From: Rhodococcus tukisamuensis NBRC 100609
GTDB lineage: Bacteria; Actinomycetota; Actinomycetes; Mycobacteriales; Mycobacteriaceae
Assembly (NCBI RefSeq): GCF_001894985.1
Contig: NZ_BCXG01000003.1
Coordinates: 186,001-250,000 of the forward strand
Direction: 5' to 3'
Length of the DNA stretch: 64,000 bases
The position numbers and the translations under genes are program-made. How positions within the stretch are numbered: position 1 is the first letter of the stretch; every line of letters starts with the position of its first letter. Positions 1-64,000 of this stretch are shown piece after piece. The notes under the pieces are model-generated. The model was given only the letters and a program-made list of their open reading frames with translations, searched no databases and was not told the origin of the DNA.

Positions 1-707
1 ACCTCGCCGAGCCGTCCGAGCGGGGTCAGTCCGATCACGTCCCCGACCGCTGCTTCCGCGGACGGCCACAGCCCGAGCCTCGCCATGTCCGCGGCGAGCC
101 CCAACCCCATCTCGGTGGCGACCAGCCCGGGAAAGACGCAGTTCACCCGCACGCCGTAGCCGAGCTTGCCGGACTCCTGCGCCGCGACCCGGGTCAACCG
201 GTCCACCGCCGACTTGGTCGCCGAGTACGCGGCGATACCGGGGAACGGGATGGTCGCCGCCACCGACGACACGTTGACGATGACGCCGCCGGCCCCGGCC
301 GCGCCGCCGGGACGCATGGCGCGCAGGCCGTGCTTCATGCCAAGCGCGACGCCGACGATGTTCACCTCGCACATGCGCCGGATGTCGTCGGGGTCCAGGT
401 CGACCACCAGCGAGGAGATCTCGACGCCGGCGTTGTTGACCAGGACGTCCAGGCCGCCCAGCTCCGCCACGGTCGCGGCCACCGCCGCCTGCCAGGAGTC
501 CTCTCGAGTCACGTCGAGCGCGACGAAACCGGACCGCGCCCCGGAGCGGCCGATGGCGTCCGCGGTCTCCCGACCGGCCTCGGCGAGGACGTCGCCGATC
601 ATCACCGCAGCGCCTGCCCGCGCGAGCGCCTCCGCCATCCCGGCGCCCAACCCCCGGGCACCGCCGGTGACCAGGGCTGTACGGCCGTTCAGATCAAAGA
701 CACTCAT
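1..707 (-). CDS. SDR family oxidoreductase (3' end outside window)
   Basis: This is a classical short-chain dehydrogenase read leftward. About 235 residues are visible and the C-terminus is cut off by the window edge. It begins MSVFDLNGRTALVTGG and has the Rossmann glycine motif GGARGLGAG at about residues 15-23. NNAG lies near residue 90 and the catalytic Tyr-Lys pair sits in YSATK. A catalytic serine is in the segment NVSSVAA. The family reduces or oxidises carbonyl/alcohol groups with NAD(P)(H); the substrate cannot be told from sequence. The ATG at 707 is the only start consistent with the fold. It lies upstream of and in the same direction as nothing visible, while the lipase gene at 768-1607 is transcribed towards it 60 nt away and could be co-transcribed. 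Confidence 0.88.
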   Translation of the reverse strand, partial: MSVFDLNGRTALVTGGARGLGAGMAEALARAGAAVMIGDVLAEAGRETADAIGRSGARSGFVALDVTREDSWQAAVAATVAELGGLDVLVNNAGVEISSLVVDLDPDDIRRMCEVNIVGVALGMKHGLRAMRPGGAAGAGGVIVNVSSVAATIPFPGIAAYSATKSAVDRLTRVAAQESGKLGYGVRVNCVFPGLVATEMGLGLAADMARLGLWPSAEAAVGDVIGLTPLGRLGE

Positions 708-767
708 GCGACTGCCTCCACCGATGTGGTGTGGATCATACCGCGGGAGGCAGGGCGCTCGCCCGGC

Positions 768-1607
768 TCAGCCGAGCCGCGGCTCCAGCCAGGAGGCCAC
801 GTCGTCGAGCACCTTCTGCTGCTCGGGCTCGTTGAACACCTCGTGGAACAGCCCCGCGTACTCGTGGTAGGTCAGGTCCTGAGACCCCGCCGTCGCGGCG
901 ATCATCCGGCTCCCGTTCACGTTCACCAGCCCGTCCTCGCCGCCGTGCAGCAGCAGCAACGGAATCCGGAGACCCGGCAGCCGTGTGGGCAGCGACTCGG
1001 CGTTGACCACCAGGCCGCGCGCGATGCCGGCCGGAACCTTGCCGTGGTGCACCAGCGGGTCGGCGTTGTAGCGGGCCACCACGTCAGCGTCCCGGGAGAC
1101 GAGGTTCGAGTCCAGCGCCTGCACCGGCAACGACGGGGCGATCCGGCCGACGACCTTGCCCAGCGCGACCACCACCGCCGGCGTCCCGCTGGTCACGTCC
1201 ACCGCGGGGCCGGACAGGATGAGGCCGGTGAGCTGGTCCTGGTGCTCGAGCGCGTAGGACAGCGCGATCGCACCGCCCATGCTGTGGCCGAGCAGGTAGC
1301 GGTCCAGGCCCGGACGCTCCTCGGCGACGATTCCGAACAGCCGCTCCAGGTCGTCGGTGAAGTCCGACCAGGCCTTGAGCTCCACCCGCTTGCCGCCGGA
1401 GCGCCCGTGCCCGCGATGGTCCAGGGCGTACACGACCAGGCCCAGGTCGTCGACGAGCCGCGCGATCACGTGGTCGTAGCGGCGGGCATGCTCGCCGAAG
1501 CCGTGTGAAAGCACCAGCGCCGCACGCGGCGGACCCTCCGGGGTCCACACGTCGTAGACGATCCGGGTGCCGTAGTTGCCGGTGAAGGAGGACTCTGTGT
1601 GCGCCAC
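768..1607 (-). CDS. Monoacylglycerol lipase-type alpha/beta hydrolase
   Basis: A 279-residue serine hydrolase, the same length as and closely resembling mycobacterial monoacylglycerol lipase Rv0183, which releases fatty acids from monoacylglycerols. The oxyanion-loop motif SHGFGEHARRYDH lies near residue 34. The nucleophile Ser109 is in GHSMGG, with Asp225 in HGGEDGLV and His255 in LFHEVFNEPE, giving a complete triad. No signal peptide is seen, so it is probably cytosolic or surface-associated by a non-Sec route. I chose the GTG at 1607 because the homologous N-terminus begins just ahead of the first strand. An upstream ATG at 1649 would add a 14-residue Ala-rich extension with no family counterpart. 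Confidence 0.9.
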   Translation of the reverse strand: MAHTESSFTGNYGTRIVYDVWTPEGPPRAALVLSHGFGEHARRYDHVIARLVDDLGLVVYALDHRGHGRSGGKRVELKAWSDFTDDLERLFGIVAEERPGLDRYLLGHSMGGAIALSYALEHQDQLTGLILSGPAVDVTSGTPAVVVALGKVVGRIAPSLPVQALDSNLVSRDADVVARYNADPLVHHGKVPAGIARGLVVNAESLPTRLPGLRIPLLLLHGGEDGLVNVNGSRMIAATAGSQDLTYHEYAGLFHEVFNEPEQQKVLDDVASWLEPRLG

Positions 1608-1720
1608 GGCCCGAGCATAGGCCGAAGTGCGGGCCGAGCAGGCCGACAACGCGGGGCCGCGTCGCGTCGCGGTCGTGGCAGACTCGTGAAGACGTCGCGA
1701 TTCCCGCCTGAGGAGGCGCC

Positions 1721-2668
1721 ATGTCCGAACCGACTGCCCCCGCCTGGCCCGCGCTGCGGGTCGCGGACTGGACCGAGACCCGCGAGACGCTGCACATGTG
1801 GATGCAGATCGTCGGCAAGATCCGGCTGTCGCTGGCGCCGCTGGTCAATCACTGGTGGCAGGTCACGCTGTACGTGACCCCGCGCGGCCTGACCACCTCG
1901 ACCATCCCCTACGGGACCCGGGTCTTCGACATCGAGTTCGACTTCCGCGCACACCGGCTGCGCATCGTCACCAGCGACGGCGGCGCGGACGAGGTCGCGC
2001 TCGAGCCGCAGTCGGTGGCCGAGTTCCACGCCAAGGTCGGGCGGGCCCTCGACCGACTCGGGATCGAGGTGACCACCCAGGCCACCCCGAACGAGGTCGA
2101 CCCCGCGATCCCCTTCGCCGAGGACCGCACCCACTGCGCCTACGACGCGACGGCCGCAAATCTGTTCTGGCGGCAACTCGTGCAGGCCGACCGCGTCCTG
2201 CACGAGTTCAGGTCCCACTTCATCGGCAAGGTCTCCCCCGTCCACTTCTTCTGGGGCGCCATGGATCTCGCGTGCACCCGGTTCTCAGGCCGGACCGCGC
2301 CCACCCACCCGGGCGGCGCGCCCAACTGCGGCGACTGGGTCATGGTCGAGGGCTACTCACACGAGTTGAGCAGCTGCGGGTTCTGGCCGGGCGGCGGCGA
2401 CGAGGGCGCGTTCTACGCGTACGCCTACCCCGAACCGGACGGGTTCGACGCCTCCCCGATCGGAGCGCCGGACGCCTTCTACAGCAAGGAGTTCCGGCAG
2501 TTCCTGCTCCCCTACGAGGCGGTCCGCACCGCGAGCGATCCCGACGCCGTGCTGCTCGACTTCCTGCAGGGCACCTACCGGGCGGCCGCCGAGCTCGGCG
2601 GCTGGGACCGCTCCGCACTCGAGTGCGACCCCGACCGATGGGCTGCGCACCGCCAGGGCGTGTCCTAG
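1721..2668 (+). CDS. DUF5996 family protein
   Basis: A 315-residue protein of the DUF5996 family, common in actinobacteria and some proteobacteria and of unknown biochemical function. Recognisable blocks are ETLHMWMQIVGKIRL near residue 22, the strongly conserved WWQVTLYVTPRGLTT around residue 46, SPVHFFWGAMDLACTRFSGR near residue 172, and the aromatic SHELSSCGFWPGGG near residue 215. There is no signal peptide or membrane segment, so it is cytosolic. It is divergent from the lipase gene with about 110 nt between the starts. Its stop overlaps the stop of the convergent SIMPL gene by 4 nt. A good purine-rich site (TGAGGAGG) precedes the ATG. Confidence 0.85.
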   Translation: MSEPTAPAWPALRVADWTETRETLHMWMQIVGKIRLSLAPLVNHWWQVTLYVTPRGLTTSTIPYGTRVFDIEFDFRAHRLRIVTSDGGADEVALEPQSVAEFHAKVGRALDRLGIEVTTQATPNEVDPAIPFAEDRTHCAYDATAANLFWRQLVQADRVLHEFRSHFIGKVSPVHFFWGAMDLACTRFSGRTAPTHPGGAPNCGDWVMVEGYSHELSSCGFWPGGGDEGAFYAYAYPEPDGFDASPIGAPDAFYSKEFRQFLLPYEAVRTASDPDAVLLDFLQGTYRAAAELGGWDRSALECDPDRWAAHRQGVS

Positions 2669-3411
2669 TCGTCGATGTCGTAGACCACCGAGACCGACAC
2701 CGTCAGCTCCTGACTGCCCGGTTCGACCGGCGTCGACGGCGCCCGGTCGAACGCCGTCCCGGCCTGCGGGTACGGGCCCGGCGTGCCCGCGGGCACCTCG
2801 GTGATCGACCGGACCTCGCCCAGGCGCACCCCGGCCGCGTCGGCGATCTGCCCCGCCTGGTCCTTGGCCTGCTGCACCGCATCAGCGCGGGCCTGCGCCC
2901 GCAGTTCGCTGTCGTCGGCGATCGAGAAGGAGGTCTGCTGCACCCGGATCGCGTCGCCCGAGGCGCCTGCCGCCGCGTCGATCAGCCCGCCCGCCTTGCT
3001 CACGTCACGCACGGTCGCCGTCACCTGGTTGGTCACCTCGTACCCGGTGATCGCCGAGCCGCCGGGCGCGAAGACCGGCTGCACGGACAGGTTGGAGGTC
3101 TGGATGTCCTTCGCCTCCACGCCCTTGCCCTTCAGCGTGTCGATCAGGTCGGTGGCGCGCTGGGCGTTCTCGGCGAGGGCGACATTGGCCTCGGCGCCCT
3201 GAGTCTGGACACCGAGGACCACGGTGACGGTGTCGGGGGTGCCGGTCACCTTCCCGGTGCCCTGGGTGCTGATCCCGGGCGGCGCGGAGTCGCCGGACCC
3301 GCCGTCGCTGCCGCTGGTACACCCGGTGACCAGCAGTGACACGGCGGCGGCGGTCAGGGCAAGGGCGGCGGTCGATCGTCGTGTCGTCGGCACAACCCCA
3401 CTATGACCCAT
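2665..3411 (-). CDS. SIMPL-domain (DUF541) lipoprotein
   Basis: A 248-residue exported protein. The N-terminus has a basic start, a hydrophobic core and the lipobox LLVTGC, so it should be lipidated at that Cys and anchored outside the membrane. The rest is a SIMPL/DUF541 domain (OMP26/BP26-like oxidative-stress and oligomeric channel-like family), with the hallmark repeated A/Q-rich helices (RAQARADAVQQAKDQAGQIADAAG) and the terminal block ELTVSVSVVYDI. It directly follows the YhgE-like gene, whose stop lies inside this ORF (11-nt overlap), so translation is probably coupled. A GTG a few codons downstream of the chosen ATG (3411) is an alternative start. The precise role is unknown. Confidence 0.85.
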   Translation of the reverse strand: MGHSGVVPTTRRSTAALALTAAAVSLLVTGCTSGSDGGSGDSAPPGISTQGTGKVTGTPDTVTVVLGVQTQGAEANVALAENAQRATDLIDTLKGKGVEAKDIQTSNLSVQPVFAPGGSAITGYEVTNQVTATVRDVSKAGGLIDAAAGASGDAIRVQQTSFSIADDSELRAQARADAVQQAKDQAGQIADAAGVRLGEVRSITEVPAGTPGPYPQAGTAFDRAPSTPVEPGSQELTVSVSVVYDIDD

Positions 3412-4795
3412 CGACGTCCGCTCGTGCGCCCGAAGTTGCCGGAACGCCCGTTCCCCGCCGCACCGTCCACGCGAGCGCCGCGGCGAGCAGCAGCGTGGTC
3501 GCCGCGAACACGATCGCGAGGTGCTCCGCGGTGAACACCGCCGCGGAGGAGTCGTCGCCGGACTGCACCACCGCCACCGGGGCGCTGAGCACGGACGAGA
3601 TCTGTTGCTGCTGAGCGGCATTACGCACCGGGATGGCGTCGACACCCTTGGTCAGCTGGTCGCCGAGCTGCGCAGACACGCTCTTGAGCTGGCCGACACC
3701 GGCCAGGATCTGGTCCTTGGTGCTCCCAAGCAACTCGGGTGCCTGCGCGGCGATCGGCCCGATGCCGTCCTGCAGCTGGAGACCGGCGCTGGTGAGCTGC
3801 GCGGACACCGCCTCCAACTGGCCGAAGCCGCTGCGCACCGCGTCGCCGAGGTCGGTGTCCGGCCCGACCCCCTCGCCGAGCAGCGCGGTGACGGAGTTCA
3901 ACTGGGCGGACAGCGCACCGAGGTCGGCGGCCGTCTGTTCCAGCGCGCCGACGGCCCTGCCCACCTCGACGCCCGACGCCCGCAGGACGGCCTCGGCACC
4001 GGGGGCGCGCAGCACAGCGACCGCCTCGCCGAGGCCGTCCTGCAGCCGTGCCGTCCCGCGGGTGACGTCGCCGATGCTCAGCCCGAGCGCGGTCAGCCGG
4101 TCGGACAGCTCCCCGGCGGGGCCGCTCGCCCCGTCGACCATCCCGGCGACCTGGCCCGCCACGTCCACCAACTGGTTCGCCCCGTCGTTCGCGGTCGCCA
4201 GGTAGGGCAGCACCGAGTCCACCCCGGCCAGCAGCTCCTGCGCCTGCTTGTCCGCCGCACCAGTTGCGGCGGTGAGCAGTTGGGCCGGCAGCAAGGTCTG
4301 CTGCAGCTGCCCGCGCGCCGACGCGACACCGGCGAGCAGGTCCTTGATGCCGCGGGCGCCGGTCTGCTCCGAGACGGTGGTCATCAGGGCGGTGATGGCC
4401 GCGTCGTCGGCCGCGGTGCCGGGCCGGTTGCGGTGCACGGCGAGCTCGGCCTGCCGGGGATCGGTGCCACCCTGGCTGGTCACGGCCTCGGAGAAGTCCG
4501 CCGGGACGGTCACCGACGCCAGGTACTTCCGGTCCGCGGCAGTGTCGGCGTCCACCACCTCCCAGTCGAAGTCGTCGGCCTCCTGCAGCGCCGCGACCAC
4601 CTGGTCGCCGGCCCGCACCGGCTTGCCCGCGGCGCTGGCCCCGGCGTCCTCGTTCACGATGGCGACCAGCCGCGACGGGGTGTCCGACCGGCTCCAGAAG
4701 TAGGCGCCCACACCGCCGCCCAGCAGGGCCGCGGTCAGCAGGAGGGCGGTCCACCGCCGTCTGTTTCGGGGCGGATTCGCATGTGTGGCAACCAT
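3401..4795 (-). CDS. YhgE/Pip-like membrane-anchored protein
   Basis: A 464-residue protein with one N-terminal membrane helix (about residues 15-34), a long extracytoplasmic region and one C-terminal helix (about residues 422-444) followed by a basic tail. After the first helix comes the block LVAIVNEDAGASAAGKPVRAGDQ, typical of YhgE/Pip (phage-infection-like) and ABC-2-like exporter-associated proteins. The middle is an Ala/Gln/Leu-rich helical region (many LSAQL, LQDGLG, GQLKSVSAQL repeats), probably coiled coil. The start is the ATG at 4795, just before the basic stretch NRRR. Longer upstream starts would add unrelated sequence. Its 3' end overlaps the SIMPL lipoprotein by 11 nt, suggesting the two act together at the cell surface. 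Confidence 0.75.
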   Translation of the reverse strand: MVATHANPPRNRRRWTALLLTAALLGGGVGAYFWSRSDTPSRLVAIVNEDAGASAAGKPVRAGDQVVAALQEADDFDWEVVDADTAADRKYLASVTVPADFSEAVTSQGGTDPRQAELAVHRNRPGTAADDAAITALMTTVSEQTGARGIKDLLAGVASARGQLQQTLLPAQLLTAATGAADKQAQELLAGVDSVLPYLATANDGANQLVDVAGQVAGMVDGASGPAGELSDRLTALGLSIGDVTRGTARLQDGLGEAVAVLRAPGAEAVLRASGVEVGRAVGALEQTAADLGALSAQLNSVTALLGEGVGPDTDLGDAVRSGFGQLEAVSAQLTSAGLQLQDGIGPIAAQAPELLGSTKDQILAGVGQLKSVSAQLGDQLTKGVDAIPVRNAAQQQQISSVLSAPVAVVQSGDDSSAAVFTAEHLAIVFAATTLLLAAALAWTVRRGTGVPATSGARADVDGS

Positions 4796-4914
4796 AGCTG
4801 CGACGCTACGGGCGGATTGTGGCGTGTCCCTTGCGTGTGTCTGAGGATTCTCTGAGGTCCTCGAACCGGCATGCACCCGCCTTCCGCGAGGCCACCGTGC
4901 GGTAAGGGGATCGG

Positions 4915-5580
4915 TCAGGCGCCGGCCGGGTGCGGAGAGTCGTCTGCCGACGGTGCCCCGACCACGGGCAGTGACGGCAGGCGGGTCGCCTGGGCGCGGA
5001 ACCGGCGACGCAGCCACCAGCTGGCGGCGACCACGGCCGCGACCGCCAGCAGCACGGTGGCACCGCCGCCGAGCGCGTGTTCGACCCTCTCGTACGAGTT
5101 CCCCGCGAAGTAGCCGAGGAGCACGTTCCCGGTGCCGAACACCACGGCCGCGACCGAGTTGAAGGCCAGGAAGCGCCGGTACGTCATCTCGCTGAGCCCG
5201 GCGAGCGGGGGCATCACCGTCCGCACGTACGCCACGAAGCGACCCAGGAACACCGCCGGGCCGCCGTGCCGCGTGAGCAACGCCTGCGCACCGTCGAGCC
5301 GGGCGCCGAGGAACGGGACCCGCAACACCCGCGGACCCAGCCGCCGGCCGAGTCCGAATCCGACGGTGTCGCCGAGGATCGCGGCGACGATCACCAGTGC
5401 GATCATCAGCCACAGGTTCGCGTCGGTCTGGCTGGCGATCACGCCGCCCATGATCGCGGCGGTCTCGCCGGGGACGAGGAACCCCAACAGCAGCGCATCC
5501 TCGGTGAAGACGAATGCGGCTACGACGGCATACCCGACGATCACGTCGAGGGTCTGTAGTCGCTCCAGCAGTTCGCCCAT
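4915..5580 (-). CDS. DedA family (SNARE-associated) membrane protein
   Basis: A 221-residue polytopic membrane protein of the DedA/VTT family, implicated in membrane lipid scrambling (undecaprenyl phosphate or phosphatidylethanolamine recycling) and proton-motive-force-linked envelope maintenance. Family motifs visible are the acidic re-entrant segment FVFTEDALLLGFLVPGET near residue 24, the glycine-rich GDTVGFGLGRRLG near residue 82, FLGRFVAYVRTVMPPLAG near residue 112, with its conserved arginines, and FNSVAAVVFGTGNVLLGYFAGNS near residue 140. The C-terminal tail is basic and cytosolic. The ATG at 5580 lies 13 nt from the stop of the TetR gene upstream, so both are likely on one transcript. 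Confidence 0.9.
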   Translation of the reverse strand: MGELLERLQTLDVIVGYAVVAAFVFTEDALLLGFLVPGETAAIMGGVIASQTDANLWLMIALVIVAAILGDTVGFGLGRRLGPRVLRVPFLGARLDGAQALLTRHGGPAVFLGRFVAYVRTVMPPLAGLSEMTYRRFLAFNSVAAVVFGTGNVLLGYFAGNSYERVEHALGGGATVLLAVAAVVAASWWLRRRFRAQATRLPSLPVVGAPSADDSPHPAGA

Positions 5581-5593
5581 GGTGCGCTCCGCG

Positions 5594-6208
5594 TCAGTCC
5601 GCGTCCGGGAAGGGTTGGCCCGGCCTGGCGAATCCCGCGCCGGCCAGGTCGAATCCGTCGTGCAGCAACTGCTCGAACCGGGCCACCCCCTCGCCCGGCT
5701 GCCACGCCCGATACGCGGTGTGCACGACGGCGAAGGCCGAGTTCAGCACCAGCGCGAGATGGAAGGCATCGAGGTCGGTGCCCGCGGTCCGGCACCCGGC
5801 CCACTCCCGGACGAAGGTCCGGAACGGCTCGCTGGCCGACCACATCGACTCGAGTGTGGGCGGGGAGGCCACGATGATGTTCTTGCGCAGCAACAGTTTC
5901 GGCTCGTCGCGGCCGACGCAGCCGACGATGATCTCCCGCAACGAGTCCCACAGGGGCTCGTCGGCGGGCCTCGCGGCCGCCCGGCACCGCCAGTACGCCT
6001 GATCCTCGGGGTCGGGGTCGAGCAGCAACGACTCCTTGGAGTCGAAGTAGTTGAACAGGGTGCTCTTCGAGACGTTCGCGGCGGCCGCGATCTCCTCGAC
6101 GCACACCGCGTCGTACCCGCGGGCGCAGACGAGTTCGACCGCCGCGGCGCGCAGTGCGCGCCACGTCTCGAGCTTCTTCGCCGCGCGGAGCCCGGCTGGC
6201 TGGGTCAC
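5594..6208 (-). CDS. TetR/AcrR family transcriptional repressor
   Basis: A 204-residue regulator with an N-terminal TetR helix-turn-helix: the motif IAAAANVSKSTLFNYFDSKESLLL spans about residues 42-65. The remaining helical part is the ligand/dimer domain, and the ligand is unknown. I use the GTG at 6208. Reading further upstream (TTG at 6244) would put coding sequence across a near-perfect palindrome, which is better read as its operator. The gene is divergent from the quinone oxidoreductase at 6308 and just upstream of dedA. Local autoregulation plus control of the oxidoreductase is the simplest model (inference). GTG start choice is moderately sure; family assignment is very sure. Confidence 0.88.
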   Translation of the reverse strand: MTQPAGLRAAKKLETWRALRAAAVELVCARGYDAVCVEEIAAAANVSKSTLFNYFDSKESLLLDPDPEDQAYWRCRAAARPADEPLWDSLREIIVGCVGRDEPKLLLRKNIIVASPPTLESMWSASEPFRTFVREWAGCRTAGTDLDAFHLALVLNSAFAVVHTAYRAWQPGEGVARFEQLLHDGFDLAGAGFARPGQPFPDAD

Positions 6209-6222
6209 GATTCCAGCGTAGG

Positions 6223-6249
6223 CCCAATGTTGTACTCGGTACAAGTTTG
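6223..6249. promoter_or_regulatory. Palindromic TetR operator in divergent promoter
   Basis: The core TTGTACTCGGTACAA (6230-6244) has perfect 6-bp arms around a 3-nt spacer. The symmetry extends outwards to CCAA/TTGG at the edges, giving 10 of 12 paired positions per arm. It sits between the divergent TetR gene (start 6208) and the NADP-dependent oxidoreductase (start 6308). Its size and position are typical of TetR operators; binding by the adjacent TetR is inferred. Confidence 0.7.
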
Positions 6250-6307
6250 GGCCGGGTTCAGTCAGCGTCTGTGGAATAGATCACCCTCGCCAGACCGTTC
6301 CCGGGTC

Positions 6308-7234
6308 ATGACCCATACCGTCGTTGCCCCCGAGTTCGGAGGACCTGAGGTCCTCACCGTGATCGACGAGCAGGTACCGCCGCCCGGCCCCGGCCGGGTC
6401 CAGGTCGAGGTGCGCGCGGCGGGCGTCAACCCCGCCGACTACAAGATGTACAACGGTGCCTTCGGCACCGATCCCCGCAGCCTGCCGGTGCGTCCGGGCA
6501 TCGAGGTGTCCGGCGTGGTGGTCGCGGTCGGCGACGACGGCCCGTTTCGTGTCGGCGACGAGGTGATTGCCTACACCGGCACCGGCGGCTACACCGAGCG
6601 GCTGAATGTCGCCGCCACGGACGTCCTCGCCAAACCCGCCGCGCTGCCCTGGGAGCAGGCCGCCGGCCTGCTGACCACCGGCGGCACCGCCGTCGACGCG
6701 TTGACCACCACCGCCGTGACAGCCGGTGACACCGTCCTGATCCACGGCGCGTCCGGCGGCGTGGGATCGCTGGCGGTGCAACTCGCCGTCGCGCGGGGTG
6801 CCACCGTGATCGGGACCGCCCGGGCGTCGAACCACTCCTACCTGCGCGAGCTCGGCGCCGTCCCGGTCGAGTACGGCGACGGCCTGGCGGACCGGCTGCG
6901 CGCGGCCGCACCGGACGGATTCGACGCGGCCGTCGACACCGTCGGCACCGACGAGGCCGTCGACGCCTCATTGGAACTGGTCGCGGACCGTGGCCGGATC
7001 GTCACCATCGCCGCGTTCGGCCGGGCGGAGCAGGACGGGTTCCCCGCGATCGGCGGCGGCACCCCGGAGAGCGCCCGGATCCGGCGGGAGGCACGCGCGG
7101 GCCTGGTGGATCTGGCCGGGCAGGGGAAGCTCGTAGTCCAGGTCGCGAAGACTTTCCCGCTCGCCGACGCCGCGCGGGCGCACACCGAGCTGGCGGCGCC
7201 GCACCCCCGCGGGAAGTTCGTCCTGCTGCCCTGA
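6308..7234 (+). CDS. NADP-dependent quinone oxidoreductase (zeta-crystallin type)
   Basis: A 308-residue medium-chain dehydrogenase/reductase of the zinc-free quinone reductase class. The N-terminal GroES-like half includes VRAAGVNPADYK (residues 36-46) and the block PGIEVSGVVVAVG (63-75). The nucleotide-binding motif GASGGVGSLAVQLA at 147-160 is that of NADPH-dependent members. There are no structural-zinc cysteines. The C-terminal block HPRGKFVLLP is diagnostic. Such enzymes make one-electron or two-electron reductions of quinones or reactive enones, often under TetR sensors of electrophiles. The ATG at 6308 lies 58 nt downstream of a strong TetR palindrome, suggesting direct repression by the divergent TetR. 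Confidence 0.9.
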   Translation: MTHTVVAPEFGGPEVLTVIDEQVPPPGPGRVQVEVRAAGVNPADYKMYNGAFGTDPRSLPVRPGIEVSGVVVAVGDDGPFRVGDEVIAYTGTGGYTERLNVAATDVLAKPAALPWEQAAGLLTTGGTAVDALTTTAVTAGDTVLIHGASGGVGSLAVQLAVARGATVIGTARASNHSYLRELGAVPVEYGDGLADRLRAAAPDGFDAAVDTVGTDEAVDASLELVADRGRIVTIAAFGRAEQDGFPAIGGGTPESARIRREARAGLVDLAGQGKLVVQVAKTFPLADAARAHTELAAPHPRGKFVLLP

Positions 7235-7326
7235 CCCCTGCCCCTACCCGCCGTCGACGAATCCGCCACCCACTGTTCACCGTCACGTTGTCGACCGGAC
7301 GTCCGGCCCTGCCAACCTCGTAGACA

Positions 7327-7338
7327 TGTACAGCCAAG
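7327..7338 (+). promoter_or_regulatory. Candidate GntR (HutC/PhnF-type) site upstream of tmpA
   Basis: The 12-mer TGTACAGCCAAG lies just ahead of the proposed tmpA start (7362). It matches 11 of 12 positions of TGTATAGCCAAG in front of the ABC importer operon (13846-13857). Half-sites of the TTGTATA type are known for the HutC subfamily of GntR regulators, to which the gene at 9000-9764 belongs. The assignment as operator is inferred. Confidence 0.45.
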
Positions 7339-7361
7339 TTATCGAGAAGAGGGCGATCGCC

Positions 7362-8456
7362 GTGTCGGTCGTCGACGGCGACCTGAGGCTGACGGTCGAC
7401 GACGCCGTGGTCGAGGTCGCCGCGGTGTGGCTCCGCGACGCCTGCACCGGCGCCGCGAGCCGCGACGCCGTCAGCGGTCAGCGACTGTTCAACATCGTCG
7501 ACCTGCCCGAAGACCTCCGGGTCCGCGAGGCCCGCGTTCACGGCGACCGCGTCGAGGTCGAGTTCGCACCCGACGGTCACCGGTCCACCTTCGGCCTCGA
7601 CGCGCTGATCGCAGCGAAATCACCCGATCCGCTTTCCGACTCGCGCACCGAGCACGGAAAGCGGTTGTGGCGAAAGGCATCCGAGATGTCGCCGCTCCGG
7701 TCGTACGACTGGGCAGGGTACCTCACCGACCCGGCCCCGGCACTGCACGACGTGGTCGAGCGCGGATTTGCGTTGCTGCGCGGGGTGCCCACCGAGCCGG
7801 GGCAGGTCACGAAGGTGGCCGAGACGTTCGGCTTCGTCCGGGAAACCAACTACGGCAGGCTCTTCGACGTGCGGGTGGAGGAGAACGCGGTGAACCTCGC
7901 GTTCACCGGCCTCGCGATCAGTCCGCACACCGACAACCCGTACCGCGACCCGGTGCCGACGCTCCAGCTCCTGCACTGCCTGCACAACGCGTCCGTCGGC
8001 GGCGAGTCCGGTCTCGTCGACGGATTCGCGGCCGCGGCGACGCTGCGCGAGCGCAACTTTCGCGCCTTCGAGATCCTCACCCGCACCGCGGTCACCTACC
8101 GCTTCGACTCCCCCGTCGCCCACCTGGGCGCGGTGACGCCCCTGATCTCCCTCGACGAGTCCGGCCGCATCCGCGAGATCCGTTTCAACAACCGGTCGAT
8201 GGTGGTGCCGCGCCGGCATCCCGATCTGGCGCGCGAGTTCTACCGCGCCTACCGCGAGTTCGCCGAACTGTTGTACGCGCCCGAGGCCCAGCTCAACTTC
8301 CACCTCGGCGCCGGCGACTGCCTGATCTTCGACAACACCCGACTGCTGCACGCGCGCACCGCCTTTGCCGCCGCCGGCGGCCGCCACCTCCAGGGCACCT
8401 ACGCGGACCTGGACGGACTACTGAGCACCCTGCAGACCTACCAGGAGACCCGATGA
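7362..8456 (+). CDS. tmpA: TmpA/PhnY-like 2-oxoglutarate-dependent dioxygenase
   Basis: An Fe(II)/2-oxoglutarate oxygenase of the gamma-butyrobetaine hydroxylase/TauD superfamily, 364 residues from GTG 7362. It has an N-terminal GBBH-like domain and a TauD core with iron ligands His189 and Asp191 (SPHTDNP) and distal His330 (LLHART), plus Arg341 in GGRHLQGTYAD for 2OG binding. Pairing with a PhnZ-type partner points to C1-hydroxylation of an aminophosphonate: TmpA for 2-(trimethylamino)ethylphosphonate, PhnY for 2-aminoethylphosphonate; the GBBH-like N-domain favours TmpA. The N-domain keeps one Cys of the usual zinc cluster, so zinc is probably lost. GTG 7362 has an AGAAGAGGG site. ATG 7326 has none and overlaps the candidate operator. 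The stop overlaps tmpB (ATGA). Confidence 0.82.
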   Translation: MSVVDGDLRLTVDDAVVEVAAVWLRDACTGAASRDAVSGQRLFNIVDLPEDLRVREARVHGDRVEVEFAPDGHRSTFGLDALIAAKSPDPLSDSRTEHGKRLWRKASEMSPLRSYDWAGYLTDPAPALHDVVERGFALLRGVPTEPGQVTKVAETFGFVRETNYGRLFDVRVEENAVNLAFTGLAISPHTDNPYRDPVPTLQLLHCLHNASVGGESGLVDGFAAAATLRERNFRAFEILTRTAVTYRFDSPVAHLGAVTPLISLDESGRIREIRFNNRSMVVPRRHPDLAREFYRAYREFAELLYAPEAQLNFHLGAGDCLIFDNTRLLHARTAFAAAGGRHLQGTYADLDGLLSTLQTYQETR

Positions 8457-9022
8457 CCAACGCCTACGACGCCCTGTCCACGCTGTTCGCCGGAGAGGGC
8501 GGGCAGGAGTACCTCGGCGAGCAGGTGTCCATGGCCCAGCACATGCTCCAGACCGGGCGGGCCGCCCGCGCGGCGGGCGCCCCCGCCGAGCTGGTGGTGG
8601 CGGCGGTGCTGCACGACGTCGGCCACTTCTCCGGCGCGATCAGCGGCCGGGACCTCATGTCGGGCAACGACAACCACCACGACGCCGTCGCCGCCGAGTG
8701 GCTGTCCACGTGGTTCGACGAGGCGGTGACCGAGCCGGTGCGGCTGCACGTGGCGGCCAAGCGCTACCTGTGCGCGACCGACCCCAGCTACTACGACAAG
8801 CTGTCCGACGCCTCGAAGTTCACCATGGCGGTGCAGGGCGGAGTCATGGACGCGGCGGAAGTCGCTGCCTTTGCCGCCGAGCCCTATGCCCAGGAAGCGT
8901 GCCGGCTGCGCCGGTTCGACGACCTGGGCAAGGACCCCGACGCGCCCGCGGTCACCCTCGCGGACTTCCGCGGCGACATCGACGGGCTGGACCGGACCCT
9001 CAGTCCCCGGTCCGCGCGCTGA
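8453..9022 (+). CDS. tmpB: TmpB/PhnZ-type HD-domain mixed-valence diiron oxygenase
   Basis: A 189-residue HD-domain oxygenase that cleaves the C-P bond of an alpha-hydroxy-aminophosphonate, giving phosphate and glycine (PhnZ) or glycine betaine (TmpB). Every residue I recall as functional in PhnZ has a counterpart: Tyr20 and Glu23 (YLGE), His30, His54-Asp55 and His58 (HDVGH), His75/76, His99 and Lys103 (HVAAKRYL), and Asp156 (RRFDDLGK). The run YDKLSDAS...QGGVMD also follows PhnZ. Its start overlaps the tmpA stop by 4 nt, the expected coupling for two consecutive enzymes. Its 3' end overlaps the convergent GntR gene by 23 nt. Substrate choice between the plain and N-trimethylated phosphonate is not decidable here. 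Confidence 0.9.
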   Translation: MTNAYDALSTLFAGEGGQEYLGEQVSMAQHMLQTGRAARAAGAPAELVVAAVLHDVGHFSGAISGRDLMSGNDNHHDAVAAEWLSTWFDEAVTEPVRLHVAAKRYLCATDPSYYDKLSDASKFTMAVQGGVMDAAEVAAFAAEPYAQEACRLRRFDDLGKDPDAPAVTLADFRGDIDGLDRTLSPRSAR

Positions 9023-9764
9023 CCCGACTGGTCGCCCCGGCGGCAAGGGAGTTGCGGACCACAAACGCCACGGCCTCGCCGGCGTACAGGTCGATCGAGC
9101 ACTCGAGGACCTCGCCGACCGGGTCTGTGGTCCGCCGGACCGTCCGCAGCAACGGCGCCCCGGGAGCGAGGTCGAGCAACTCGGCCTCCCGGGGCGTCGC
9201 CGCGACGGCGTCGATGGCGTGTTCGGCGTCGGCGAAGACGATGCCGTGGTCCGCCAGTCGGTCGGTGATCGACTCGACGTCCAGGTCGATCACAGAGATC
9301 AACGACGCGAGCGACCCCGGGTAGTAGGTGCTCTCCAGCATCGTCGGCACCGCCCCCAAAAGCCGGACACGTTCGACGTGAAAGACGTTGGTGCCCTTCT
9401 CGACCCCCAGCTTCTCCGCCACCACGCCGGACGCGGGCGCCAGCGCGGCGCCCAACGTCCGGCTGCTCGGCGTCTCGCCGAGACCCCGCGCCCACCGGGA
9501 GAAGCTGACCAGCTCGGTCATCGACTGCACCTTCGGACCGCTCCGCACCTGCCGCCGTGCGCCGCGGCGCGAGGACACCACCCCGGTGGAGCGCAGGAAT
9601 GCGAAGGCCTGCCGAATGGTCCCGCGGGATACGCCGTACCTCGCCGTCAGCTCGTTCTCCGACGGCATCGTCACCCCGTCGGCGAAGTCGCCGCGTTCGA
9701 TCGCGGTCTGGATGTCCGCGGCGATCGACCGGTAGAGCGGCAGATCGCTTGCTCCCGCACTCAT
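9000..9764 (-). CDS. GntR family regulator, HutC/PhnF subfamily (UTRA domain)
   Basis: A 254-residue repressor-type protein. The winged helix covers residues 10-75 (LYRSIAADIQTAIERGDF...MPSENELTARYGVSRGTIRQAF). A UTRA ligand-binding domain fills residues 95-245, ending in ECSIDLYAGEAVAFVV. PhnF- and PhnR-like members of this subfamily commonly control phosphonate uptake and degradation. The gene is the last of the leftward importer operon (25 nt from the ATPase) and meets tmpB tail to tail. It probably senses the phosphonate or an intermediate and acts on both promoters of the island, where a common motif is found (7327 and 13845). Confidence 0.88.
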   Translation of the reverse strand: MSAGASDLPLYRSIAADIQTAIERGDFADGVTMPSENELTARYGVSRGTIRQAFAFLRSTGVVSSRRGARRQVRSGPKVQSMTELVSFSRWARGLGETPSSRTLGAALAPASGVVAEKLGVEKGTNVFHVERVRLLGAVPTMLESTYYPGSLASLISVIDLDVESITDRLADHGIVFADAEHAIDAVAATPREAELLDLAPGAPLLRTVRRTTDPVGEVLECSIDLYAGEAVAFVVRNSLAAGATSRVSARTGD

Positions 9765-9789
9765 CTCACTACCGTACCGACCGGGCGGC

Positions 9790-10857
9790 TCATGCCAGCA
9801 GCACCGGGCGGTCGAGCAGGGACACGTGGACTCGGGCGCCGGGCGTCAACGCCCCACCCCGGTGGCTGGCGACGTCGGCAAGCAACTCCGCCCCGTCCGG
9901 CCGGGCCAGCCGCAGCCGCGTCGACGCGCCGTAGAAGGTCGCGGCCGTGACGACTGTGTCGCCGTCGACGCCCTCGCGTACCAGCACCGCCTCGGGGCGC
10001 GCCAGCACGGTCACCGGACCGGTCCCGGGCCACTCGCCGTCGCAGGCCAGGGTCTGCTCGCCCACCCGGACGGTGCCGCGGTCCACGGCGACGGCCGGTA
10101 TGTGGTTCATCGTGCCGACGAACTCGGCGACGAACGGCGTCGCCGGGCGGCGGTACACCTCGCTCGGGGGCGCGCACTGTTCCAGCCTGCCGGCCCGCAT
10201 CACCGCAACCCGGTCCGCGATGGCGAGGGCCTCCTCCTGGTCGTGGGTGACCAGCAGAGTGGTCACGCCCAGGTCCAGCTGGATCCGGCGGATCTCCTCC
10301 CGCAGCTGGTACCGGACCTTGGCGTCGAGCGCCGAGAGCGGCTCGTCGAGCAGCAGGACGCGGGGGGCGATCGCCAGCGCCCGCGCCAACGCCACCCGCT
10401 GCTGCTGTCCGCCGGAGAGCTGGTGCGGGAACTTGGCGACGTGGTCGGCGAGGCCGACCAGGTCCAGCAGCTCCCGCGCCCGGGCGAGCCGACCGTGCCC
10501 GCGCTCGCTGCGACCGCGCAGGCGCAGCCCGAACGCGACGTTGTCCTGGGCGCTCATGGTGGGGAACAGACTGTAGGACTGGAAGACCATCCCCATGTCG
10601 CGCCGGTTGGCGGGCAGGCCCGCCGCGTCGGCGCCGCCGACCAGCACCTGCCCGCTGTCCGGCTGGTCGAAACCGGCGAGGATGCGCAGGGCGGTGGTCT
10701 TGCCGCACCCGGACGGCCCGAGCAGCGCCACCAGCTCACCCGGGGCGACGTCGAGGTCCAGCCCGTCCAGTGCGTTGACGGCGCCGAAGGTGCGGCGGAC
10801 GCCGACGAAGCTGACGGCCGTGCCGTCGTTCTCGATTCGGACGCTCGGATTCGTCAT
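9790..10857 (-). CDS. ABC importer ATPase (2-aminoethylphosphonate/iron-type, PhnT-like)
   Basis: A 355-residue ATPase of the spermidine/Fe3+/phosphonate-type importers. Walker A GPSGCGKT is at residues 47-54, the signature LSGGQ at 147-151, Walker B VLLLDEP at 167-173, and the switch histidine in THDQEEAL near residue 206. A C-terminal TOBE-like regulatory domain (about residues 240-355) is present. Its ATG overlaps the stop of the upstream permease by 4 nt. It energises uptake through the two permeases at 10854-12628, with the substrate delivered by the lipoprotein at 12628-13770. The transported compound is inferred from the neighbouring tmpA-tmpB pair. Confidence 0.9.
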   Translation of the reverse strand: MTNPSVRIENDGTAVSFVGVRRTFGAVNALDGLDLDVAPGELVALLGPSGCGKTTALRILAGFDQPDSGQVLVGGADAAGLPANRRDMGMVFQSYSLFPTMSAQDNVAFGLRLRGRSERGHGRLARARELLDLVGLADHVAKFPHQLSGGQQQRVALARALAIAPRVLLLDEPLSALDAKVRYQLREEIRRIQLDLGVTTLLVTHDQEEALAIADRVAVMRAGRLEQCAPPSEVYRRPATPFVAEFVGTMNHIPAVAVDRGTVRVGEQTLACDGEWPGTGPVTVLARPEAVLVREGVDGDTVVTAATFYGASTRLRLARPDGAELLADVASHRGGALTPGARVHVSLLDRPVLLA

Positions 10858-11753
10858 GGCTTTGCCTTTCGTGTTCGGCCGGCGACCGCCACCACGATCA
10901 GCAGCAGTGCCCACGTGAATGCCAGGCTGAGCAGGGCCAGAGCGACCTGCAGCTGGCCGTCGGTGGCGCCGGACTGGGCGAGCCACACCGGGAAGGTCGG
11001 GAAGATGAGGATTTTCGCGATCGTGTACTCGCCCATCACCAACGCGAAGGCGAGGAAGCCCGCGTTGAGCAGCGAGGTCCGCAGGGCCGGGAGCACGACG
11101 CGCCACAGCACCGTCGGCCAGCGAGCACCCAGGTTCAGCGCCGCCTCGACCAGGACCGTCACCTTCGAGCCGCGCAGTCCGGCGTCGAGGCTGCGGTAGG
11201 TGAACGGCAGGGCGATCACCACGTACATCAGCGCCAGCACCAGGGGCAGGGACTTGTCCTGCAACGCGGTGAACACGGCGGAGACCTCGACGAACTCGCT
11301 GCCGTTGCCCCAGCCGAGCACGCCGCGGACGCCGACGACGAGGGCCACCGGCGGAATCACCAGCGGCAGCAGCGAAAACACCTCGACGTAGGGGCGCGCC
11401 CGAGGCAGCCGCAGGTGCACCAGCAGCATCGTCGGCACCATCAACGCCAAAGTGATTGCCACCGAGATCAATCCGAGCAGCAACGAACTCGTCATCGAGT
11501 CCACGAAGCCGGCCGCAGAGAAGATGCGGGTGTACGCCGCCAGGGTCGGGCCGTCGACCCCGTCCACGGTGAACCAGAAGGCCACCAGGACCGGGCCGAG
11601 GAAGTACAGCCCGGCCAGCCCGAGGACCACCCCGCGCCAGTAGCGCACCGGCGGCCCCTCCCGTCGGGTCCGGCCGCGGGGCCGCAGCGGCGCCGTGGTG
11701 GGCGCCGGCGGCGCAACGTTCGGCGTCACCGGCGCGTCGATCACTGCAACCAT
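10854..11753 (-). CDS. ABC importer permease (second subunit)
   Basis: A 299-residue integral membrane protein of the BPD-type (CysTW/Fe3+) permease family. A Pro/Ala-rich cytosolic leader of about 38 residues precedes about six membrane helices. The conserved cytoplasmic EAA loop, which docks on the ATPase, is EAALNLGARWPTVLWRVVLPAL near residue 213. Translation is coupled on both sides: its ATG (11753) lies inside the end of the first permease gene, and its stop overlaps the ATPase start (ATGA). It forms a heterodimer with the preceding permease. Confidence 0.9.
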   Translation of the reverse strand: MVAVIDAPVTPNVAPPAPTTAPLRPRGRTRREGPPVRYWRGVVLGLAGLYFLGPVLVAFWFTVDGVDGPTLAAYTRIFSAAGFVDSMTSSLLLGLISVAITLALMVPTMLLVHLRLPRARPYVEVFSLLPLVIPPVALVVGVRGVLGWGNGSEFVEVSAVFTALQDKSLPLVLALMYVVIALPFTYRSLDAGLRGSKVTVLVEAALNLGARWPTVLWRVVLPALRTSLLNAGFLAFALVMGEYTIAKILIFPTFPVWLAQSGATDGQLQVALALLSLAFTWALLLIVVAVAGRTRKAKP

Positions 11754-12628
11754 CGCGAACTCCTCCGCTGCATCAGTTGGTAGAGCAGGGTCAGCGGGAC
11801 CACCACCACGATCATGGACAGGGCCAGGGCCGCCCCCAGGTTCTCCTGCCCGGCAAGGACATTCCCCGACAGCGCGCCGTCGATCCGCAGCGGTGTGATC
11901 GCCAGCGTGCCGTTGGTGAGCGCCTCCGCGGTCGCGTACGACGAGAAGGCGGTGCAGAACAGCAGCGCGATGCTGCCGAGGAAGTGCGGCAGCAGCGCCG
12001 GTCCCGCGACGTGGCGCCAGTACTGCCAGCCGCGCGCGCCGAGACCGTCGGCCGCCTCCCGCCACTCGGGGCGCAGGCCCTCCAGCGCCGGGGTGATGAC
12101 GAGGACCATGAGCGGGATCAGGAAGTACAGGTAGACGAACTGGACCCCACCCCGCGAGTACAGGTCCAACCCCAGGTCGTCGCGGAGGGAGAGTCCCAGT
12201 CGCTCCTGCACGAAGACGGTGAGCACGCCGGCGTTGCCGATCGCCGCGACGAACAGGAAGGCCAGCGGCAGCCCACCGAAGTTCGCGAGCACCGCCGCGC
12301 TGGTGGAGACCAGCCGCGGCAGCACCCCGCCCCGGCTGGTGGCCACCGCGTACGCGAGCACCACCCCGAGCACGGCCGCGATCACCGCACACACCAGCGA
12401 CATCGTCGCGCTGTTCCACAACGCGTCCAGGTAGGCACCACTGAGCGCGGCGGACATGTTCGCGCCGCCGAACGTGCTGGTGCCGCCCTCACCACGCACC
12501 CGGAACGCCGAGTACGCGATGACCGCGGTGGGCAACAGGAAGAAGACACTCACGTAGCCGAAGAACGGCACCAGCCCGAACCAGCTCCACGGCAGGCCCG
12601 CGCGGCGCGCGGCAGTCCCGGATCGCAC
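11741..12628 (-). CDS. ABC importer permease (first subunit)
   Basis: A 295-residue BPD-type permease with about six membrane helices. The EAA-type loop is EAADGLGARGWQYWRHVAGPALLPH near residue 190. The long periplasmic region after the first helix (RVRGEGGTSTFGGANMSAAL) is typical of iron/phosphonate-type transporters. I use the GTG at 12628, which shares one base with the TAG stop of the binding-protein gene. An ATG at 12649 (MGEHGQ...) is also possible and would overlap that gene by 22 nt. Neither has a strong ribosome site, consistent with translational coupling. The 3' end overlaps the next permease by 13 nt. Confidence 0.87.
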   Translation of the reverse strand: MRSGTAARRAGLPWSWFGLVPFFGYVSVFFLLPTAVIAYSAFRVRGEGGTSTFGGANMSAALSGAYLDALWNSATMSLVCAVIAAVLGVVLAYAVATSRGGVLPRLVSTSAAVLANFGGLPLAFLFVAAIGNAGVLTVFVQERLGLSLRDDLGLDLYSRGGVQFVYLYFLIPLMVLVITPALEGLRPEWREAADGLGARGWQYWRHVAGPALLPHFLGSIALLFCTAFSSYATAEALTNGTLAITPLRIDGALSGNVLAGQENLGAALALSMIVVVVPLTLLYQLMQRRSSRWLQ

Positions 12629-13770
12629 TACTTGACCGTGCTCGCCCATGTCTGCGTCAGGGTGTCCTTCGCCGCGGTTGCCTGTGCATCCGTGGGGAAT
12701 TCGGCCTTGACGTTGACCGCGGGCAGGTGCTCGGCGAGCGCCGGGTCGACGGTGCCCGCGGCCTGCATCGCAGGCAGGCGAGCCGGGCGGGCGTATCCCG
12801 CGAGGTAACCGTTCTGGCCCTCGTCGCTGTAGAGGTATTCCTGCCACAGGCGGGCGGCGGCCGGGTGCGGCGCGGTCGCGCTGATCGCCTGCGCGTAGTA
12901 CGAGCCGATCGTCGCGTCGCCCGAGACGGCGACGGTCCAGCGCACCCCGGCGTTCGCGAGGTCCTTGGTCTTCGCCGCGTTCAGGTAGTCCCAGTCGACG
13001 ACGATGGGCGTCTCGCCGGACGCGATCGTGGCCGCGGTCGCCTTGACGGGGACGTAGTTTCCGCTGGCCTTGAGCTTGCCGAAGTAGTCGATGCCGGGCG
13101 CGATGTCGTCGACCGAACCCCCGTTGGCCAGGGCCGCGGACCACACGGCCATCAGCGCCGAGTTGCTCTTTAGGGGATCGCCGGTCAGCGCGACCTTGCC
13201 CCGGTACTCGGGCTTGGCCAGGTCCGCGAACGAGGCCGGGCACACCGTCACCTTCGCGGCGTCGCAGCCGATCGAGATGTATCCGCCGTAGTCCGCGTAC
13301 CACGTGCCGTCGGGCGACTTCTGCGACTCGGGGATGCCGTCCCAGGTCGCCACCTTGTACGGCGCGTACAGACCCTCCTGGGCGCCGCTGATGGCGAACG
13401 CGGTACCGACGTCGACCGCGTCGGGCGCGCGGTCCTGACCCTTCAGGGACTTGATCGCGTTGACCTCGTCGGCGCTGCTGGCCTCCGGGTTGTCGACGGT
13501 CACCGTGATGCCGTACTTGGCGCCGAAGTTGTCGATGAGGTCGCCGTAGCCTGCCCAGTCACGGGGCAGCGCAATGAGATTCAGTGACCCCTCGGCCTTC
13601 GCGGCGGCGATCAGCGCGTCCATGCCACCGGCGTCGGCGACCGACGTGGCGGTGGCCGCGGCAGCGGGCGACGCGGTCGCGTCGGCCTTCTTGGTGCAGG
13701 CGCTCGAGCCGAGGACCACGGCCCCCGCGACGAGAATGATGCCCGCGTTGCGAATCGATGTTCTGCGCAC
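12628..13770 (-). CDS. ABC importer substrate-binding lipoprotein (phosphonate-type)
   Basis: A 380-residue extracellular solute-binding lipoprotein. The signal MRRTSIRNAGIILVAGAV ends in lipobox GSSAC with Cys25 as the lipidation site, followed by an Ala/Ser/Thr linker. The mature part is a two-lobed cluster-D-like fold of the Fe3+/putrescine/2-aminoethylphosphonate family (blocks TWYADYGGYISIGCD, YRGKVALTGDPLKSNSAL, IVVDWDYLNAAK, EYLYSDEGQNGYLAGYARP). It starts with GTG 13770 and leads the operon of importer plus gntR. It is the specificity component; given tmpA-tmpB I expect an aminophosphonate ligand. Confidence 0.88.
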   Translation of the reverse strand: MRRTSIRNAGIILVAGAVVLGSSACTKKADATASPAAAATATSVADAGGMDALIAAAKAEGSLNLIALPRDWAGYGDLIDNFGAKYGITVTVDNPEASSADEVNAIKSLKGQDRAPDAVDVGTAFAISGAQEGLYAPYKVATWDGIPESQKSPDGTWYADYGGYISIGCDAAKVTVCPASFADLAKPEYRGKVALTGDPLKSNSALMAVWSAALANGGSVDDIAPGIDYFGKLKASGNYVPVKATAATIASGETPIVVDWDYLNAAKTKDLANAGVRWTVAVSGDATIGSYYAQAISATAPHPAAARLWQEYLYSDEGQNGYLAGYARPARLPAMQAAGTVDPALAEHLPAVNVKAEFPTDAQATAAKDTLTQTWASTVK

Positions 13771-13844
13771 TTGTCCGACTCCAGGTGAGAATGCTCATCC
13801 GCTGCGGCCGAGCGGCCGAGCAGGTCAGACTCTGCGCGGACAAG

Positions 13845-13857
13845 TTGTATAGCCAAG
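13845..13857. promoter_or_regulatory. Candidate GntR site in ABC importer promoter
   Basis: TTGTATAGCCAAG has imperfect dyad symmetry (TTG...CAA ends, TA core) and 11/12 identity with the tmpA-upstream motif at 7327-7338. Read along the operon strand it also supplies a TATACA hexamer that could be a -10 element, 70-90 nt upstream of the binding-protein start. Regulation by the GntR protein of the island is inferred. Confidence 0.45.
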
Positions 13858-13926
13858 AGACCGATCGCGACGGTCAGGTGAACGCAACCTGAATGCCTTG
13901 GGTCGGCGCCGTCGTCGACGGTCCGT

Positions 13927-14382
13927 TCAGTCCGCCAGGTACCGGGCGAGTGACTGCGCGACGCACACCGGCTTGTCCTGTGCGTCGCACTCGACGGTCA
14001 GGCCGAGCGCCACCTGGACCCCACCGGGGACCTCCTCGACGGACAGCACCCGGCCGTGTCCACGCACCCGCGCACCGGCGGGCACCGGTGCCGGGAACCG
14101 TACTTTGTCCAGCCCGTAGTTGACCGCGGCCCGAACACCCCGCACCGCGATGAGGTCCTCGAGGAACACCGACACCAGGGACAGGGTCAGGTAGCCGTGC
14201 GCGATCGGCCCTCCGAACGGTCCTGCCGCGGCCCGGACTGGGTCCACGTGGATCCACTGACGGTCCTCCGTGCACTCTCCGAACGCGTCGATCCGATCCT
14301 GGCTGATCGTCGTCCACCCGCTCGTTCCGAGGTCGGTCCCCGCCGCGCCGCGCAACTCCTCGATCGAGCCGAAGACTGCCAT
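13927..14382 (-). CDS. MaoC-like enoyl-CoA hydratase
   Basis: A 151-residue single-hotdog protein of the MaoC/FAS1-HD family (R-specific enoyl-CoA hydratase type). The hydratase-2 signature is visible around DRQWIHVD (about residues 40-47), with the catalytic Asp/His, followed by GPFGGPIAHGYLTLSL near residue 56. It is the last gene of a four-gene leftward operon and its ATG shares one base with the stop of the SDR gene (TGATG). In the operon it would hydrate an enoyl-CoA, the SDRs would oxidise the hydroxyacyl-CoA and the thiolase would cleave the ketoacyl-CoA. Confidence 0.88.
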   Translation of the reverse strand: MAVFGSIEELRGAAGTDLGTSGWTTISQDRIDAFGECTEDRQWIHVDPVRAAAGPFGGPIAHGYLTLSLVSVFLEDLIAVRGVRAAVNYGLDKVRFPAPVPAGARVRGHGRVLSVEEVPGGVQVALGLTVECDAQDKPVCVAQSLARYLAD

Positions 14383-15158
14383 CACACACCACCCGCCAGC
14401 GTGAGCCCGCCGTCGACGACCAGGGTCTGTCCGGTGATCCAACCCGCGTCCCGGGAAGCCAGAAAGGCGACCGCAGAGGCGACATCCTCGGGCTCACCCA
14501 GGCGGCCGAGGGGATACCGCGCCACAACCTCGGCCTCCCTGCCTTCGAACAGGGCGCCGGCGAACTTGGTGCGGACCACGGCCGGAGCGACGGCATTGAC
14601 ACGAATGGCCGGGCCGTTCTCCGCAGCCAACTGCGCGGTCAACGCGATGACCGCGGCCTTGCTCACGCCGTACACACCGATGCCGGATGCCGGCCGGACC
14701 CCCGCGACGGACGCGACGTTGACCACCACTCCGGGAGCCCCGCTCCAGTGGTCCCGAAGCCGCCGGCTCCAGTTGAGTGCACCGAGGACGTTGACCTCGA
14801 AGATCTTGCGCGCCTTTCCGAGATCCGCGTCCAGGGTGGACCCGGCAATCGGGTTGATGCCGGTGTTGTTCACCAGCACATCGATCCGACCGAACCGCTC
14901 GACGGTCCGGTCGACCACGTCCTGCTGGTGTGCCTCGTCATCCGCATGACCGGCGACGGCGAGCGCCACGGCCGGGCCGCCGAGTCGTTCGACCGCCTCG
15001 TCGAGTGTCTCCTGCCGGCGGGCCGTGACGACCACCCGGGCACCCTCTGCGACCAGGCGTTCCGCCACCGCGAGGCCGATGCCTCGGCTCGCACCGGTGA
15101 CGATCGCGACCTGGCCTTCGAATCGACCGAGTCCGCACCGCGTGTCCTGAACCGTCAT
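14382..15158 (-). CDS. SDR family oxidoreductase (FabG-like)
   Basis: A 258-residue classical SDR. The cofactor motif TGASRGIG is at residues 21-28, NNTG at 97-100 replaces the usual NNAG, and the catalytic residues are Ser150, Tyr163 and Lys167 (VYGVSKAAV). Arg-Arg after the second strand (TARRQE) suggests NADPH. The family C-terminal block [11 protein letters not shown] is intact. Its start overlaps the preceding SDR stop (ATGA) and its stop overlaps the MaoC start, so all are translated together. It probably acts on a 3-hydroxy/3-keto acyl-CoA. Confidence 0.9.
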
Positions 15159-15925
15159 ATGGAGATACCGCCGTCCACGGGCACGACGGCACCGGTGACG
15201 TACCCCGCCTCGCTGGACGCGAGAAAGGCGACGGCCGAGGCGATCTCGGCGGGATCGGCAAACCGGCCCAGCGGAACCTGAGCGGTCAGTTCGGCACGCT
15301 TGGCGTCCGGAATCGAGGCGATCATGCGGGTTTCCGCGTTCGGGGAGATCGCGTTGACGGTGACGCCGAATCCCGCGAGTTCCTTTGCCGCGGTCTTGGT
15401 GAATCCGATGATCCCGGCCTTCGCCATCGCGTAGTTCGACTGGCCGACATTGCCACGCAGCCCCGTGTACGAGGTGACGTTGACGACCCGGCCGTGCCGC
15501 TGCGCCCGGAAGTGCGGCGTGCACGCCCGGGTGAACCGGAAGGTGCCACCGGCGTGCACGGCCATCACCTGCTCGTAGTCGTCGTCGGTGAGCTTCCACA
15601 GCATCCGGTCCCGCAAGATGCCGGCATTGTTGACCAGCACGTCGATCCGACCGGTCTCGGCGACGACCGTGTCGACGACCGTCTGCACCGATGCGGTGTC
15701 GCTGACGTCGGCAGCGACGCCGCGACAGCCCAGTTCGGCGGTCGCCTCGTCGAGCGCCCCAGCGTCGAAGTCGACCAGGAAGACGTCGGCACCGGCTTTC
15801 ACGAAGAGCCGCCCCACCTCGAGTCCGATTCCGCGAGCCGCGCCGGTCACGATCACCGTCTGACCGGCGAAGTCGAAGACGATATTGGATTTAACTGCAG
15901 CAGCATTCATTTCAGTGACGTTCAT
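15155..15925 (-). CDS. SDR family oxidoreductase (FabG/3-oxoacyl reductase-like)
   Basis: A 256-residue classical [11 protein letters not shown] lies at residues 27-34, NNAG at 99-102, with catalytic Ser152, Tyr165 and Lys169. The acidic residue after strand two (VDFDAG) indicates NAD(H) rather than NADP(H), the opposite of the neighbouring [12 protein letters not shown] closes the domain. The ATG at 15925 is two bases from the thiolase stop. Having an NAD-type and an NADP-type SDR side by side suggests different directions or substrates in the same acyl-CoA pathway (inference). Confidence 0.9.
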
Positions 15926-15926
15926 G

Positions 15927-17150
15927 TCAGCCGACCCTCTCGAAGATGATGGCCATGCCCTGGCCGCCGCCGATGCACATGGTCTCGAGACCGAACTGCT
16001 TGTCCCGCTCCTGCAGTGAGTGCAGCAGCGTAGTGGTGATCCGGGCGCCGGTCGCACCGAACGGGTGACCGAGCGCGATACCCCCGCCGTTGACATTCAG
16101 CCGGTCGATGTCGACACCGAGGTCCCGGTAGGACGGAATCACCTGTGCGGCAAAGGCCTCGTTGATCTCCACCAGATCGATGTCACCGATCGAGAGACCC
16201 GCCCTGGCCAGCGCTCGGCGGGACGCCTCGACGGGGCCGAGACCCATGATCTCCGGCGACAGGCCGCTGACCGCGGTCGCCACCACCCGGGCGAGCGGGG
16301 TGAGTCCGAGTTCGGCCGCCTTCCGGTCGCTCATCACCACCACCGCCGCCGCGCCGTCGTTGAGCGGGCAGGCATTGCCGGCGGTCACGGAGCCGGTTCC
16401 ACGGAACACGGGCCGCAACCCGGCGAGCGCTTCCGCGGTGGTACCGGCGCGCGGGCCGTCATCGGCGTTCACCACGGTCCCGTCCGCCAGGACGATCGGG
16501 GTGATCTCCCGCTCGAAGAACCCGTCGGCGATCGCCTTCTCGGCGAGCTGCTGTGACCGCGCGGCGAATTCGTCCTGCTCTGCCCGGCTGACACCGCGGT
16601 AGGTGGCGACGTTCTCCGCGGTCTGCCCCATGGTGATGTAGGCGTCGGGGAGCCCGCCGGTCAGACGCGGATTCGTCCATACCGCACCGGTGGCCGCCAA
16701 CTGCGCTGTGCGCGCCTGCGCCTCCGCAAAGAGCGGGTTCTGGAACTGCTCGTCCCCGGCACCGACGCCGGCCTGCCGCGGGTAGCGCGATACGCACTCG
16801 ACTCCGGCGGAGATGAAGACCTCACCGTCGCCCGCCTTGATGGCGTTGGCCGCCATCCTGGTCGTCTGGACGCTGGAGGCACAGGCCCTGTTCACGGTGG
16901 CGCCGGGCACGGAGTCGAGCCCCAGCTGCAGCGCTACCCGGCGGGCGATGTTCTCGCTCTGCTCGCCGGAGTGTTCCCAGGCCCCCAGGTAGAGGTCCTC
17001 CACCGTGTCGGCATCGAGGGCGGGGATCTTGTCCAGCGCGGCGCGGACGATCCGGGCAGCCAGATCGTCCGGACGAATGCCCACGAGCGAGCCCTTGCCC
17101 GCGCGGCCGATCGGTGAACGTGCGGTGGAGACGATGACTGCTTCAGTCAT
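15927..17150 (-). CDS. Acetyl-CoA C-acyltransferase (thiolase)
   Basis: A 407-residue thiolase, normal length for the FadA family. The acyl-accepting Cys90 is in NRACASSVQT, His362 in GIALGHPFGATGAR, and the proton-exchanging Cys392 in MCIGGGQGMAIIF, so all catalytic residues are present. The motif NEAFAAQ is also intact. It releases acetyl- or propionyl-CoA from a 3-ketoacyl-CoA. It heads the four-gene operon and starts at ATG 17150, with a TetR palindrome 151-164 nt upstream. The operon lacks an acyl-CoA dehydrogenase and ligase, so the upstream steps must come from elsewhere. Confidence 0.92.
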   Translation of the reverse strand: MTEAVIVSTARSPIGRAGKGSLVGIRPDDLAARIVRAALDKIPALDADTVEDLYLGAWEHSGEQSENIARRVALQLGLDSVPGATVNRACASSVQTTRMAANAIKAGDGEVFISAGVECVSRYPRQAGVGAGDEQFQNPLFAEAQARTAQLAATGAVWTNPRLTGGLPDAYITMGQTAENVATYRGVSRAEQDEFAARSQQLAEKAIADGFFEREITPIVLADGTVVNADDGPRAGTTAEALAGLRPVFRGTGSVTAGNACPLNDGAAAVVVMSDRKAAELGLTPLARVVATAVSGLSPEIMGLGPVEASRRALARAGLSIGDIDLVEINEAFAAQVIPSYRDLGVDIDRLNVNGGGIALGHPFGATGARITTTLLHSLQERDKQFGLETMCIGGGQGMAIIFERVG

Positions 17151-17300
17151 GGAGGTCGGCCTTTCGTAGTTGGACCGTGAGGGCGCCGGCTGGGGCACCG
17201 GCGAGGTCGATGCGCGAGGGATGCGGCCGACCAGTTCTGTCATGTCCTCGTTGGACCCGGCCGGGATCTTCCGACCCGGCGTCCACCCGAAGACGCTGAT

Positions 17301-17314
17301 TAAGCGCTCGCTTA
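17301..17314. promoter_or_regulatory. Palindromic operator, thiolase/TetR divergent promoter
   Basis: TAAGCGCTCGCTTA has perfect 6-bp arms (TAAGCG/CGCTTA) around two bases and lies between the divergent thiolase operon (start 17150) and TetR gene (start 17402). A near copy occurs at 18067-18080. The AAGC...GCTT form is typical for TetR regulators of acyl-CoA catabolism such as KstR2 (family knowledge). Binding by the adjacent TetR is inferred. Confidence 0.7.
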
Positions 17315-17401
17315 GTCTGCGGCGAGGGATGCGAGAATGTCAATACCCACGAGACGGCAACACCCGACCCCGACTGCGCCACGACAGGAATCGAGAACCA
17401 G

Positions 17402-18022
17402 GTGACAGGACATCCGCCGGCCGACCCGTCGGCACCCCATGATCGGCCGGGCGCCGATGCGGAACAACGACTGCTCGACTCGGCCCGGGACGCCTTCGCC
17501 GCCAAGGGCTACCACGGGACGAGCACCCGGGAGATCGCCGCCGGCGCCGGCATGAGCCCCGCCGCCATGTACATCCACTTCAGTTCCAAGCAGGACGTGC
17601 TGCTCCGGTTGATCCTTGCCGGACACGAGTCCGCGCTCGCGACCCTGATCTCGGGCGCCGCCACCACGGGGTCCGCGACAAAGCGCCTCAGATCAGCAGT
17701 TTTCTGCTTTGCGAGGTGGCACGCGGAGCAGCACACCACCGGCCGTGTCGCCCAGTACGAACTGCACGCACTCACCGAGGAGAACCAGGCGCAGGTCGTC
17801 CGAATCCGCAGGGACACCGTGCGGGTGATGCGGGAGATCATCGCCGACGGCGCCCTGACGGGCGAGTTCGCGGTCGACAACGTGGACACGGCCACCCTGG
17901 CCGTCATGTCCCTGTGCATCGACACGGTTCGCTGGTTCCCGTCCCGCGAGCTGCAGACCCACGACGAAGTGGGTGCCGCGTTCGCCAGCATCGCCGAACG
18001 CATCGTGAGGTCGTCGGACTGA
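17402..18022 (+). CDS. TetR family regulator of the thiolase operon
   Basis: A 206-residue TetR protein with a disordered Pro/Asp-rich leader of about 20 residues. The helix-turn-helix TREIAAGAGMSPAAMYIHFSSKQDVLL lies at about residues 42-68. Its C-terminal ligand domain ends near ASIAERIV. It starts with GTG 17402 and is divergent from the thiolase operon. Two matching palindromes, one upstream of it and one in front of the downstream nitronate monooxygenase gene, make it a good candidate for local control of both. An acyl-CoA ligand would fit the operon it faces (inference). Confidence 0.88.
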   Translation: MTGHPPADPSAPHDRPGADAEQRLLDSARDAFAAKGYHGTSTREIAAGAGMSPAAMYIHFSSKQDVLLRLILAGHESALATLISGAATTGSATKRLRSAVFCFARWHAEQHTTGRVAQYELHALTEENQAQVVRIRRDTVRVMREIIADGALTGEFAVDNVDTATLAVMSLCIDTVRWFPSRELQTHDEVGAAFASIAERIVRSSD

Positions 18023-18066
18023 CCCGGAGCCGCCGTCCGATGCAGTCGACTCGACGGCGATCCGAA

Positions 18067-18080
18067 TAAGCGATCGCTCA
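18067..18080. promoter_or_regulatory. Second copy of the TetR palindrome, upstream of nitronate monooxygenase gene
   Basis: TAAGCGATCGCTCA matches 12 of 14 positions of the operator at 17301-17314 and contains the perfect palindrome AGCGATCGCT. It lies 45 nt after the TetR stop and 135 nt before the next start (18215). Between them, an unusually AT-rich stretch (18139-18163, ATATAAGTAATAT) is a plausible promoter region. Confidence 0.6.
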
Positions 18081-18214
18081 GCCCGGCGCATTTCGCTTCT
18101 TCGACCCGGAAGCGCTGGCGCAAACACCTGTCGCCGAGATATAAGTAATATGAACCTATTGAACCAACCTGTTCGGGTCGAACACCGGACCGCACCGACG
18201 CCGAGGAGAAACAC

Positions 18215-19198
18215 ATGAGCCTGCCCCCCGTGCTCCAAGACCGGCTCCGCCTGCCCGTGGTGGCGTCGCCGATGTTCATCCTGTCCAATCCGGATCTGGT
18301 GATCGCCCAGTGCACTTCGGGCGTCGTCGGTTCGTTCCCCTCCCTCAACGCCCGGCCCCAGCCGATGCTCCGCGAGTGGCTCCTGCGGATCACCGAGGCA
18401 CTGGCCAAGCACGACGCCAACCATCCCGAGTCGCCCGCCGCGCCCTACGCGGTGAACCTCATCGTGCACAGGAGCAACGACCGCCTCGAGGAGGACCTCG
18501 CCACCGTCGTCGAGTTCGAGGTGCCGATCGTTATCACCTCACTCGGCGCCCGCACCGACGTCAACGACGCGGTCCACTCCTACGGCGGCGTCGTGCTCCA
18601 CGACGTCACCGACAACCGGTACGCCCGCAAGGCGGTCGAAAAGGGCGCCGACGGACTCATCGCGGTGGCCGCGGGCGCGGGCGGGCACGCCGGCACCCAG
18701 TCGCCGTTCGCGCTGGTCCAGGAGATCCGCGAGTGGTTCGACGGCCCGCTGCTGCTCTCCGGTTCGATCGCGCACGGGCGCTCGGTCCTCGCCGCCCAGG
18801 CCGCGGGCGCCGATCTCGCCTACGTCGGGTCCGCCTTCATCGCCACCGAGGAGGCCGGCGCCGCCGACGCCTACAAGCAGATGGTCGTCGACTCCGCCGC
18901 GTCCGACATCGTCTACTCCAACCTCTTCACCGGCGTGCACGGCAACTACCTGCGCGGCAGCATCGAGGCGGCCGGCCTCGACCCCGCCGACCTCGCGGAG
19001 TCCGACCCGTCGGCGATGGACTTCGGCACCGGCGAGAAGGCCAACACGCAGGACGGCAGGCCCGAGGCGAAGGCCTGGCGCGACATCTGGGGCGCCGGGC
19101 ACGGCGTCGGTGCGGTCAAGGCCGTGCTGCCCGCATCCGCGCTCGTCGACCGGCTGGCCGCCGAGTACGCCGCGGCCCGCACGGCGCTGCTCGGATAG
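18215..19198 (+). CDS. Nitronate monooxygenase (2-nitropropane dioxygenase-like)
   Basis: A 327-residue FMN-dependent TIM-barrel enzyme. It opens with LPVVASPMFILSNPDLV, the FMN-binding first strand of the family. GAGGHAGTQSPFAL at about residues 152-165 carries the conserved histidine, and LLSGSIAHGRSVLAAQAAGADLAYVGSAFIATEE (from about 179) contains the phosphate-binding strand. It oxidises alkyl nitronates, detoxifying propionate-3-nitronate and similar compounds, though some homologues serve acyl-CoA pathways. A GAGGAG ribosome site precedes the ATG. The palindrome at 18067 suggests co-regulation with the thiolase operon. Confidence 0.88.
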   Translation: MSLPPVLQDRLRLPVVASPMFILSNPDLVIAQCTSGVVGSFPSLNARPQPMLREWLLRITEALAKHDANHPESPAAPYAVNLIVHRSNDRLEEDLATVVEFEVPIVITSLGARTDVNDAVHSYGGVVLHDVTDNRYARKAVEKGADGLIAVAAGAGGHAGTQSPFALVQEIREWFDGPLLLSGSIAHGRSVLAAQAAGADLAYVGSAFIATEEAGAADAYKQMVVDSAASDIVYSNLFTGVHGNYLRGSIEAAGLDPADLAESDPSAMDFGTGEKANTQDGRPEAKAWRDIWGAGHGVGAVKAVLPASALVDRLAAEYAAARTALLG

Positions 19199-19248
19199 GC
19201 GCAACCTGTCGAGACGACGCGTCCCGGGCACTGATTAGGGTTCCGGTC

Positions 19249-19797
19249 ATGGACATCAGCAACTCAGGACACGTCGTTCTCGGGATGCTCTTCGTGGGGT
19301 CGCGTTCCGGATACGAGATCCGCAAGTCTGCGGAACTCTCGCTCCGTCACTTCTGGTCGATCTCCCCGCCGCAGATCTACACCGAGCTCGGCAAGCTGGA
19401 GGAGGCCGGCCTCGTCGAGGGCAGCGACGACCACCAGGGCAACCGGCGCCGACGCCTCTTCACCGTCACCCCGGCCGGCCGCGAGGCGCTGCATCGCTGG
19501 GTGCTCGACGAGGGCGACAGCGACTTCGAGATGCGAGACCTGTTGCAGGTCAAGCTGTTCTTCGCCGACGTGCTCGAACCGGACGAGGTGCCCGTACTGC
19601 TCGAGCAGATACGGGCGCGGTCGCGGCGGATCCTCCGGAAGTTCGAGCTGGAGGTCTCCCCGGCGGCCCGCAAGACCGTCGAACGGCACGGCGCCGCGTT
19701 CCCGCCCAGGGTCGCGGACCTGCACGTGGAGCTGCACCAGTACCTGCTGTCCTGGTGCGATCGGGTGGAGCAGGAGTACCGGCACGGGTCCGACTGA
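19249..19797 (+). CDS. PadR family transcriptional regulator
   Basis: A 182-residue PadR protein. The winged helix is at the N-terminus: GHVVLGMLFVGSRSGYEIRKSAELSL, then SPPQIYTELGKLEEAGLVEG and the wing RRRLFTVTPAGREALHRWV (to about residue 85). A helical C-terminal dimerisation domain of the Vir family follows (FEMRDLLQVKLFFADVLEP..., closing with DRVEQEYRHGSD). It lies 50 nt downstream of the nitronate monooxygenase gene, same strand. Targets and inducer are unknown. Confidence 0.88.
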   Translation: MDISNSGHVVLGMLFVGSRSGYEIRKSAELSLRHFWSISPPQIYTELGKLEEAGLVEGSDDHQGNRRRRLFTVTPAGREALHRWVLDEGDSDFEMRDLLQVKLFFADVLEPDEVPVLLEQIRARSRRILRKFELEVSPAARKTVERHGAAFPPRVADLHVELHQYLLSWCDRVEQEYRHGSD

Positions 19798-19799
19798 CC

Positions 19800-19890
19800 G
19801 GCGCCCCGCACACACCTTCTGTCGGCGGCACACCCCTTCTGCACGTGCAACACCGGTGTGGTCTCGACAACAGGTGTGTGACGGTGCGCC
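19800..19890. repeat. Large imperfect palindrome between padR and pirin genes
   Basis: About 91 nt fold back on themselves. The outer arms (from GGCGCCCCGCACACACC and its counterpart GGTGTGTGACGGTGCGCC) pair with few gaps. Inside are two further CACACC/GGTGTG pairs and a direct repeat CACACnCCTTCTG. It starts three bases after the padR stop, so it may serve as a terminator or an RNA structure. No ORF is apparent. Confidence 0.5.
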
Positions 19891-19963
19891 GCGGGAGCAC
19901 TGCCCACCGCACCGACCACTCCCGGGAATACCTCCGGGCCGACGGTGTTGAGCTACAGTGAAC

Positions 19964-19981
19964 TAGTTGAATCATCAACTA
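19964..19981. promoter_or_regulatory. MarR-like palindrome upstream of pirin operon
   Basis: TAGTTGA-ATCA-TCAACTA has perfect 7-bp arms and lies 19 nt upstream of the first pirin start (20001). Palindromes of the TTGA-N4-TCAA form are typical of MarR-family operators (family knowledge). No MarR gene is present nearby. A position overlapping the expected promoter start suggests repression. Confidence 0.6.
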
Positions 19982-20000
19982 CCAAGCCGAAGGAGTCCGC

Positions 20001-20966
20001 ATGCCCGCCGTGACCGTCGACAACATCCTCGCCCTGCCCCGCATCGGCGAGACCGCACCCGACGCCGTCGCCCGCCCGGTGCTCGGCGTGACCACCGCCC
20101 CCGTCGGATACGAGGGCGAGGGCTTCCCGGTGCGCCGGGCGTTCGCCGGCGTCGACCTCGAGCACCTCGACCCGTTCATCCACATGGACCAGATGGGCGA
20201 GGTCAACTACGCGCCCGGCGAGCCCAAGGGCACCCCGTGGCATCCGCACCGCGGCTTCGAGACCGTCACCTACATGATCGACGGGATCATGGAACACCAG
20301 GACTCCAACGGCGGCGGCGGCACCATCGGCGGCGGCGACACCCAGTGGATGACCGCGGGCGGCGGGATCCTGCACATCGAGACCCCGCCCGAGCACCTGG
20401 TGGTGAGCGGTGGCCTGTTCCACGGCGTGCAGCTGTGGGTGAACCTGCCGCGCGAGAACAAGATGGCCGCGCCGCGCTACCAGGACATCACCGGCGCCAA
20501 GGTCGCGCTGCTGTCCTCCCCCGACGGCGGCGCCCTGGTCCGCGTCATCGCGGGTGAGGTCGACGGCCACCAGGGCCCCGGCTCCACCTACACGCCGATC
20601 AGCCTGGTGCACGCGACCGTCGCACCCGGCGCCAGCCTGACCCTGCCGTGGAACCCCGAGTTCAACGCGATCGCCTACGTGCTGGCCGGCGACGGCCTGG
20701 TCGGCGCCGAGCGTCGGCCCGTCCGCAGCGGCCAGACCACCGTCTTCGGACGGGGAGACACGCTGACCGTCGCGGCCGCGGACACCCAGGACTCGCGGAC
20801 CGAGTCGCTCGAGGTGTTCATCCTCGGCGGCAAGCCGATTCGCGAGCCCGTCGCGATGGCCGGACCCTTCGTGATGAACACCAGGGCCGAGGTCATCCAG
20901 GCGTTCGAGGACTTCCAGGCCGGACGCCTCGGGTCCATCCCCGCCGCCCACGAGACCCTCGGCTGA
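20001..20966 (+). CDS. Pirin family protein (long type)
   Basis: A 321-residue bicupin of the pirin family. Metal ligands expected from human pirin are all present: His81 and His83 (WHPHRGFETVTYM), His125 and Glu127 (GGGILHIETPPE). Iron-bound pirins act as redox-sensing co-regulators or as quercetin dioxygenases; which applies here is unknown. A C-terminal pirin domain (about residues 190-300) is intact. The ATG at 20001 follows GAAGGAG. The next pirin gene starts 4 nt after its stop, so the two form an operon behind the palindrome at 19964. Confidence 0.9.
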   Translation: MPAVTVDNILALPRIGETAPDAVARPVLGVTTAPVGYEGEGFPVRRAFAGVDLEHLDPFIHMDQMGEVNYAPGEPKGTPWHPHRGFETVTYMIDGIMEHQDSNGGGGTIGGGDTQWMTAGGGILHIETPPEHLVVSGGLFHGVQLWVNLPRENKMAAPRYQDITGAKVALLSSPDGGALVRVIAGEVDGHQGPGSTYTPISLVHATVAPGASLTLPWNPEFNAIAYVLAGDGLVGAERRPVRSGQTTVFGRGDTLTVAAADTQDSRTESLEVFILGGKPIREPVAMAGPFVMNTRAEVIQAFEDFQAGRLGSIPAAHETLG

Positions 20967-20970
20967 CGTC

Positions 20971-21732
20971 ATGGCCGAGGTGGCGGTCCAGCGGGCCGGC
21001 GACCGCCGGCACCTGAGGTACGGCTGGCTCGACTCGCGACACAGCATGCCCGTCGCGGGCAACTTCGACCCGGCCGAGCACGCCCACGGACTGCTGGTGG
21101 TCAACAACGAGGACATCGTCGACGCCGGCGAGGGTTTCGACAGCCACCAGCACCGGGACGCGGAGATCGTCACCTGGGTGCTCAGCGGATCCCTGGTCCA
21201 CCAGGACTCCGAGGGGCACTCGGGCGTGGTCTACCCCGGTCTCGCGCAACGGATGAGCGCGGGCCGGGGCATCTTCCACTCGGAGCGCAACGACCGCGTG
21301 CGCGCCGACGGCTCTCGCGTGGCCGAGCCCGTTCACCTGGTGCAGATGTGGGTTCCGCCGGACGAATTCGGCATCGAGCCGAGCTACCAGGAACTGCCGA
21401 TCGACGACGAACTCGACGCCGGCAAACTCGTGGTGGTGGCCTCCGGCCTGCCGCGGCACCGCCACGACACGGCCATCGGGCTGCGCAACCGCCACGCGGG
21501 CCTGCACGCCGCGCGGCTGCGGCCGGGCGGGTCGGTCACGATCCCCGACGCGCCGTTCGGGCACGTGTTCGTGGCCCGCGGCGCGGTGGACGTCGAGGGT
21601 GTCGGCCTTGTCTCCCACGGGGATTCGATCCGGCTGACCGGGACCGGTGGCCAGCGGCTGACCGCCACCGAGGACGCCGAAGTGCTGATCTGGGAGATGC
21701 ACGCCGAGCTCGGTTCACGACAACGGAGGTAG
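20971..21732 (+). CDS. Pirin family protein (YhhW type)
   Basis: A 253-residue bicupin of the YhhW/short pirin type. Metal ligands are His59 and His61 (DSHQHRDAEIVTWV), His103 and Glu105 (GRGIFHSERND). Blocks HGLLVVNNEDIVDAG and SGVVYPGLAQRMSAG are family hallmarks. It is 4 nt downstream of the long pirin and very similar to the third pirin at 22364, indicating local duplication. Quercetinase activity is known for E. coli YhhW, but the natural substrate is unknown. Confidence 0.9.
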   Translation: MAEVAVQRAGDRRHLRYGWLDSRHSMPVAGNFDPAEHAHGLLVVNNEDIVDAGEGFDSHQHRDAEIVTWVLSGSLVHQDSEGHSGVVYPGLAQRMSAGRGIFHSERNDRVRADGSRVAEPVHLVQMWVPPDEFGIEPSYQELPIDDELDAGKLVVVASGLPRHRHDTAIGLRNRHAGLHAARLRPGGSVTIPDAPFGHVFVARGAVDVEGVGLVSHGDSIRLTGTGGQRLTATEDAEVLIWEMHAELGSRQRR

Positions 21733-21776
21733 GCGTCCCCGCCTCCCCGGTCCTGCACGTGCAGATCGAACCCGGA

Positions 21777-22145
21777 TCAGGGCCGCTCGAACAGGTCCAC
21801 GGCCGTCGTGACGCGGTCGTTGGGCAGTTCCTCGGCGATGTTCCTGCCGGTGCGCAGCCACCCCCCTCGCAATGCCGAACGAAGCCAGTTATCAAGGGCA
21901 GCTTGCGTTTCGAAGCGAAGCACGATCACACACACGTCCGAGACACTGCTCTCCTTGAGCCACCCCCCGCCGAGGAAGCCTGGGAAGATCCGGGCCAGGC
22001 CGAGGCCGCTCTGAATCCAGTCGGCGAACTCATCGTCACGGCCCGACCTGATCCGGCGCACGATCGTGGTCGTCACGTTCGCGCCGGCCCCTTCGGCCAC
22101 CCCGCCAGCGGTGTCGGCCGCTCCGACGCCCTCGGTGTTGCTCAC
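21777..22145 (-). CDS. Small antibiotic-biosynthesis-monooxygenase-like protein
   Basis: A 122-residue protein, probably a dimeric alpha-beta barrel of the ABM/heme-degrading monooxygenase type. VTTTIVRRIRSGRDDEFADWIQ near residue 24 is the typical first strand and helix, followed by GFLGGGWLKES, VIVLRFETQAALDNWLRS and a C-terminal helix. Such folds oxidise quinonoid substrates without cofactors or simply bind small molecules. GTG 22145 follows a GAGGCGGGA site; nothing longer is plausible. It is divergent from the third pirin and convergent with the second. Confidence 0.65.
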   Translation of the reverse strand: MSNTEGVGAADTAGGVAEGAGANVTTTIVRRIRSGRDDEFADWIQSGLGLARIFPGFLGGGWLKESSVSDVCVIVLRFETQAALDNWLRSALRGGWLRTGRNIAEELPNDRVTTAVDLFERP

Positions 22146-22363
22146 TAGTTCCCGCCTCGGCTCCCGCGCACATCCACGCGATGCGACCTCCTCAAAATAC
22201 CAGCGCAAAAGCCCCGATCACACCGGTCCGATGTGCTGCGCCAGGGCGTAGCCGCGGCCGAGACCCGGTCCAGCAAACGTCAGACGATACGACCGCAAGG
22301 TCGCTGGCCTTCCGGACCACCTCCGTACTGTGGAACCCAGGCACCACGAGGAAGGACCCAACC

Positions 22364-23137
22364 ATGACGGCACCCACCACACCGCACGTCGACATCCACC
22401 GGGCCGGCGACCGGCTGAAGACCCGGATCGCCTGGTTGGACTCGAAGCACTCCTTCTCCTTCGGCCAGCACTACGACCCCGACAACACCCATCACGGCAT
22501 GCTGATGGTCAACAACGACGACATCGTGTCGCCGGGACAGGGTTTCGAAACCCATCCGCACCGCGACATGGAGATCGTCACCTGGGTGCTGCGCGGTTCC
22601 CTGGTGCACCAGGACTCGATCGGGCACTCCGGTGTCATCTACCCCGGTCTCGCGCAGCGGATGACGGCCGGGTCCGGGATCCTCCACTCGGAGAAGAACG
22701 ACGCCTGGCGGCTGCCCGGCTCACCCCACGCCGAACACGCCGAACCGGTCCGCTTCGTCCAGATGTGGGTGCTGCCCGACGAATCCGGCATCACCCCCGG
22801 CTACGAGCAGCTCGAGATCGACGACGAGCTGATGCGCGGCGGGCTGGTCCCGGTCGCGTCGGGCATGCGCAAACACAAGGGGCAGTCGGCCATCGGCATC
22901 GCGAACTCGAACGCCGCGCTGTACGTGGCACGGATGCGCGCCGGCGACACCGTCCAGCTTCCCGAGGCCCCCTACCTGCACCTGTTCGTCGCACAGGGCG
23001 AGGTCGCACTCGAGGGCGCGGGCATCCTGTCCGAGGGCGACGCGGTCCGGTTCACCGCGACCGGCGGGCAGCGGCTCAGCGCGGCGCAGCCCGCCGAGGT
23101 GCTGGTCTGGGAGATGCACGCACGCCTCGGCGGCTAG
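22364..23137 (+). CDS. Pirin family protein (YhhW type, third paralogue)
   Basis: A 257-residue short pirin with metal ligands His64 and His66 (ETHPHRDMEIVTWV), His108 and Glu110 (GSGILHSEKND). It shares the blocks HGMLMVNNDDIVSPG, SGVIYPGLAQRMTAG and the end VLVWEMHA with the pirin at 20971, so the two are recent paralogues. It is separately transcribed, 218 nt from the divergent ABM-like gene, with its own GAGGAAGGA site before the ATG. Confidence 0.9.
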   Translation: MTAPTTPHVDIHRAGDRLKTRIAWLDSKHSFSFGQHYDPDNTHHGMLMVNNDDIVSPGQGFETHPHRDMEIVTWVLRGSLVHQDSIGHSGVIYPGLAQRMTAGSGILHSEKNDAWRLPGSPHAEHAEPVRFVQMWVLPDESGITPGYEQLEIDDELMRGGLVPVASGMRKHKGQSAIGIANSNAALYVARMRAGDTVQLPEAPYLHLFVAQGEVALEGAGILSEGDAVRFTATGGQRLSAAQPAEVLVWEMHARLGG

Positions 23138-23224
23138 GGCCGACCGCCCCATCCGATCCCGCGCCGTCCCGCCAGGCAAGACCCTGAACTACTCGACACC
23201 GTCGCGGACTGCTATTGAGATTCC

Positions 23225-24133
23225 ATGACCGCATCCGCAACCCGCCCGCGCGGCGTCGACCCCCTGAACACGATGATGGGCGTCCGCGTACTCGCCATGG
23301 CCCCCGCCGGCACCGAGCTGGAGGGCACGATCGGTCCGCGCTTCCACGACCACCGCGGACTGTCCGGGCTGGCCTCGGTCGGCGTGCTCGCCGACACCGC
23401 GGTCGCCGGCGCCTTCTACGCCTCGCTCCCCCCGGGCCACCGGACCGTGGTCTCGCAACTCACGGCCGCGGTCGCCGCCCCGCTCCCCTCGGCGGGCGTG
23501 GTCACCGCACGGGCCCGCACCGAGCACCTCGACCTCGACGCCGGCACCGGGCTGTCCGCGGGACGGGTCGCCACCGCGGCCGGCACCACCGCGGTGCGCC
23601 TGCTCGCCCGCAGCGTCGTCGTGACGCGCGCCGCGCGGAGCGATGTGCACCTCGCCGCCGGCCCCACCCTGGTGATACCGGACCCGGAGCCGGCGGCCCC
23701 GGAGTCCCTGACCGGACTCGACGGCCGCGCCGTCGTGGCCGGTATCGCCGCCGGCACCCTCCGTCGCGGCCCCCTGGCGGGACTGCTCGGGATGGAAATC
23801 GAATCGGTCGGCGACACAAGCATTTCCGCCCGATTCGCTCCGACCCCGTGGATGAGCAATCAGATCGGTTCGGTGCAGGGCGGAATTCTCTTCTCCGCCG
23901 CGGCCCTGACCAGCGGGTTGAGTGCGCAGGCCCTGACCGCCGTCGGGCAGTCGTACCGGCTGCTGGACCTGAAGATCGATTTCGTCCGGTCCCCCGCCGT
24001 CGACGGACCACCGATCCGCGTCGAGGCCGAGGTGGTGCGTGCCGGACGCCGGATCGTGCTGATCGAGACCCGTCTGCTCGACGCGGACGGCCATCTGCTC
24101 GCCCGCACCGGTTCCAGTGCCCAACTCGAGTGA
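23225..24133 (+). CDS. Double-hotdog PaaI-like acyl-CoA thioesterase
   Basis: A 302-residue protein made of two hotdog domains: residues 10-135 with GPRFHDHRGLSGLASVGVLADTAVAG, and about 175-300 with WMSNQIGSVQGGILFSAAALTSG, where the GxxxGG-type catalytic helix is better preserved. The second half follows the PaaI/4HBT consensus (YRLLDLKIDFVRSPA). It probably hydrolyses aromatic or fatty acyl-CoAs. It is followed after 28 nt by a paralogue of identical architecture. The ATG at 23225 is the natural start. Confidence 0.8.
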   Translation: MTASATRPRGVDPLNTMMGVRVLAMAPAGTELEGTIGPRFHDHRGLSGLASVGVLADTAVAGAFYASLPPGHRTVVSQLTAAVAAPLPSAGVVTARARTEHLDLDAGTGLSAGRVATAAGTTAVRLLARSVVVTRAARSDVHLAAGPTLVIPDPEPAAPESLTGLDGRAVVAGIAAGTLRRGPLAGLLGMEIESVGDTSISARFAPTPWMSNQIGSVQGGILFSAAALTSGLSAQALTAVGQSYRLLDLKIDFVRSPAVDGPPIRVEAEVVRAGRRIVLIETRLLDADGHLLARTGSSAQLE

Positions 24134-24161
24134 GGAACACCCGGCTGGTAGACAGGGCCGC

Positions 24162-25067
24162 ATGACCGCGACGGAAACCCTGCGCCTGGATCGCCTCAAC
24201 GAACTGATGGATGTGCGGGCCCTCGACCTCGAGCCCGGCTCGGTTCGCTTCGAGCAGGAGCTGGGCCCCCGCTTCCACGACCACCGCGGGCGCACCGTCC
24301 TCGGCTCGATCGGCGTACTCGTCGACGCCGTCCCCGGCGGCGCGGTCGGCACGTCGATGCCGGCCGGCGCCTCGGTGGTGCTCTCCCAGATCACGGCTGC
24401 GATGGCCGCACCGCTGCCGGCGTCCGGCGCGATCGTGGCGCGCGGACAGGCCGTGCACCTCGACCTCGAGACCGGAACCGGACTCGCCACGGGCGAGATG
24501 GTCGGGCCGGACGGACAGGTCGCGGTGGTCCTGCAGTCCCGCGGCATGGTGGTCACCCGCCCGGCCACCCACACCGAGGCGATCGCCCGGGGTGAGCGCC
24601 TTCCCGTCCCCGCCGCGGAACCCGTCACCGACGCGGCCGAGTTCGCCGGGCACGCCGGCCTCGACGTGGTCACCGGGATCCAGGCCGGCCGGATCGCCCG
24701 AGGACCACTGGCCGGCCTGCTCGAGGTGGACCTCGTCGACGTCGAGAAGGGTCGGGTGGCAGGAGAGTTTGCGCCGCGCGAGTGGATGAGCAACCCGCTC
24801 GGGTCCATCCAGGGCGGCGTCCTGGTCTCCGCCGCGGACCTCCTGACCGGGCTCGCCGGGCAGAGCCTGACCGCACCCGGCCAGGACTACCGGACGCTGG
24901 ACCTGCGGATCGACTTCGTCCGCTCCCCCGCCGTCGACGGCCCCCGGATCCGCGCCGAGGCGACGGTGGTGCGGGCCGGACGCCGGCTCGCCCTCGTGGA
25001 GACCAGGCTCGAGGACCCGGCCGGCCAGGTGCTGGTGCGCGCGGCCGCCAGCGTCCAACTGGTCTGA
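24162..25067 (+). CDS. Double-hotdog PaaI-like acyl-CoA thioesterase (tandem paralogue)
   Basis: A 301-residue paralogue of the preceding gene. Matching blocks are GPRFHDHRGRTVLGSIGVLVDA (first hotdog) and EWMSNPLGSIQGGVLVSAADLLTGLAGQSL followed by YRTLDLRIDFVRSPAVDGP (second hotdog). The close similarity over the whole length and 28-nt spacing indicate tandem duplication, and the products may form a hetero-oligomer. Substrate is unknown. It is the last gene before a 150-nt gap. Confidence 0.8.
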   Translation: MTATETLRLDRLNELMDVRALDLEPGSVRFEQELGPRFHDHRGRTVLGSIGVLVDAVPGGAVGTSMPAGASVVLSQITAAMAAPLPASGAIVARGQAVHLDLETGTGLATGEMVGPDGQVAVVLQSRGMVVTRPATHTEAIARGERLPVPAAEPVTDAAEFAGHAGLDVVTGIQAGRIARGPLAGLLEVDLVDVEKGRVAGEFAPREWMSNPLGSIQGGVLVSAADLLTGLAGQSLTAPGQDYRTLDLRIDFVRSPAVDGPRIRAEATVVRAGRRLALVETRLEDPAGQVLVRAAASVQLV

Positions 25068-25219
25068 TCGAGGCGCCCGTTCCCCGCCGGGGTAACTTCC
25101 CTTCTCCCGGGGGTTCGGGCGCCGGCCGGCCGGGGCGGAACCGGACGAATCGGCCGGGCGCGGACTATCCTGCAGGGGCGATCAGATTCGGTACTCACGG
25201 TTTCGATCGAGGAGAGACG

Positions 25220-25930
25220 ATGACCCAGCCCCCTCAGCCACCGGACGGCCCGCAACCGGGCAACGAACCGCCGTCAGAGGATCAGCCGGGTGGGCAACCG
25301 GGTGGGCAACCCGGCGGCCAGCCGAACTACCCGCAGTACCAGCCCCCGTACCCGGGACCGCCGCAGCCTCCGGGGCAGCAGTACCCCGGCCAGCCGCCGC
25401 AGTACCCCGGCCAGCCTTACCCAGGACAGCCGCAACAGCCCGGCCAGCCTTACCCGGGACAGCCGCAACAGCCCGGCCAGTACCCGGGACAGCAGTACCC
25501 CGCCCAGCCCTACGCTGCCCAGCCCAGCGCACCCGCCGCGCAGAACGGCGCGGGCCTCGCTGCCCTGATCGTCGGAATCCTGGCCCTGGTGACCTCGTGG
25601 ACCGTCATCGGCGGCGTGGTGCTGGGCATCCTCGCGGTGATCCTCGGGTTCGTCGGCCGCTCGCAGGTCCGCAAGCAGCGCGCCACCAACGGCGGCACGT
25701 CCCTGGCCGGCATCCTGCTCGGCGTCCTCGCGGTGATCATCTCGATCGTGCTCGTGGTGGTGGGCATCGGCCTGTTCAACCGCGTCGGAGGCCGGGATTT
25801 CGTCGACTGCATGCGTGACGCCGGCAGCAGCGAACGGGCCCAACAGCGCTGCATCGACGAGTTTCAGCAGAACATCGAGGACCGGTTCTCGGTGACCCTG
25901 GAGGCCCCCACGGTCGTCCCGCCCCGCTGA
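25220..25930 (+). CDS. DUF4190 membrane protein with Pro/Gln/Gly-rich repeat domain
   Basis: A 236-residue membrane protein. Residues 1-110 are a low-complexity cytosolic tail rich in Pro, Gln, Gly and Tyr. It contains short tandem repeats of YPGQP and QQPGQ type, including an exact 30-nt duplication at about 25422-25481. A DUF4190 module follows: two membrane helices (about residues 113-143 and 162-186) separated by the basic loop GRSQVRKQRATNGG. The short outer domain has two Cys (DCMRD, RCIDEF) that could form a disulphide. An AGGAGAG site precedes the ATG, and TATCCT at 25166 is a possible -10. Such proteins are common in actinobacteria and of unknown function. Confidence 0.8.
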   Translation: MTQPPQPPDGPQPGNEPPSEDQPGGQPGGQPGGQPNYPQYQPPYPGPPQPPGQQYPGQPPQYPGQPYPGQPQQPGQPYPGQPQQPGQYPGQQYPAQPYAAQPSAPAAQNGAGLAALIVGILALVTSWTVIGGVVLGILAVILGFVGRSQVRKQRATNGGTSLAGILLGVLAVIISIVLVVVGIGLFNRVGGRDFVDCMRDAGSSERAQQRCIDEFQQNIEDRFSVTLEAPTVVPPR

Positions 25931-26041
25931 CCTTCCACACAGCAGACTCACAGCGTTTTCACTGCGACCGGACAGGACCGTCGCAGCGTTCTCGCAGCGG
26001 CGCCCGCGAGGGTGGACCGCAACAGCGAGACGGGAGAAAGC

Positions 26042-26989
26042 GTGAACAAGGACATCGAACGCAGCCGGGCCCGGGTCAGCCGGCGACGCGCCCTGGCCCT
26101 CGGCGGCACGGTCGGCCTCAGCGGACTCATCGCGGCCTGCACGGGCAATGGCGCGTCGGGCGGCGGCGCCACCACCACCACGACCTCGGTCGTCACCGAC
26201 TCGACGGCCGCCGGCGACGACGTGATGGCGCTGCTGGCCCGGGCACCGCAGTGCGTGACCAGCAAGGAGGAGACGCAGGGACCGTACTGGTTCGACGTCG
26301 ACTCGATCCGCAGCGACATCAGAGAGGACCGGCCCGGCACCACCTTCGAGCTGGCGATCCGGGTCCAGGACAGCACCACCTGCACGCCCGAGGGCGGCGG
26401 CGGGACGGCCAACGCCGTGGTCGAGATCTGGCACTGCGACGCCGGTGGGGCGTACTCCGGCTTCGAGTCGGGATCGCAGGCCTCGAACGGCGGCGGCCCA
26501 CCGGCCGGCGGCGGTCCGGGCGGGCAGCCCCCGACGGGCGCGCCTCCGGCCGGCGGGCCCGGCGGCGGCGATGGTCCGGGCGCCGGCGGTCCGGGCGGCG
26601 CCGGATCCGGGGAGACCTCCGACGGCTCCTACAGCGTCGGCGACAGCGAGGCCACCACCACGGACGACGGCACCTACTTGCGGGGCGCGCAGGTCACCGA
26701 CGCCAACGGGGTCGCCGCGTTCACCACCGTCTTCCCCGGCTGGTACATGGGCCGGACCACGCACATCCACGTCAAGGTGCACGTGGACAAGAAGACCGTG
26801 CTGACCACCCAACTGTTCTTCGACGAGGCCCTGCTCGGCGAGGTCTACGCCGGCGCCCCGTACGACGAGCACACCGGCCGCGGGAACAACACGACCAATG
26901 CCCAGGACGGCATCTTCGACGAATCCGGCCTGGTGACCGTCGTGAAGACCACGGACGGCTATCGCGGCGCCGTCAACATCGGCGTCTAG
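26042..26989 (+). CDS. Exported intradiol ring-cleavage dioxygenase-like lipoprotein
   Basis: A 315-residue protein with a twin-arginine leader (SRRRALALGG) that also ends in a lipobox (LIAAC, Cys33), so it is probably exported folded and lipidated. The mature part is a catechol/protocatechuate-dioxygenase-like beta-barrel. Candidate Fe(III) ligands are Tyr138 (WHCDAGGAYSG), Tyr235 (PGWYMGRTTHIH), His241 and His243, so the metal site looks complete. A Gly/Pro-rich insert (about residues 148-192) interrupts the domain. Extracellular members of this group are common but their substrates are largely unknown. GTG 26042 has a GGGAGAAAG site. A perfect hairpin follows the stop. Confidence 0.85.
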   Translation: MNKDIERSRARVSRRRALALGGTVGLSGLIAACTGNGASGGGATTTTTSVVTDSTAAGDDVMALLARAPQCVTSKEETQGPYWFDVDSIRSDIREDRPGTTFELAIRVQDSTTCTPEGGGGTANAVVEIWHCDAGGAYSGFESGSQASNGGGPPAGGGPGGQPPTGAPPAGGPGGGDGPGAGGPGGAGSGETSDGSYSVGDSEATTTDDGTYLRGAQVTDANGVAAFTTVFPGWYMGRTTHIHVKVHVDKKTVLTTQLFFDEALLGEVYAGAPYDEHTGRGNNTTNAQDGIFDESGLVTVVKTTDGYRGAVNIGV

Positions 26990-26998
26990 GCACTCGTG

Positions 26999-27044
26999 CT
27001 CGTGCGCGGTTGACGGGTCCACGGACCCGTCAACCGCGCACGAG
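26999..27044. terminator. Perfect 22-bp hairpin terminator
   Basis: Arms 26999-27020 and 27023-27044 are exact reverse complements (starting CTCGTGCGCGG and ending CCGCGCACGAG) with a two-base centre. It begins ten bases after the dioxygenase stop. There is no T-tract, as usual for GC-rich actinobacterial terminators. It lies 26 nt before the zmp1 start. Confidence 0.75.
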
Positions 27045-27069
27045 CCGCCGAGCGGCCATGATGGAGGGC

Positions 27070-29028
27070 ATGACGCGCTCCGGAATCGACCTCACCCACC
27101 TCGACACGGGCATCCGAGCCCAGGACGACCTGTTCGTCCACGTCAACGGCCAGTGGCTCGACAGCTACGAGATACCCGCCGACCGGGCCGTCGACGGCGC
27201 ATTCCGCACCCTCTACGACCAGGCCGAGATCGACGTGCAGGCGATCATCACCGAGTCCGCCGCAGCCGCGGGCGCGCCGGGCACCGACTCGCAGCGGATC
27301 GGCGACCTGTACAGCTCGTTCATGGACGCCGACGCCGTCGAGCGCGCGGGCCTGGAGCCCATCGCAGCGGAGCTGGCCGAGGTCGACGCCGTCGCCGACG
27401 GGTCCGCGCTCGCGGGTCTGCTGGGTCGGCTCGAGCGCGTCGGAGTCGGCGGCGTGGTGGCCAGCTATGTCGACACCGACGCCAAGGACTCCACCCGCTA
27501 CCTGGTGCACCTCACGCAGTCCGGCATCGGCCTGCCCGACGAGTCCTACTACCGCGAGGACTCCTACGCCGACACCCGCGGGGCCTACCGGGCGCACGTG
27601 CAGGCCATGCTCGCCCTCGCCGGCAGACCCGACCCGGCCGGCGACGCGCAGCGCATTCTCGACCTCGAGACCGCGATCGCGGCCGGCCACTGGGACGTGG
27701 TCAAGCGGCGTGACGCGGAGCTGAGCTACAACCTGGTGACGTTTGCGGACCTCGCCCGCGAGAACCCCGGGTTCGACTGGGCCGCATGGGTCTCCGGCCT
27801 CGGCGGCACCACGGAAACGTTCGCGGAGCTGGTGGTCCGCCAGCCCAGCTTCCTCGCCTCGATGACCGCACTGTGGGCCGAGCGCCCGCTCGAGGACTGG
27901 AAGGCGTGGACTGCCTGGCGGGTGATCCACTCGCGCGCACCGTATCTCACCGAGGACGTGGTCGCCGAGAACTTCGACTTCTACGGCAGGACCCTGACCG
28001 GCGCGGAGGAGAACCGCGAGCGGTGGAAGCGTGGTGTGACGCTGGTGCAGGACCTGATCGGCGAGGCCGTCGGCAAGCTGTACGTGGAGCGGCACTTCCC
28101 CGCCCAGGCCAAGGCGCGGATGCAGGAACTGGTCGCCAACCTGCAGGAGGCGTACCGGCGCAACATCTCCGAACTGGAGTGGATGGGACCCGAGACCCGC
28201 AAGGCCGCGCTGACCAAGCTGGAGAAGTTCACCCCGAAGATCGGCTACCCCGACAAGTGGCGCGACTACTCCGGGCTGCAGATCACCGCCGACGACCTGG
28301 TCGGCAACTACCGCCGCGGTTACGCCACCGAGCACGACCGCGACCTGGCCAAGCTCGGCGGCCCGGTGGACCGTGACGAGTGGTTCATGACGCCGCAGAC
28401 CGTCAACGCCTACTACAACCCCGGGATGAACGAGATCGTCTTCCCGGCAGCCATCCTGCAGCCGCCGTTCTTCGACGCGGAAGCCGACGACGCCGCCAAC
28501 TACGGCGGGATCGGCGCGGTGATCGGCCACGAGATCGGGCACGGCTTCGACGACCAGGGCGCCAAGTACGACGGCGACGGCAACATGGTCGACTGGTGGA
28601 CCGACGACGACCGCACCGAGTTCGGCAAGCGCACCACCGCGCTGATCGAGCAGTACAACGCGTTCGAGCCGAAGGCACTGCCCGGCCACAAGGTCAACGG
28701 AGAGTTCACCATCGGCGAGAACATCGGCGACCTGGGCGGGCTGTCCATTGCACTCGAGGCGTACCGGATCGCGTTGGACGGCAAGCAGGCCCCGGAGATC
28801 GACGGGCTGACCGGACTGCAGCGGGTGTTCTTCGGGTGGGCCCAGGTGTGGCGAACCAAGGCCCGCAACGAGGAGGCCCTGCGCCGCCTCGCCGTCGACC
28901 CGCACTCGCCGCCGGAGTTCCGCTGCAACGGCGTGGTGCGCAACCTGGACACCTTCCACGACGCGTTCGACGTGACGCCCGGCGACGACCTCTACCTGGA
29001 ACCCGAACTCCGCGTGCGCATCTGGTAG
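27070..29028 (+). CDS. zmp1: M13 family zinc metallopeptidase Zmp1
   Basis: A 652-residue neprilysin-like (M13) endopeptidase, closely matching Mycobacterium tuberculosis Zmp1 (Rv0198c) in length and many blocks (GIDLTHLDT, SKDSTRYLVH-like, DEWFMTPQTVNAYYNPGMNEIVFPAA). Zinc site HEIGH has His487, Glu488 and His491, the third ligand is Glu550 in GENIGDLGG, and the C-terminus ends RVRIW as in Zmp1. There is no classical signal peptide, again as in Zmp1, which is found extracellularly. In pathogens it affects phagosome maturation and inflammasome signalling. Three ATGs are available (27058, 27061, 27070); I chose the last, which aligns best with the family N-terminus. Confidence 0.93.
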   Translation: MTRSGIDLTHLDTGIRAQDDLFVHVNGQWLDSYEIPADRAVDGAFRTLYDQAEIDVQAIITESAAAAGAPGTDSQRIGDLYSSFMDADAVERAGLEPIAAELAEVDAVADGSALAGLLGRLERVGVGGVVASYVDTDAKDSTRYLVHLTQSGIGLPDESYYREDSYADTRGAYRAHVQAMLALAGRPDPAGDAQRILDLETAIAAGHWDVVKRRDAELSYNLVTFADLARENPGFDWAAWVSGLGGTTETFAELVVRQPSFLASMTALWAERPLEDWKAWTAWRVIHSRAPYLTEDVVAENFDFYGRTLTGAEENRERWKRGVTLVQDLIGEAVGKLYVERHFPAQAKARMQELVANLQEAYRRNISELEWMGPETRKAALTKLEKFTPKIGYPDKWRDYSGLQITADDLVGNYRRGYATEHDRDLAKLGGPVDRDEWFMTPQTVNAYYNPGMNEIVFPAAILQPPFFDAEADDAANYGGIGAVIGHEIGHGFDDQGAKYDGDGNMVDWWTDDDRTEFGKRTTALIEQYNAFEPKALPGHKVNGEFTIGENIGDLGGLSIALEAYRIALDGKQAPEIDGLTGLQRVFFGWAQVWRTKARNEEALRRLAVDPHSPPEFRCNGVVRNLDTFHDAFDVTPGDDLYLEPELRVRIW

Positions 29029-29044
29029 CAGAGCCGTCGTGTTC

Positions 29045-29088
29045 GCGCGGAGTTGGCGGGCGGATCGGTCCGCCCGTCAACCTCGCGC
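29045..29088. terminator. Bidirectional hairpin between convergent zmp1 and DUF2252 genes
   Basis: An imperfect palindrome (GCGCGGAGTTGGCGGGCGGA paired with TCCGCCCGTCAACCTCGCGC around TCGG) starts 17 nt after the zmp1 stop and contains the stop of the convergent DUF2252 gene (29077). The right arm shares CCCGTCAACC with the hairpin at 26999, suggesting a related element on each side of zmp1. Confidence 0.65.
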
Positions 29089-30438
29089 AGCGCGCACCCT
29101 CCGGTAGTCCCGCCGGTTCTGTTTGCCGTAGCGGACGGCGAACCGCTCGATCGCCGCGTCGAACGCCGCCCCGCTGCCGAGGTACCCGTCTATCGCAATC
29201 GGATCCCCGGTGCGGGCGTGGGCGCGGGCCAGCGCGCTCGCACACACCCGCGCGTACACCCGCATGCCCTCCGGACGCATGACGCTGATGTCGAAGCCGC
29301 CCTTCTTGTCCCGCAGCTGCCGAACGTAGAAGTCGCGGCCCAGCGGACCGGTCCCGGTGAACCAGCCGAGGAACGGGTCGCTCGCACTCTGGATCAGGCG
29401 CTGCCCCTCGACCACCCGCTGCCCCTGGTCCCGGTACTCGACGCCCTCGACGTACGGCGCCAGCACCGATTCCTGTGCCTCCTTGATCTGCAGGAACAGT
29501 GGGTCCTGGGTGGTGTCCCCGACGAACAGCACGATGAAGCACATGGTGCCGACGGACCCGACCCCCACTACCTTGCGCGCGATGTCCTGGAAGCGGTACC
29601 GCGCCACCAGCTGACGGCGGTCACTGGCGAGGGTGTCCAGGTAGTTGGCATAGGCGTCGAAGAGCAGCTTGGTCGCCTCGGCGTGCCGGTCGTGCGGGAG
29701 CCGCACCACCAGCGGCGGATCCTCCTTGATCCGCAGGCCCTCGCTGGTGACGGTCGCGAACCGTGCCAGGTTGTCCAGCGGGGTGCGCCGCTCCGCCTTC
29801 GCGAACACCGCCTCGGTCGCGGCGACCGGCCGGGCGCCGACCATCTCCCGCACCAGTTCACGCAGGGCGTCCGCCTCGATCCGTGCGTACCAGATGTCGA
29901 GGGAGGTCATGCCTGCCGCGCGCGCCATCGTCTCCCGGTACGCCTGCCCCACCACCCGGGCGGCCGCGCGCGCCTCCCGAGGTTCGTGACCGTCCTCGAC
30001 GGACGCGACGAACACCGACGCCGCGAGCCGCTTGACGTCCCACTCGAAGGGGCCTCGATGCACCTCGTCGAAGTCGTTGAGGTCGAACACCAGTCGCCGG
30101 TCCGGGCCGGCGAAGAGTCCGAAGTTCGCCAGGTGGGCGTCCCCGCAGGCCATGACCATCAGGTCGGTGCGCGGCCCGTGTGCGAGGTCCCACGCCATGA
30201 TCGCCGCCGACCCCCGCAGGAAGCTGAACGGCGAGGCCAGCATCCGCTGGTACCGCAGCGGCACCAACTCGGGCACCCTGGTGGCGTTCTGCCGGTCGAG
30301 GATGCCGGTCGGGTCGGGGCGGTCGGCGGGCGGTGACCACTCGCCGAGTGCCTCCCGCCGGACGGCGGCTCGCAGCCCTTTACCGCGCCGACGTCGAGCA
30401 TCGGCGGGTTCCGGCGGTTCGAAAACGGCACCTGCCAT
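29077..30438 (-). CDS. DUF2252 family protein
   Basis: A 453-residue protein of the DUF2252 family, distantly kinase-like (aminoglycoside phosphotransferase fold). Characteristic blocks are PFSFLRGSAAIMAWDLA (about residue 69), the metal/catalytic-like GDAHLANFGLF (about 98) and FDLNDFDEVHRGPFEWDVKRLAAS (about 116). Further along are KVVGVGSVGTMCFIVLF and the C-terminal YGKQNRRDYR. HxN and DxND resemble kinase catalytic-loop and metal-binding residues, but no substrate is known. It is cytosolic. The gene stands alone and converges on zmp1. Confidence 0.85.
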   Translation of the reverse strand: MAGAVFEPPEPADARRRRGKGLRAAVRREALGEWSPPADRPDPTGILDRQNATRVPELVPLRYQRMLASPFSFLRGSAAIMAWDLAHGPRTDLMVMACGDAHLANFGLFAGPDRRLVFDLNDFDEVHRGPFEWDVKRLAASVFVASVEDGHEPREARAAARVVGQAYRETMARAAGMTSLDIWYARIEADALRELVREMVGARPVAATEAVFAKAERRTPLDNLARFATVTSEGLRIKEDPPLVVRLPHDRHAEATKLLFDAYANYLDTLASDRRQLVARYRFQDIARKVVGVGSVGTMCFIVLFVGDTTQDPLFLQIKEAQESVLAPYVEGVEYRDQGQRVVEGQRLIQSASDPFLGWFTGTGPLGRDFYVRQLRDKKGGFDISVMRPEGMRVYARVCASALARAHARTGDPIAIDGYLGSGAAFDAAIERFAVRYGKQNRRDYRRVRAARG

Positions 30439-30503
30439 CGCCCGATGGTACCGCCGCCGAGAACGTTTCCGCAGCTAGACGTGACGATTGTGCAGCGCGG
30501 CGG

Positions 30504-32273
30504 TCAGACGGCGATCGGCTCAGCCGTGCTGATCCGAAGCGCCGCGACCAGTTCCCGGTACAGCGCGTCGGAGCGCAACAGCTCGGCATGGGTGCCGCTG
30601 GCCCGAATCCGCCCGTCCTCCATCACCAGGATCCTGTCCGCGTCGATCACGGTGGAGAGCCGGTGCGCGATGGTCACCACAGCACTGTCCTTGGACAGTT
30701 CGCGGATCACCTCGTGGATGGCGGCCTCGGTGCGGCCGTCCACCTGGGCGGTGGCCTCGTCGAGCAGCAGCACGTCGGGACGCCGGACAATGGCCCGCGC
30801 CACGGCGATTCGCTGTCGCTGGCCCCCGGAAATGCTGGTGCCGGACACATCGCTGTCCAAGCCCTCGTCCAGCGCACGGACCATGTCATCGAGGTGCACC
30901 GCGCGCAACGCCTCCCAGACCTCGTCCTCGCTGGCCCCCGGGTGGGTGAACAGCAGGTTCGAACGCATCGTCCCCGGCACGATGGGAGTTTCCTGCTCTA
31001 CGTACGCCAGCCGCGAGCGCACCTGTTCGTACGAGATCTCCGAGAACGGGACGCCGTCGAGCAGGATCTCGCCGCTCTCGGGGTGGAGGAAGCGCAGCAA
31101 CAGCGAGAACACCGTGGTCTTACCGGCTCCGGACGGACCGACGATCGCGGTGTGGCCACGCGCGGGGATGCTCGCACTGACCCCCCGCAGGGACGGTTCG
31201 GAGCCGGGTGCATATCGTGCGGTGACGTCGACAAGCTCGAGCACCGGCACGTCCGGCGCGGCATGCAGCTGTCGGACCTGGACCTCGTCCTGCTCTTCGG
31301 CCTCCATCGCCTGGACCTCGCGGATCCGTCCTGCCGCAGCGATCCCCGCCTGGAAGAGCGTGAAGTTCTGCGTCAGCTCCGTCACCGGCATCATCATCAT
31401 GAACGCGTACATCAGGAAGGCGACCAGACCGGATACCGCCAGGGCACCGGTGCTGACCCGCCACGCCCCGAAGGCCAGGATTCCGACGATGGCGAGCTGC
31501 AGTCCCGCACCGGCGACGGTCCAGACCACCGCGGAGATCCGTGCGACACGCACGCTGTGCAGCTGCGAGTCCTTGGCGTCGACGATGATCCGCTCGGTCT
31601 CCCGATCCTCTGCCCGGCTGGACTTCACCGTGCGGATCGCGCGAAGCGCACCCTCGAGCACGCCGCCCAGTCGGCCCACGGATTCCTGCACCTTCCGCTG
31701 CGACTTCCCGATCATCGGCATCAGCACCGCCGCGAGCACACCCACCACCGCCAGGGCACCCACCATGGTGCCCAGCAGGACCAGGTCGAGCACCGCCATC
31801 ATCACCAGCGTGCCGACGATCGCCACCACTCCGTTGACAATGCCCACCAGCGAGGTGGACGTGGCCTCCCGCAGCAACATGGTGTCCGAGGTGACGCGAG
31901 TGACCAGCTCACCGGACGGCCGCTTGGTCACGCTTGCCACGGTGGCACGAAAGTAGCTGCGCACCATCGATTCCCGCGCCTCGAACACCACCCGGGCGGC
32001 GAGCGAACCCATCAGGTTCAGCTGCACGAACCCGATGCTGCCGGCGGCAAGGAGCAGTAGCACCAGGATGGTGATCGGCCCGCCGAGCCCGCCACCGGTA
32101 CCCAGCGTGTCGAGAACCACCTTGATCATCATCGGCAACGCGAGCCCGACCGCGGTGAACGCGCACGACAGGACCAGACCGATCGACAGTGCCACCCGGT
32201 GCGGACGAATGAAGGACCACAACAGTCGCACGTTCGGCCAGGACTCCTGCGCCGTCGAATCAGTCATGTCCAT
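30504..32273 (-). CDS. ABC exporter, fused membrane and ATPase domains
   Basis: A 589-residue half-transporter of the type IV exporter fold (MsbA/LmrA-like). Six membrane helices lie within about residues 25-310. Walker A GPSGAGKT is at 379-386, the signature ISGGQRQR at 481-488 and Walker B VLLLDEATAQ at 501-510 with catalytic Glu506. The H-loop sits in VVTIAHRLSTV. All ATPase motifs are intact, so a homodimer should work. It is divergent from a TetR gene with 73 nt between the starts, the usual layout for drug or lipid exporters. The ATG at 32273 is used; a second ATG two codons on is possible. Confidence 0.92.
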   Translation of the reverse strand: MDMTDSTAQESWPNVRLLWSFIRPHRVALSIGLVLSCAFTAVGLALPMMIKVVLDTLGTGGGLGGPITILVLLLLAAGSIGFVQLNLMGSLAARVVFEARESMVRSYFRATVASVTKRPSGELVTRVTSDTMLLREATSTSLVGIVNGVVAIVGTLVMMAVLDLVLLGTMVGALAVVGVLAAVLMPMIGKSQRKVQESVGRLGGVLEGALRAIRTVKSSRAEDRETERIIVDAKDSQLHSVRVARISAVVWTVAGAGLQLAIVGILAFGAWRVSTGALAVSGLVAFLMYAFMMMMPVTELTQNFTLFQAGIAAAGRIREVQAMEAEEQDEVQVRQLHAAPDVPVLELVDVTARYAPGSEPSLRGVSASIPARGHTAIVGPSGAGKTTVFSLLLRFLHPESGEILLDGVPFSEISYEQVRSRLAYVEQETPIVPGTMRSNLLFTHPGASEDEVWEALRAVHLDDMVRALDEGLDSDVSGTSISGGQRQRIAVARAIVRRPDVLLLDEATAQVDGRTEAAIHEVIRELSKDSAVVTIAHRLSTVIDADRILVMEDGRIRASGTHAELLRSDALYRELVAALRISTAEPIAV

Positions 32274-32278
32274 CAGTG

Positions 32279-32308
32279 AACCACCAATGTCCCATTTATG
32301 TCGTGGTT
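32279..32308. promoter_or_regulatory. Inverted repeat in ABC exporter/TetR divergent promoter
   Basis: AACCAC (32279-32284) and GTGGTT (32303-32308) are perfect arms 18 nt apart in the short gap between the divergent exporter and TetR genes. A direct repeat ATGTC lies between them. The layout suits a TetR operator controlling both genes, though the spacing is longer than average. Confidence 0.45.
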
Positions 32309-32346
32309 TGTTCCAGATTGGATCTCAATGCTGTTACCGTCATTCC

Positions 32347-32919
32347 ATGTCCATAGATTCCGCCACCGAATCAGGCACACGGGCCCGGACTCGCCGCGCG
32401 ATCCTCGACGCGGCATTCCAGACCCTCGGCCGAAACTCGGGTGCGTCGCTCGGAGAGATCGCCGCCGAGGCGGAGGTCGGGCGTAGCACGCTGCATCGCT
32501 ACTACCCAGAGCGCGCCGACCTGCTGGTCGCGCTCGGCCAGGACGCACTCGACAAGCTCGGCGCGGCACTGGATCGGGCCCGCCCTGTCGACGGGCCGGC
32601 CGACGCCGCATTACGTCGGATGAGCCACGAGTGCTTCGACCTCGGCCCCGTCCTGACACTCGTATTCGGCGATCCCCACTCCCTGGCGAACCAGGAGTTC
32701 TGGGACCGCCTGGGCACCATCGACGCGCCCCTGATCACGCTGATCGAGCGGGGCCAGCAGGAAGGTTCCATCGGCTGCGCACTCCAGGTCCGCTGGATCC
32801 GCAGGATGTTGTGGTGGACGCTGCTCACCGGCTGGGAGAGCTTCGAGCACGAGGGCTACTCGCGGACCGAGGCACTCGAGGCCATCGACATGACGATCTC
32901 GGGCATTACGCGAGACTAG
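32347..32919 (+). CDS. TetR family regulator, divergent from ABC exporter
   Basis: A 190-residue TetR protein with helix-turn-helix LGEIAAEAEVGRSTLHRYYPERADLL at about residues 35-60. Its ligand domain (FDLGPVLTLVFGDPHSLANQEFWDRL..., RRMLWWTLLTGWESF) is rich in aromatics, which would suit a bulky hydrophobic ligand. It most likely represses the exporter (inference from the divergent layout). ATG 32347 is the only sensible start. It converges on the L,D-transpeptidase gene, 15 nt apart. Confidence 0.88.
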   Translation: MSIDSATESGTRARTRRAILDAAFQTLGRNSGASLGEIAAEAEVGRSTLHRYYPERADLLVALGQDALDKLGAALDRARPVDGPADAALRRMSHECFDLGPVLTLVFGDPHSLANQEFWDRLGTIDAPLITLIERGQQEGSIGCALQVRWIRRMLWWTLLTGWESFEHEGYSRTEALEAIDMTISGITRD

Positions 32920-32934
32920 GGCTCCGCCCCACCC

Positions 32935-33915
32935 TCACCGGTTCCAGTCCCCCAGTCCGTCGCGGCCGTCGAGGACACCGCCCGCGGTGTTCTGCACGAT
33001 CACCGGGTCGCCCTTCTTGGCATTCTCGAAAAACCACCGGCCGTCCTCGGTGCTGACATTGAGGCAGCCGTGACTGACGTTCGTGTAGCCCTGATCCGCG
33101 ACCGACCACGGCGCCGCGTGCAGGAAGATGCCGCTGTAGGAGATGCGCGTGGCGTACTCCACGTAGGTCCGGTAGCCCTCCGGTGAATCCACCGGAACAC
33201 CGTAGGTGGACGAGTCCATGTACATCTCGCGCACTCGCTCGCCGACGATGTAGGTGCCGTTGGGCGTCTCGTGACCGGTCTTGCCCATCGAGGTGGGCAT
33301 CGTCTTGACCACCTCGCCGTTGCGGGTGACCACGATCTGCTTGGTGTTGTCGTCCGCCGTCGCGACCAGGGCGTCGCCGATCCGGAACGCCGACCGCGCC
33401 CCGCCCGCCTCGACCACCACGTCGGCGTTCGCCGGCCAGAACGCATTCGGCCGCCACCGGACCTGGCTGTCGTTGATCCAGTAGAAGTGGCCGTCCACCC
33501 TCGGGGTGCTGGTGATCCGGACCGCCCGCTCGGCCTGGGCGCGGTCGCCGATGCCCTCGTCGAACCGGATGACGATCGGCTGCGCGACGCCGACGACCTC
33601 GCCCTCGGACGGGTCGAGGCGTGGCGCCGAGAAGTTTGCAGGACCCACCGGCGGCTCCACGGGCGCCGGCGAGACCGGCACGGGCAGCCCGGGGACGGTC
33701 GGCAACTCAACGGCCGGCAGTGACAACTCCGGCAACTCGGGCTTCGGCAATTCGGGTAGCTGCCACTGGGGCAGGGTCGGCGCCTCAGGCCCACCCGGGA
33801 ACAGCGGTGCCGCCTGCGCCGTCGGGATCATTACGACCCCGACGGCCACCGCCCCCAGCAGTGCGGCCCCGATTCGCGCCGCCCAGCGGGCCCGTCCGGT
33901 CGTCTCGGTACCCAT
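32935..33915 (-). CDS. L,D-transpeptidase (YkuD) with Ig-like domain
   Basis: A 326-residue exported cell-wall cross-linking enzyme making 3-3 peptide bridges. A signal peptide is visible (basic start, [18 protein letters not shown] cleavage site near residue 35). Then comes a Pro/Leu-rich stalk of [12 protein letters not shown] type (about 40-85), an Ig-like domain as in mycobacterial Ldt proteins (about 90-190), and the YkuD catalytic domain. The catalytic motif SHGCLN carries His282 and Cys284, and the upstream histidine is in FLHAAPW. The GGGGGCGA site precedes ATG 33915. The Pro-rich stalk probably spans the peptidoglycan/arabinogalactan layer. Confidence 0.92.
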
Positions 33916-34080
33916 TTCGCCCCCGTCGCTCGGCTGCCGCCGATCCGCCGCGACGAACACGGCCTCCTGCCGACAGTGCCTCAAACTCCTTACCCATGGT
34001 AATCAGGTGTCCGATTTGCGCAGGTGTCCCACGCCGGTAGCGGGCTGGGAACTCGAACCAGGCCGAGCCGGCGCCTGCGG

Positions 34081-35295
34081 TTACGGGCGAGCCGCGATCG
34101 CCTGTGCCTTCGCACCGAGACGGGCCAGACGCAGGTCGCCCAGCGCGGTGAGCGCGCTGCCCATCCTGTTGGTGACATAGCCCAACGACAACCCGGTCGC
34201 GGGGTCCGCGTACCCGCCGGAGCCGCCGACGCCGTAGTGCCCGAACGCGTACCGCGGCTGGCCGCGGGTGGCGACGATGACCGGGTGGTATCCGAGCCGC
34301 CAGTTCACCGGCGCGCCCCCGAGGACGTAATCGCGACGACGGGTCTGGACGGTCCCCATCTGGGCAATCGTCTCCGGCCGCAGAAACTCTCGCCCGTCGA
34401 TCGTCCCGCCGTTCGCGATGGCGCCGTACATCTTGGCCAGTGCCCGTGCGGTGAACACCCCGTTCCAGCCCGGCATGACCGCATCGTGCACGGCGGGATC
34501 CCGGACCAGTTCGTCGAAGCCGTCCGGCATGGCCGCCTCGGCGAGCCCGTTCAGCGGGCGCACCCGGGTGAGCACCGACGACGTCGGACCCCACGGCATG
34601 CCGCCGGGGTTGATGTGCGGGAACAGTTTTGCGATCCGGTCCCGCTTCTCCACCGGCACCCGATACCAGAAGTCCGCCACTCCGAGCGGTTCTGCGATCT
34701 CGGTGCGCACCACGTCCGTGAACTCACGGCCGGACGCGCGGGCCACGATCTCCGCGACGATCCAGCCGAATGTCACCGCGTGGTACCCCGGCCCGGACAG
34801 CCGCCGGGGGTCCGGCGGGCTCGCGGCCAGTGCGGCGACCACCGTGTCGTAGTCCAGCAGCGCACGTTTGCCCGGGACCAAGCCGCGGACCTTGTGCAGT
34901 CCGGCGCGGTGGGTGAGCACGTCGCGGACCGTGATCCGCTCCTTGCCTGCCGCCGCGAACTCCGGCCAGTAGGTCGCCACCGGCTCGTCGTAGGACAGCA
35001 CGCCGCGCTCCGCGAGTCGGTGCACCACGGTGCTGGCGACGCCCTTGCCGGTGGAGAACGACAGCGCCATCGTGTCGTGGGTCCAGCGCCGGTCACGGTC
35101 GGCCCAACCGGCCCAGATGTCCAGCACCAGTTCGCCGTCCAGGTACGCCGACAAGGCCCCGCCGCCGTGCTGCGGGCGGCGGTACATCGCGAAGAACCGG
35201 TCGGCCAGCGGCAGGAACCGCGGGTCCACGTGCATCTGTGTCGGCGGCCGGGTGATCTCGTCGAGGTGGTGGATCCGGGCGGTGCGCTCACTCAT
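34081..35295 (-). CDS. Beta-lactamase-family serine hydrolase
   Basis: A 404-residue class C-type penicillin-binding fold protein. The nucleophile motif SxxK is Ser81-Thr-Gly-Lys84 (LSFSTGKG), with a Tyr motif in SGPGYHAVTFGW and a C-terminal FGHYGVGGSGGYADP in place of KTG. No signal peptide is seen, so it is cytosolic, and the group mostly holds esterases (EstB/LipL-like) rather than beta-lactamases. Its ATG (35295) is two bases after the stop of the HdeD-like gene, so the two are co-transcribed. The natural substrate is unknown. Confidence 0.88.
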   Translation of the reverse strand: MSERTARIHHLDEITRPPTQMHVDPRFLPLADRFFAMYRRPQHGGGALSAYLDGELVLDIWAGWADRDRRWTHDTMALSFSTGKGVASTVVHRLAERGVLSYDEPVATYWPEFAAAGKERITVRDVLTHRAGLHKVRGLVPGKRALLDYDTVVAALAASPPDPRRLSGPGYHAVTFGWIVAEIVARASGREFTDVVRTEIAEPLGVADFWYRVPVEKRDRIAKLFPHINPGGMPWGPTSSVLTRVRPLNGLAEAAMPDGFDELVRDPAVHDAVMPGWNGVFTARALAKMYGAIANGGTIDGREFLRPETIAQMGTVQTRRRDYVLGGAPVNWRLGYHPVIVATRGQPRYAFGHYGVGGSGGYADPATGLSLGYVTNRMGSALTALGDLRLARLGAKAQAIAARP

Positions 35296-35297
35296 CG

Positions 35298-35888
35298 TCA
35301 CACCACGCCGGCGCGTTTCGCCGCGGCACGCACCTGCCAGGCGGCGATCAGCAGCAGCACGCCCTCGATGATCGCGAACACGCCGATCAGCTTGATCAGG
35401 CCGATGATGCCGTCCCCCGGGAAGATCACCAGCACCAGGCCGAAGACCACCGCCAGCACACCGATCAGCAGCAGCCAGCCCCAGTGCGCCCCGCCGGCCG
35501 CGCGCACCTGGAACGCACCGAGCACCTCGAGCACGCCGATCAGGATCGCCCAGAAGCCCACCAGGTACACGAAGACCAACGCGGTGATCTCGGGCCACAC
35601 CAGGACCGCGATGCCCGCGGCCACGGAGACCAGCGCGGCGACCAACCACCACACCCACCCCGGGCTGACCGACCGGGCCGCGATCGCACGGGCCGCGGTG
35701 ACCAGGCCGTCGATGATCCAGTAGATGCCGACCACGAATACCAGCGCATGTACGGTCACCGCGGGCCAGGCGATCGCGACGATGCCGAACACCACGGCGA
35801 TCACGCCGCGCAGCACCACCGACCACCACACGTCCTTGCCGATTCGCAGGATGGCATCATTGCTGCCGACGAGAGGACTGTCCGTCAT
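35298..35888 (-). CDS. HdeD family membrane protein (DUF308)
   Basis: A 196-residue membrane protein with six helices arranged as three hairpins, the HdeD/DUF308 pattern (repeats of GVIAVVFGIVAIAWP, LVSVAAGIAVLVWP and GVLAVVFGLVLVIFP, which are internally homologous). HdeD contributes to acid resistance at high cell density in E. coli; the role in actinobacteria is unclear. ATG 35888 has a clear GGAGG site seven bases upstream, which decides against longer readings. It is translationally adjacent to the serine hydrolase. Confidence 0.88.
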   Translation of the reverse strand: MTDSPLVGSNDAILRIGKDVWWSVVLRGVIAVVFGIVAIAWPAVTVHALVFVVGIYWIIDGLVTAARAIAARSVSPGWVWWLVAALVSVAAGIAVLVWPEITALVFVYLVGFWAILIGVLEVLGAFQVRAAGGAHWGWLLLIGVLAVVFGLVLVIFPGDGIIGLIKLIGVFAIIEGVLLLIAAWQVRAAAKRAGVV

Positions 35889-36050
35889 CGCAACCTCCGA
35901 CTGTGTGCGGGACGCCCGGTCGCCGGAGCGCCTGGGCGGGTACCGCGAGCCTACTGTCGACGGGCACACCGAGGGGCCGGAAAGCGGTTACTCAGGGTGG
36001 CAAACGGCTTCGGCCCGAACCGGCCGCGGCGTGTGGTCTACCGTGCAGTG

Positions 36051-36956
36051 ATGAGCGTCCCCCGCGAAGGCCGGATCGACCTCGAGACGGTGTCGCTGTC
36101 GACCCTCGAATGGGGTCCGCGCGGCGGTCCGCTCGCATTGTGCCTGCACGGATATCCCGACACGGCGTGGACGTGGCGGCATCTCGGCCCGGCCCTGGGC
36201 GAGCGCGGCTGGCGGGTGATCGCACCGTTCACCCGCGGCTACGCGCCGTCGTCGATCCCCTCCGACGGCAGCTACCACATCGGCGCACTGATGGACGACG
36301 CCGTGGGAATCCACACTGCCGTCGACGCCGACGATTCGGCCGTCCTCATCGGGCACGACTGGGGATCCGTGACGTCGAACGGGCTGGCAGCACATCGTGA
36401 TTCGCCGTTCGGCCGCGTGGTGTCGATGGCCGTGCCACCGGCGCCCGCATTCGTCCCGCGCCGGTCCCCGTCGGAGCTCCTCGCCGTGCCCCGGCTCCTG
36501 GCCACCCAACTGCCGAGAAGTTGGTACATGCTGTTCAACCAGCTGCCCCGGGTGCCGGAACGCTCGCTCGACCGGCTGATCCCCCACCTTTGGCGCCGCT
36601 GGTCGCCGGGCTACGACGCCGGCGAGGACCTCGAACATGTTGCGGCGGCACTGAAGTCGACCGCAAGCCGGACCGCGGCCCTCGGCTACTACCGCGCCGC
36701 GCTGCGCCCCTTCCCCCGGCCTCCGGCGCGTTACCGCCACTGGCAGTCGGCCCTTCTGCAGGCACCGACCGTGCCGATGCTCTACCTCCACGGCGACGAC
36801 GACGGCTGCATGACGCCGCGCTACGCGGACCGCGTGCAGGCAGCCCTGCCAGCCGGTAGCCGGGTGGCTCGGATTCCGCGCGCGGGCCACTTCCTGCATC
36901 TGGAGCAGCCCGAGACCGTGAACCGGTTGGTCCTCGACTTCGTCGGCGAAGGCTGA
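36051..36956 (+). CDS. Epoxide hydrolase/haloalkane dehalogenase-like alpha/beta hydrolase
   Basis: A 301-residue alpha/beta hydrolase. The nucleophile is Asp103 in GHDWGS, not serine, which places it with epoxide hydrolases and haloalkane dehalogenases. HGYPDTAWTW near residue 33 is the oxyanion loop. The acid lies in YLHGDDDGCM and the base in AGHFLHLEQPE near residue 283. Cap-domain tyrosines that activate an epoxide may be in SWYMLF and LGYYRAAL. It is probably cytosolic. The ATG at 36051 stands alone downstream of the divergent HdeD operon. Confidence 0.87.
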   Translation: MSVPREGRIDLETVSLSTLEWGPRGGPLALCLHGYPDTAWTWRHLGPALGERGWRVIAPFTRGYAPSSIPSDGSYHIGALMDDAVGIHTAVDADDSAVLIGHDWGSVTSNGLAAHRDSPFGRVVSMAVPPAPAFVPRRSPSELLAVPRLLATQLPRSWYMLFNQLPRVPERSLDRLIPHLWRRWSPGYDAGEDLEHVAAALKSTASRTAALGYYRAALRPFPRPPARYRHWQSALLQAPTVPMLYLHGDDDGCMTPRYADRVQAALPAGSRVARIPRAGHFLHLEQPETVNRLVLDFVGEG

Positions 36957-36974
36957 CCGCTCCGGCGCGACGGG

Positions 36975-37451
36975 TCACTGCTGCCGCGGTTGTGCCCGCC
37001 GCCCGTACCCCGAGCGGGCCAGATGATGTGCGCTGCCCAGGAGTTCACGGATCGCCGGCTCCGTCCGCGACCCCGGATTCACCACCGCCAGCCAGCCCAG
37101 CGTGCCGTAGACGGGGTGCGGCATCACCGTGTCGGCCACGCTCGGGTCGACCTCGCTCGTGGTGGCGTCGCGCGGCCTCAGGCCTGTTCGACCGACGAAG
37201 GCGTCCGTGCCGGCGAAGAGATTCAGCCGGAAGGTGTCCGGGCGGTTGAGGCGCGATCGCTCGTCGCCCGGGTAGTCCTTCGTCACGATCGTCGCGAACG
37301 GCTGGGTCGTCGCGGGAACCTCGCCGTCGGGTGCGTAGTAGAAGAACGTGTCGCCCCAACTGACCTCCGGGGACCCGTCACCGGGGGCCGGCCGGAGGGT
37401 GAGAACCCCGCCGAGGCCGTCGAGGAACTCGATGATTTCGTCGATGCTCAT
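36975..37451 (-). CDS. DUF6194 family protein
   Basis: A 158-residue small cytosolic protein of the DUF6194 family, common in actinobacteria and unknown in function. Conserved features are the start MSIDEIIEFLDGL, SWGDTFFYYAPDG near residue 31, FATIVTKDYPGDERSRLNRP near residue 52 and GTLGWLAVVNPG near residue 117. It starts at ATG 37451 after a GAAAGG site and is divergent from a double-MerR regulator 63 nt away, which may control it. Confidence 0.8.
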   Translation of the reverse strand: MSIDEIIEFLDGLGGVLTLRPAPGDGSPEVSWGDTFFYYAPDGEVPATTQPFATIVTKDYPGDERSRLNRPDTFRLNLFAGTDAFVGRTGLRPRDATTSEVDPSVADTVMPHPVYGTLGWLAVVNPGSRTEPAIRELLGSAHHLARSGYGRRAQPRQQ

Positions 37452-37514
37452 GTGTTCCAGCCTTTCATTCATGTCCTTGTGGAGACTTTGGCCGAGATAC
37501 ACCAAGGTGGACGG

Positions 37515-38267
37515 GTGGGAAGTCGCAAGTCGGCCGGAATCCGGACGATCGATGTCGCGCGCCGGGCCGGGTACTCCGTCCAGCAGGTGCGCAATCTCGA
37601 ACGGGACGGCGTGCTGCCGCCGGCCGGACGCACCGACGCGGGATACCGGATCTACGACGAGACGCATCTGCGTTCCGCACTGGCCTACCGCGCCCTGGCG
37701 GACGGCACCGGGCCGATCGAGGCCAAGGAGATCATGCGCGCGGCGCAGGCACACCGCACTTCGGACCTGCTAGCCCTGCTCGACGCGGCGCACGCCCGGC
37801 TCCACACGGAGCGGCGGGAACTCGCGCTGGCCGAGCGGGCGGCCTCGGCAATCTCCGAGGAACCCATCGACGACGTCCGCCCGTCGGACGCGATGAGCAT
37901 CGCCGAACTCGCAACCGCACTGGGTGTGCGCCCCTCGACGTTGCGGCACTGGGACGCGGAAGGCCTCGTCGTTCCCCGTCGCGACTCCCCTCGGGACCCG
38001 CGGCGGTACCTCCCCGGCGACGTGCGGGACGCACGGATCGTCCATCAGCTCCGGATGGCCGGCTACCGCATCGCGCCGCTCCAGGCCTTGCTGCCGCAGC
38101 TGCGACGCGTCGAGCGGTGGGACGAAGTGTCGGCCACACTGGCCGCCCGGGGCGCGAGCATCGACGCCCGGTCGAGGGCTCTCCTCGAGGGTGCCGCCGC
38201 ACTCAGCACCTTGATCTCCCCGACTGTGGCCCCGGCTCCCGGCGTCCGCACGCCAGCCCTGGATTGA
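37515..38267 (+). CDS. Tandem-MerR transcriptional regulator (TioE-like)
   Basis: A 250-residue regulator with two MerR-type DNA-binding domains. The first, residues 10-78, contains DVARRAGYSVQQVRNLERDGVLPPAGRTDAGYRIY. The second, residues 127-195, contains SIAELATALGVRPSTLRHWDAEGLVVP and RRYLPGDVRDARI. They are joined by a helical linker (about 80-120). Single-chain double-MerR proteins are known as the TioE family. There is no effector domain apart from a short C-terminal tail, so the sensing mode is unclear. GTG 37515 lies behind an AAGGTGG site. The gene is divergent from DUF6194. Confidence 0.85.
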   Translation: MGSRKSAGIRTIDVARRAGYSVQQVRNLERDGVLPPAGRTDAGYRIYDETHLRSALAYRALADGTGPIEAKEIMRAAQAHRTSDLLALLDAAHARLHTERRELALAERAASAISEEPIDDVRPSDAMSIAELATALGVRPSTLRHWDAEGLVVPRRDSPRDPRRYLPGDVRDARIVHQLRMAGYRIAPLQALLPQLRRVERWDEVSATLAARGASIDARSRALLEGAAALSTLISPTVAPAPGVRTPALD

Positions 38268-38281
38268 CCGAGCGGCAGTCG

Positions 38282-39352
38282 TCAGTGCTTCGGGGCCTTG
38301 TCCTGCCCGGTCAGATCCCGGTCCCGGCTCGGCTGCACCCGCTTCGGCTCGCCCGGCATCTTCGGGTACTGCGGGGGATACGGCATGTCCCCGAGACCGT
38401 TCGACGCATCCCGCTCGGCCATCTCCAGCAGCCCGTCGAGCGAGTGCACCACGGCGTCGATGCCGGCGGCCGGGTCCCCGCGCCGTGCCACCAGGTCCGG
38501 CACCGTCGCGATGGTGAAGTCGTCCGGCTCGACGTCCGCGAGCTCGGCCCAGGTCACCGGCGTCGACACCGTCGCCCGCGGGGTCTTGCGCACCGAGTAC
38601 GCCGACGCGACCGTCTTGTCCCGCGCGGTCTGGTTGAAGTCCACGAAGATCCGCGCGCCTCGCTCCTCCTTCCACCAGGCGGTCGTCACCCGCGTGGGGT
38701 CCCGGCGTTCGACCTCACGGGCCAGCGCGATGACGGCGCGCCGCACCTCGATGAAGTCCCAGCGCGGCTCGATCCGGACGTAGACGTGCACGCCGCGACC
38801 ACCGGACGTCTTGGGGTAGCCGACCAGGCCGAGTTCGTCGAGCAGCGGCGCGAGCACGTCCAACGCCACCGCCCGGGCCTCGGCGAACCCGGTGCCGGGC
38901 TGCGGGTCGAGGTCGATGCGCAGCTCGTCGGGCCGGTCCGGGTCGACCGAGCGCACCGGCCACGGATGGAAGGTCACGTTGCCCATCTGCGCGGCCCACA
39001 CTATGTCGGCGGGGCTGCGCACCAGCAGCGCGTCGGCGGTCCGACCGTTCGGGTTGGTGACGGTGCAGGTGCCCACGTACTCGGGCCGCTTCGCGGGGAT
39101 CCGCTTCTGGTAGATCTCCTCGCCCTCGATGCCGTCCGGGAACCGCTGCAGGTGCGTCGGCCGGTCGCGCAGCGCGGTCATGATGCCGCCGCCCTCGTAG
39201 AGCGCGATGGTCCGGTAGTACTCCACCAGGTGCCGCTTGGTCCCGCCGTCGGCGCCGAGCTGCGGAAAGTAGATCTTGTCGGGGCTCGACAGCCGGACCA
39301 CGATGCCGTCCACGTCGAGTTCGACTGCGGCGCCTGCACTCTTGGCTGCCAT
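38282..39352 (-). CDS. LigD-type primase-polymerase (Prim-PolC-like)
   Basis: A 356-residue stand-alone polymerase of the AEP superfamily, homologous to the LigD polymerase domain. Catalytic motifs present are DLDPQPG (near residue 152) with two metal-binding Asp, SGGRGVHVYV (near 188) for the nucleotide triphosphate, and IFVDFNQTARDKTVASAYSVR (near 240) with the third Asp. The C-terminal tail is basic and polar. It resembles M. tuberculosis Rv3730c, which works with LigC in gap repair rather than classical end joining. The operon order here, ligC then DUF309 then this gene, with stop-start overlaps, supports one repair complex. Confidence 0.9.
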   Translation of the reverse strand: MAAKSAGAAVELDVDGIVVRLSSPDKIYFPQLGADGGTKRHLVEYYRTIALYEGGGIMTALRDRPTHLQRFPDGIEGEEIYQKRIPAKRPEYVGTCTVTNPNGRTADALLVRSPADIVWAAQMGNVTFHPWPVRSVDPDRPDELRIDLDPQPGTGFAEARAVALDVLAPLLDELGLVGYPKTSGGRGVHVYVRIEPRWDFIEVRRAVIALAREVERRDPTRVTTAWWKEERGARIFVDFNQTARDKTVASAYSVRKTPRATVSTPVTWAELADVEPDDFTIATVPDLVARRGDPAAGIDAVVHSLDGLLEMAERDASNGLGDMPYPPQYPKMPGEPKRVQPSRDRDLTGQDKAPKH

Positions 39353-39714
39353 CACGGCATCCTCAGTCGCGGCAGGGGCACGGTCGTCACGGGGGTACCG
39401 CCTTCGAGTTCGTCGGCCAGGTGGACGGCCCAGGCGCACAGGCCGCTGACGTCGAGGGCGTGCGGGGGCCGGGACTCGTAGGCGCCGACGAGATCGGCGC
39501 CGCGGCGGAGCTCGCGCGCCGCGCCGGGCCCGTCCCCCACCGCGGCGCTCAGCCCGGCGGCGAGCCGGCCGAGCCCCTCCCACAGTTCCAGCTCGTCGGC
39601 GGGGGCGGTGCGCCAGGCGTCGGCGAACAGCCGCTGCGCCTGCGCGGGCTCGCCGTGGTCGAACAACCGCTGGGCCTCGGTCACGACGGCGCCGAGGTCC
39701 GTGGTCCCGGTCAT
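39352..39714 (-). CDS. DUF309 domain protein
   Basis: A 120-residue small helical protein of the DUF309 family. HGEPAQAQRLFADAWRTAPADELELWEGLGRLAAGLS (about residues 20-55) contains the usual helical repeat with W and GL motifs. DUF309 proteins are common, cytosolic and without known function. Both ends overlap neighbours: the ATG overlaps the ligC stop (ATGA) and the stop shares a base with the polymerase start (TGATG). Such tight packing between two repair genes suggests a role in the same complex or regulation. Confidence 0.8.
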   Translation of the reverse strand: MTGTTDLGAVVTEAQRLFDHGEPAQAQRLFADAWRTAPADELELWEGLGRLAAGLSAAVGDGPGAARELRRGADLVGAYESRPPHALDVSGLCAWAVHLADELEGGTPVTTVPLPRLRMP

Positions 39715-40763
39715 GACGCACCGCCCGCCAACACGTCGGTCAGGTCGTATCGCACCGGAACCTCCAGTTGCTCGTAGGTGCATTCGCGCGGTTCCCGGTC
39801 CGGACGCCAGCGCAGGAACCGTCCGGCGTGCCGCAGCCGGTCGCCCTCCATCTGGTCGTACGCGACCTCCACCACCAGTTCCGGTCGCAGCGGCACCCAC
39901 TGCCGGTCCTTGCCAGCGGACCACCGGCTGGCCTCGCCGTCGTTGACGACGTCCTCGCCGAGCCGCAGCGGGTCGAGGATGGCCTGCAGCTCGATCCGCC
40001 TGGCCGCGGTGAACGCGGAGGCGCCGCCGATGAAGTGCATCTCGTCGCCGTCGTAGAGGCCGAGCAGCATCGAGCCGATCCCCGGCTGACTCTTGTGCGG
40101 GCGGTACCCGATCACCACGCAGTCCGCGGTGCGCGCATGCTTGACCTTGATCATCTCCCGCTTGTTCGGAAGGTAACGCCCGGCAAGCTTTTTCGCGACC
40201 ACGCCGTCCAGGCCGGCACCCTCGAACGTCGAGAACCACTCCTGCGCGAGGCTCGCGTCGGTGGTCGCGGTGGTGACATGGCAGGACCGGCCTCCGGATC
40301 CGACGGCGTCGAGCAGCAGTTCGCGGCGCCGGGCGAACGGCTCCCCGGTCAGGTCCCGGTCGTCGAGCGCGAGCAGGTCGAAACCGACCAGCTGCGACGG
40401 CGTCTGCTCGGACAGGAGCGTGACCCGACTGGCGGCGGGGTGGATCCGCTCGGAGAGCGCCTCCCAGTCCAGCCGGGTGCGACCGTCCACCTCGCGCGGG
40501 ACCACCAGCTCACCGTCCAGCACGCAGCGCGACGGCAGTTCCTCGCGGACCGCCGCGAGCATCTCGGGAAAGTACCGTCCCAGGTCCTTGCCGCTGCGCG
40601 AGCTGAGCACCACCTCGTCGCCGTCGCGGAAGACGATGGCGCGGAAGCCGTCCCACTTCGGCTCGTAGGACCACACCGGATCCTCGCCCTCCGGCTGCGC
40701 GGGCACGGCGGCGGCAGCCTTCGCGAGCATCGGTTGCAGGGGCGGAGCCAACGGGAGATCCAC
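39711..40763 (-). CDS. ligC: ATP-dependent DNA ligase LigC
   Basis: A 350-residue ATP-dependent DNA ligase of the LigC type. Motif I is EPKWDGFR with adenylated Lys36, motif III DLLALD, motif IV LDGVVAKKLAGRY, and motif V MIKVKHARTADCVVIGY. An OB-fold domain covers about residues 215-340. This matches M. tuberculosis LigC (Rv3731) in length and start (its N-terminus is MDLPV...), which is why I use GTG 40763 over the upstream ATG at 40781. It leads the operon with DUF309 and a LigD-type polymerase. No Ku gene is in the window. Confidence 0.92.
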   Translation of the reverse strand: MDLPLAPPLQPMLAKAAAAVPAQPEGEDPVWSYEPKWDGFRAIVFRDGDEVVLSSRSGKDLGRYFPEMLAAVREELPSRCVLDGELVVPREVDGRTRLDWEALSERIHPAASRVTLLSEQTPSQLVGFDLLALDDRDLTGEPFARRRELLLDAVGSGGRSCHVTTATTDASLAQEWFSTFEGAGLDGVVAKKLAGRYLPNKREMIKVKHARTADCVVIGYRPHKSQPGIGSMLLGLYDGDEMHFIGGASAFTAARRIELQAILDPLRLGEDVVNDGEASRWSAGKDRQWVPLRPELVVEVAYDQMEGDRLRHAGRFLRWRPDREPRECTYEQLEVPVRYDLTDVLAGGAS

Positions 40764-40839
40764 GCCCCCATACTTGCGCACCGGCCGCGGATCCGCGAGG
40801 CAAAACGCCCGCCGCGCCGCCCGACTCGCCTGCGCGGGA

Positions 40840-41052
40840 CTACGCGGAGTCGAGCCGGAACCCCAGCTTGAGCGTCACCTGCACGTGCCCGACCTTGCCG
40901 TCCACGATGTGCCCGCGGGTGTGCACCACCTCGAACCACTCCAGGTTGCGGACGGTCTCCCCGGCCCGGGCGATCGCGCCGGCAATGGCGTCGTCGATCC
41001 CCTTGGTCGAGGACCCGACCACCTCGGTGACGCTGTAGACGTGGCTGCTCAT
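40840..41052 (-). CDS. Dodecin family protein
   Basis: A 70-residue dodecin, a dodecameric flavin-binding storage and sequestration protein. The family pattern is intact: [21 protein letters not shown], the helix [21 protein letters not shown] with the flavin-stacking tryptophan Trp39, and the final strands [14 protein letters not shown]. It is monocistronic, with about 75 nt separating its end from the ligC start. Confidence 0.93.
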
Positions 41053-41255
41053 CGGTCTTCCTCACTCTTCGGTGACGGAGTCCAACCAGCGTAGGACCGG
41101 GAGTCTGACCCTGTACAGGTGTCGCCGGCGACCCTCGCCCCGAATAGCGTTGTACGAATTCAAGGAACTGCCGTGCCGGGAGATCTCGAACCGTAGAGTG
41201 GCCGACGGCCGCGACACCGTCGCGCCGTATTCACCTGTCCAGAAGGGGACCCCTC

Positions 41256-41360
41256 GTGGAGAAGATCCGCAACTACGGCCTGCTCGTCAAGTACCTCGTC
41301 AGCACCCAGTGGAAGAAGCTGCGCGGCGGCAAGGACACCGCTCAGCAGAACCAGGGCTGA
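41256..41360 (+). CDS. 34-residue basic small protein (uncharacterised)
   Basis: An ORF of 34 codons from GTG 41256 to TGA 41360, encoding MEKIRNYGLLVKYLVSTQWK followed by KLRGGKDTAQQNQG. It has a strong AGAAGGGG ribosome site seven bases before GTG. It also has a long noncoding leader (about 200 nt) and a good hairpin terminator right after the stop (41374-41416), which together argue for a real gene. The protein is basic, with an amphipathic N-terminal helix (IRNYGLLVKYLVSTQW) that could lie on a membrane. I do not recognise a family. Confidence 0.55.
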   Translation: MEKIRNYGLLVKYLVSTQWKKLRGGKDTAQQNQG

Positions 41361-41373
41361 GCCGGCGACACCA

Positions 41374-41416
41374 CCCGTGAGTCCTTCGGCCCACCCAAGG
41401 ACCGAGGACTCACGGG
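41374..41416. terminator. Bidirectional hairpin terminator between small ORF and corA
   Basis: CCCGTGAGTCCTTCGG pairs with CCGAGGACTCACGGG, with one bulged T. It lies 14 nt after the small-ORF stop and 11 nt before the stop of the convergent corA gene, so it can serve both. Confidence 0.75.
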
Positions 41417-41426
41417 CGCGAAGCGC

Positions 41427-42572
41427 CTACAGCCAGCCGCGACGCTTGAAGATCGTGTACAGCCCGCCGCAGGTCAGCATCATCATCCCCAGCGCCATCG
41501 GATAGCCGCCCGCCCAGTGCAGCTCCGGCATCGAGTCGAAGTTCATCCCGTAGACCGTGCCGATCAGCGTGGGGGCGAACAGGATTGCGGCCCATGCCGA
41601 GACCTTCTTGATCTCCTCGTTCTGCGCATAGCTCGCCTGGGTCAGCGCGGACATCTCCTCGTTCTGCGTCTGCGAGACGAGCGTCGCGTTGACGGTGAGG
41701 ATGTTGCCCAGCAGCTGCCGGAACCCGTCGGCGCGTTCGACCACCGTGGTGGCGTGGTCGGTGACGTCGCGCAGGTACTTCTGCAGTTCCTCGTCCGTCT
41801 TGTACTTCTCGAACCCGGCCGAGAGCCCACTGAGCATGTCGAGCAGCGGCCGGGTGGCGCGCTGGAACTCGATGACCTCGCGGGTCAGCTCGTAGATGCG
41901 CCGCGACACCTTCGGGTCGCCGCTGAACACCTCGGTCTCGATCTCGTCGATGTCGTTCTGCAGGCCGGCGACGACGGGTGCGTAGCCGTCGACGACGGCG
42001 TCGAGAATCGCGTAGAGCACGGCCTCGGGACCGAGCCGCAGCAGGTCGGGATCGCTTTCCATCCGCGCCCGCACCGCGGACAGGTTCGGCGACTCGCTGT
42101 GCCGGACAGTGAGCACGAAGGTCGGACCGCAGAAGATGTGCAGCTCACCGAAGTCGACGCGCTCGGTCTCGTCGAGGTACCGGGCGGCGCGCAGCACCAC
42201 GAACAGGGTGTCGCCGTATCGCTCGAGCTTGGGCCGCTGGTGCGCGACGATCGCGTCCTCGACCGCCAGCTCGTGCAGCCCGAACTGCTTCGCGGCGGCG
42301 TACAGCTGTTCCGCGTCTGGCCGGTACATCCCGATCCAGGCCATCGACGACGCGTCGGGCAGGCTCCGCAAGGCCTCGGCCAGGTTCGACGGCGTCTCGA
42401 TCCGAAATCCGTCGCGGTAGACGCCGCTGTTGACGACGCTCGCCTCGACCGGGGCGATCGCCGGGGTGGGCGGCGCCTGGTGCGGGGCCATCGAGTGCTC
42501 GGGGACGAGTTCGTGCGACGGGTTGGCGGCACGGCTGGGCAGCAGTTCGCGGAAGGGGCGCTTTTGACGCAT
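41427..42572 (-). CDS. corA: CorA-type magnesium/cobalt transporter
   Basis: A 381-residue CorA-family channel. A large N-terminal cytosolic domain ends in a long stalk helix (DGFRQLLGNILTVNATLVSQTQNEEMSAL). Two C-terminal membrane helices follow, the first ending in the signature YGMNFDSMPEL (GMN at 342-344) and the second within YPMALGMMMLTCGGLYTIF. The basic tail KRRGWL is typical. An N-terminal extension of about 45 residues, rich in Pro/Ala, precedes the conserved domain. The ATG at 42572 is used. It imports Mg2+ down the membrane potential as a pentamer. Confidence 0.92.
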   Translation of the reverse strand: MRQKRPFRELLPSRAANPSHELVPEHSMAPHQAPPTPAIAPVEASVVNSGVYRDGFRIETPSNLAEALRSLPDASSMAWIGMYRPDAEQLYAAAKQFGLHELAVEDAIVAHQRPKLERYGDTLFVVLRAARYLDETERVDFGELHIFCGPTFVLTVRHSESPNLSAVRARMESDPDLLRLGPEAVLYAILDAVVDGYAPVVAGLQNDIDEIETEVFSGDPKVSRRIYELTREVIEFQRATRPLLDMLSGLSAGFEKYKTDEELQKYLRDVTDHATTVVERADGFRQLLGNILTVNATLVSQTQNEEMSALTQASYAQNEEIKKVSAWAAILFAPTLIGTVYGMNFDSMPELHWAGGYPMALGMMMLTCGGLYTIFKRRGWL

Positions 42573-42976
42573 GGGTTCAGCTTTCGCGTAAGTCGGGGCA
42601 CGGCGGGCGCCGCTACCACCGCGGCGCCGATGCGGTCGCGAAGCCGTCAACCGCGCGAGCAGGACACGCTCTGCGCGACTAGCGACTTCGGTAGGTACTC
42701 GGAGGTTGGCTCACGGCAAGCCACACCTCCTCTTCCCCTCGACCCTGCTCAGCCGGCTCATGCCAGACCCCGACACCCTACTCCGGGCGCTCACACCCGG
42801 CCAACCGGGAGCGGACGGTACGGTGGCCCGATCGCCGCGCCGGCGGGACCGGAGGCCGACCGGGTCGGCCGGCGAGTCCCGTCAGATTAGTTCGGCTAAT
42901 CGAACTTGGGGCACCTCTACCACGAAAAACCAGGAAACTGGACGCTTGGGTTAATTCCTGGTTTACGCTGCCGGAC
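42573..42976. other. 404-nt intergenic region, corA to surface-protein gene
   Basis: No ORF looks coding here. It must hold the promoters of both divergent genes. Visible structure is a short hairpin GATTAG-TTCGG-CTAATC (42885-42901) and the long inverted repeat listed at 42927-42964. The right third is clearly richer in A+T than the surroundings. The sequence CCGTCAACCGCGCGAG at 42643 resembles arms of the hairpins at 27027 and 29074. Confidence 0.6.
42927..42964. promoter_or_regulatory. Inverted repeat immediately upstream of surface-protein start
   Basis: AAACCAGGAA (42927-42936) and TTCCTGGTTT (42955-42964) are perfect 10-bp arms with an 18-nt spacer, ending 12 nt before ATG 42977. It could be an operator or a 5'-leader stem that occludes the start codon. 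There is no obvious ribosome site between it and the ATG. Confidence 0.55.
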
Positions 42977-43876
42977 ATGACCACACTCATCAGCGCACAG
43001 GGCGGCGTCCGGCGCCGCCTGACTGCGATCGGCGGCGCTGTCGCGGCCTTGTTCCTGGCGGCGTTTGCTGCATTGATGATGCCGGCGGCGGCACACGCGG
43101 ATCCCAACGTGATCTCGTACTCGAACGACAGCGGCGCGACCTGGGGCGGGATGGACAAGATCCCCGCCCTCGAGGGCGAACTGATCCCCGGGGGCGAGGC
43201 CGTCAGCACCTTCTGGGCCAAGAACACCACCGCCCAGGGCGGCACCCTGCAGGTATATCTCGGCAACTGGACGATGAACGCCCCGGAGGTCCAGGCCTAC
43301 GTGCGGGCTGAGATCAACGACATCTCCGGCACTGTCGTCGACCTCGTCAACGACGTGGCCGAGCCGGGCACCGAGCTCGAGTCCATCCACCTGTCCCCGG
43401 GCCAGAGCGCCAAGGTGATGCTGGTGGTCGGCATGCCCGAGAGCGCCGGCAACGAGTCCCAGGATGCCTCGATCGACCCGGACTTCGCCCTCGACTTCGA
43501 GGTCGACGCCGCGCCGGCGGTCACCACCACCACGGTGACCGGCCCGGCCACCGCCAACACCAGCGCGGGCATAGAGTTGACCGCGACCGTCGCCCCGGCC
43601 GACGCCACCGGCACCGTCCAGTTCAAGGACGGCACGACCAACCTCGGCACCCCGGTCACGCTCGTCAACGGCGTCGCGAAGGTCACCCAGATCTTCGAAA
43701 CCGCGGGTGCGCACAGCATCACCGCCGTCTACTCGGGTGATGCCACCAACGCGACGTCCACCTCCGCGGCGCACGTCGTCACCGTGACCGTCACCGGCGG
43801 CGGCAACGGCTCGTCGGGCTCGCTGGACCTGGGTTCACTGGATTCCGGTTCGCTGAGCAACCTCTTCGGTTCGTAA
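42977..43876 (+). CDS. Secreted surface protein with Ig-like domain
   Basis: A 299-residue secreted protein. Its long signal peptide (RRR, then IGGAVAALFLAAFAALMMPAAAHA) should be cut near residue 41. The next part, about residues 42-175, has GGEAVSTFWAKNTTAQGGTLQVYLGNW and LSPGQSAKVMLVVGMP, reminiscent of the beta-sandwich of TasA/camelysin-type proteins. A bacterial Ig-like repeat (Big_5 type; TGTVQFKDGTTNLGTPVTL...GAHSITAVYSGDAT) covers about 180-275. The tail is Gly/Ser/Leu-rich without a sortase motif. It flanks the SipW-type locus, and I infer it works with those proteins. A strong hairpin follows the stop. Confidence 0.8.
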   Translation: MTTLISAQGGVRRRLTAIGGAVAALFLAAFAALMMPAAAHADPNVISYSNDSGATWGGMDKIPALEGELIPGGEAVSTFWAKNTTAQGGTLQVYLGNWTMNAPEVQAYVRAEINDISGTVVDLVNDVAEPGTELESIHLSPGQSAKVMLVVGMPESAGNESQDASIDPDFALDFEVDAAPAVTTTTVTGPATANTSAGIELTATVAPADATGTVQFKDGTTNLGTPVTLVNGVAKVTQIFETAGAHSITAVYSGDATNATSTSAAHVVTVTVTGGGNGSSGSLDLGSLDSGSLSNLFGS

Positions 43877-43895
43877 CCCGGATAGCCCTGACCGG

Positions 43896-43924
43896 AACGC
43901 CCCCGCCGATTCGGCGGGGGCGTT
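43896..43924. terminator. Intrinsic terminator after surface-protein gene
   Basis: AACGCCCCCGCCGA and TCGGCGGGGGCGTT are perfect 14-bp arms around one T, followed by TTCTG. It lies 20 nt after the stop of the gene ending at 43876. Confidence 0.85.
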
Positions 43925-44144
43925 CTGCGTGCGCCGACCCGACCCGACGTGTACCGACACGGGCCGCATTCGAGGCCGACGACCAACCACACCCGCGTGC
44001 ACCCACTCGGCACGGCACGCACACGGGCAATCCCCGCGGAACACGCCGGTGAACACCGGGAAGGTTGGTGCACAGAGAAAGAAAGAGAGTCGGGGCGCCC
44101 CGACGGGCCAACGAGGTCCAAGGGCTCACCGGCACCTTCGCCGG

Positions 44145-44984
44145 TCAGGGCGCTCGATGGTGCCCGTCGATCCGGGGAATCACCACGGTGTCCGCCTCGA
44201 CGAAGCCTCGCCGACCGGCCGGTGGGATCGCAGTGGGCACCGGCGGCCGGTGAGCGCCGTGCCCACCGCCGATGCGCGGCATGACGATCGTGTCCGCCTC
44301 GGTCACCGGAGCGCCGTGACGGACGGGTGCGGGGCGACCGAGCGGTGCCTGCGGGTACGGCGGAGTCGGTTGCACGGGCCCCGCGGCGGCCTCGGGGGTC
44401 GCGTCGGCGGGGTCGTCCTCGCCCTCGTCCTTGCCCTTGCGGGAGCGGTCCCGGAACCCGCTGACAAACATCCAGCCGGCGTAGGCGAGCAGGCCGCCGA
44501 CCACGACGACGATCATGATCGACCGCTGCTGGCCGGTGACAACGCTGTTGACGTACCCCATGAACGGGACGCTGTACCAGAGCTTTCCGCGAATCTGTTC
44601 CGGCACGACGGGGTTCATGTCGCGGGACGGGTTGGCGTCGCCCTGGGTGACGAAGGACTTCTCGCCGCGGGCGTTCTCGCGGACCTCGATGATCCGGTGG
44701 GTGACGACATCCAGCTTCCCGGATTCCTTCTGGAAGGTGATGACGTCCCCGGCCTGCAGCGCCGCCGGGTCCTCCGGCTTGACGACGATGAGGGTGCCGG
44801 GCGGGTAGTTGGGCTCCATCGAGCCGGTGAGCACGGTGTACGGCGTCGCCCCGGTCAGCCGCGGTATGACGATGGTGAGGGCGAGGATCGCGAGCACGGC
44901 GAGGAGGACGAGCCAGGAGACGATGCTCTTGACCCACCCCCACACGCCGAGATCCTGACCCTCGCCCGACACCGTGTCACTCAT
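44145..44984 (-). CDS. SipW-like signal peptidase I with repeated C-terminal tail
   Basis: A 279-residue ER/SipW-type signal peptidase. Helix one spans about residues 18-41. Catalytic Ser55 is in TGSMEPNYPPG. His96 (VTHRIIEV) replaces the Lys of standard LepB-type peptidases, and Asp116 lies in TQGDANPSRD. Helix two is about 155-176. The cytosolic tail (about 180-279) is Pro/Arg-rich and holds two copies of a motif, EADTIVMPRI and EADTVVIPRI. It is the last gene of the six-gene operon, nine bases after the preceding stop, and should remove the SipW-type signals of the neighbouring proteins. Confidence 0.9.
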   Translation of the reverse strand: MSDTVSGEGQDLGVWGWVKSIVSWLVLLAVLAILALTIVIPRLTGATPYTVLTGSMEPNYPPGTLIVVKPEDPAALQAGDVITFQKESGKLDVVTHRIIEVRENARGEKSFVTQGDANPSRDMNPVVPEQIRGKLWYSVPFMGYVNSVVTGQQRSIMIVVVVGGLLAYAGWMFVSGFRDRSRKGKDEGEDDPADATPEAAAGPVQPTPPYPQAPLGRPAPVRHGAPVTEADTIVMPRIGGGHGAHRPPVPTAIPPAGRRGFVEADTVVIPRIDGHHRAP

Positions 44985-44993
44985 GGTCGAAAA

Positions 44994-45533
44994 CTACCGG
45001 GACTGCGCCGAGAACGTGAACGTCGCGGTGGTGCTCTGCCCGGAACCAGCAGCAGCGCCGACCGTACCGCGCAGGCACAGCACCTCGGTGGCGCCGGGCT
45101 GCACCTCGCGTTGGGCGAAGCTGGCGCCGATCAGCGCGCCGGTGTAGAGCCCGGTGGCGCCGGTCGGGTTGCCGGTGGCCGGGCAGGATGCCTCGTCGGG
45201 GACGATGGAGGCGACCAGGTCCAGCGGCAGCGCCGGATTCGACTGCGATCCGTTGAGCAGCTGGTACTTCATCAGCACGTTGCCGGAGTTGTACACCTTC
45301 ACCGGTGCCTGCGCGTAGCCGCCCGGCATCAAGTTCGCGCCGGCAAGCGCGGTGAACGGGTACGAGCTGAGCCCGGCGCCGCCGACGCCCAGGTCGAGGA
45401 TGCCGGACTGGATCGAGCCGGCGTCGAAGGTCTCGGTCTGGGTCCACAGCGCACCGGTCTGCTGCGCGGACAGCAACGCCACACCGACCACGGCGGCGCC
45501 GCCGATCGCCAACCAGCGGGTCTTGTTCGACAT
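44994..45533 (-). CDS. SipW-dependent-type small surface protein
   Basis: A 179-residue exported protein with a SipW-cognate type N-terminus: MSNKTRWLAIGGAAVVGVAL, then AQQTGALWTQTETFDAGSIQSG, where the A/W-T pattern after the core and the GxIxSGxLDL start of the mature domain are the family pattern. The mature part is a TasA/camelysin-like beta-sandwich (NSGNVLMKYQLLNG, VQPGATEVLCLRGTVG), with two Cys that could bridge. It is like the protein at 47941 in layout. It is nine bases upstream of the SipW-like peptidase gene. Confidence 0.8.
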   Translation of the reverse strand: MSNKTRWLAIGGAAVVGVALLSAQQTGALWTQTETFDAGSIQSGILDLGVGGAGLSSYPFTALAGANLMPGGYAQAPVKVYNSGNVLMKYQLLNGSQSNPALPLDLVASIVPDEASCPATGNPTGATGLYTGALIGASFAQREVQPGATEVLCLRGTVGAAAGSGQSTTATFTFSAQSR

Positions 45534-45538
45534 GTCGA

Positions 45539-46177
45539 CTACACCTGCTTCAGGGTGACGTTGAAGTTGGACAGGTTGATGGACTGCTGCTGTGCGGCGG
45601 GGTCGGTGCTGGACTTCGGGAAGGTGAACTTCACCGACACGGTGACGGACTTCCCGTCCAGCGCCGGGGTGACCAGGGCACCGTTGCCGTTGGCCGGCAG
45701 CGGGTTTCCATCGTGGACATAGGTGACGACCGGGGTCATCGCGTTCTTGAGCTCTGCGCCGCCGCTGATGTTGATGCCCTCGGCGGCCAGCGTCGCCTTG
45801 AGGCCGGTGCCGCGAGCGGTGATCGTGAAATCGGACGAGTAGGTGAGCACGTCACCGGGGATGGCGCTGAAGGTGGCGATGTCGATCGGACCGTTCTGGT
45901 CCGTCCACCGGGACGCGCCCTGCTGGGTGAGCTTGAGGCCGCCCGAGTTGGCGCCGCCGCCGATACCACCGCCCACGCCACCGCCGGTGCCGGTGTCGAT
46001 GCCACCGCCGGTGCCTCCACCGGTTCCCGTTCCTCCACCGTTCCCGGTGCCGCCGCTGTTGCTCGACCCCGAACTGGACCCGAAGTCGGGTTGGCAGGCG
46101 GTCAGTAGGCCGGTGCCGCCGGCGAGCAGGACTATCGCGGCACCGGTGGTGAACACGCGCTTGACCTTCGAGTTCAT
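45539..46177 (-). CDS. Lipoprotein paralogue of the alternate-signal surface protein
   Basis: A 212-residue protein. MNSKVKRVFTTGAAIVLLAG then TGLLTACQ gives a lipobox Cys31, followed by a Gly/Ser/Thr-rich spacer (about residues 35-80) with GGGTGTGGGTGG runs. The mature domain ends INLSNFNVTLKQV, which matches the end of the 48736-49263 protein (VNLNNFNVTLTQN), and the GDVLTYSSDFTITARGTGLKATLAAE block also has a counterpart there. So it is a lipid-anchored version of the same subunit fold. ATG 46177 has a GAAGG site; ATG 46228 would add a 17-residue leader. I infer a membrane anchor for a fibre or coat. Confidence 0.78.
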   Translation of the reverse strand: MNSKVKRVFTTGAAIVLLAGGTGLLTACQPDFGSSSGSSNSGGTGNGGGTGTGGGTGGGIDTGTGGGVGGGIGGGANSGGLKLTQQGASRWTDQNGPIDIATFSAIPGDVLTYSSDFTITARGTGLKATLAAEGINISGGAELKNAMTPVVTYVHDGNPLPANGNGALVTPALDGKSVTVSVKFTFPKSSTDPAAQQQSINLSNFNVTLKQV

Positions 46178-46238
46178 GCGACCTTCGGCTTTCTTCGACA
46201 CCCCCAGCGGGGTAACGGAATTCGTCATCACGGCGGTC

Positions 46239-47933
46239 CTACTTCGCAACCAGTGCGGCCACCTCGGCCGGCACCGTGTCGGAGGTCGGGTCGACGATCT
46301 TCTGCTTGCCTGTGGTGGCGTCGACGACGGAGACCTTGTCGCCGTCGACGATCCACAGCTCGTCGGATCCCTTCGCCCACTGGGTCTTCGTACCCTTGCC
46401 GACGGTGCCGGTGAACACCTCAGTGCCCGAGGAGTCGGTGATGGTAGCGGTGGTTCCGTCCACGGCCGCCGCGTAGGTGCCGGACGGTGACGCCTCGCCC
46501 ACGGGGACGACAGCCGGAGCCTCAGTCTTCTCTTCCGTGGTCGTGACCGGCGGGACCGTGGTGGTTGTCGGCGGGACCCTGGTGGCGGACGGTGCAGTCG
46601 ACGACGACGGCGCAGTCGTGGTGGCGGTCGGTGCGACGCTGGACGTGGTGGTCGGTAGCGTGCTTGAAGTCGCCGATCCGGGAGTCGACGAGGTCGCAAC
46701 CACACTGGACGTCGGAATCGTCCCCTCGCCGGCTTCGGGTGCGGGAAGGGACCGCATGCGCGCGGTATCGGTACCGCCGGTGCCAGAGTTGCCCGATTCG
46801 GCCATCAGTCCATTGATTCCACTGCTGCAGTTGAGATCCCAGGTGACTGGCTGATAGACCTCGTGCCCCTGCCACCCCGTCGACTCCTGCCCGGAGGCCG
46901 GGTTGACTGTGTACACGCGGGCATAGTAGGTCCAGGCGGTGTGCCCACCGGTATCTCCGGTGGTCAGCTGTGGGAAGTACAACCAGCTTCCCACGGCTTC
47001 CGTACCCGAGACCTTGATCACGTCCTTGACGACGACCTGATCGCCCCGCTTGACCACGAGGCGATAGTTGAACCCGTATCCGAGGTGCTTGACTCGCGTC
47101 TGCACCGAGTTTCCGTTGTTGTCGCAGATGACCTCGACGGGTCGGGGCAGCAGATCCGCCGCAGCTGCAAAGGTCCCCGAATTGGCAGTGGCGCTGTCGG
47201 AGAACGCAGCGCTCGTTCCGGTCACGCCGGCGCCGAGCACCGTCAGGCCGACCGCACCGAGTGCAATCGCGGTGCGCGGTGACAGCAGCCGCCGGAGCTG
47301 GAAGTTCGGGGCGCGGAACTGCTGCGTCGGAGCGTCGTCAATGGCTGCCGCGACCGGCTGCTCGGTACGCTCGTGCGTGCCGGGCCCACCGCCGGTTCCC
47401 GAATCGTCGGAGTCGTTGTCGTCCTTACGCTTCGAGACCGGACCGAAGGCGAGCACCATGACGCTGCCGACGAGGGCGCCGCCGAGGAAGATCGCCATGG
47501 GCGAGGACAACCACGACACCGCGTAGCCGAGGCCGGGGACGCTGAAGAACACCCGGTCCACCTCGGTGACGGTGTACGGGGAGATGTCCGCGTCCTTGTT
47601 GGCGTCGCCCTTGAGGATCAGCACCGAGTTGATGCCGTCGGCGGAGACGATCTCGTGGATGCGGTGGGTGATGCGGGTGCCCTGCTGATCGAGCACGCTC
47701 ACCACGTCGCCGACGGCGAGATCGCCTGCGGCGGTGGCCTTCGACAGGGCGAGGGCGCCGGTCGGGATCTCCGGGGACATGGAGCCGGAGCGGAAGACCA
47801 GCGGCTTGATGCCGAACAGGAACGAGGCGGCGGCCGCCAGCACGCAGATCAGGCCGGCGATCGCACCAACGTTCAGCGCGATCTCACGGCCCCTGGAGCG
47901 AGACGAGTCGGGTGAGCTCTGGTGTGTCGTCAT
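46239..47933 (-). CDS. SipW-like signal peptidase fused to SipW-type signal and secreted domain
   Basis: A 564-residue chimera. Residues 1-170 form a complete SipW-like peptidase: helix one about 19-41, Ser51 (SGSMSP), His90 (ITHRIHEI), Asp110 (KGDANKD), helix two about 143-165. After an acidic cytosolic linker (170-215) comes a second export-signal-like segment, SPRTAIALGAVGLTVLGAGV then TGTSAAFSDSATANSGTFAAA (about 218-258), matching the SipW-cognate signal of the adjacent protein at 47941. A secreted domain (about 260-390), a long Ser/Thr/Pro stalk (about 400-480) and a C-terminal beta-domain (about 485-564) follow. Seven bases separate it from the preceding gene. A fusion of peptidase with its substrate class is unusual. 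Confidence 0.85.
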   Translation of the reverse strand: MTTHQSSPDSSRSRGREIALNVGAIAGLICVLAAAASFLFGIKPLVFRSGSMSPEIPTGALALSKATAAGDLAVGDVVSVLDQQGTRITHRIHEIVSADGINSVLILKGDANKDADISPYTVTEVDRVFFSVPGLGYAVSWLSSPMAIFLGGALVGSVMVLAFGPVSKRKDDNDSDDSGTGGGPGTHERTEQPVAAAIDDAPTQQFRAPNFQLRRLLSPRTAIALGAVGLTVLGAGVTGTSAAFSDSATANSGTFAAAADLLPRPVEVICDNNGNSVQTRVKHLGYGFNYRLVVKRGDQVVVKDVIKVSGTEAVGSWLYFPQLTTGDTGGHTAWTYYARVYTVNPASGQESTGWQGHEVYQPVTWDLNCSSGINGLMAESGNSGTGGTDTARMRSLPAPEAGEGTIPTSSVVATSSTPGSATSSTLPTTTSSVAPTATTTAPSSSTAPSATRVPPTTTTVPPVTTTEEKTEAPAVVPVGEASPSGTYAAAVDGTTATITDSSGTEVFTGTVGKGTKTQWAKGSDELWIVDGDKVSVVDATTGKQKIVDPTSDTVPAEVAALVAK

Positions 47934-47940
47934 GGCGGGC

Positions 47941-48552
47941 TCAGGCCGTCGTCGCGTTGAAGTTGAAGGAGGTGCTTACCGTCTTGTTCTGCTCAGATGT
48001 CAGCACCGACGGATCGAGCGTCACCTGGAAGCAGAGAGTCTCGCTGGCGCCATTGTTGAGCGCACGACCGGTCGGGATGACATTGGTCGAACCGCCGGAC
48101 GTGAGTGCGAGGTTGTTCGCGATGACGGTGCCGCCGCTGCACGCGGTGCCATTCGAGGTGCCGGTGGAGACGAGCACCTTGAGGTACGGGGCGAGCGTCG
48201 AGGAGGTGGAGTTCGCGACCATCGTGTAGCTGAACGGGACCGTGCCCTTGTTCTGCACCGGCAGGGTCGCAGCCACCGAGTTGCCCGGCATCATGTTCGT
48301 CTTGGTCAACGATGCGAACGCGTAGGCCGTGGGGTTGCCCGGATCGTTGTTGAGCTGCAGGTCCACCGATCCGGTGGAGAAGACACCCGAGGTGGCGGTC
48401 GCCGAGTCACTCCACGCGGCGAGGGTGCCGATGGCGCCGAGGCCGAGGACGATGCCGAGGGAGGCGATGGCGCGAGGCTTGCCGCCGGACAGCAGGATTC
48501 GTGCTCGGGCACCGAACCCTGACGACGTGGTGGGAACCTCGTGACGCGACAT
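47941..48552 (-). CDS. SipW-dependent-type small surface protein
   Basis: A 203-residue exported protein with a SipW-cognate signal: a polar leader, KPRAIASLGIVLGLGAIGTL, then AAWSDSATATSGVFSTGSVDLQLN, which is the textbook pattern of that signal class (hydrophobic core, A-W/F-S-D, then the T-x-G start of the mature chain). The mature part is a beta-sandwich of TasA/camelysin type (MMPGNSVAATLPVQNKGTVPFSYTMVAN). Two Cys (TACSGG, ETLCFQV) may bridge. It starts at ATG 48552 with an AAAGG site, downstream of a strong hairpin that separates it from the first gene of the operon. Confidence 0.85.
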   Translation of the reverse strand: MSRHEVPTTSSGFGARARILLSGGKPRAIASLGIVLGLGAIGTLAAWSDSATATSGVFSTGSVDLQLNNDPGNPTAYAFASLTKTNMMPGNSVAATLPVQNKGTVPFSYTMVANSTSSTLAPYLKVLVSTGTSNGTACSGGTVIANNLALTSGGSTNVIPTGRALNNGASETLCFQVTLDPSVLTSEQNKTVSTSFNFNATTA

Positions 48553-48644
48553 TCGCTGGGGCCTTTCGTACGTGGTGGAGTGGAACTGTGACGCGGGCGC
48601 CGCGCCGAACCCCAAGCTGATCGGACTCGAGGGGTAACTGGGTG

Positions 48645-48687
48645 CCGGCCGGACCACCCGACTCGGGGGTTCGGGTGGGCCGGCCGG
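48645..48687. terminator. Hairpin between first and second genes of the SipW operon
   Basis: Two 17-nt arms (48645-48661 and 48671-48687, CCGGCCGGnCCACCCGA and its complement) pair with a single mismatch around a 9-nt loop. It lies 49 nt after the stop of the alternate-signal protein and 93 nt before the next start. It may act as a partial terminator, leaving the first gene more highly expressed than the rest. Confidence 0.65.
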
Positions 48688-48735
48688 TGTCTGGGGGTGC
48701 CCGCTGCGAGGGCGACGGGCTGCGCTTGCTGCCTG

Positions 48736-49263
48736 CTAGTTCTGCGTCAGGGTGACGTTGAAGTTGTTCAGGTTGACGGTGCCGTCCTGGGCGGTGGTGC
48801 CGGTGACGGAGGTCGGCAGCTCGAAGAGGACCTTCACGTTGAGGTCCTGGCCGTTGTTCGCCTCGGTGATGGTGCCGACGGCGCCGCCGTTGAAGGTCGT
48901 CGTAACGGTCTTGGTCAGCGCGGCGTCGAGGCCGTTGGTGCCGGTGATGCTGGCGGCATCGGCGACAAGGGTTGCGGCGAGGTTGGTGCCCTGGGCCCCG
49001 ACCTTGACGACCGCGTCGTAGGCGACCTTGTCGCCGGGGACGATCTTGTCGGTGGACGGGTTGTAGGCCTGGCCGTCCTTCGAGCCGCCGACCCACTTGA
49101 AGCCGGTGCTGCCCGAGACGGTGGTCAGGGTCAACTTACCGGAGTTGACGGCGCCGCCGCTGACGGTGGTGGAGGCGTTCCACGCCGCCATGGTGCCCGC
49201 GCCACCGGCGAGGAGGAGCGCGGCCGCGCCGGCGGCGATGGCACCCTTGGTCTGCTTGTTCAT
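48736..49263 (-). CDS. Alternate-type signal peptide surface protein (probable major subunit)
   Basis: A 175-residue exported protein. Its N-terminus MNKQTKGAIAAGAAALLLAG, then GAGTMAAWNASTTVSGGAVNSG, is the alternate-signal class recognised by SipW-type peptidases in actinobacteria (family knowledge). The mature chain is small, beta-rich and without cysteine (KIVPGDKVAYDAVVKVGAQGTNLAATLVAD, VNLNNFNVTLTQN), suiting a polymerising subunit like TasA. It is the first gene of the operon, with its own promoter region and a terminator-like hairpin after it, hinting at higher expression. Major-subunit status is inferred. Confidence 0.82.
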   Translation of the reverse strand: MNKQTKGAIAAGAAALLLAGGAGTMAAWNASTTVSGGAVNSGKLTLTTVSGSTGFKWVGGSKDGQAYNPSTDKIVPGDKVAYDAVVKVGAQGTNLAATLVADAASITGTNGLDAALTKTVTTTFNGGAVGTITEANNGQDLNVKVLFELPTSVTGTTAQDGTVNLNNFNVTLTQN

Positions 49264-49766
49264 GTAGTGCTCAGCTCTCGTCGGACCCCACCGGTCGGAT
49301 GGGGTCGTGGAATCGGTCTGCGGATCTGGTTACGTGCGCCCAGTTCGGGTGGGCCGGCTTTCGGTCGTCCGTGTTCGTCAGGGGGTCGCGACATCGGGCC
49401 TGGGTAGCCGACCAGTAGATGAGCAACCGGATGGCTATCGGTTCGCGATGCGACGTGTCTAGCACAGACCACAACGAGATTGGTGCTGTTTTGGTCAAAC
49501 GTCCAGATCTGCTGTGGCATGGTTCGCCGAGCTAACAGAACCCATCGTCTACCAGCGCCGATGCGTTACAGGTAGCTTTCCCTGGTGGGGCCGCATCCGC
49601 AGCCGGCACCGGTCTGCCGCCGCCATCCGGTGGCCCGGTCGAATTACCGGAACCGACCTCGCTCGGAGGTCAGGGACGGCTGCTAGCGTCATCCCGCAAC
49701 GACACAGCCCGCAACACCGCAGCCCAAGAAGCACAGATGCAGACCCCGAGAAGTACGAGGCACACC
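49264..49766. other. 503-nt divergent promoter region, SipW operon to response regulator
   Basis: No convincing ORF. It must carry the operon promoter (leftward) and the response-regulator promoter (rightward). A stem GACCCC (49284-49289)/GGGGTC (49301-49306) lies in the 5' leader of the operon, about 20-45 nt before its start. The stretch around 49450-49520 is A+T-richer and is the likeliest site of the leftward promoter. I could not place -35/-10 boxes with confidence. An ATG at 49737 in the regulator frame is an alternative start. Confidence 0.55.
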
Positions 49767-50450
49767 GTGAGCGATAGCGAGTCCGTCCCACCGGAGTCCC
49801 CTCCCCGCCGCATCGGAATCGTCGAGGATCACGAATCCGTGGTGATCGGTCTCGAGACGATGCTCGCCGACCAGCCCGACCTCGCGATCGCCGCCTCCGC
49901 CGCGACCGTGCCGGAACTGCTGGCGCAGGGCACAGCGCTCGACCTGGTCATCTTGGACCTACGACTCTCGGACGGGTCCTCACCCCAGTCCAACGTCGAG
50001 CAGCTGCGGTCTGCGGGCCTCGAGACGCTCGTCTTCACCGGCGCGGAAAACCCCTATCTGGTGCGACTGGCCGCGAAGGCCGGTGTGCTCGGGGTGGTCC
50101 GCAAGTCCGAGCCCACCGCCACCGTCGTCGCCGCGATCACCGCGGCGGCCAACGGCGAGCAGGTGGTGACCACCGAGTGGGCGGCCGCCATCGACGGCGA
50201 CCCCGGCCTGCTCGACGTCGGACTCAGTCCCCGGCAGCGAGATGTGCTGGCACACTATGCCTCCGGCGAGAAGGCCGCCCGCGTCGCCAGCCTCACCGGA
50301 CTGGCCGAACACACGGTCAACGACTACCTCGCGCGGATCCGGGCCAAGTATGCCGAGGCCGGCCGACCGGCCCGGACCAAGACCGACCTATACAAGCGGG
50401 CCGTCGAGGACGGCTGGCTACCCATGCCCCGCCACCCCGACCAACCGTGA
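49767..50450 (+). CDS. NarL/FixJ-type response regulator
   Basis: A 227-residue response regulator. The receiver domain (about residues 14-130) has the acidic pair Glu20-Asp21, phospho-acceptor Asp64 in LVILDLRLSDGSS, Thr91 and Lys113, so it should be phosphorylated. The LuxR-type HTH is at about 160-215 (LSPRQRDVLAHYASGEKAARVASLTGLAEHTVNDYLARIRAKY), followed by a short basic tail. GTG 49767 has a GAGG site; ATG 49737 would add ten residues. Its stop overlaps the kinase start (GTGA), so phosphotransfer from that kinase is expected. It faces the SipW operon and probably regulates it (inference). Confidence 0.88.
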   Translation: MSDSESVPPESPPRRIGIVEDHESVVIGLETMLADQPDLAIAASAATVPELLAQGTALDLVILDLRLSDGSSPQSNVEQLRSAGLETLVFTGAENPYLVRLAAKAGVLGVVRKSEPTATVVAAITAAANGEQVVTTEWAAAIDGDPGLLDVGLSPRQRDVLAHYASGEKAARVASLTGLAEHTVNDYLARIRAKYAEAGRPARTKTDLYKRAVEDGWLPMPRHPDQP

Positions 50451-51673
50451 CCCCGCTCATCCGCGAACCTGTGACCTCCACCGCCCCACCAACCGGCGCC
50501 AGGCACGAGGCTGCCGACCGCATCCTGCGACTGTTCACACGCTTCACCGGCGGCGGCTACCTCGTCTACCTGGTCCTGCTACTACCGGCAATCGTCTCGC
50601 AGGCTCACCTGATGGACCGCTGGTGGACCCCGACTGCCGCGGTCGCGGTGTTCGGGTCGGGCCTGGCGCTCGTGGCCGCGTCCTTCCTCCCCGACACCAG
50701 GATCCTGCGGGCGGCAGGCGGGACCGCTGCCCTGGTTTATCTTCTGGCACTTGCCGCGTGGCCCCTCGCTTGGAACGGCCTGTCCCCGGCAGACGGCGCC
50801 GGAATCTGGCTGTCGACGTTCCCCGGCCTCGCCAGCCTCGCCGCCCTCGCGGCCTGGCGGCCTGCCTACGCGTTCGCGCATGTCGTGATCGCCTGCACCG
50901 GAGTCCATCTCGTCAACAGTGCGGCCCGATCCGGGCACATTACCATTCTGCTGATCCCGGACATCGCCTTCACTGTCATGTTCTGCACGTTGTTCGTCGG
51001 TGCCGCGGCGATGGCCCTCCGCACCGGCCGGGTGCTCGACGCCACCACCGACGCCACCCACGCCGCCGCTGCGGCCGCCGCCGCCCAACACGCCCGGACG
51101 GTCGAGCGCGAACGGTTCGACGCGCTGATCCACGACGGGGTGATGTCGACCCTGCTCTCCGCGTCCAGGCAGGGCGCAACGCCGAGCATCGCACGGCAGT
51201 CCGCCGCTACGATGCGCCAACTCGACGCCCTCCGCTCCGGCCCCGGACCGCACGAACGCTTCGACGAGGCGGAGGTGCTCTCGCACCTGCGCACCGCCGC
51301 GACGGAGGTGGACGAGGACGCCACCCTGCAGATGCTTCGACACCCCGAGTCGGCCGCCCTGTCCATGCCCGCAGACGCCGTCCGTGCGATGGGCGCGGCG
51401 CTGGCGGAGGCACTACGCAACAGCATCGCGCACGCGGGGCCGGACGCACACCGAGCCGTCGTCGTCACAATCGCACCGGACCGCGTCGGCATCCGCATCG
51501 CCGACAACGGAATCGGCTTCGACCCCGATTCGATTCCTGCACACCGCCTCGGCCTCGCCGTCAGCATTCGAGCCCGGATGGGGCAGGTTCCCGGCGGCTC
51601 GGCACTCATCGACTCCCGGCCTGCCGACGGCACCCGAATCCACCTGACCTGGCGTGCATCATGCCGGACATGA
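50447..51673 (+). CDS. Membrane histidine kinase (DesK/NarX-like)
   Basis: A 408-residue sensor kinase. About five to six membrane helices fill residues 35-195. The phospho-acceptor His229 is in RFDALIHDGVMSTLL, a short HisKA_3-like dimer helix. The HATPase part has the N-box EALRNSIAHAG (Asn325) and IADNGIGFDPDSIP (Asp353). The helical linker carries an Ala-rich run (THAAAAAAAAQHA). There is no periplasmic sensor domain, so it likely senses through the membrane. It overlaps both neighbours by GTGA and ATGA. A paralogue lies at 53216. Confidence 0.85.
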   Translation: MTPLIREPVTSTAPPTGARHEAADRILRLFTRFTGGGYLVYLVLLLPAIVSQAHLMDRWWTPTAAVAVFGSGLALVAASFLPDTRILRAAGGTAALVYLLALAAWPLAWNGLSPADGAGIWLSTFPGLASLAALAAWRPAYAFAHVVIACTGVHLVNSAARSGHITILLIPDIAFTVMFCTLFVGAAAMALRTGRVLDATTDATHAAAAAAAAQHARTVERERFDALIHDGVMSTLLSASRQGATPSIARQSAATMRQLDALRSGPGPHERFDEAEVLSHLRTAATEVDEDATLQMLRHPESAALSMPADAVRAMGAALAEALRNSIAHAGPDAHRAVVVTIAPDRVGIRIADNGIGFDPDSIPAHRLGLAVSIRARMGQVPGGSALIDSRPADGTRIHLTWRASCRT

Positions 51674-52737
51674 CACGCGGCATCGGTGACCCCCGCGAGC
51701 TGCTGGGCATGCGGAGCCCCGCAGCGACACTCATCGTCTGGTTCTACGCGCTCACCTTTGCACTCCTCGCTGTCGTCTCCCACGACGGGGTGAGCGCGTT
51801 CTGGCCACTACCCGTCGCCGTCCTTGTGGTCACCTGCGGTGCTGTGGCCCTGATCCGGATTGACGGCGACCCGCTGCCCATACCGGCCACTCTCGTCCTA
51901 GCCGCCATCGGCCCCGTCAGCTGTGCGCTGGTGCTCTCAGTGCTGGCGGCACCCGGCTCGATCCCGCATCAGGCGCAAGCCTGGCCACTCGGAGCGTCCA
52001 CCGTGATCTACACCTTCATGTGTGTGCGCGGGCGGACCTGGTACGCCTGGCTGGGATTCGCCGCGACGACCGGAATATTCGTAGCCTGGTCGATCCAGAT
52101 CGGGCAGAGTGCTGGACACGGGGTCACCGTGTCGACGATCAACCTCCCGCCACTCCTGATGGCCACCTTCTTCGCCTACAAGCTCCGCCCGGACGCCCAG
52201 GCGACCTTCGAACTGCGCGAGCAGACCACCCGACGCGTCGCAGCCGAGGCCGCTGATTCCGCGATGCTCGAGGAGCGCGACGGACAGTTGCGCCGGCTCG
52301 ACGAGCTGGCTCGGCCGCTGCTCGAACGGATCCGCACCGAGTCGGACCTCAACGCGGACGAGCGGCTGGCATGCCGGCTGCTCGAGGCGTACCTGCGTGA
52401 CACCCTCCGCGCCCCAGCTCTCGCTGACGCTCCGGTGTCGGCTGCGGCCCGCGCCGCCCGCACCCGCGGAGTCGAGGTGATCCTGCTCGACGACCGTGGC
52501 ATGGACACGGCGCCCGCGGAGGTCCGCGACCGTTTTCTGACCGCAGTTGCGGACGAGCTGGACGCCGCACGCGACGGCGCGGTGACCGTGCGGGTTCTGC
52601 CGCCGGGGCGCAAGGCCGCGGCGACCGTCCTCGCCAACAGCGGGAATGCCGTGCGACGCATCGAGTTCGGCCCCGACGGCCTGCCCATCCAGCCCGTCCA
52701 GGAGCCCAGTCGTTTGGATAGCTCACGATGCCCCTAA
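51670..52737 (+). CDS. Membrane protein with novel C-terminal domain (kinase partner 1)
   Basis: A 355-residue protein. Residues 20-175 hold about five to six membrane helices. The cytosolic part begins with a charged coiled-coil-like helix (FELREQTTRRVAAEAADSAMLEERDGQLRRLDELARPLL) and ends with a domain including VEVILLDDRGMDTAPAEVRDRFL. It lacks HATPase N/G boxes and receiver motifs. A homologue at 54400 has the same layout and position after the second kinase. I infer an accessory of the kinase; it may be a degenerate sensor. ATG 51670 gives a 4-nt overlap; ATG 51661 is possible. Confidence 0.75.
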   Translation: MTRGIGDPRELLGMRSPAATLIVWFYALTFALLAVVSHDGVSAFWPLPVAVLVVTCGAVALIRIDGDPLPIPATLVLAAIGPVSCALVLSVLAAPGSIPHQAQAWPLGASTVIYTFMCVRGRTWYAWLGFAATTGIFVAWSIQIGQSAGHGVTVSTINLPPLLMATFFAYKLRPDAQATFELREQTTRRVAAEAADSAMLEERDGQLRRLDELARPLLERIRTESDLNADERLACRLLEAYLRDTLRAPALADAPVSAAARAARTRGVEVILLDDRGMDTAPAEVRDRFLTAVADELDAARDGAVTVRVLPPGRKAAATVLANSGNAVRRIEFGPDGLPIQPVQEPSRLDSSRCP

Positions 52738-52857
52738 TCCTGGGGGCAGAGAAATCCCGTCTGGGCAACCCTCTCGTCGCCGCCTAGCGTCAGGGAGGCG
52801 CGTGGCCCGACTCTCCACGGGCCATGCACTGACGACTTACTCCCCGGGGGGGCGCCC

Positions 52858-53190
52858 ATGTCCACGACACTCAACCACCTTCTCCATCGCCCGCACGCGC
52901 CGCGACCGCGCATCACGGCCGCGACGGCCGCACTGCAGGCGCCCGTCGCGCGGCCCGCACTGATCCGGCCGACGTTGTCCGCGCGCGAGATCGAGGTTCT
53001 GCTGCGGTGGCTGCACTGCGACTCCAAGAGCGCGGTCGCCGCGGACATGTACCTCTCACTGGGCACTGTCAACACCCATCTCGCACGCATCCGCGCCAAG
53101 TACGCGCAGGTGGGTAGGGCGGCACCGACCAAGGCCGCCCTCGTGGCCCGCGCGGTGCAGGACGGGTTGATCTCCATCGACGAGCTGTGA
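52858..53190 (+). CDS. LuxR-type HTH protein without receiver domain
   Basis: A 110-residue protein made of a 40-residue leader and a LuxR HTH (SAREIEVLLRWLHCDSKSAVAADMYLSLGTVNTHLARIRAKY, then APTKAALVARAVQDGLI). It is paralogous to the DNA-binding end of the response regulator at 49767 (shared ARIRAKYA..GR.A.TK..L..RAV.DG). The receiver is entirely absent, so it cannot be phosphorylated like a normal response regulator. It heads the second kinase cassette, 25 nt before the kinase start. It could bind as a constitutive activator or compete with the full-length regulator (inference). Confidence 0.82.
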   Translation: MSTTLNHLLHRPHAPRPRITAATAALQAPVARPALIRPTLSAREIEVLLRWLHCDSKSAVAADMYLSLGTVNTHLARIRAKYAQVGRAAPTKAALVARAVQDGLISIDEL

Positions 53191-53215
53191 TCCAACTGTC
53201 GCCGGTCCGGCTCGA

Positions 53216-54403
53216 ATGACCGCGCGCAACAGCAAGATCGGTGACGCGGAGGCCGGAGTCATCCGCACCTTTGCCCGCGTGCTCGGCGCCGGGGCCCTGT
53301 TCTTCGCCGTGGTGCTGATCCCCGTCCTCCTCGTCCAGTCGGATGTGCTGGCACCGTGGTACACCCCGGTTGCCGTCGTCATCGTCTTCGCGCCGCTGCT
53401 CGCCCTGTGGCCGGCGAGCTACGCCCCCGACCTGAGGTGGGTTCGCAGATTCAGCGCACTGAGCGCCGCGACCTACCTCGTCACCATGGCCGGTTGGCTG
53501 CCCGCGTTACAGGGGAACCTCCCGCCGACCCGCGACGTGTGGTTGTCCGCGATCTCCGGGCTCGTGGCCATGGCCGCGGCGGTGTGCTGGCCTCCGCCCC
53601 TCGGCGTGCTGTACCTCGTGGTCAGCAGCTGCGCGGCGGAGGTGATACGGCACATCACCCGAGCCGGACCAGCGAGCACCCTGCTGCCGGAGATCTTCAA
53701 CGTCGTGATGACCAACAGCATGTTCGTCCTCGCCGCCATCGCCGCAGTTCAGTCCGGCTGCACCCTCGACCGCACCCGCGCCGCCGCCGCGCGACAGTCC
53801 GCGGCGACCGCCGCAGTCGCCGCGCGGGACGTCGAGCGGAAGCGGTTCGACGCACTGATCCACGACAGCGTCATGTCGACGCTGCTCGGCATCGCACGGC
53901 ACGGCAACAGCGACCAGCTCGGCGCCCAGTCCGGCGTCGCGCTTCGCGAACTCGACCGCCTGCACGCCAGCGACGTGGCCACCGAAGACCTCGACGCGGA
54001 CGCCGCGGTCGCCTTGATCCGCTCCGCGCTGACGGACGTCGACGAGGACGGCACCGTCGGCCTTCAGATCCGGATGGGCTCGCCCGTCACCATTCCGCGC
54101 GAGGCCTGCCGCGCGATCGCTTCCGCCGCAACTGAAGCCCTCCGCAACAGCATTCAGCACGCGGACAGCGCGAAGCAGGCCGCGGACCGGCTCGTTGCCA
54201 TCGACGTCGACATCGACGGCGTGCACGTGCTGGTGGCCGACAACGGTCGAGGGTTCGACCCCGACCGGGTTCCGCAGTACGGACTGGGCATCAGCGTGTG
54301 CATTCACTCGCGCATGGCGTCGGTACCGGGCTGCACCGCCGAGATCCACTCCGCTGCCCACCGCGGCACTCGGGTCACCCTGCGCTGGACGGCACCGTCG
54401 TGA
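53216..54403 (+). CDS. Membrane histidine kinase (paralogue 2)
   Basis: A 395-residue sensor kinase paralogous to the one at 50447. About five to six membrane helices fill residues 20-180. His216 lies in RFDALIHDSVMSTLLG, the N-box is TEALRNSIQHAD, and the G-box region is VADNGRGFDPDRVP. Its length and layout match its paralogue throughout. It starts at ATG 53216 and ends with a GTGA overlap into the next gene. Because the adjacent regulator lacks a receiver, this kinase may phosphorylate the regulator at 49767 (inference). Confidence 0.85.
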   Translation: MTARNSKIGDAEAGVIRTFARVLGAGALFFAVVLIPVLLVQSDVLAPWYTPVAVVIVFAPLLALWPASYAPDLRWVRRFSALSAATYLVTMAGWLPALQGNLPPTRDVWLSAISGLVAMAAAVCWPPPLGVLYLVVSSCAAEVIRHITRAGPASTLLPEIFNVVMTNSMFVLAAIAAVQSGCTLDRTRAAAARQSAATAAVAARDVERKRFDALIHDSVMSTLLGIARHGNSDQLGAQSGVALRELDRLHASDVATEDLDADAAVALIRSALTDVDEDGTVGLQIRMGSPVTIPREACRAIASAATEALRNSIQHADSAKQAADRLVAIDVDIDGVHVLVADNGRGFDPDRVPQYGLGISVCIHSRMASVPGCTAEIHSAAHRGTRVTLRWTAPS

Positions 54404-55488
54404 CCGGCACCGAGTCCAGTGACTTCCGCGACGTGCGCGTCCTACTCGGCATGGACCGACCCGCCGCGAGGGTGCTCGTTGCGCTGTTCTGCCTGAGTTT
54501 CACCGTCGTGGCCCTTGCCAATCTGGAAGGGGTGCACTCCATCTGGCCGTCCTTGCTGGCAGCAGGGCTGGTCTCCGCCGGGGCGGCGGTGATCATCGCC
54601 GTGCCGGGCGACCCGCTGCCGACGGTCCACACGCTCGCTTTGACCGCGCTGGGGCCGATCGCCTGTGCGCTGGTCCTGTGGCAGCTGCCCGTGCCGGGCT
54701 GGACGCTGGACTCGGCCTGGCAGATACGCGCGGTGACGGTGGTGCTGGTCTACATGTCGGTGCGGGGCCGCGCGGCGTACGCGTTCGCGGGAGCGGCGCT
54801 GGTGATCCTCACCAGCGGCGTCTGGAGCGACGCGACCGGGCAGGGCTGGGGCACCGGGATTCGGTTGGCCTCGATCAACCTCGCCCCCGTCCTGATGTCG
54901 GCGTTCTTCGCGTTCAGCATCCGGAGGGTCGGGTTGGCGGTGTTCCGGCTGCGCGAACGCGAATCCGAGCGAGCCGCCGACGAGGCCATGACCGAGGCCG
55001 TGCTGCGCGAGCGCGACACCCAGCTCTCCCGGCTGGACCTCGTGGCCCGCCCGATCCTCGAGGCCTCCGCCGCCGGGCACGAGTTCTCCGCGAGGGAACG
55101 CGAGGATTGCGCGGTACTGGAATCCCATCTGCGCGACACCCTTCGGGCGCCGGTGTTCGCCTCGGACCCAGCGGTGTGCGCGGCGGTCGACGCGGCTCGG
55201 AGACGGGGCGCACGAGTAATCCTGCTCGACGACGGTGGCCTGGCCGGCGCATCTGCCGAGTCGGTGGCCCGGATCCGGGCGGGCCTCATCGAGGAGCTCA
55301 ACTCGTGCGAGGACGGAACCCTCACCGCGCGGGCCCTGCCCGCCGGCCGGGACACCCTGGCGACCATCGTCTCCGAGCACGTCACTCACGTTCGACGCGT
55401 CGAGTACGACCGATCGGAGCGGGTCAGCGTGACGGTACGAACCGACGACGATGTGCCCGAACCCGCCGCCCTCCCCGGTCGGAGGTAG
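54400..55488 (+). CDS. Membrane protein with novel C-terminal domain (kinase partner 2)
   Basis: A 362-residue paralogue of the protein at 51670. It has membrane helices at about residues 25-175, a charged helix (RLRERESERAADEAMTEAVLRERDTQLSRLDLVARPIL) and the domain ending in RVILLDDGGLAGASAESVARIR. The blocks HLRDTLRAPVF and ILLDDGG match YLRDTLRAPAL and ILLDDRG of its homologue. Again I see no kinase, receiver or cyclic-nucleotide motif. GTG 54400 overlaps the kinase stop by 4 nt. It probably is a partner of that kinase. Confidence 0.75.
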   Translation: MTGTESSDFRDVRVLLGMDRPAARVLVALFCLSFTVVALANLEGVHSIWPSLLAAGLVSAGAAVIIAVPGDPLPTVHTLALTALGPIACALVLWQLPVPGWTLDSAWQIRAVTVVLVYMSVRGRAAYAFAGAALVILTSGVWSDATGQGWGTGIRLASINLAPVLMSAFFAFSIRRVGLAVFRLRERESERAADEAMTEAVLRERDTQLSRLDLVARPILEASAAGHEFSAREREDCAVLESHLRDTLRAPVFASDPAVCAAVDAARRRGARVILLDDGGLAGASAESVARIRAGLIEELNSCEDGTLTARALPAGRDTLATIVSEHVTHVRRVEYDRSERVSVTVRTDDDVPEPAALPGRR

Positions 55489-55530
55489 GAGCCAGGGAGT
55501 TCGCATCCGACTGAGTTCCGCTCGTCGCTC

Positions 55531-56385
55531 CTACGGCAGCAACCCCAACCGACGTGCCTCGAACACCGCCTGCTGCCGGCTGGCCACCTCGAGCTTGGCC
55601 ATCAGGTTCCGCATGTACGTCTTCACGGTTTCCACGCTGAGCGAGAGCCGGTCGGCGATCTCCGCGTTGCGGCAGCCCAGTGCCACATGCGAGAGCACCT
55701 CGAACTCGCGGGGCGACAGCGCAACCCGCGCCGGGACGTCGGCCGGCGCGGTGAGCGAGCGCAGCGTGTGCTCGACCGATCGCAGCGTCTGGACCATCGC
55801 TGGGTCGCCGACCTTGTCGGCCAGGTCCCGCAGCACCAGGTAGCTCTCGGTGATCGCCTCGGAAACCGCGGCGCCGCGCGCCGGTCCACCATGCTCGACG
55901 CGGGCCCGCTCGATCAGCAGTACCCGCCGGTCCACCTCGTCGCGGACCTCGATCTCGCGGGCCAGTCGGTGCGCCGACGCAAGCAACGCGGACGCCATCA
56001 CGTCGCCGATCGGCCGCCGGCGCGGCAGTCCGCCGTAGATCGCCGCCCGGGTCACCCCTCGCACCACCACCGGCACCGCCAGCAGCGACTCGATCCCCTC
56101 GCCCGCCACCTGCGCGTCGTAGTCGTGGGTGATGTGACTGGAGTTGAAGTAGTCCGGCGCCGACTCCGGCCGCTGCTCGGCGATGGCCCGGCCGCCGAGG
56201 CCGCAGCGGGTGTCGATGATCAGGCCCCGCAGCGTGCGGCTTCGGGTGCCCGCGAAGCCGCTGAGCAGCAACCGCTGGCTGACGACCGATCCGGCGAAGA
56301 GCACCGGGAACGGGGTGCTCGCCCGCAGCGCGCGCAGTTCCCCGCTGAGCGCGTCGTCGTCGCTCGGTCTCATCGTCTCGTTCAT
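55531..56385 (-). CDS. GAF-domain LuxR family regulator
   Basis: A 284-residue regulator. Its N-terminal part (about residues 10-160) is GAF-like (RSRTLRGLIIDTRCGLGGRAIAEQRPESAPDYF, ESLLAVPVVVRGVTRAAIYGG). Then come a helical linker and a C-terminal LuxR HTH (LSPREFEVLSHVALGCRNAEIADRLSLSVETVKTYMRNLMAKL, about 220-270). Proteins of this build in actinobacteria commonly control aromatic or fatty-acid catabolism genes beside them. It is divergent from the acyl-CoA synthetase at 56519. ATG 56385 is the only in-frame start near this point; the next, at MRPSDDD, is possible. Confidence 0.85.
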   Translation of the reverse strand: MNETMRPSDDDALSGELRALRASTPFPVLFAGSVVSQRLLLSGFAGTRSRTLRGLIIDTRCGLGGRAIAEQRPESAPDYFNSSHITHDYDAQVAGEGIESLLAVPVVVRGVTRAAIYGGLPRRRPIGDVMASALLASAHRLAREIEVRDEVDRRVLLIERARVEHGGPARGAAVSEAITESYLVLRDLADKVGDPAMVQTLRSVEHTLRSLTAPADVPARVALSPREFEVLSHVALGCRNAEIADRLSLSVETVKTYMRNLMAKLEVASRQQAVFEARRLGLLP

Positions 56386-56389
56386 GGCA

Positions 56390-56407
56390 TACCCACTTCG
56401 TAGGGTA
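56390..56407. promoter_or_regulatory. Short inverted repeat between GAF-LuxR and acyl-CoA synthetase genes
   Basis: TACCC (56390-56394) and GGGTA (56403-56407) are perfect 5-bp arms 8 nt apart, in the 133-nt divergent gap. It may be a LuxR-type operator; symmetry is short, so confidence is low. Confidence 0.35.
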
Positions 56408-56518
56408 GCGGGCACCGCGGGGCCGGCCCTACCGTCGGGGGAACCGCTTGTAAGCCCCGTCACAACGCATCCGCGCGACGCCTGGGCCAGCCGACCACTG
56501 CCAACTGGAGGTACCGAA

Positions 56519-58135
56519 GTGCCCGGCACACCGTCCCCCGCCGCCAACCATTCGGAGCTCAGCCCGCTGCGCTTCCTCGAGCGTTCCGCCGCGGTCTTCC
56601 CCGACCGCACCGCGATCGTCCACGGCGACCGCCGGTACACCTACCGGGAGTTCGGCGCCGAGGTGGAGCGCCTCGCCCGGGTACTGCGCACCCGGATCGA
56701 GCCCGGCGACCGGGTGGCGTACCTGTCGCCGAACACCCCCGAACTGCTGATGGCGCACTTCGCGGTGCCGCTCGCCGGCGGCGTGCTGATCGCGTTGAAC
56801 TCGCGGCTCGCCGGCCCGGAACTCGAGTACATCCTCGACCACTCCGGCGCCCGCGTCCTGTTCGTGGACTCCGAGTTCCTCGGCTCCGTCGCCGCCGCCC
56901 GCGCACAGGTGCCGACGCTGCACGAGATCGTCGAGATCCCCGACTCCACCAACCCGGTCTACGCCCCGCCCGGCGTCGCGACCGCGGTCTACCCGGAGTT
57001 CCTCGACGGAGCCCCCGACGACGCGCCACTGCACTGGGGCGTCGAGGACGAACTGCAGGTCATCGCGATCAACTACACCTCCGGCACCACCGGCAAGCCC
57101 AAGGGCGTCATGTACTCGCACCGCGGCGCGTACCTGAACTCGCTCGGCGAGACCTTCCACAACGGCTTCACCGGCGACACCAAGTACCTGTGGACGCTGC
57201 CGATGTTCCACTGCAACGGCTGGTGCACCCCGTGGGCGGTCACCGCCGCCGGCGGCACCCACGTGTGCCTGCGTGCGGTGCGCGCCGACGCGGTCTGGGA
57301 CGCCATCGACCACCTCGGCATCACCCACCTCTGCGGCGCCCCGACCGTCTGCTCCACCATCGCCGACGCCCCGCAGGCGCACCCGCTGGCGGCACCGCTG
57401 CGGATCACCACCGCGGGCGCACCGCCGTCGCCGACGGTGATCGGCCAGCTCGAGTCCCTCGGGGTGAGCGTCGTGCACGTCTACGGGCTCACCGAGGTGT
57501 ACGGGCCGTACACGATCTGCGAGCCGCAGGACTCGTGGGCCGCGCTGGACCCGGCCGAGCGGGCCGTCCTGATGTCGCGGCAGGGCGTCGGGATGCTGCA
57601 GGCCGAGAACGCACGCGTCGTGGACCAGCAGATGCGGGACGTGCCCGCCGACGGCCAGACGATGGGCGAGATCGTGCTGCGCGGCAACAACGTGATGCTC
57701 GGCTACTACCGCGACGAGGCGGCCACGGCGGAGGCCTTCGCCGGCGGCTGGTTCCACACCGGCGACCTCGGCGTCATGCATCCGGACGGCTATCTCCAGC
57801 TCAAGGACCGCGCCAAGGACATCATCATCTCCGGCGGCGAGAACATCTCCACGGTCGAGGTGGAGCAGGCGATCATCTCCCACCCGGCCGTCGCGGACGT
57901 CGCCGTCGTCGGTGTCCCGGACCAGAAGTGGGGCGAGCGCCCCAAGGCGTTTGTGCTGCTCAGGCCGGGTTCCGCCGCCACCGCCGAGGAGCTGGTCGAG
58001 TACACCCGGGGGTTGCTGGCCGGCTACAAGGTGCCGCGCGAGATCGTCTTCGCGGAGGACCTGCCGCGTACCCCCACCGGGAAGATCCGCAAGAACGAGC
58101 TGCGGGCCCAGGAAGACGCGGCTACCACGGCGTAG
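56519..58135 (+). CDS. Long- or medium-chain acyl-CoA synthetase (AMP-binding)
   Basis: A 538-residue adenylate-forming ligase that activates a carboxylic acid to its CoA ester. The P-loop YTSGTTGKPKG lies near residue 190, the adenine motif VYGLTEVYGP near 321, TGD in WFHTGDLG near 415, the hinge DRAKDIIISGGENIS near 433, and the catalytic Lys in PTGKIRKNEL near 520. It is of the FadD-like DltE/3-methylmercaptopropionyl-CoA ligase clade by its sequence layout, but its acid substrate is unknown. GTG 56519 has a GGAGG site seven bases upstream. The 3-hydroxyacyl-CoA dehydrogenase follows after 51 nt and would act on its product. Confidence 0.9.
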   Translation: MPGTPSPAANHSELSPLRFLERSAAVFPDRTAIVHGDRRYTYREFGAEVERLARVLRTRIEPGDRVAYLSPNTPELLMAHFAVPLAGGVLIALNSRLAGPELEYILDHSGARVLFVDSEFLGSVAAARAQVPTLHEIVEIPDSTNPVYAPPGVATAVYPEFLDGAPDDAPLHWGVEDELQVIAINYTSGTTGKPKGVMYSHRGAYLNSLGETFHNGFTGDTKYLWTLPMFHCNGWCTPWAVTAAGGTHVCLRAVRADAVWDAIDHLGITHLCGAPTVCSTIADAPQAHPLAAPLRITTAGAPPSPTVIGQLESLGVSVVHVYGLTEVYGPYTICEPQDSWAALDPAERAVLMSRQGVGMLQAENARVVDQQMRDVPADGQTMGEIVLRGNNVMLGYYRDEAATAEAFAGGWFHTGDLGVMHPDGYLQLKDRAKDIIISGGENISTVEVEQAIISHPAVADVAVVGVPDQKWGERPKAFVLLRPGSAATAEELVEYTRGLLAGYKVPREIVFAEDLPRTPTGKIRKNELRAQEDAATTA

Positions 58136-58186
58136 CAGAATGTGCGCGGAAACCATGATGATCGATACGTGACTGGAGAAGTAGCT

Positions 58187-59035
<849 letters not shown>

Positions 59036-59040
59036 TCCCC

Positions 59041-59111
59041 GATCCGCACCCCGGCTGTACCCGTCGCGCCCGCAATTGCGTCCGCGACGCGTGCAGCCGG
59101 GGTGCGGATTG
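59041..59111. repeat. 71-nt palindromic repeat, copy A
   Basis: It is a near-complete palindrome centred on CGCAATTGCG (59071-59080). The outer arms ATCCGCACCCCGGCTG and CAGCCGGGGTGCGGAT pair perfectly and the inner arms mostly. It starts six bases after a gene stop. A second copy at 60109-60179 matches it at 62 of 71 positions without gaps, with paired changes in the stem. Confidence 0.8.
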
Positions 59112-59176
59112 CGTAGTTGTCCACAGGGCGCGGGCTGGGTCTGGTGCCGAGGGCAGTCCCCTGCGAGCGTCGACTC

Positions 59177-60109
59177 GTGGACTCCTTCCGAGACGGCGTC
59201 ATCCGCCGCACCGAGGCCCTGGGCGACGGGCACACCGACCGTGACCTGCGGCGCGGCCGCGACGGCGGTCACCTCGTCACCATCCGGCCCGGCTCCTACC
59301 TGCGGGCGTCGGACTTCGGCGCGCTCGACTCCGTCGGCCAGCACCGCGCGCTGACGCTGGCGACAGCAGCGGCCTGCGACCCCGACCTGGTCGTCAGCCA
59401 CACATCGGCTGCGGTCCTGCACGGGATCGACCTGTGGTCCGTGCCGCTGGACCGGGTACACCTGACCGCCGACCGCACCCGTGGCGGCAAGCTTGGCCGA
59501 CGGCGGCACCTGCACGCGACGCCGTTCCGAGACGACGAGGTGACGGTCCGCAATGGTGCGCGCTGCACCACCGTCGCGAGGACGGTCGTCGACCTGGCCC
59601 GCACAGTCCCCTTCGAGCAGGCCGTGGTGGTCGGCGACTGCGCGCTGCACAACAAGCTCGTGACGCCGGGCGAGCTCGCGCAGAGCATCGCGTCGGCGCA
59701 CCATCGGTCGGGTGTCGGCGCGGCGGCGCGGGCGGTGGCGTTCATGGACGGGCGCAGCGAGAGCGTCGGCGAATCCCGCAGTCGCGCACTCATGCATCGG
59801 CTTCGAGTACCGAAACCCGATCTGCAACAGTGGATTTCAAACTCAGATGGCACCGTAGGCCGGGTCGACTTCCTGTGGGGCTGCGGCCTGGTCGGCGAGT
59901 TCGACGGGCTCGGCAAGTACCGGGGCGAGTACCGGACGGGACCGGCATCCGAGGAGGACGCGGCCGACGCGGTGATCGCCGAGAAGTGCCGCGAGGACCT
60001 GCTCCGCGCCGAGGGCTTCATGGTCGTCCGGTGGGTGTGGCGCGAACTCGGCACCCCGAACGTCGTTGCAAACCGTATCCGGCGCGGCCTCGAACTCGCC
60101 CGACGCTGA
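59177..60109 (+). CDS. AbiEi/DUF559-like protein of unknown role
   Basis: A 310-residue protein of the actinobacterial group that has an N-terminal AbiEi-antitoxin-like winged helix and a C-terminal restriction-endonuclease-like (DUF559/VSR-type) domain. The N-terminus DSFRDGVIRRTEALGDGHTDRDLRR and the region VVSHTSAAVLHGIDLW are typical, as is VDFLWGCGLVGEFDGLGKYRGEYR, with FDG and GKY core residues of the fold. No partner toxin gene adjoins. GTG 59177 aligns with the family start; a TTG at 59117 would overrun the noncoding gap. It is bracketed by copies A and B of a palindromic repeat. Its biological role is unknown. Confidence 0.7.
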   Translation: MDSFRDGVIRRTEALGDGHTDRDLRRGRDGGHLVTIRPGSYLRASDFGALDSVGQHRALTLATAAACDPDLVVSHTSAAVLHGIDLWSVPLDRVHLTADRTRGGKLGRRRHLHATPFRDDEVTVRNGARCTTVARTVVDLARTVPFEQAVVVGDCALHNKLVTPGELAQSIASAHHRSGVGAAARAVAFMDGRSESVGESRSRALMHRLRVPKPDLQQWISNSDGTVGRVDFLWGCGLVGEFDGLGKYRGEYRTGPASEEDAADAVIAEKCREDLLRAEGFMVVRWVWRELGTPNVVANRIRRGLELARR

Positions 60110-60179
60110 ATTCGCACCCACGTTGTACCCGTCGCACCCGCAATTGCGCCCGCGACGCGTGCAACCGGGGCGCGGATTG
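60109..60179. repeat. 71-nt palindromic repeat, copy B
   Basis: It matches copy A at 62/71 positions. It begins on the last base of the AbiEi-like stop codon and ends 19 nt before the MFS start. The core TGTACCCGTCGC, CGCAATTGCG and GCGACGCGTGCA are conserved. A C-to-T change in one arm is matched by G-to-A in the other (GGCTG/CAGCC in A; GTTG/CAAC in B), so the stem is kept. Confidence 0.8.
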
Positions 60180-60198
60180 TCGGCGTAGCCTCACCCGC

Positions 60199-61704
60199 AT
60201 GGGCCCGACCCGGCAGACGGTCCGCCTGCGCTCGGCCACCGGGCGCTGGGTGGTCCTCGCAACCGTCCTCGGTTCCTCGCTGGCGATGCTCGACGCCACC
60301 GTCGTCAACATCGCGCTCCCCCGCATCGGCGAAGACCTCGACGCCACCGTCGCCGGACTGCAGTGGGTGCTCAGCGGCTACACCCTCACCCTGGCCTCGC
60401 TGATCCTGCTCGCCGGCGCGCTCGGCGACCGCCTCGGCCGGCGCAAGGTCTTCGTCTGGGGCACAGTCTGGTTCGCGGCCGCGTCGCTGCTGTGCGGCGT
60501 CGCCCCGAACATCGAGATGCTGGTGGCCGCCCGGATCCTGCAGGGGGTGGGCGCGGCGCTGCTGACCCCTGGCAGCCTGGCGCTGCTCTCCGCCGCCATC
60601 GACCCCGACGACCGCGGCGCCGCGATCGGCCTGTGGTCCGGCCTCGGCGGGGTCGCCGCGGCGGGCGGCCCGCTGCTCGGCGGGTGGATCGTGCAGGTGT
60701 CCAGCTGGCGGGCGGTGTTCCTGCTGAACCTGCCACTGGCGGTCGCCGTGGTGTGGGTGGCGCTGCGGCACGTGCCGGAGAGCCGCGACCCGCAGCAGGA
60801 GGGCCGACTCGATGTCGTCGGCGCCGTCCTGGCCGCCGCCGGACTCGCCGGGATCACCTACGGTCTGATCGCCCAGCAGTGGATGCCCGTGCTGCTCGGC
60901 CTCGCGGTGTTCGTGGTGTTCGTGGTCGTCGAACGCCGCAGCACCGACCCGCTGATCCCGCCGGCACTGTTCCGGTCACGGGTCTTCGTCGCCGCGAACC
61001 TGGTGACGTTCGCGGTGTACGCCGCGCTCGGCGGGGTGTTCTTCCTGCTGGTGCTGCAGCTGCAGCTCGCCGCCGGGTACTCGCCGCTCGCGTCGGGCGT
61101 GGCGACCGTGCCCATCACCGTGCTGATGCTGCTGCTCTCCTCTCGCGCCGGCCGGTGGGCCCAGCACCACGGCCCGCGGCTGCCGATGACGGTCGGACCT
61201 CTGCTGGCCGCGGCCGGGCTGGCGCTGATGCTGCGGATCGGACCCGGTGCGTCGTACCTGACCGACGTGCTGCCCGGCGTGCTGGTCTTCGGTCTCGGGT
61301 TGTGCGCGCTGGTGGCCCCGCTGACGGGGGCGGTGCTGAACTCCGTGTCCACCGACCGTGCCGGGATCGCGTCCGGCGTGAACAACGCGGTGGCCCGCAG
61401 CAGTCAGCTGCTCGCGGTTGCCGCGCTGCCCGGACTGGCGGGCATCACCGGCACCGACTACACCGACCCGCAGGTGTTCTCCGACGGCTTCCACGTCGCG
61501 ATGCTGATCTGCATGGGGCTGTTGGTGATCGGCGCGGCACTGGCCGCGGCACTGGTTCCGGCGGGCGCGACGCAACTGCCCGCCGAGTCCGCCGAACCTC
61601 TCGCGCACGAGGAGACCGTCGACTGCTGCCCGCACTGCGACATCTCCGCCCCGGCCGTGCAACCGGTGTCCTCTTCCCAAACCGAGCGCGGCCTGGAACC
61701 GTAG
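60199..61704 (+). CDS. DHA2-type MFS drug exporter
   Basis: A 501-residue major facilitator of the DHA2 (14-helix, EmrB/QacA) family. Motif [20 protein letters not shown] is antiporter motif D1, [13 protein letters not shown] is motif A, and the block [23 protein letters not shown] is motif B with its Arg. [23 protein letters not shown] is motif C. The tail carries an unusual Cys/His motif ([11 protein letters not shown], about residues 473-483). It should export cationic or hydrophobic compounds with proton exchange. It is preceded by repeat copy B and starts at ATG 60199; no local regulator is seen. Confidence 0.9.
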
Positions 61705-61760
61705 ACGACGGGCCTCGCCCCACCGGCGAGACCGACTTTCTCCTGCGGAAGGAAATCGTC

Positions 61761-62537
61761 ATGCCCGAACGCACCCGTTATGAAGAGGGCACGCCCTGCT
61801 GGGTAGACCTGTCCAGCACCGATCCCGGCGCCGCCAAGGCGTACTACACCGCGCTGTTCGGTTGGGAGTTCGATGACATGCCCACCCCGGACGGCGGCAC
61901 CTACTCGATGGCCACCCTGCGCGGCGGGTCCGTCGCCGCCATCGGCGGCCAACCGCCCGGCACCCCCGCCGACGCCCCCTCGATCTGGAACACCTACCTC
62001 GCCACCGACGACGCCGACGCGGCGACGGCCAAGGTCGCCCCGGCCGGTGGCGAGCTGATCATGGGACCGGTCGACATCGGCCAGTCCGGGCGGATGGCGT
62101 TCCTCACCGACCCCACCGGCGCGGTCGCCGGCCTGTGGCAGGCCGGGGAACACATCGGCGCGACCCTGGTGAACGAGCCCGGCACCGTCATCTGGAACGA
62201 GCTGATCACCCCCGACCCGGACAAGGCGCTGGCGTTCTACCAGGCCGTGGTCGGGCTCTCCTCGAGCACCTCGGACCTGCCCGGCGGCCCCTACACCGTC
62301 TTGAAGGTCCGCGAGGCGCAGGTCGGTGGCTGCACGACGCCGCGGATGCCGCAGGTCCCCACCCACTGGCACGTCTACTTCGCCGTCGAGGACACCGATG
62401 CGACGGCCGCGAAGTCGACGGCCTCCGGCGGCGGCGTCATGGTCGAGCCCTTCGACGTGCCGGCCGTCGGCCGGATGACGGTGCTGCGTGACCCCACCGG
62501 GGCCGCATTCAGCGTCATGACCGGCGAATCCGCGTAG
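61761..62537 (+). CDS. Double VOC (glyoxalase/bleomycin resistance fold) protein
   Basis: A 258-residue protein made of two VOC modules (about residues 10-125 and 135-255). Each starts with a strand ([48 protein letters not shown]) and ends with a metal-type Glu-like position replaced by small residues ([25 protein letters not shown]). Similar proteins are annotated as glyoxalase-like or 27 kDa antigen (CFP30B) homologues in mycobacteria, function unknown. GGAAGGAAA precedes the ATG. It sits 56 nt from the MFS gene. Confidence 0.85.
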
Positions 62538-62550
62538 CGGCGGGCGGCCG

Positions 62551-63141
62551 GTGGCACTCGGGTGGCTCGAGCTCCAGCATCGGGCCCAGCAGGAATTCGG
62601 CAAACGCGTCCGGGGCGTCACCGACTGGTCGGCGCCCACCCCCGACACCGACTGGGACACCGCTGATCTGGTCCGGCACGTGATCGTGGAGCAGCAGTGG
62701 GTGCCGCCCCTGCTGGGCGGCCTCACCCTGGCCGAGGCCGCGGCGCACGTGCGGCCGCTCGGCGACGACCTCGCGAGCGAGTGGGCGCAGTACTCCGGGC
62801 GCGCCGTGCTCGCCTGGTCGGTGGCGTCGCCGTCCGCGCCCGTGCACCTGTCCTACGGCACCGTCACCGTCGACGAATACCTGCACGAGCAGGTCGCCGA
62901 CCTCGCCATCCACAGCTGGGACCTGGCCCGCGCGGCCGGGATGGACGAGTCGCTCGACGCGAGGCTGGTCGCCGCGGTCTGGGAGGAACTCGACGAACGC
63001 CGCGAGATGCTGAGCGCCAGTGGCCTGTTCGCGTCACCCGTGCCCGTCGCCGACGACGCTCCCCTGCAGACCCGGTTGCTGGCACTGACCGGGCGCGACG
63101 ACCGTTCCACACCCCCGCCACGCCCGACCGGAGGAAGATGA
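62551..63141 (+). CDS. TIGR03086-like DinB/mycothiol-dependent type protein
   Basis: A 196-residue member of the mycothiol-dependent maleylpyruvate isomerase/TIGR03086 group (four-helix DinB-like bundle, metal-binding). Conserved parts are [23 protein letters not shown] (with His43 and Glu47), [23 protein letters not shown], which carries the metal-binding histidines (near 117 and 126), and the C-terminal [16 protein letters not shown], with [15 protein letters not shown]. It starts with GTG 62551. Its stop overlaps the ilvD start by 4 nt (ATGA), so it is co-expressed with that gene. Its substrate is unknown. Confidence 0.82.
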
Positions 63142-64000
63142 GCCGCATGGTCCAGGATCCGAACGCCCCCGCGCCATCGACCCCCGACGTGAAACCGCGC
63201 AGCCGCGACGTCACCGACGGACTGGAGAAGTCCGCCGCCCGCGGCATGCTGCGCGCGGTCGGCATGGGCGACGAGGACTGGGGCAAGTCCCAGATCGGCG
63301 TCGGCTCCTCCTGGAACGAGATCACCCCCTGCAACCTGTCCCTCGACCGACTCGCGACCGCGGTCAAGGACGGCGTGCACGCCGCGGGCGGGTACCCGCT
63401 CGAGTTCGGCACCATCTCGGTCTCCGACGGCATCTCGATGGGCCACGAGGGCATGCACTTCTCGCTGGTCTCCCGCGAGGTGATCGCGGACAGCGTCGAG
63501 ACCGTCATGCAGGCCGAACGCCTGGACGGTTCGGTGCTGCTCGCCGGCTGCGACAAGTCCCTGCCCGGGATGCTGATGGCCGCCGCCCGCCTGGACCTGG
63601 CGAACGTCTTCCTCTACGCAGGCTCCGCGCTGCCCGGCCTGGCGAAGATGTCCGACGGCACCGAACGCGAGGTCACCATCATCGACGCCTTCGAGGCGGT
63701 CGGCGCGTGTTCACGCGGATTGATGAGCCGCGCGGACGTCGACGCCATCGAGCGGACGTTCTGCCCCGGCGAGGGGGCCTGCGGCGGGATGTACACAGCC
63801 AACACCATGGCCTGCGTCGCCGAGGCCCTGGGCATGTCGCTGCCCGGCAGCGCCGCGCCGCCCGCCTCCGACCGTCGACGCGACGGCTACGCGCGGCGCA
63901 GCGGCGAGGCCGTCGTCCGGCTGATCGAGCGGGGCATCACCGCCCGGGACATCATGACCAAGAAGGCATTCGAGAACGCCATCGCGGTCGTGATGGCATA
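63138..64000 (+). CDS. ilvD: Dihydroxy-acid dehydratase (C-terminus outside window)
   Basis: The first 287 residues of an IlvD/Edd-family dehydratase, the third enzyme of valine/isoleucine synthesis. Cys65 (EITPCNLSL), Cys138 ([10 protein letters not shown]) and Cys215 ([14 protein letters not shown]) match the three cysteines that bind the Fe-S cluster. Other family blocks are [24 protein letters not shown] and the [12 protein letters not shown] segment. ATG 63138 has a GGAGGAAG site and overlaps the preceding stop. The reading frame stays open to the end of the window, and the family has about 560-615 residues. Confidence 0.95.

Follow-up and report, generated by a model that had tools for sequence, protein, structure and literature searches.

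A SipW-type signal peptidase fused to a protein with its own class of export signal in Rhodococcus tukisamuensis

Can a signal peptidase be made in one piece with an exported protein that carries its own class of cleavage site, and what might such a chain do? The question is raised by one gene in a window of 64,000 nucleotides from Rhodococcus tukisamuensis NBRC 100609 (contig NZ_BCXG01000003.1, positions 186,001 to 250,000 of the forward strand; all coordinates below are those of the window). A sequence-only reading had described in this gene a SipW-like catalytic unit, a SipW-cognate export signal and a large secreted domain with a stalk. According to the excerpted accounts on which we draw, SipW of Bacillus cuts both TasA and TapA, and TasA subunits join by an N-terminal strand inserted into the next subunit (PMC9674648, PMC10151520). 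TapA, whose mature N-terminus AFHDI is nearly the AFNDI of TasA, has an Ig fold that is already complete and gives the first strand (PMC9674648, PMC10151520). Bacillus SipW itself is reported, again in an excerpt, to be bifunctional, with a regulatory role (PMC13082335).

The open reading frame at 46239..47933 is confirmed; its strand, which the earlier reading had left unstated, is minus (47933 down to 46239, stop included), and it has 564 codons, an ATG start and no internal stop. We confirm that it encodes a SipW-type (S26, ER-type) signal peptidase followed first by a SipW-type signal inside the chain and then by an FN3-like domain, a Thr/Pro stalk and, at the C-terminus, a beta domain, and the architecture first read from the letters is upheld by the conserved single frame and its motifs. 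All segments lie on the minus strand. An Arg-rich N-terminus precedes the first transmembrane helix (TM1, residues 17-42, 47808..47885; helix 14-40 in the AF2 model, conserved in the alignment), which is followed by the S26 catalytic domain (residues 43-141, 47511..47807; profile match, Foldseek and alignment) and TM2 (residues 142-164, 47442..47510; model helix 145-163). A linker, mostly of low model confidence and presumably on the cytosolic side (residues 165-219, 47277..47441), leads to the internal signal, or TM3 (residues 220-242, 47208..47276; profile score and alignment), which ends T240-S-A242. The predicted mature N-terminus, AFSDSATANSGTF... (residues 243-262, 47148..47207), is placed by reference to the TasA site; this donor-strand-like stretch has low model confidence, begins AF-x-D in the window and is followed by a complete Ig-like sandwich, the FN3/Ig-like domain (residues 263-376, 46806..47147). 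The chain closes with the Ser/Thr/Pro stalk (residues 377-479, 46497..46805; from sequence and the AF2 model, at low model confidence) and the C-terminal beta domain of about two propeller-like blades (residues 480-564, 46242..46496). A profile of six fused proteins gave no match to PDB sequences at E<=1.

In the peptidase half, Ser51 (codon 47781-47783) lies in SGSM, His90 (47664-47666) in THRI and Asp110 (47604-47606) in KGDAN. These residues, together with Asp116 (47586-47588), are invariant in all 13 fused proteins aligned, so that the residues of the triad first proposed are both present and conserved in homologues, although the catalytic acid is probably not Asp110. An alignment to human SEC11A/C, made through the operon's canonical SipW, points to Asp116 (GD+6) as the most likely catalytic acid, since it matches Asp122, the catalytic acid of SEC11. 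The hallmarks of the ER-type S26 class are found: the catalytic Ser in S-x-M, His replacing Lys, and a conserved acid. Among the 13 proteins, 39 of the 99 catalytic-domain columns are invariant. The best Foldseek matches of the predicted catalytic domain, and its closest solved fold, are SEC11C/SEC11A (E 8e-4, prob 1.00, TMt 0.55-0.60), but SEC11A/SEC11C form a subunit of the multi-protein eukaryotic signal peptidase complex and have no fused substrate. TIGR02228 scores 50.4 bits against the fused protein (E 2e-13), or 53.1 bits in the genome search, with a curated cut-off of 51.85, and it matches all 13 fused proteins at E<=0.01. The Bacillus SipW equivalog NF046067 gives 55.5 bits against a cut-off of 190, and the protein is not assigned as Bacillus SipW. 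With its catalytic features kept, the peptidase half is predicted to work like SipW.

We propose, as a judgement evenly poised between right and wrong, that the gene encodes a SipW-TapA-like polyprotein cut at TSA|AF into a membrane peptidase and a filament initiator. It would have arisen by fusion of two neighbouring operon genes, one for a second, lineage-specific SipW-type signal peptidase and the other for one of the operon's own exported proteins. The chain would cross the membrane three times, in the order TM1, outside catalytic domain, TM2, cytosolic linker, TM3 and outside ectodomain. TM3 would end in a SipW-type site, T-x-A|A-F, to be cut by the chain's own catalytic domain, by the operon's canonical SipW or by both, leaving a two-TM peptidase in the membrane and freeing a protein that begins AFSDSATANSG. 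Its predicted length (residues 243-564, 322 residues) agrees with the roughly 320 residues first estimated. The released protein would act like TapA of B. subtilis, its N-terminal strand imitating that of the TasA-like subunit and starting assembly, while its already complete FN3-like domain would sit at the starting end of the filament. As one chain, cutter and initiator would be delivered in equal numbers to a single site in the membrane, and filament initiation would be tied to signal-peptide removal in one molecule. The halves also exist as separate proteins in relatives, and the link is therefore dispensable in principle. It is possible, if doubtful, that the peptidase releases itself, cutting its own TM3 in cis and freeing the initiator where and when each molecule matures; one surface filament would then be seeded per peptidase, and the number of filaments would be set by peptidase synthesis.

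The locus looks like a TasA-type filament operon. The first gene of the presumed operon encodes a class III SipW-exported protein of family TIGR04089 (48736..49263, minus; 149 bits, cut-off 60). The immediate upstream neighbour of the fusion (47941..48552, minus) encodes an M73/camelysin-TasA-like exported protein with the SipW-type signal TLAAW; its TasA-like predicted fold supports a putative fibre subunit, and PF12389 scores 21.6 bits against a cut-off of 22.5 and matches 13 of 27 relatives at E<=0.01. Downstream, also on the minus strand, lie a TIGR04089-domain protein with a lipobox (LLTAC, read by eye) in place of the SipW signal (45539..46177), a SipW-signal exported protein (TGALWTQ; 44994..45533; TIGR04088 17.7 bits, under the cut-off) and a canonical, unfused SipW-type signal peptidase of 279 aa (44145..44984; TIGR02228 106.5 bits). 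The genome search returned two matches to the fused protein in the window's own genome.

If such an operon reflected shared export only, the released part could be an adhesin or another surface protein unrelated to filament initiation. We regard this as rather unlikely, even though the FN3-like domain, the Thr-rich stalk and the fast divergence of the ectodomain (mean modal fraction 0.45 vs 0.81 for the catalytic domain in the 13 fused proteins) would fit surface exposure. At its predicted mature N-terminus the ectodomain is like the M73 subunit and unlike the two other SipW substrates tested, which argues against an adhesin: over the first 13 residues after the predicted cut, the ectodomain and the M73 protein share a mean of 6.1 identities in 12 pairs, with 2.85 (sd 1.26) after shuffling. 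The corresponding values are 3.0 (shuffled 2.6; n=6, one sequence being taken from the downstream TIGR04089 gene) for the class III substrate and 2.0 (shuffled 1.7; n=7, one being plainly not a signal site) for the other SipW-signal protein. The comparison covers 12 of the 13 fused proteins, from 11 genomes, one M73 sequence being missing. The likeness to M73 is equally strong between and within genomes, and may therefore also be inherited. A further argument against an adhesin comes from gene order: in the fused loci and in seven of eight split loci, the gene immediately before that of the peptidase is the M73 gene; at the eighth (L048) the contig starts there. TapA is absent among the best 50 matches listed in each of two fold searches of the fusion model, which counts neither way. 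At another locus (L013, genome G001), the canonical SipW gene is closely followed by a separate ORF that corresponds to the fusion's C-terminal two-blade domain only, with 49% identity.

The architecture, first seen in a single gene, recurs intact in relatives. It is a single frame in six of six genomes searched in the genus, the window's included (49-62% identity in the five others), and named carriers are Rhodococcus sp. RD6.2, R. triatomae, R. oryzae, R. spelaei, R. maanshanensis and R. xishaensis; in R. marinonascens the fusion extends as far as the contig reaches. Among 14 genomes of a sister genus, six carry the fusion (G024, G026, G027, G028, G029, G033) and six have the halves as adjacent genes (G014, G021, G025, G029, G030, G032), with both states in G029. 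The halves lie apart in one (G022), another (G023) is frameshifted at the locus and was left unjudged, and G031 gave no match at E<=1e-8. A sample of 16 genomes from 16 genera of the family showed the fusion in one, the window's, adjacent separate genes in three (G014, G017, G018), a second-class peptidase without a partner in the stretch read in three (G008, G010, G015) and no match in nine. Separate adjacent halves are found in the sister genus and in representatives of two further genera. In all eight split pairs the two genes are read in different frames; by their likeliest starts, the overlap is 4 nt in four pairs and 8 nt in two, a gap of 10 nt separates another pair, and in the last the start is ambiguous. 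Since other relatives keep the halves as neighbouring genes read in different frames, the gene of the window represents a fused operon pair rather than an isolated oddity, and we infer that one small insertion or deletion could fuse such a pair.

A tree of 38 peptidase domains sets the canonical SipW enzymes apart from the second class with support 100/100. Among the enzymes that have a partner, the split lineages diverge earliest, with moderate support. The canonical outgroup and the remaining sequences are joined by long branches, as the tree program cautioned, and this leaves the order at the root uncertain. Fused and split states interleave, and the fused label requires at least four changes, two of them forced by well-supported branches, so that several fusions, or fusions and losses, are likely. 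A second fusion architecture occurs in frames of 768 and 773 aa (L067 in G024 and L068 in G029) with a 22-codon linker, two FN3-like ectodomain repeats (by eye) and a long separate branch on the tree; it may represent a separate fusion event. L020, which its contig truncates beyond the signal, was placed on the tree but lies outside the 13-row alignment; L025, L062 and L071, all from one frameshifted genome, are in neither; L032, L037, L038, L039 and the named canonical loci L026-L031 are off the tree; and in the alignment the sequences of L057, L059 and L067 begin between one and three residues away from where they probably start.

This history would suit a fusion that only couples expression, in which the canonical SipW cuts, the halves act as in the split relatives and the link has no function of its own. 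Interleaved states speak for it, as do split pairs that overlap or nearly touch and the canonical SipW in the same operon. The fused peptidase nevertheless keeps its own complete active site in every one of the 13 proteins, and the second architecture indicates that fusions may have arisen more than once; we therefore consider mere coupling of expression unlikely.

The proposed polyprotein depends on cleavage after TM3. The motif S-A-A-F-S-D-S stands at residues 241-247 and its counterpart A-A-W-S-D-S in the upstream neighbour, both as first reported. Across columns 220-262 (43 columns) only T240, A242 and A243 are invariant in the 13 fused proteins, and the residue after A243 is Phe, Trp or Tyr in 12 and Leu in one; the hydrophobic core of TM3 has no invariant column out of 20, and the linker one out of 55. 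In the excerpted account, SipW cuts TasA at TWA-AFND (PMC10269814), and because of this T240, A242 and A243 are read as P3, P1 and P1' with the aromatic as P2', and the cut is predicted between A242 and A243, at TSA|AF. The internal signal thus shares with TasA a hydrophobic core and, after it, T-x-A-A-aromatic. T-x-A-[AS]-W occurs in all 27 neighbouring M73-type proteins. In the separate partner proteins of split relatives, T-x-A-[AS] ends the N-terminal signal in eight of eight, with an aromatic residue next in five; the signal, near the N-terminus there, has become internal (220-242) in the fused proteins. TIGR04088 scores 17.2 bits against the internal signal, below its cut-off of 19, and matches one of 13 fused proteins at E<=0.01; formal membership of the SipW-dependent signal family is therefore not claimed. 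By analogy with streptococcal SipA, TM3 might never be cut, and the FN3-like ectodomain might be an arm with which the peptidase, at the membrane, takes hold of substrates or filament subunits. This seems quite improbable: judged from its conservation, the T-x-A-A pattern is one that a protease site needs and a membrane anchor does not, yet it is the only invariant element of the 43 columns, and its T-x-A-[AS] form also ends the signal of every separate partner.

The linker keeps a coding pattern, with GC3 0.79 vs GC2 0.57 over 667 codons of 13 genes. The window gene has no in-frame ATG, GTG or TTG between residues 166 and 231, and the ectodomain is therefore made only as part of the whole chain; an internal start yielding a second, shorter product is rejected for this gene. 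In seven other fused genes examined, such codons do occur in the linker or TM3, and an internal start is possible there. That a sequencing frameshift or missed stop joined two genes, the objection raised with the first reading, has a negligible probability and is refuted by single frames in 12 independent genomes (13 proteins), including all six in the genus, and by the coding linker, although the halves are separate genes in some relatives and one public genome (L025/G023) is itself frameshifted at this locus.

The polyprotein favoured here is made of known parts in a known type of system. As far as the excerpted sources describe them, the enzyme of the Bacillus tapA-sipW-tasA operon is likewise of the Ser/His/Asp S26 type with two TM helices, as in the peptidase half here, and its TasA-like substrates have T-x-A|A-aromatic sites (PMC10269814, PMC9674648). 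Unlike Bacillus SipW, the Rhodococcus chain runs on through a third TM and into an ectodomain that resembles a substrate, and its operon encodes a second SipW that is not fused. TapA, compared by its published description, resembles the ectodomain in its SipW-type site, its AF-x-D mature N-terminus akin to that of the filament subunit, its Ig-like sandwich and its genetic tie to sipW by a stop/start overlap (PMC10151520), the last paralleled by the split pairs here. The fused ectodomain differs in that its modelled fold appears FN3-like rather than V-set, in its extra stalk and C-terminal domain, and in being made as part of the peptidase. The nearest functional parallel found is SipA of Streptococcus pyogenes, an S26-fold protein in a surface-fibre cluster that serves fibre assembly; it is without catalytic residues and serves sortase-built pili, and the abstract mentions no fused substrate (PMC4049620). 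In the SipW-BsaA system of Clostridium perfringens, one operon combines SipW, filament-forming and further exported proteins and a two-component system, but the genes listed in the excerpt are separate (PMC7395162). Within the open-access (PMC) literature, as far as excerpts represent it, we found no signal peptidase covalently joined to a protein with its own class of cleavage site, and the initial remark had likewise been that no described enzyme of this form is known. The arrangement thus appears undescribed and looks to have been kept by selection. The locus suggests that TasA/TapA-like filaments exist in Rhodococcus-type actinobacteria. For structural studies of ER-type bacterial signal peptidases it provides an enzyme-substrate pair that comes ready joined, and with natural fused and split forms in close relatives, the value of the link can be tested directly.

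Several further observations concern these loci. A wider search of 40 genomes of the class with TIGR02228 gave a set of 29 loci from genomes other than the window's (L074-L102), with several further hits in long frames lying outside this set; ORFs were read in 14 of the 29 (L074-L087); in this small sample of 14 no peptidase was seen followed by a SipW-type signal and ectodomain. One of them (L082, genome G062) holds a SipW-type signal peptidase in a 481-aa frame with a C-terminal domain that looks EAL-like by eye. In Prescottella defluvii Ca11 (L024, G022; 5001-5558 and 6216-7241) the ectodomain gene directly follows the M73 gene, and the gene of the second-class peptidase is oriented against the other operon genes. 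The fused linker (47277-47441, minus) contains DAPTQQF, with T203 and F206 invariant in all six genus members, and the tail of the canonical SipW (44145-44400, minus) contains EADTIVMPRI / EADTVVIPRI. Both peptidases thus carry acidic-x-x-Thr-x-x-hydrophobic motifs in parts that are probably cytosolic; these may resemble Ser/Thr-kinase or FHA-type sites. The lipobox of the TIGR04089-domain protein (45539-46177, minus) is seen by eye in the window and eight relatives, with gene order varying in some, and in five relatives the protein after the fusion has a SipW-type signal (loci compared: L016, L018, L019, L021, L022 and L024, L047, L056, L058, L059, L061, L064, L069); the switch may distinguish a membrane-anchored from a released filament subunit. 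Convergent with the operon end is a plus-strand gene (42977-43876) whose product starts with a signal-like stretch and contains a Big_3_5 Ig-like domain (60.4 bits). Divergent just upstream of the operon (49737-51673, plus) are genes whose products look by eye like a response regulator and a histidine kinase, and the sipW-bsaA operon of C. perfringens, as excerpted, also carries a two-component system (PMC7395162).
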